Source of the DNA: Ktedonobacter sp. 13_1_20CM_4_53_11 | Lineage (GTDB): Bacteria > Chloroflexota > Ktedonobacteria > Ktedonobacterales > Ktedonobacteraceae | DNA: 8,033 nucleotides | Reading direction: 5' to 3' | NCBI GenBank assembly: GCA_001919995.1 | Contig: MNIY01000029.1 | Location: 1-8,033, forward strand | Part shown: in pieces, positions 1-8,033 of the stretch | How positions within the stretch are numbered: position 1 is the first letter of the stretch | Layout: every line of letters begins with the position of its first letter | The notes under the pieces: model-generated | Seen by the model: only the letters and a program-made list of their open reading frames with translations | Told to the model about the DNA's origin: nothing | Databases searched by the model: none | Position numbers and translations under genes: made by a program

Positions 1-102
1 TTAGCTACCCAATAGTTGTATAATAACAGTTAGAATAGCAAATGCACCAGCACCCCAACACCACTTACGCCACTTTGGATGGAAGAAACCAACAGTAAAC
101 AT
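1..102 (-). CDS. Possible overlapping mini-ORF, 33 aa, or frameshifted tail of the neighbouring peptide
   Basis: From an ATG at 102, a minus-strand frame runs to a TAA at 3-1. It encodes a Trp-rich basic segment (KWRKWCW) followed by a strongly hydrophobic, membrane-like helix ending IIQLLGS. It overlaps the 3' end of the 30-203 ORF in a different frame and has no clear ribosome binding site. A single frameshift would join it to the N-terminal part of that ORF and give a protein of roughly 66 residues with a C-terminal membrane segment. It may be a real small peptide, the original tail of a broken gene, or chance. Confidence 0.15.
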   Translation of the reverse strand: MFTVGFFHPKWRKWCWGAGAFAILTVIIQLLGS

Positions 103-203
103 TCAGCATTTCGCGTTTTCGCAATTGCTGCGAAGTTACACATTTGTTCGAATGCGAGACTAAAGTTACCCGGTTTAAATAATTCCCGTGTGTATTGCGC
201 CAT
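30..203 (-). CDS. Small hypothetical peptide, 57 aa, hydrophobic C-terminus
   Basis: I do not recognise this ORF. It begins MAQYTRELFKPGNF and ends in a hydrophobic, Gly/Val/Leu-rich stretch (about residues 36-57). I chose the ATG at 203 because GGAGA (211-215 on the plus strand) sits 7 nt upstream on the minus strand. The frame is open further up to position 278, but no comparable ribosome binding site precedes those starts. A promoter-like sequence with TATAAT lies about 110 bp upstream, so a transcribed small gene is plausible. Base composition is AT-rich, unlike the genes to its right. A charged N-terminal half followed by a hydrophobic tail would fit a small membrane peptide or a precursor peptide, but no modification enzyme is in view. 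A second minus-strand ORF (1-102) overlaps its 3' part in another frame, so a frameshifted remnant is also possible. Confidence 0.35.
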   Translation of the reverse strand: MAQYTRELFKPGNFSLAFEQMCNFAAIAKTRNAECLLLVSSIQSGVSGVGVLVHLLF

Positions 204-257
204 AATGATATCTCCATGAACTTTTTCCAACCCAATTAATCGAAAAATCGTTCTATA

Positions 258-274
258 GTTGCTTTTGAAGCAAC
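258..274 (-). other. Small stem-loop in the leader of the leftward ORF
   Basis: GTTGCTT, a 3-nt spacer and AAGCAAC form a perfect 7-bp hairpin within the predicted 5' leader, about 55 nt upstream of the ATG at 203. It has no downstream T-run in the leftward direction, so it is not an obvious terminator. It could affect RNA stability. Confidence 0.25.
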
Positions 275-292
275 ACACTACGGATTCATCTA

Positions 293-307
293 AAGTAAAA
301 TTTACTT
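293..307. promoter_or_regulatory. Palindrome at the predicted transcription start, possible operator
   Basis: AAGTAAA and TTTACTT form perfect 7-bp arms around a single central base. The dyad sits just downstream of the leftward TATAAT, covering the predicted start site, where a repressor would block initiation. In this AT-rich stretch it could be chance. Confidence 0.25.
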
Positions 308-311
308 GTTT

Positions 312-340
312 ATTATACGTGATGATTGAACAGCTTTCCA
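312..340 (-). promoter_or_regulatory. Sigma-70-like promoter for the small leftward ORF
   Basis: On the minus strand, TGGAAA (plus 335-340) and a perfect TATAAT (plus 312-317) are separated by 17 nt, the optimal sigma-70 spacing. The predicted start, near 305, would give a leader of roughly 100 nt before the ATG at 203. The -10 hexamer is convincing and the -35 matches four of six consensus bases. Confidence 0.45.
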
Positions 341-497
341 GCGGAATTCATCCGGCATTATCTAAATTGATGCGCCAAAATTGTTATTGCTCCATTTCAT
401 ATGGTAAACTACTACCAGGGGGCACTGAACAACCGGCTCTGTACGGTTATGACCAGATAACTTTTTCGTGCTTCCATATTGTTCGTTAATGTGAACT
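341..497. other. Intergenic stretch with no supported gene
   Basis: Between the leftward promoter and the tRNA-like locus I see no coding region with a ribosome binding site. The plus-strand frame 259-489 is open but unsupported. I could not identify a convincing promoter for the tRNA-like gene here. Confidence 0.4.
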
Positions 498-500
498 GGC

Positions 501-593
501 TTCTCGGGCTGTAGTAAATCGATCGACAGGTATTTTTGTGGTAGACTGACTGTTAACCGGTAGGTTACAGGTTCGAATCTTGTTCGAGGAGCC
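501..593 (+). tRNA. tRNA-Asn(GTT)-like gene, oversized and possibly degenerate
   Basis: The 3' two-thirds is clearly tRNA-Asn. The anticodon loop is CTGTTAA (550-556) with anticodon GTT at 552-554. The anticodon stem is ACTGA/CCGGT, with an A-C mismatch next to the loop. The variable loop is AGGTT. The T arm is ACAGG-TTCGAAT-CTTGT (567-583), and the 3' acceptor strand TCGAGGA (584-590) is followed by discriminator G. A matching 5' acceptor strand, TTCTCGG, lies at 501-507, and the pairing extends outward by GGC/GCC to 10 bp. The stretch between the acceptor and anticodon stems is 37 nt where about 20 is usual, so the locus is about 93 nt long. The excess lies in the D-arm region, where CTGT (509-512) can pair with ACAG (526-529), leaving 15 extra bases. 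CCA is not encoded (CC is followed by G). A terminator follows directly, as for an expressed tRNA, but the D region may mean it is a pseudo-tRNA. Confidence 0.55.
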
Positions 594-600
594 GTACTAT

Positions 601-629
601 AAAGGCCACCCACGCTGGTGGTTTTTTAT
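601..629 (+). terminator. Rho-independent terminator of the tRNA-like gene
   Basis: CCACC (606-610) pairs with GGTGG (617-621) across a 6-nt loop and is followed by six Ts. The stem can be lengthened by A/G bases on the left pairing with the T-tract. It lies only 8 nt past the tRNA-like 3' end and separates it from the acetyltransferase operon. Confidence 0.65.
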
Positions 630-669
630 TATTTTAAGCGCTGCTCGCTATTTGATAGGAGAACACCTG

Positions 670-1314
670 ATGAGCCAGACACGTATCACTATACGTCCAC
701 TGCGCCATACCGATGCCAGCGATATATACGAACTGATGCACATGCCTAATGTTCTCTGGGGTACATCTCTGCTCCCCTCGACGCCCATCGATAGCTGGTA
801 TAAAACTGTCGAGAACTGGGTTTATGATGAACGGATGCATGTTTTCGTGGCTGATGTGCAAGGGAAGGTCACGGGTATCATCAATATGCGCGCTGGAACT
901 GGCAGGGAGAGCCATGTGGGGGATATCGATATGGCCGTCCATGATAAATACCAGGGGCAGGGCATTGGCAAAATGTTACTGCTGACGGTGATCGATCTCG
1001 CAGATAACTGGTTGAACCTGGTACGGCTGGAAGTTGATGTTTATACGGACAATGAACGTGCCATTCATGTATACCAGCAATTTGATTTTGAAATTGAAGG
1101 GCGGAAACGCCTTGACGCTTTCCGTGGTGGCAGTTATATTGATAGTTATATCATGGCGCGTCTGCACAAACCTGGCGGCGAGAAAGGGACTGGATCAACG
1201 GAAGAAGCGGTGTCGCAGAACGCTTCAGGCAATTATGTAGAAATGTTCTCACGTATTTCAGAGGTTACAGCGCCACCACCCGCCGGTAGGCAGGAGGAAC
1301 CAGGGGCGGGATAG
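670..1314 (+). CDS. GNAT-family N-acetyltransferase, YhhY/AaaT-like
   Basis: This is a 214-residue protein of the GCN5-related acetyltransferase superfamily, which moves an acetyl group from acetyl-CoA to an amine. The fold spans about residues 5-166. The acetyl-CoA binding motif A is YQGQGIG (94-100), and the segment 112-165 (DNW...VDVYTDN...AIHVYQQF.FEIEG...Y.DSY.MARL) closely recalls Escherichia coli YhhY/AaaT, an amino-acid N-acetyltransferase. The substrate here cannot be told from sequence. I chose the ATG at 670 because AGGAGA lies 7 nt upstream and the family N-terminus (ITIRPLRHTDA) begins directly after it; the frame is open back to 580, but that would run through the tRNA and terminator. 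Residues 168-214 form a low-complexity Gly/Glu/Pro tail beyond the family's usual end. The histidine kinase gene begins 16 nt downstream, so the two are probably co-transcribed. Confidence 0.85.
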   Translation: MSQTRITIRPLRHTDASDIYELMHMPNVLWGTSLLPSTPIDSWYKTVENWVYDERMHVFVADVQGKVTGIINMRAGTGRESHVGDIDMAVHDKYQGQGIGKMLLLTVIDLADNWLNLVRLEVDVYTDNERAIHVYQQFDFEIEGRKRLDAFRGGSYIDSYIMARLHKPGGEKGTGSTEEAVSQNASGNYVEMFSRISEVTAPPPAGRQEEPGAG

Positions 1315-1317
1315 TGA

Positions 1318-1333
1318 GAGGTGATCCCGGTTG
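1318..1333 (+). promoter_or_regulatory. Strong ribosome binding site fixing a TTG start
   Basis: GAGGTGAT (1318-1325) is a full eight-base match to the usual anti-Shine-Dalgarno sequence. It stands 5 nt before the TTG at 1331. It decides the otherwise ambiguous start of the histidine kinase. Confidence 0.65.
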
Positions 1334-2464
1334 TTTGATAGCAGCACCATCGATTACCAGCATTTCTTCAGTGAACTGCTCGAGGCCGCGCCGTGGCCGG
1401 TAATCATCATTGATCGCAACCAGTCCATCTGTTTCTACAATCAACTTTCCGTCCAGCTCCTCGAGGCGGCTGAACCGATGCAGGGCCTCAGATTGGACCA
1501 GGTTGTCCATGACCAGGCTATCCTGCAAGTTGTGCAGGATAGCATCAGCGCTGATCAACCTCGCAAAGGTGAGCAGACCATAGATGCTTCTGGTACGGCA
1601 TGGAAGGTCACGTTGACTCCGCTTGAACACGCGCAGAGGAATATGCAGGCCGAGCTGGAGGGAGTGGCGGGCCACGAAGAAGCGTCACACTATACGTATT
1701 TTGTTGTAGCTATTGAGGATTTAACGGAACTGCGGCGGCTGGAACGCGTGCGCCGTGACTTCATCGCGAACATATCGCATGAACTGCGCACCCCGCTCGC
1801 CTCGGTTCGCTTACTGGCGGAGACTCTGGAAGAGGCTATCGATACCGACCGAGACAAAGCGCAAATGTTCCTCGAGAAGATTGAAAACGAGGTTCAACAT
1901 TTGAACGGGCTGGTCTCCGAGCTACTGGAACTCTCGCGCATCGAATCCGGCCTGGTACCGATGGTTATCGAGCCTGTACAGGCAGAGCACCTGGTACGGG
2001 AGGTTATGGCGCGCATGCTGCCGCAGGCGCAGCGGCATCGCGTTATGCTGCACACGGAAATAAAAGAAGGGAACGTGCTGGTGGCGGCTGACAGCAAACA
2101 GATTGCGCGTGTGCTCGTCAATCTTATACATAACGCCATCAAATACACTCCTTCGGGCGGGACGGTGACAATTGGTACGGCGCTGCAGGCGGGTGGACAG
2201 GTACAACGTTTTTTTGTGCGAGATACAGGCGTAGGTATCCGGCCAGAAGAGCTGCCGCGCATTTTTGAACGATTTTATAAAGCCGATCGTGCCCGCTCGA
2301 AAACTGATTTCATTGGTCCAGGTGGTGGGGGAAGTGGTCTGGGTCTGGCTATTGCCCGGCACGTGGTTGAAGCGCATGGAGGGCGCATTACAGCGGAAAG
2401 TCGCGTTGGATATGGCAGCACTTTCACTTTCACGCTGCCGGTCGCCCAGCGCGGCAATACGTAA
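1331..2464 (+). CDS. Soluble PAS-domain sensor histidine kinase (PhoR-like core)
   Basis: This 377-residue kinase autophosphorylates on histidine from ATP and passes the phosphoryl group to a response-regulator aspartate. A PAS-like sensor domain covers about residues 10-130. HisKA follows, with the H box FIANISHELRTPL (phospho-acceptor His150), then HATPase_c. All catalytic boxes are intact: N box NLIHNAIKY (264-272), G1 DTGVGI (298-303), F-box region FERFYKADR (312-320) and G2 GGSGLGLAI (333-341). There is no signal peptide or membrane segment, so the protein is probably cytosolic and senses an internal or diffusible cue through the PAS domain. Translation starts at TTG behind a near-ideal ribosome binding site. 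It follows the acetyltransferase by 16 nt. No DNA-binding response regulator is adjacent; the nearest receivers are the CheY-like protein and the CheA-like REC domain downstream. Confidence 0.93.
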   Translation: MFDSSTIDYQHFFSELLEAAPWPVIIIDRNQSICFYNQLSVQLLEAAEPMQGLRLDQVVHDQAILQVVQDSISADQPRKGEQTIDASGTAWKVTLTPLEHAQRNMQAELEGVAGHEEASHYTYFVVAIEDLTELRRLERVRRDFIANISHELRTPLASVRLLAETLEEAIDTDRDKAQMFLEKIENEVQHLNGLVSELLELSRIESGLVPMVIEPVQAEHLVREVMARMLPQAQRHRVMLHTEIKEGNVLVAADSKQIARVLVNLIHNAIKYTPSGGTVTIGTALQAGGQVQRFFVRDTGVGIRPEELPRIFERFYKADRARSKTDFIGPGGGGSGLGLAIARHVVEAHGGRITAESRVGYGSTFTFTLPVAQRGNT

Positions 2465-2490
2465 TCGTTGGGGAGGGAAGGGATGAACCT

Positions 2491-2619
2491 GTAGGGGCAG
2501 GAGTGGAGTGGACGTGAGGTGGGGACGCTTGCGTCGCCCTGGCAGAAGGGGAAATGCGCACACGGGAACAGGGCGACGCAAGCGTCCCCACCCTCCGCAT
2601 CAACCACCCCCGCCCCTAC
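2491..2619. repeat. Long inverted-repeat element (REP/MITE-like)
   Basis: Two perfect 23-bp arms, 2519-2541 and 2569-2591, are exact reverse complements around a 27-nt loop. Each contains GACGC..GCGTC. A second, outer pair begins GTAGGGGC (2491-2498) and ends GCCCCTAC (2612-2619), and the similarity extends inward with about two mismatches in 16. The element fills most of the 190-bp gap between the kinase and the next gene and has no ORF. It resembles dispersed palindromic repeats I associate with Chloroflexota genomes, but copy number cannot be judged here. As RNA it would form a strong hairpin without a T-run, so it may shield the 3' end of the kinase message rather than terminate it. Confidence 0.75.
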
Positions 2620-2654
2620 GAGTACGAAGTGACTTACAGAGTTGAAGGACGTAT

Positions 2655-3494
2655 ATGACGCCAGAATTTGAGCAGCGTTTGCAAACTACCAGCAGGGAAC
2701 AACTTATTCGACTGCTAGGGGAACTCACCGTACGCCATCCTCTGTTACAGGCAGAGATCACGAGCATGCTGGGAAAACTCGCGCAAGAGCACGAGCCAGC
2801 ACAAGCTGAGGAGGCAACTGATGATACGGGAGAGGTATCAGAAGATTGGGATTTTACCGGTGAAACGCAGGTAACGCCGCACTCAGCGGCCGCCCAACAA
2901 GCCGCGCTGCCGACCGATAGTGAGGATCGTCACCAGCACGTTGGGGAGTTTGCCGGCAGATTGAGCCAGGTAGAATCACGACAGGCGCTTTTTGAAGTTT
3001 TGCAAGACCTGGTAGAAGACGCGATTTCGTACATCGGACAGAATGACGACCAGATGGCGCTTGATCTCTTTGCTCTTTTAATTGATGAACGACTGCTGGA
3101 AAGCCAGCCAGAGACGGTCCCATTGTTCGATGAGATGATTGACGCGAGCATGTATTCCTTAGAGGCTTTGTTGGAGGAAATAAGTAGCCGCACGATGTTT
3201 GACACGGATGCCGGGGCGCTTTCACCACTGCTCTCCCCCGAGGTGCGCCATCGCTGGCTGCAACGGCTCTTCGCGCTGTGGCTCAAACGCCTCGACGCAC
3301 ACCGCGTTGAGGAGGATTTGCCAGGGTTAATCCTGAATGTGGCATGGAACGAAGATGCGCTGCTCTTAAGAAGTCTTGCGCAGGCAGAACTGCAGAGACA
3401 GCCAGATACTTCGCATTCCAATATCGTTGATTTTGGACGCCAGTACCGCACGAAAGCCCTGGAAAAATTCTTAAAAGATGTATCTCGTACGTAA
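2655..3494 (+). CDS. Hypothetical acidic, mainly helical protein, 279 aa
   Basis: I do not recognise a family. Residues 13-45 look like an amphipathic helical pair (REQLIRLLGELTVRHPLL). They are followed by an acidic, low-complexity linker at about 46-95, and then by a helix-rich domain at about 98-275 with many Leu, Glu and Ala residues (ALFEVLQDLVEDAISYI at 111-127, WLQRLFALWLKRLDAH at 201-216). There is no signal peptide, membrane segment or evident catalytic motif. The composition suggests a protein-interaction role. GAAGGA at 2644-2649 supports the ATG at 2655. Coding base composition matches the neighbours. It lies between the repeat element and the chemosensory operon and is separated from the latter by a 122-bp AT-rich gap with a likely promoter, so shared function is only possible, not shown. 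Confidence 0.8.
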   Translation: MTPEFEQRLQTTSREQLIRLLGELTVRHPLLQAEITSMLGKLAQEHEPAQAEEATDDTGEVSEDWDFTGETQVTPHSAAAQQAALPTDSEDRHQHVGEFAGRLSQVESRQALFEVLQDLVEDAISYIGQNDDQMALDLFALLIDERLLESQPETVPLFDEMIDASMYSLEALLEEISSRTMFDTDAGALSPLLSPEVRHRWLQRLFALWLKRLDAHRVEEDLPGLILNVAWNEDALLLRSLAQAELQRQPDTSHSNIVDFGRQYRTKALEKFLKDVSRT

Positions 3495-3552
3495 TTTTAT
3501 TAACATTTATGATACAAATGATAAATTTAAGAATATATTTATGCCTAACATG

Positions 3553-3581
3553 TTGCAGTTACTACATCTCTATGGTACTAT
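3553..3581 (+). promoter_or_regulatory. Likely sigma-70-type promoter of the chemosensory operon
   Basis: TTGCAG (3553-3558) and TACTAT (3576-3581) are separated by exactly 17 nt. They lie just upstream of the CheY-like gene, with a predicted start near 3588 and a short leader. The preceding 50 bases (3495-3545) are very AT-rich and could act as an upstream activating tract. The hexamers match the consensus only partly (3/6 and 4/6). Confidence 0.4.
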
Positions 3582-3616
3582 TGATGGTAAAGGGGTAAAG
3601 AGAGAGGAAGGTACCT

Positions 3617-4009
3617 ATGAACAAACTGGTAATGATCGTTGACGACTCACCCACCGTCCGGAAGATCATTGAGACCAGCCTGAGACGAGAGGGGTTTGAA
3701 TCTGTCAGTTACTCCGACGGCATTGAAGCTTTGCGGGCAATTACCGAACAACGCATGAGACGCATACCTGACCTGGTAATCCTTGATATTGGTCTTCCCA
3801 AGATGGATGGCTACGAGTTCGCCCGGCGCCTGAAAACAAAACCCCAATTCAATAATACGGTCATCGTTATGCTCACCAGTCGCGATAGAGTGATTGACCG
3901 CCTTAAAGGCCGCCTGGCAGGTGCAAAAGATTATATTACCAAGCCATTCAAAACGCAAGAGATTATTTCCGTCCTGCACTCGCACCTGGGGGTTCCAACC
4001 TTAATGTAA
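3617..4009 (+). CDS. Single-domain response regulator, CheY/PilG-like
   Basis: The 130-residue protein is one receiver domain with no output domain. It should be a cytosolic phospho-acceptor that acts by protein contact, as CheY or PilG/PilH do. All receiver residues are present: acidic pair Asp9-Asp10, phospho-acceptor Asp57 in LVILDIGLPKMDGYEF, Thr87-Ser88 in MLTSR, and Lys109 in ITKPF. Length is typical of the family. AGGAAGG shortly before the ATG supports the start. It is the first gene of a three-gene unit; the CheW-like gene starts 42 nt downstream. The N-terminus (IVDDSPTVRKIIETSL) resembles the receivers of type IV pilus chemosensory systems more than flagellar CheY, but this is a weak basis for naming the output. 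Confidence 0.92.
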   Translation: MNKLVMIVDDSPTVRKIIETSLRREGFESVSYSDGIEALRAITEQRMRRIPDLVILDIGLPKMDGYEFARRLKTKPQFNNTVIVMLTSRDRVIDRLKGRLAGAKDYITKPFKTQEIISVLHSHLGVPTLM

Positions 4010-4051
4010 AGGGAGACAGCCTGGTAGACAGAGCTATCTTACAGAACGTAC

Positions 4052-4714
4052 ATGAACGAACATCCCAAGGCCAGTGCTCTACCTTTAGACATTACGCAGC
4101 TGCAAAATCTTGAGCAGCTACGTGATGATGAATTTTGGGATTTCGCACGCGCGCTGGCCCGTCAGGTTCCCGCGGCTGCACAGTCTGAAGATTATTTAGA
4201 ATGTGCCCTCGGTACAGGAACGTGTCTCATTCCTCTCACAATGCTGAACGAAGTTGTGTTACCTCCTCATCGACTCACGCTGCTGCCAGCCACCCCTGAA
4301 TGGATGCCAGGTATCGTGGCCTGGCGGGGTGAAGCTATCGCGGTGATCGATCTCACCCTCTATCTCTCCGGTCACCCTGTAGATCTGTCGAACGCTATTT
4401 TGCTCATTGTCAACCACGCAAACATACCAATTGGCCTGCTGGTACCCTCTATCGGGCAAACAACACCTATTCAGCAAGGGCCGCAGGATACCCTCTCCAC
4501 AGACGACATCGAAGGCCCTACGGCACCGGCAGACTTTTCAGCTCTGGCGGCCCTGGCGGCCCTCGCAGCTCCTAAAGCGCCAGCCACTACACCGCATATG
4601 CCCTCACGGACAGCAGGCGTGAAAGGAATGCAACAAGGAGCACTCGTTTTAGATGTCCCAATATTGCTCGCCGATGTTGTCCAACGCATAGAAACGGCGG
4701 CTGCCAATGAATGA
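4052..4714 (+). CDS. CheW-like coupling protein with Ala-rich insert
   Basis: CheW proteins link chemoreceptors to CheA in the signalling array. A CheW domain is recognisable at about residues 48-135: YLECALGTGTCLIPLTMLNEVV, then the hallmark GIVAWRGEAIAVIDL at 87-101, then the hydrophobic strand AILLIV and the IGLLV segment. The final strand and helix appear at about 196-214 (ALVLDVPILLADVVQRI). Between them, residues 140-195 form a Pro/Ala-rich insertion with three LAA repeats. A 47-residue N-terminal extension precedes the domain, so at 220 aa it is longer than the usual 150-170. The ATG at 4052 is the only usable early start: an in-frame TAG lies at 4025-4027 and no alternative initiator falls between. 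The ribosome binding site is weak. Its end overlaps the CheA-like start by 8 nt, which suggests translational coupling. It most resembles the PilI/ChpC-type CheW paralogues. Confidence 0.85.
   Translation: MNEHPKASALPLDITQLQNLEQLRDDEFWDFARALARQVPAAAQSEDYLECALGTGTCLIPLTMLNEVVLPPHRLTLLPATPEWMPGIVAWRGEAIAVIDLTLYLSGHPVDLSNAILLIVNHANIPIGLLVPSIGQTTPIQQGPQDTLSTDDIEGPTAPADFSALAALAALAAPKAPATTPHMPSRTAGVKGMQQGALVLDVPILLADVVQRIETAAANE
4544..4570 (+). repeat. Three tandem 9-bp coding repeats in the CheW-like gene
   Basis: CTGGCGGCC occurs twice in direct tandem (4544-4561), followed by a diverged third unit CTCGCAGCT (4562-4570). In frame these encode LAA three times (residues 165-173). The array lies in the flexible insert of the CheW-like protein, where unit loss or gain would keep the reading frame. 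Confidence 0.7.
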
Positions 4715-7127
4715 TATATTCAACCAGGATGAACTATCCGCCGAAGACCTGGCAATACTCCAGGCCTTTGATGAGATGGACATGGGGAGTTGGGAAGAGG
4801 AGGGCGCTCAAAAGGAAACATCCACACAAGCTCCTGGTGAAGAGGAAGCAAGCGAAAAATTCCTTACGCCAGAAGAGATGCTCGCCCTTTTCGTTGGCGA
4901 AGCTGACGAAGATATTACGACGATACGACGAACATTACAGCAACTTGAGCCGGATGATCACTTAGATGCTGCTCACTTACAGGTAATCCAGCGCGCTGCC
5001 CATAAGCTGAAAGGGACTTCTGGCGCCATCGGTTGCATGGCCATGTCGACTATTGCCCGCCACCTGGAAGACCTGGTCAAGCAGATAATCAACGGGACGA
5101 TTGTGCCTTTTATCGGGTTAAATGCACTTGTGCAAACGGCGCACGCTTTAGAGAAGACGCTGATCAGTTTTGTCACGAATGGTGAAGAAAGCAGTAGTTT
5201 GCTTGCTGAACTTGAGACAGAGTATAAAGCGCTCAATATAGATATAGCGGCCGGGTCTGCAACGAAACCAGGCTATGCGCAACACGTGGAAGAAGAGCAA
5301 GCAAAGGAATCACCTGCGCGCGTACCCTTCAAATCTGTAGAAGAGGCCAGCCCGGTACTCAAACCTGCGCAAGAGCATCAACCAGCGCCATTTGTGCGCG
5401 TGGATGTCCATCGCTTCGAGCAACTCGTACAACATTCCGAGCGACTGGCGGAACTCAGTAACCCATTGGAGAATGCGCAGGCAGAGGTTGAAAAAGCGCT
5501 GCAGGAATTACACGTGGCCGAGGCGCGCTTGCGGCACATGGAGGGCGTGTTAGCTACGCAACTCGCCACAAAACGTTTTGATGCGATGGCAGCACAATCG
5601 GCAAGCGATGAAAGGCCTATATCCTCACTTGTTGCGCGCATCCTTGACGAGTCTGCACAACGCACCGGCAAGTTGTATCAACATAAGAGCAAAGTGCAGC
5701 CCCCAAAGCCTGCTGATTCGTTGCAATGGGATGATCTGGAGATTGATCGTTTTACAGAAAGCGACTTTCTAGTACAATCACTGAGTGAGGCCGTCGCCGA
5801 TGTCACGACCGCCTCTTCACAATTACGGACAGCCATTGCCCAGCTCAACTGCATTACGCGGCAGCACATTGACCAGGCTACCAATGTACGGAACGACACA
5901 CTCTTGCTCAGGCTCGCGCCGATCAGTACGCTGCTGGTAGGTATCGAGCGCGCGATAATGATGAGTCCATTAGCACAACAGCAGCGAGTGCTCTTCGAGG
6001 TGGAGGGTGCCGCGACGGAAATCGACCAGGATATCCTGGAAGAGCTCAAACACCCGCTGTTACAGCTCGTACGCACCTGTACCGCCCATAGGTCGACTGC
6101 GCCAGAAGAGGTAGATGGAGAAGAGAGCGGAAATACAGTGAGCCGCACCTGGCTGCATGCGGGTGCAATTGGCAACGAAGTCACCATCGAGGTAGGCTTC
6201 TCGATGGTGGTAGGTGGAGGTGCCATGGACGAGGTACAGGAGGCTATCCGCCGTCTGAACGGAACGGTCGTGGCGCGGCGGAATAGCCTGGGAGGTATCA
6301 GCATCCACCTGCGTCTCCCTCGCTCACAAGGAGCGCTACAGGGCTTTCTCGTCAAAACGGGAAGCCATCATGTTGTGGTGCCATTTTCGCAGGTGCAGCG
6401 CATAGACGATGGCAAACAGACGTTGCCAGAGCATCTCTACACGCTGCATAGTCTGCTCGGCCTCCCAGCGGAGCACTCTGCTGTTGAAGGCGTTCGACCA
6501 GCGCTCATACTTGCAACTGAAGCGCATCCCATGGCGGTACAGGTCGATGACATCCTGGGAGAGGTCAAGCTGGTGGTGAAGCCGCTTGCTCCTCACTTAC
6601 GGCGGCCGGGCATTGCCGGAGTGGTGATCGATGCTATGAGCAATATCCTGCTTGTCGTTGATTTACCTGGGCTCATAAACCACTATGAAATGCAGGAAAG
6701 CACCATTAAAATCGCAGCGATACGGAAGAGCGACAAACAGGTCCAGTATCCCGCGCAAACCCGGCAATCCATCTTGATCGCGGACGATTCTGTGTATATC
6801 CGAAAATCTTTGCGCCAGACGCTCACCTACGCGGGGTACCAGGTCAGAGAGGCCGATGACGGCATGAAAACGCTTGAAAGCCTGCTGGACAATCCACCAC
6901 ACGCGCTTTTGCTGGATATAGAGATGCCAAACTTGAGTGGATATGACGTGCTCAGTATGATGCGCGTCCACCCGGAGCTCGCCAGGGTGAAAACGATCAT
7001 GTTGACTTCACGATCTTCTGAGAAGCACCAGGAAAAAGCACGAGAACTCGGTGCCCAGGTTTACCTCACCAAACCCTGTCCGCAAGATTTGTTGCTGGAG
7101 ACGTTGCGTTCGCTACTCAGGAGCTGA
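4707..7127 (+). CDS. CheA-like Hpt-CheW-REC protein with a degenerate ATP-binding domain
   Basis: This 806-residue protein has the layout of hybrid CheA/ChpA kinases. An Hpt domain spans about 52-175, with phospho-acceptor His99 in AAHKLKGTSGAIG. An extended dimerisation region follows at about 230-420, with a coiled-coil-like start. The ATPase-type domain is at about 425-540, a CheW-like domain at about 543-660, and a C-terminal receiver at about 687-803 with Asp693-Asp694, phospho-acceptor Asp737 (LLLDIEMP), Thr767-Ser768 and Lys789. The ATPase part is damaged. Where CheA has HLVRN..DHG it reads QLVRTCTAHR (453-462), so the N-box Asn and the Asp are lost. IEV (494-496) runs straight into GFS and VVGGGAMDEV, so the G1 DDGxGI box and most of the ATP lid are absent, with no frame break. 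It is probably catalytically dead, yet phosphotransfer-competent through Hpt and REC. Its start overlaps the CheW-like gene by 8 nt. It ends the operon at a strong terminator. Confidence 0.9.
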   Translation: MNDIFNQDELSAEDLAILQAFDEMDMGSWEEEGAQKETSTQAPGEEEASEKFLTPEEMLALFVGEADEDITTIRRTLQQLEPDDHLDAAHLQVIQRAAHKLKGTSGAIGCMAMSTIARHLEDLVKQIINGTIVPFIGLNALVQTAHALEKTLISFVTNGEESSSLLAELETEYKALNIDIAAGSATKPGYAQHVEEEQAKESPARVPFKSVEEASPVLKPAQEHQPAPFVRVDVHRFEQLVQHSERLAELSNPLENAQAEVEKALQELHVAEARLRHMEGVLATQLATKRFDAMAAQSASDERPISSLVARILDESAQRTGKLYQHKSKVQPPKPADSLQWDDLEIDRFTESDFLVQSLSEAVADVTTASSQLRTAIAQLNCITRQHIDQATNVRNDTLLLRLAPISTLLVGIERAIMMSPLAQQQRVLFEVEGAATEIDQDILEELKHPLLQLVRTCTAHRSTAPEEVDGEESGNTVSRTWLHAGAIGNEVTIEVGFSMVVGGGAMDEVQEAIRRLNGTVVARRNSLGGISIHLRLPRSQGALQGFLVKTGSHHVVVPFSQVQRIDDGKQTLPEHLYTLHSLLGLPAEHSAVEGVRPALILATEAHPMAVQVDDILGEVKLVVKPLAPHLRRPGIAGVVIDAMSNILLVVDLPGLINHYEMQESTIKIAAIRKSDKQVQYPAQTRQSILIADDSVYIRKSLRQTLTYAGYQVREADDGMKTLESLLDNPPHALLLDIEMPNLSGYDVLSMMRVHPELARVKTIMLTSRSSEKHQEKARELGAQVYLTKPCPQDLLLETLRSLLRS

Positions 7128-7143
7128 GCAGACACAAATACTC

Positions 7144-7191
7144 AATACAACAGCCAGGGACAGCTCGTTCGCTGTCCCTGGCTGTTGTATT
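7144..7191. terminator. Bidirectional intrinsic terminator between convergent genes
   Basis: Perfect 21-bp arms (7144-7164 and 7171-7191) enclose a 6-nt loop TCGTTC. The stem has a GC-rich core (CAGCCAGGGACAGC) with A/T-rich outer parts, giving TTGTATTATT after the stem rightward and an A/T-rich end leftward. It lies 17 nt after the CheA-like stop and 6 nt beyond the ftsH stop, so it should end both transcripts. Confidence 0.85.
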
Positions 7192-7196
7192 ATTAC

Positions 7197-8033
7197 CTAG
7201 CCTTGATACGCTAAAGGTGCGGCCTCGATCGCGCCTGTCTCCACCATAATCGCGCGCAATTGCCTGGCATCGATGGTTTCATACAGTCGCAGCGCCTTTG
7301 CAATACGGTCGAGCGTTGTGCGATGCTCCGACAGGAGGCTAACGGCTCGATTATAGGCCCATTTCACGATGCGATCGACCTCTTCATCAATGAGCGTGGC
7401 CGTCTTCTCGCTGTATTCGCGGGAATTGTTTGCCAGGGCGGTACCGGCGAACGGGTCATCACGATCGCTAAAGGAGACGGCACCGAGCCTTTCGCTCATA
7501 CCCCAGCGGGCAACCATCTGGCGCGCAATAGCTGTGACACGCTGGAGATCGTTCTCCGCTCCCGTCGTAATGTGCCCTATGGCCACCTCCTCGGCGGCCC
7601 GGCCACCAAGAGCGGTTACCAGCTGCGCCTCGAGGTAATCCTTCGAGTAGTTGTAGCGATCGTCCAACGGTGTATACTGCGTAACGCCAAGGGCCTGTCC
7701 GCGAGGCACAATCGTGACCTTGGAGACCGGGTCGACGTTTTCTTGCAGCAGTCCCGTCAGCGCATGACCACCTTCGTGGTACGCAACAACATTCAAATCT
7801 TCTTCAGAGAGAACGAGCGGACGCTCCGCGCCGATAAGGATCTTGTCAAGGGCCTCATCGAAACAGTTCTGCGTAACCGCCTCCAGGTTACGGCGGGCAG
7901 CCAGCAGTGCGGCTTCGTTGACCAGGTTCGCCAGGTCGGCGCCAACCATACCTGGAGTGGCACGGGCGATGGTAATGAGGTCGACATCCTTCGCAAGAGG
8001 TACGTCACGAGAGTGAATCTTGAGAATTGCCAG
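7197..8033 (-). CDS. ftsH: ATP-dependent zinc metalloprotease FtsH, C-terminal part (5' end outside window)
   Basis: FtsH is a membrane-anchored AAA+ protease that unfolds and degrades misfolded membrane proteins and short-lived regulators. Only the last 278 codons are present. The frame is open to the window edge, so the gene continues past 8033. The segment just inside the edge, LAILKIHSRDVPLAKDVDL followed by TPG.VGADLANLVNEAALLAAR, is the end of the AAA+ module. The M41 protease domain follows with the zinc motif HEGGH (plus strand about 7768-7782; HEAGH is more usual, but all HExxH residues are kept), IVPRG, LGGRAAEEV, and TTGAENDLQRVT carrying the third zinc ligand Asp. The N-terminal membrane helices and Walker motifs lie outside the window. 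The protein ends at TAG (7197-7199) shortly after the protease domain, with a short C-terminal tail. It is convergent with the chemosensory operon and probably unrelated to it. Confidence 0.96.
   Translation of the reverse strand: MAILKIHSRDVPLAKDVDLITIARATPGMVGADLANLVNEAALLAARRNLEAVTQNCFDEALDKILIGAERPLVLSEEDLNVVAYHEGGHALTGLLQENVDPVSKVTIVPRGQALGVTQYTPLDDRYNYSKDYLEAQLVTALGGRAAEEVAIGHITTGAENDLQRVTAIARQMVARWGMSERLGAVSFSDRDDPFAGTALANNSREYSEKTATLIDEEVDRIVKWAYNRAVSLLSEHRTTLDRIAKALRLYETIDARQLRAIMVETGAIEAAPLAYQG

Follow-up and report, generated by a model that had tools for sequence, protein, structure and literature searches.

Gene content of the locus

The window, i.e., the whole stretch of 8,033 nucleotides that was analyzed, comes from a soil bacterium and carries a chemosensory cluster in which the CheA-like protein, here called pCheA, is preceded by a CheW-like and a CheY-like gene. 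The genes are as follows.

580-1314, + strand: GNAT acetyltransferase, the first of six + strand genes in the window
1331-2464, + strand: histidine kinase (Pfam HisKA and HATPase_c, weak PAS matches)
2655-3494, + strand: 279-aa protein without a Pfam family (best E value 0.18, below the cut-off)
3617-4009, + strand: CheY/PilG-like single receiver, 130 aa (Pfam Response_reg, 2.4e-27)
4052-4714, + strand: CheW-like adaptor, 220 aa (Pfam CheW, 8.5e-14)
4707-7127, + strand: pCheA, predicted kinase-dead CheA/ChpA-type protein, 806 aa (Hpt, P3-like region, lidless P4, CheW-like P5, receiver)
7197-8033, strand opposite to the cluster: C-terminal part of an FtsH-type protease (Peptidase_M41)

The CheW-like ORF and the start of pCheA overlap by 8 bases. 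This arrangement recurs in the 20 pCheA loci that we compared: the CheW-like gene adjoins pCheA in 20/20, the CheY-like receiver gene is present in 20/20, and the histidine kinase gene adjoins the cluster in 16/20. Each of these loci has one CheA-like ORF, with no partner CheA in the same operon. The closest loci found belong to Chloroflexota metagenome assemblies, one (L001) 99% identical and another (L002, labelled Ktedonobacteraceae) 90% identical.

Several minor features of the cluster and of related genomes were also recorded. The gene of the 279-aa protein, located between those of the histidine kinase and CheY, occurs in 11 of the 20 loci. The Pfam match of the CheW-like adaptor is limited to positions 2-97 of the 138-position profile, and an Ala/Pro-rich stretch lies ahead of its C-terminal end. 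A second CheY match, located outside the cluster and with an E value of 1e-38 or better, was found in 15 of 27 pCheA genomes (e.g., on contig C454 of genome G001, 66% identical). On contig C388 of the same metagenome assembly, a second histidine kinase (76% identical) is accompanied by a CheW and by the beginning of a pCheA (63%); this is either a duplicate set or one from a relative mixed into the assembly.

Architecture of pCheA and conservation of its phosphotransfer residues

The 806-residue frame of pCheA is open from end to end and gives Pfam matches to Response_reg (9.5e-24), Hpt (5.9e-14), and CheW (9.5e-9). Its segments are arranged in the following order.

4875-5186, + strand: Hpt, residues 57-160 (Pfam match 57-124)
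5382-5891, + strand: P3-like (dimerization) region, residues 226-395, from profile alignment to intact CheAs
5979-6326, + strand: remnant P4, residues 425-540, with the junction motif IEVGFS at 494-499
6342-6716, + strand: CheW-like P5, residues 546-670 (Pfam 577-659; aligned to solved CheA P5)
6768-7106, + strand: receiver, residues 688-800 (Pfam Response_reg), with Asp737 and Lys789

Our protein search gave 462 matches, 120 of which were listed. Of 121 proteins taken further, the 112 longer than 740 aa, among them that of the window itself, were aligned as full-length members. The phospho-acceptor His99 (codon 5001-5003) is kept in 112/112, as are each of Asp737, Lys789, and the Asp693-Asp694 pair of the receiver. 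Glu121 of the Hpt domain is kept in 110/112 and aligns with the Glu of most intact CheA Hpt domains compared. Its counterpart in E. coli CheA, Glu67, assists phosphorylation by P4.

In a Pfam scan of 38 members, Hpt, CheW, and Response_reg were each matched in 38/38 at E values up to 1. HATPase_c was matched in the window's pCheA by none of the Pfam hits at E values up to 1, and it was absent among the families matched by at least 2 of the 38 members (25 of 57 families listed). The core domains of CheA are Hpt, H-kinase_dim, HATPase_c, and CheW, according to the available part of PMC10782961. pCheA thus has the Hpt domain with its phospho-His and the CheW-like P5 and lacks a HATPase_c domain with ATP-binding boxes. 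The P3-like segment, LEIDRFTE...LSEAVADV, is alignable to the intact CheAs of the class, and Pfam H-kinase_dim gave no match there. Common ancestry with intact CheA along the full length of the protein is supported by an hhalign profile alignment to the intact group (786 columns, probability 100), by the trees described below, and by alignment to solved chains.

The ATP-binding site of P4 is missing throughout the family

The N-box region of pCheA reads PLLQLVRTCTAHRS, with Thr457 at the position of the N-box Asn, and the lid/G2 region reads IEVGFSMVVGGGAMDEVQ, in which there is no DxGxG, the lid is gone, and GGGAMDE replaces GRGxGMD. Altogether, P4 has lost some 50 residues of its ATP lid, all three of the boxes G1, F, and G2, and the Asn of the N box. 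When the profile of 38 relatives was aligned to E. coli CheA (6s1k), profile positions 392-500 fell on chain residues 309-418 and positions 510-668 on 474-648, and at the lid gap 9 profile positions face 55 chain residues. In profile-profile comparison, the P4 segment spans 159 columns, versus 209 and 207 in two intact groups.

We applied identical G1 and G2 patterns to the family and to two sets of intact proteins, i.e., 15 CheAs from related clusters and 21 CheAs from clusters containing a methyl-accepting protein gene (MCP-linked). G1 was found in 0/112 family members, in 15/15 related-cluster CheAs, and in 21/21 MCP-linked CheAs, and a loose G2 pattern gave the same counts (0/112, 15/15, and 21/21); a stricter G2 pattern fails on one intact protein, L054. 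Asn457 occurs in 7/112 family members versus 36/36 intact proteins, and His461, which the window retains, in 12/112 versus 36/36. The two residues occur together in 1/112, and Asn457 is combined with His461-Gly462 in 0/112. The deletion junction is itself conserved, with Ser499 in 112/112 and the G-F-S motif in 98/112 sequences and 25/25 genomes. Judged on sequence, pCheA is very probably a kinase-dead and conserved protein.

These comparisons bear out most of the preliminary description of this DNA, which had been made from its letters. The replaced N-box Asn, the missing DxGxG, the IEV directly followed by GFS, and the GGGAMDE in place of G2 are all read in the sequence, the loss of G1 and G2 holds across the family, and the alignment to CheA P4 domains that it had proposed displays the same gap. 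Its account of an open frame that keeps His99, the CheW-like domain, Asp737, and Lys789 also agrees with our data. One detail has to be given up: Ala460 had been taken as a further sign of loss, but it is not diagnostic because intact related-cluster proteins have V, A, or other residues at this position, and the conserved partner of the Asn is His461.

Distribution of the family

The class that we surveyed (47 genomes) is probably Ktedonobacteria, judged by the names on related proteins. The pCheA family occurs in 27/47 of these genomes. In two of the 27, the contig ends before P4, and every one of the 25 in which P4 can be seen is lidless. When 400 genomes were drawn evenly from the phylum, class members included, 28 matched at an E value of 1e-50, namely, the same 27 pCheA genomes plus G003, in whose protein P4 is intact. 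Thus, no family member was found outside the class in this draw at that threshold.

The preliminary description had suggested a search for orthologues with the same gap and had named close relatives with an intact domain as evidence against it. The close relatives are lidless in 112/112 cases, which rules out an isolated deletion, and intact ones sit in other genomes of the class. That pCheA is a pseudogene or an artefact of sequencing, assembly, or gene calling has a practically negligible probability and is without any support: the same state is seen in 112 full-length proteins, also in genomes of one or a few large contigs, the frames are open, and dN/dS is low.

Selection on the remnant P4

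We obtained simple counting estimates of dN/dS on related pairs. Thirteen pairs from three lineages had usable divergence; they are nonindependent, as L073 and L027 represent a single gene and L001 hardly differs from the window. The dN/dS of P4 in these pairs was 0.02 to 0.14. It was lower than that of P5 (0.14 to 0.29) in 13/13 pairs, and that of the receiver was mostly lower still. The intact P4 of MCP-linked CheAs gave 0.03 to 0.14 in six pairs. As the values of the dead P4 are close to those of the intact one, the domain is not drifting, and by these estimates it is under strong purifying selection. The invariance of His99, Asp737, and Lys789 together with the low dN/dS of P4 points to selection to keep the transfer and docking parts, in line with the earlier proposal that catalysis was dropped while phosphotransfer and docking were kept.

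Such constraint could also mean that P4 still binds nucleotide or catalyzes through an unrecognized arrangement, as the remnant is constrained about as strongly as an intact P4 and carries a conserved motif at the deletion point. We regard this as highly improbable given that the family lacks G1, G2, and the lid and, in nearly every member, also the N-box Asn. Another idea, which we favor less than its opposite, is that the lidless P4 was remodelled throughout the lineage into a noncatalytic module that links two chemosensory systems otherwise separate from each other, both driven by a single catalytic CheA in a split kinase spanning unlinked clusters; the conserved G-F-S junction and a constraint about equal to that of active P4 may point to such remodelling.

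Origin of the pCheA clade

Of the 20 class genomes that lack pCheA, 15 supplied a CheA locus for comparison. L058 and L063 are cut by contig ends. The trees comprised 18 pCheA proteins, 21 MCP-linked CheAs, and 15 related-cluster CheAs. Within the last set, A_L061 is by its neighbors part of an MCP-linked cluster, and the trees place it apart from the other 14. With L061 excluded, the related-cluster CheAs are 944 to 1285 aa long, one being cut to 851, and their clusters typically contain a DUF4388 protein, CheY-like receivers, CheW, and CheA. HATPase_c was found in 8/8 related-cluster CheAs scanned by Pfam.

The pCheA proteins form a single clade with an ultrafast bootstrap of 100 in trees built with and without P4. 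In the trees without P4, this clade groups with the related-cluster CheAs (100, L061 left out), apart from the MCP-linked CheAs, which rules out that pCheA is a duplicate of the MCP-linked CheA. The three trees disagree on the exact sister group of the pCheA clade, whose branch is long. With intact-P4 relatives in matching clusters and a single dead clade, one old, ancestral loss of the P4 site would be the simplest reading. One clade (100) also unites the MCP-linked CheAs from the 13 pCheA genomes included in the tree, and therefore the pCheA carriers look like one lineage.

A catalytic-type CheA elsewhere in the genome

Genomes G001 and G002 each have one other CheA, with P3 present, in a cluster of two CheY-like receivers, CheW, and an MCP. 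In both genomes it lies on another contig than pCheA, and in single-contig records it is far away. In G002, this protein is 1521 aa long and comprises Hpt, H-kinase_dim, HATPase_c, CheW, and a receiver. Its G001 counterpart (L006, 4533-8898) is read as two overlapping frames of 930 and 650 aa versus one in G002, owing to either an assembly error or a real break.

A search with the P4-P5 part of the G002 protein gave exactly one catalytic-type CheA match in 25/27 pCheA genomes and none in the remaining two, G021 and G030. The ATP boxes are intact in the MCP-linked CheAs of 13/13 pCheA genomes checked, and Pfam finds HATPase_c in the catalytic CheA of a fourteenth, G001. A chemosensory cluster with no working CheA kinase had been noted as unusual in the preliminary description; this stands for the cluster itself and mostly not for the cell, and the reading of a genome without any CheA kinase was rejected on the single catalytic-type match in 25/27 carriers. 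The pCheA lineage thus seems to operate both of its CheW-based clusters with a single catalytic CheA. In the 20 class genomes that lack pCheA, the same search gave two or three catalytic-type matches in 16 cases and a single one in 4. Co-occurrence of a catalytic CheA with pCheA says little on partnership, because 45/47 class genomes have a match.

In two genomes without pCheA, G031 (L102, 8863-12626) and G032 (L110, 6530-7837), CheY adjoins FtsH, the CheW and pCheA genes between them are missing, and no pCheA was found elsewhere in either genome. Each has two CheW-domain matches in all, versus four in most pCheA genomes. Over P4-P5, their catalytic CheA shares 78% identity with the G002 protein, versus at most 58% for other genomes without pCheA, so G031 and G032 are probably members of the pCheA lineage that underwent a natural loss of the CheW-pCheA pair. 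That the two genes are missing together fits a CheW-docked unit, and the persistence of CheY indicates that it has another phosphate source or role.

One such source could be the histidine kinase encoded at 1331-2464, which might phosphorylate the stand-alone receiver, with phosphate being exchanged between that receiver and the Hpt and receiver domains of pCheA in a rewired multistep relay. Its presence in 16 of the 20 loci and its position still beside CheY in G031, a genome that lacks this CheW and pCheA, are in favor of this view. Yet the kinase lies about 58 to 61 kb from pCheA in G040, G041, G042, and G045 and on a different contig in G043 and G044, and its homologue in G011 (L104, 8753-15980) is near ABC ATPase and PhoU genes. 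From these neighbors, the kinase may be the phosphate-sensing PhoR of the lineage, an identity that weakens the relay without removing it; overall, we consider it improbable.

A proposed split-kinase mechanism

E. coli CheA phosphorylates across its dimer. We propose, as the most likely reading, that pCheA is the acceptor half of a split kinase. The sequences show that the ATP lid, the boxes G1, F, and G2, and the Asn of the N box disappeared from an ancestral CheA in a CheY-CheW-CheA cluster. Purifying selection, again at the sequence level, preserved what remained of P4 along with the Hpt, receiver, and CheW-docking domains and an alignable dimerization region. pCheA, docked via CheW/P5 or hetero-dimerized via P3, would be phosphorylated on His99 in trans by the genome's one catalytic CheA, which comes from the separate MCP-linked cluster. 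The phosphoryl group would then move from His99 to the neighboring stand-alone CheY and to pCheA's own receiver, which may serve as a sink or for feedback. On this mechanism as a whole, with its trans step and phosphate flow, we are evenly divided: carriers G021 and G030 gave no catalytic-type CheA in our search, G031 and G032 keep CheY without pCheA, the candidate partner is unlinked, Pfam H-kinase_dim misses the P3 region, and the histidine kinase could be the donor.

pCheA might otherwise act as a scaffold and damper, filling CheA places in the array via CheW/P5 and draining phosphate from CheY via its Hpt and receiver domains, thereby lowering the output of the active system. We think this rather unlikely, and equally so its corollary that pCheA need not be a required donor. 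The retention of P5, Hpt, and receiver in all 38 members scanned is consistent with such a role, and so are the two genomes without CheW and pCheA that retain CheY and a catalytic-type CheA. A precedent exists in CheA3 of Rhodobacter sphaeroides, described as a phosphatase for CheY6-P in the available part of PMC3591291. A pure scaffold, however, leaves the full invariance of His99, Asp737, and Lys789 unexplained, which a phosphate sink would explain.

Comparison with known systems

The split-kinase proposal has a parallel in the same CheA3 of Rhodobacter (Cereibacter) sphaeroides, whose P4 is degenerate, whose Hpt and CheW domains persist, and whose phosphorylation is carried out by CheA4 (available parts of PMC10782961 and PMC3591291). 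Like pCheA, CheA3 is derived from CheA and has a functional Hpt, a CheW domain, and a remnant of P4; in the available text, this remnant lacks helices and the ATP/Mg residues, and the protein has no autokinase activity and is phosphorylated in trans. A degenerate P4 with Hpt and P5 kept, the combination that characterizes an acceptor half, is likewise what we find in pCheA. Unlike pCheA, whose cluster shows no partner kinase, CheA3 shares an operon with CheA4; 794 residues separate its Hpt from its P5, the protein has additional Hpt and P2 domains that are degenerate, and the available text describes no receiver for it, whereas pCheA keeps one. Since the organisms belong to different phyla, the P4 loss of pCheA was presumably independent of that of CheA3.

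ChpA/PilL, a CheA of the class linked to type IV pili (Tfp), has the same order as pCheA, with Hpt, an extended P3, P4, CheW, and receiver, and both have CheY- and CheW-like neighbors. Among the matches listed, many pCheA relatives are labelled "chemosensory pili system protein ChpA" by jgi. ChpA has a HATPase_c domain and autokinase activity, the site of which is lost in pCheA. RcsD is a membrane protein that is not known to derive from CheA and, unlike pCheA, is without CheW. The two are alike as Hpt proteins with an inactive HATPase domain, RcsD conveying the signal of RcsC to RcsB (available part of PMC7418988). Pseudomonas ChpA has multiple Hpt domains (available part of PMC10782961), whereas pCheA has one strong Hpt match. 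DivL of Caulobacter is, like pCheA, a noncatalytic histidine kinase kept as a signalling part; in the available text of PMC4211667, its phospho-His is replaced by Tyr and ATP binding is weak, whereas in pCheA the His is kept and the ATP site is lost.

Pseudo-histidine kinases such as DivL and RcsD were thus already known, as was, in the sources as available, one degenerate CheA in Rhodobacteraceae, with orthologs in twenty other genomes (PMC10782961). Our search of the open-licence literature found, among the matches listed, no title or abstract on a pCheA-like degenerate CheA in Ktedonobacteria. Our data document such a protein beyond Rhodobacteraceae: a conserved CheA pseudokinase from another phylum, whose candidate partner is unlinked. 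The intact relatives provide a before-and-after comparison, the carriers include named species, relatives being listed for Ktedonosporobacter rubrisoli, Thermogemmatispora carboxidivorans, and Reticulibacter mediterranei, and pCheA makes the contribution of P4 to chemosensory systems testable apart from ATP. Finally, among the matches listed, relatives of pCheA are named histidine kinases in several databases (jgi, ncbi, and uniref), a label that predicts the wrong activity.
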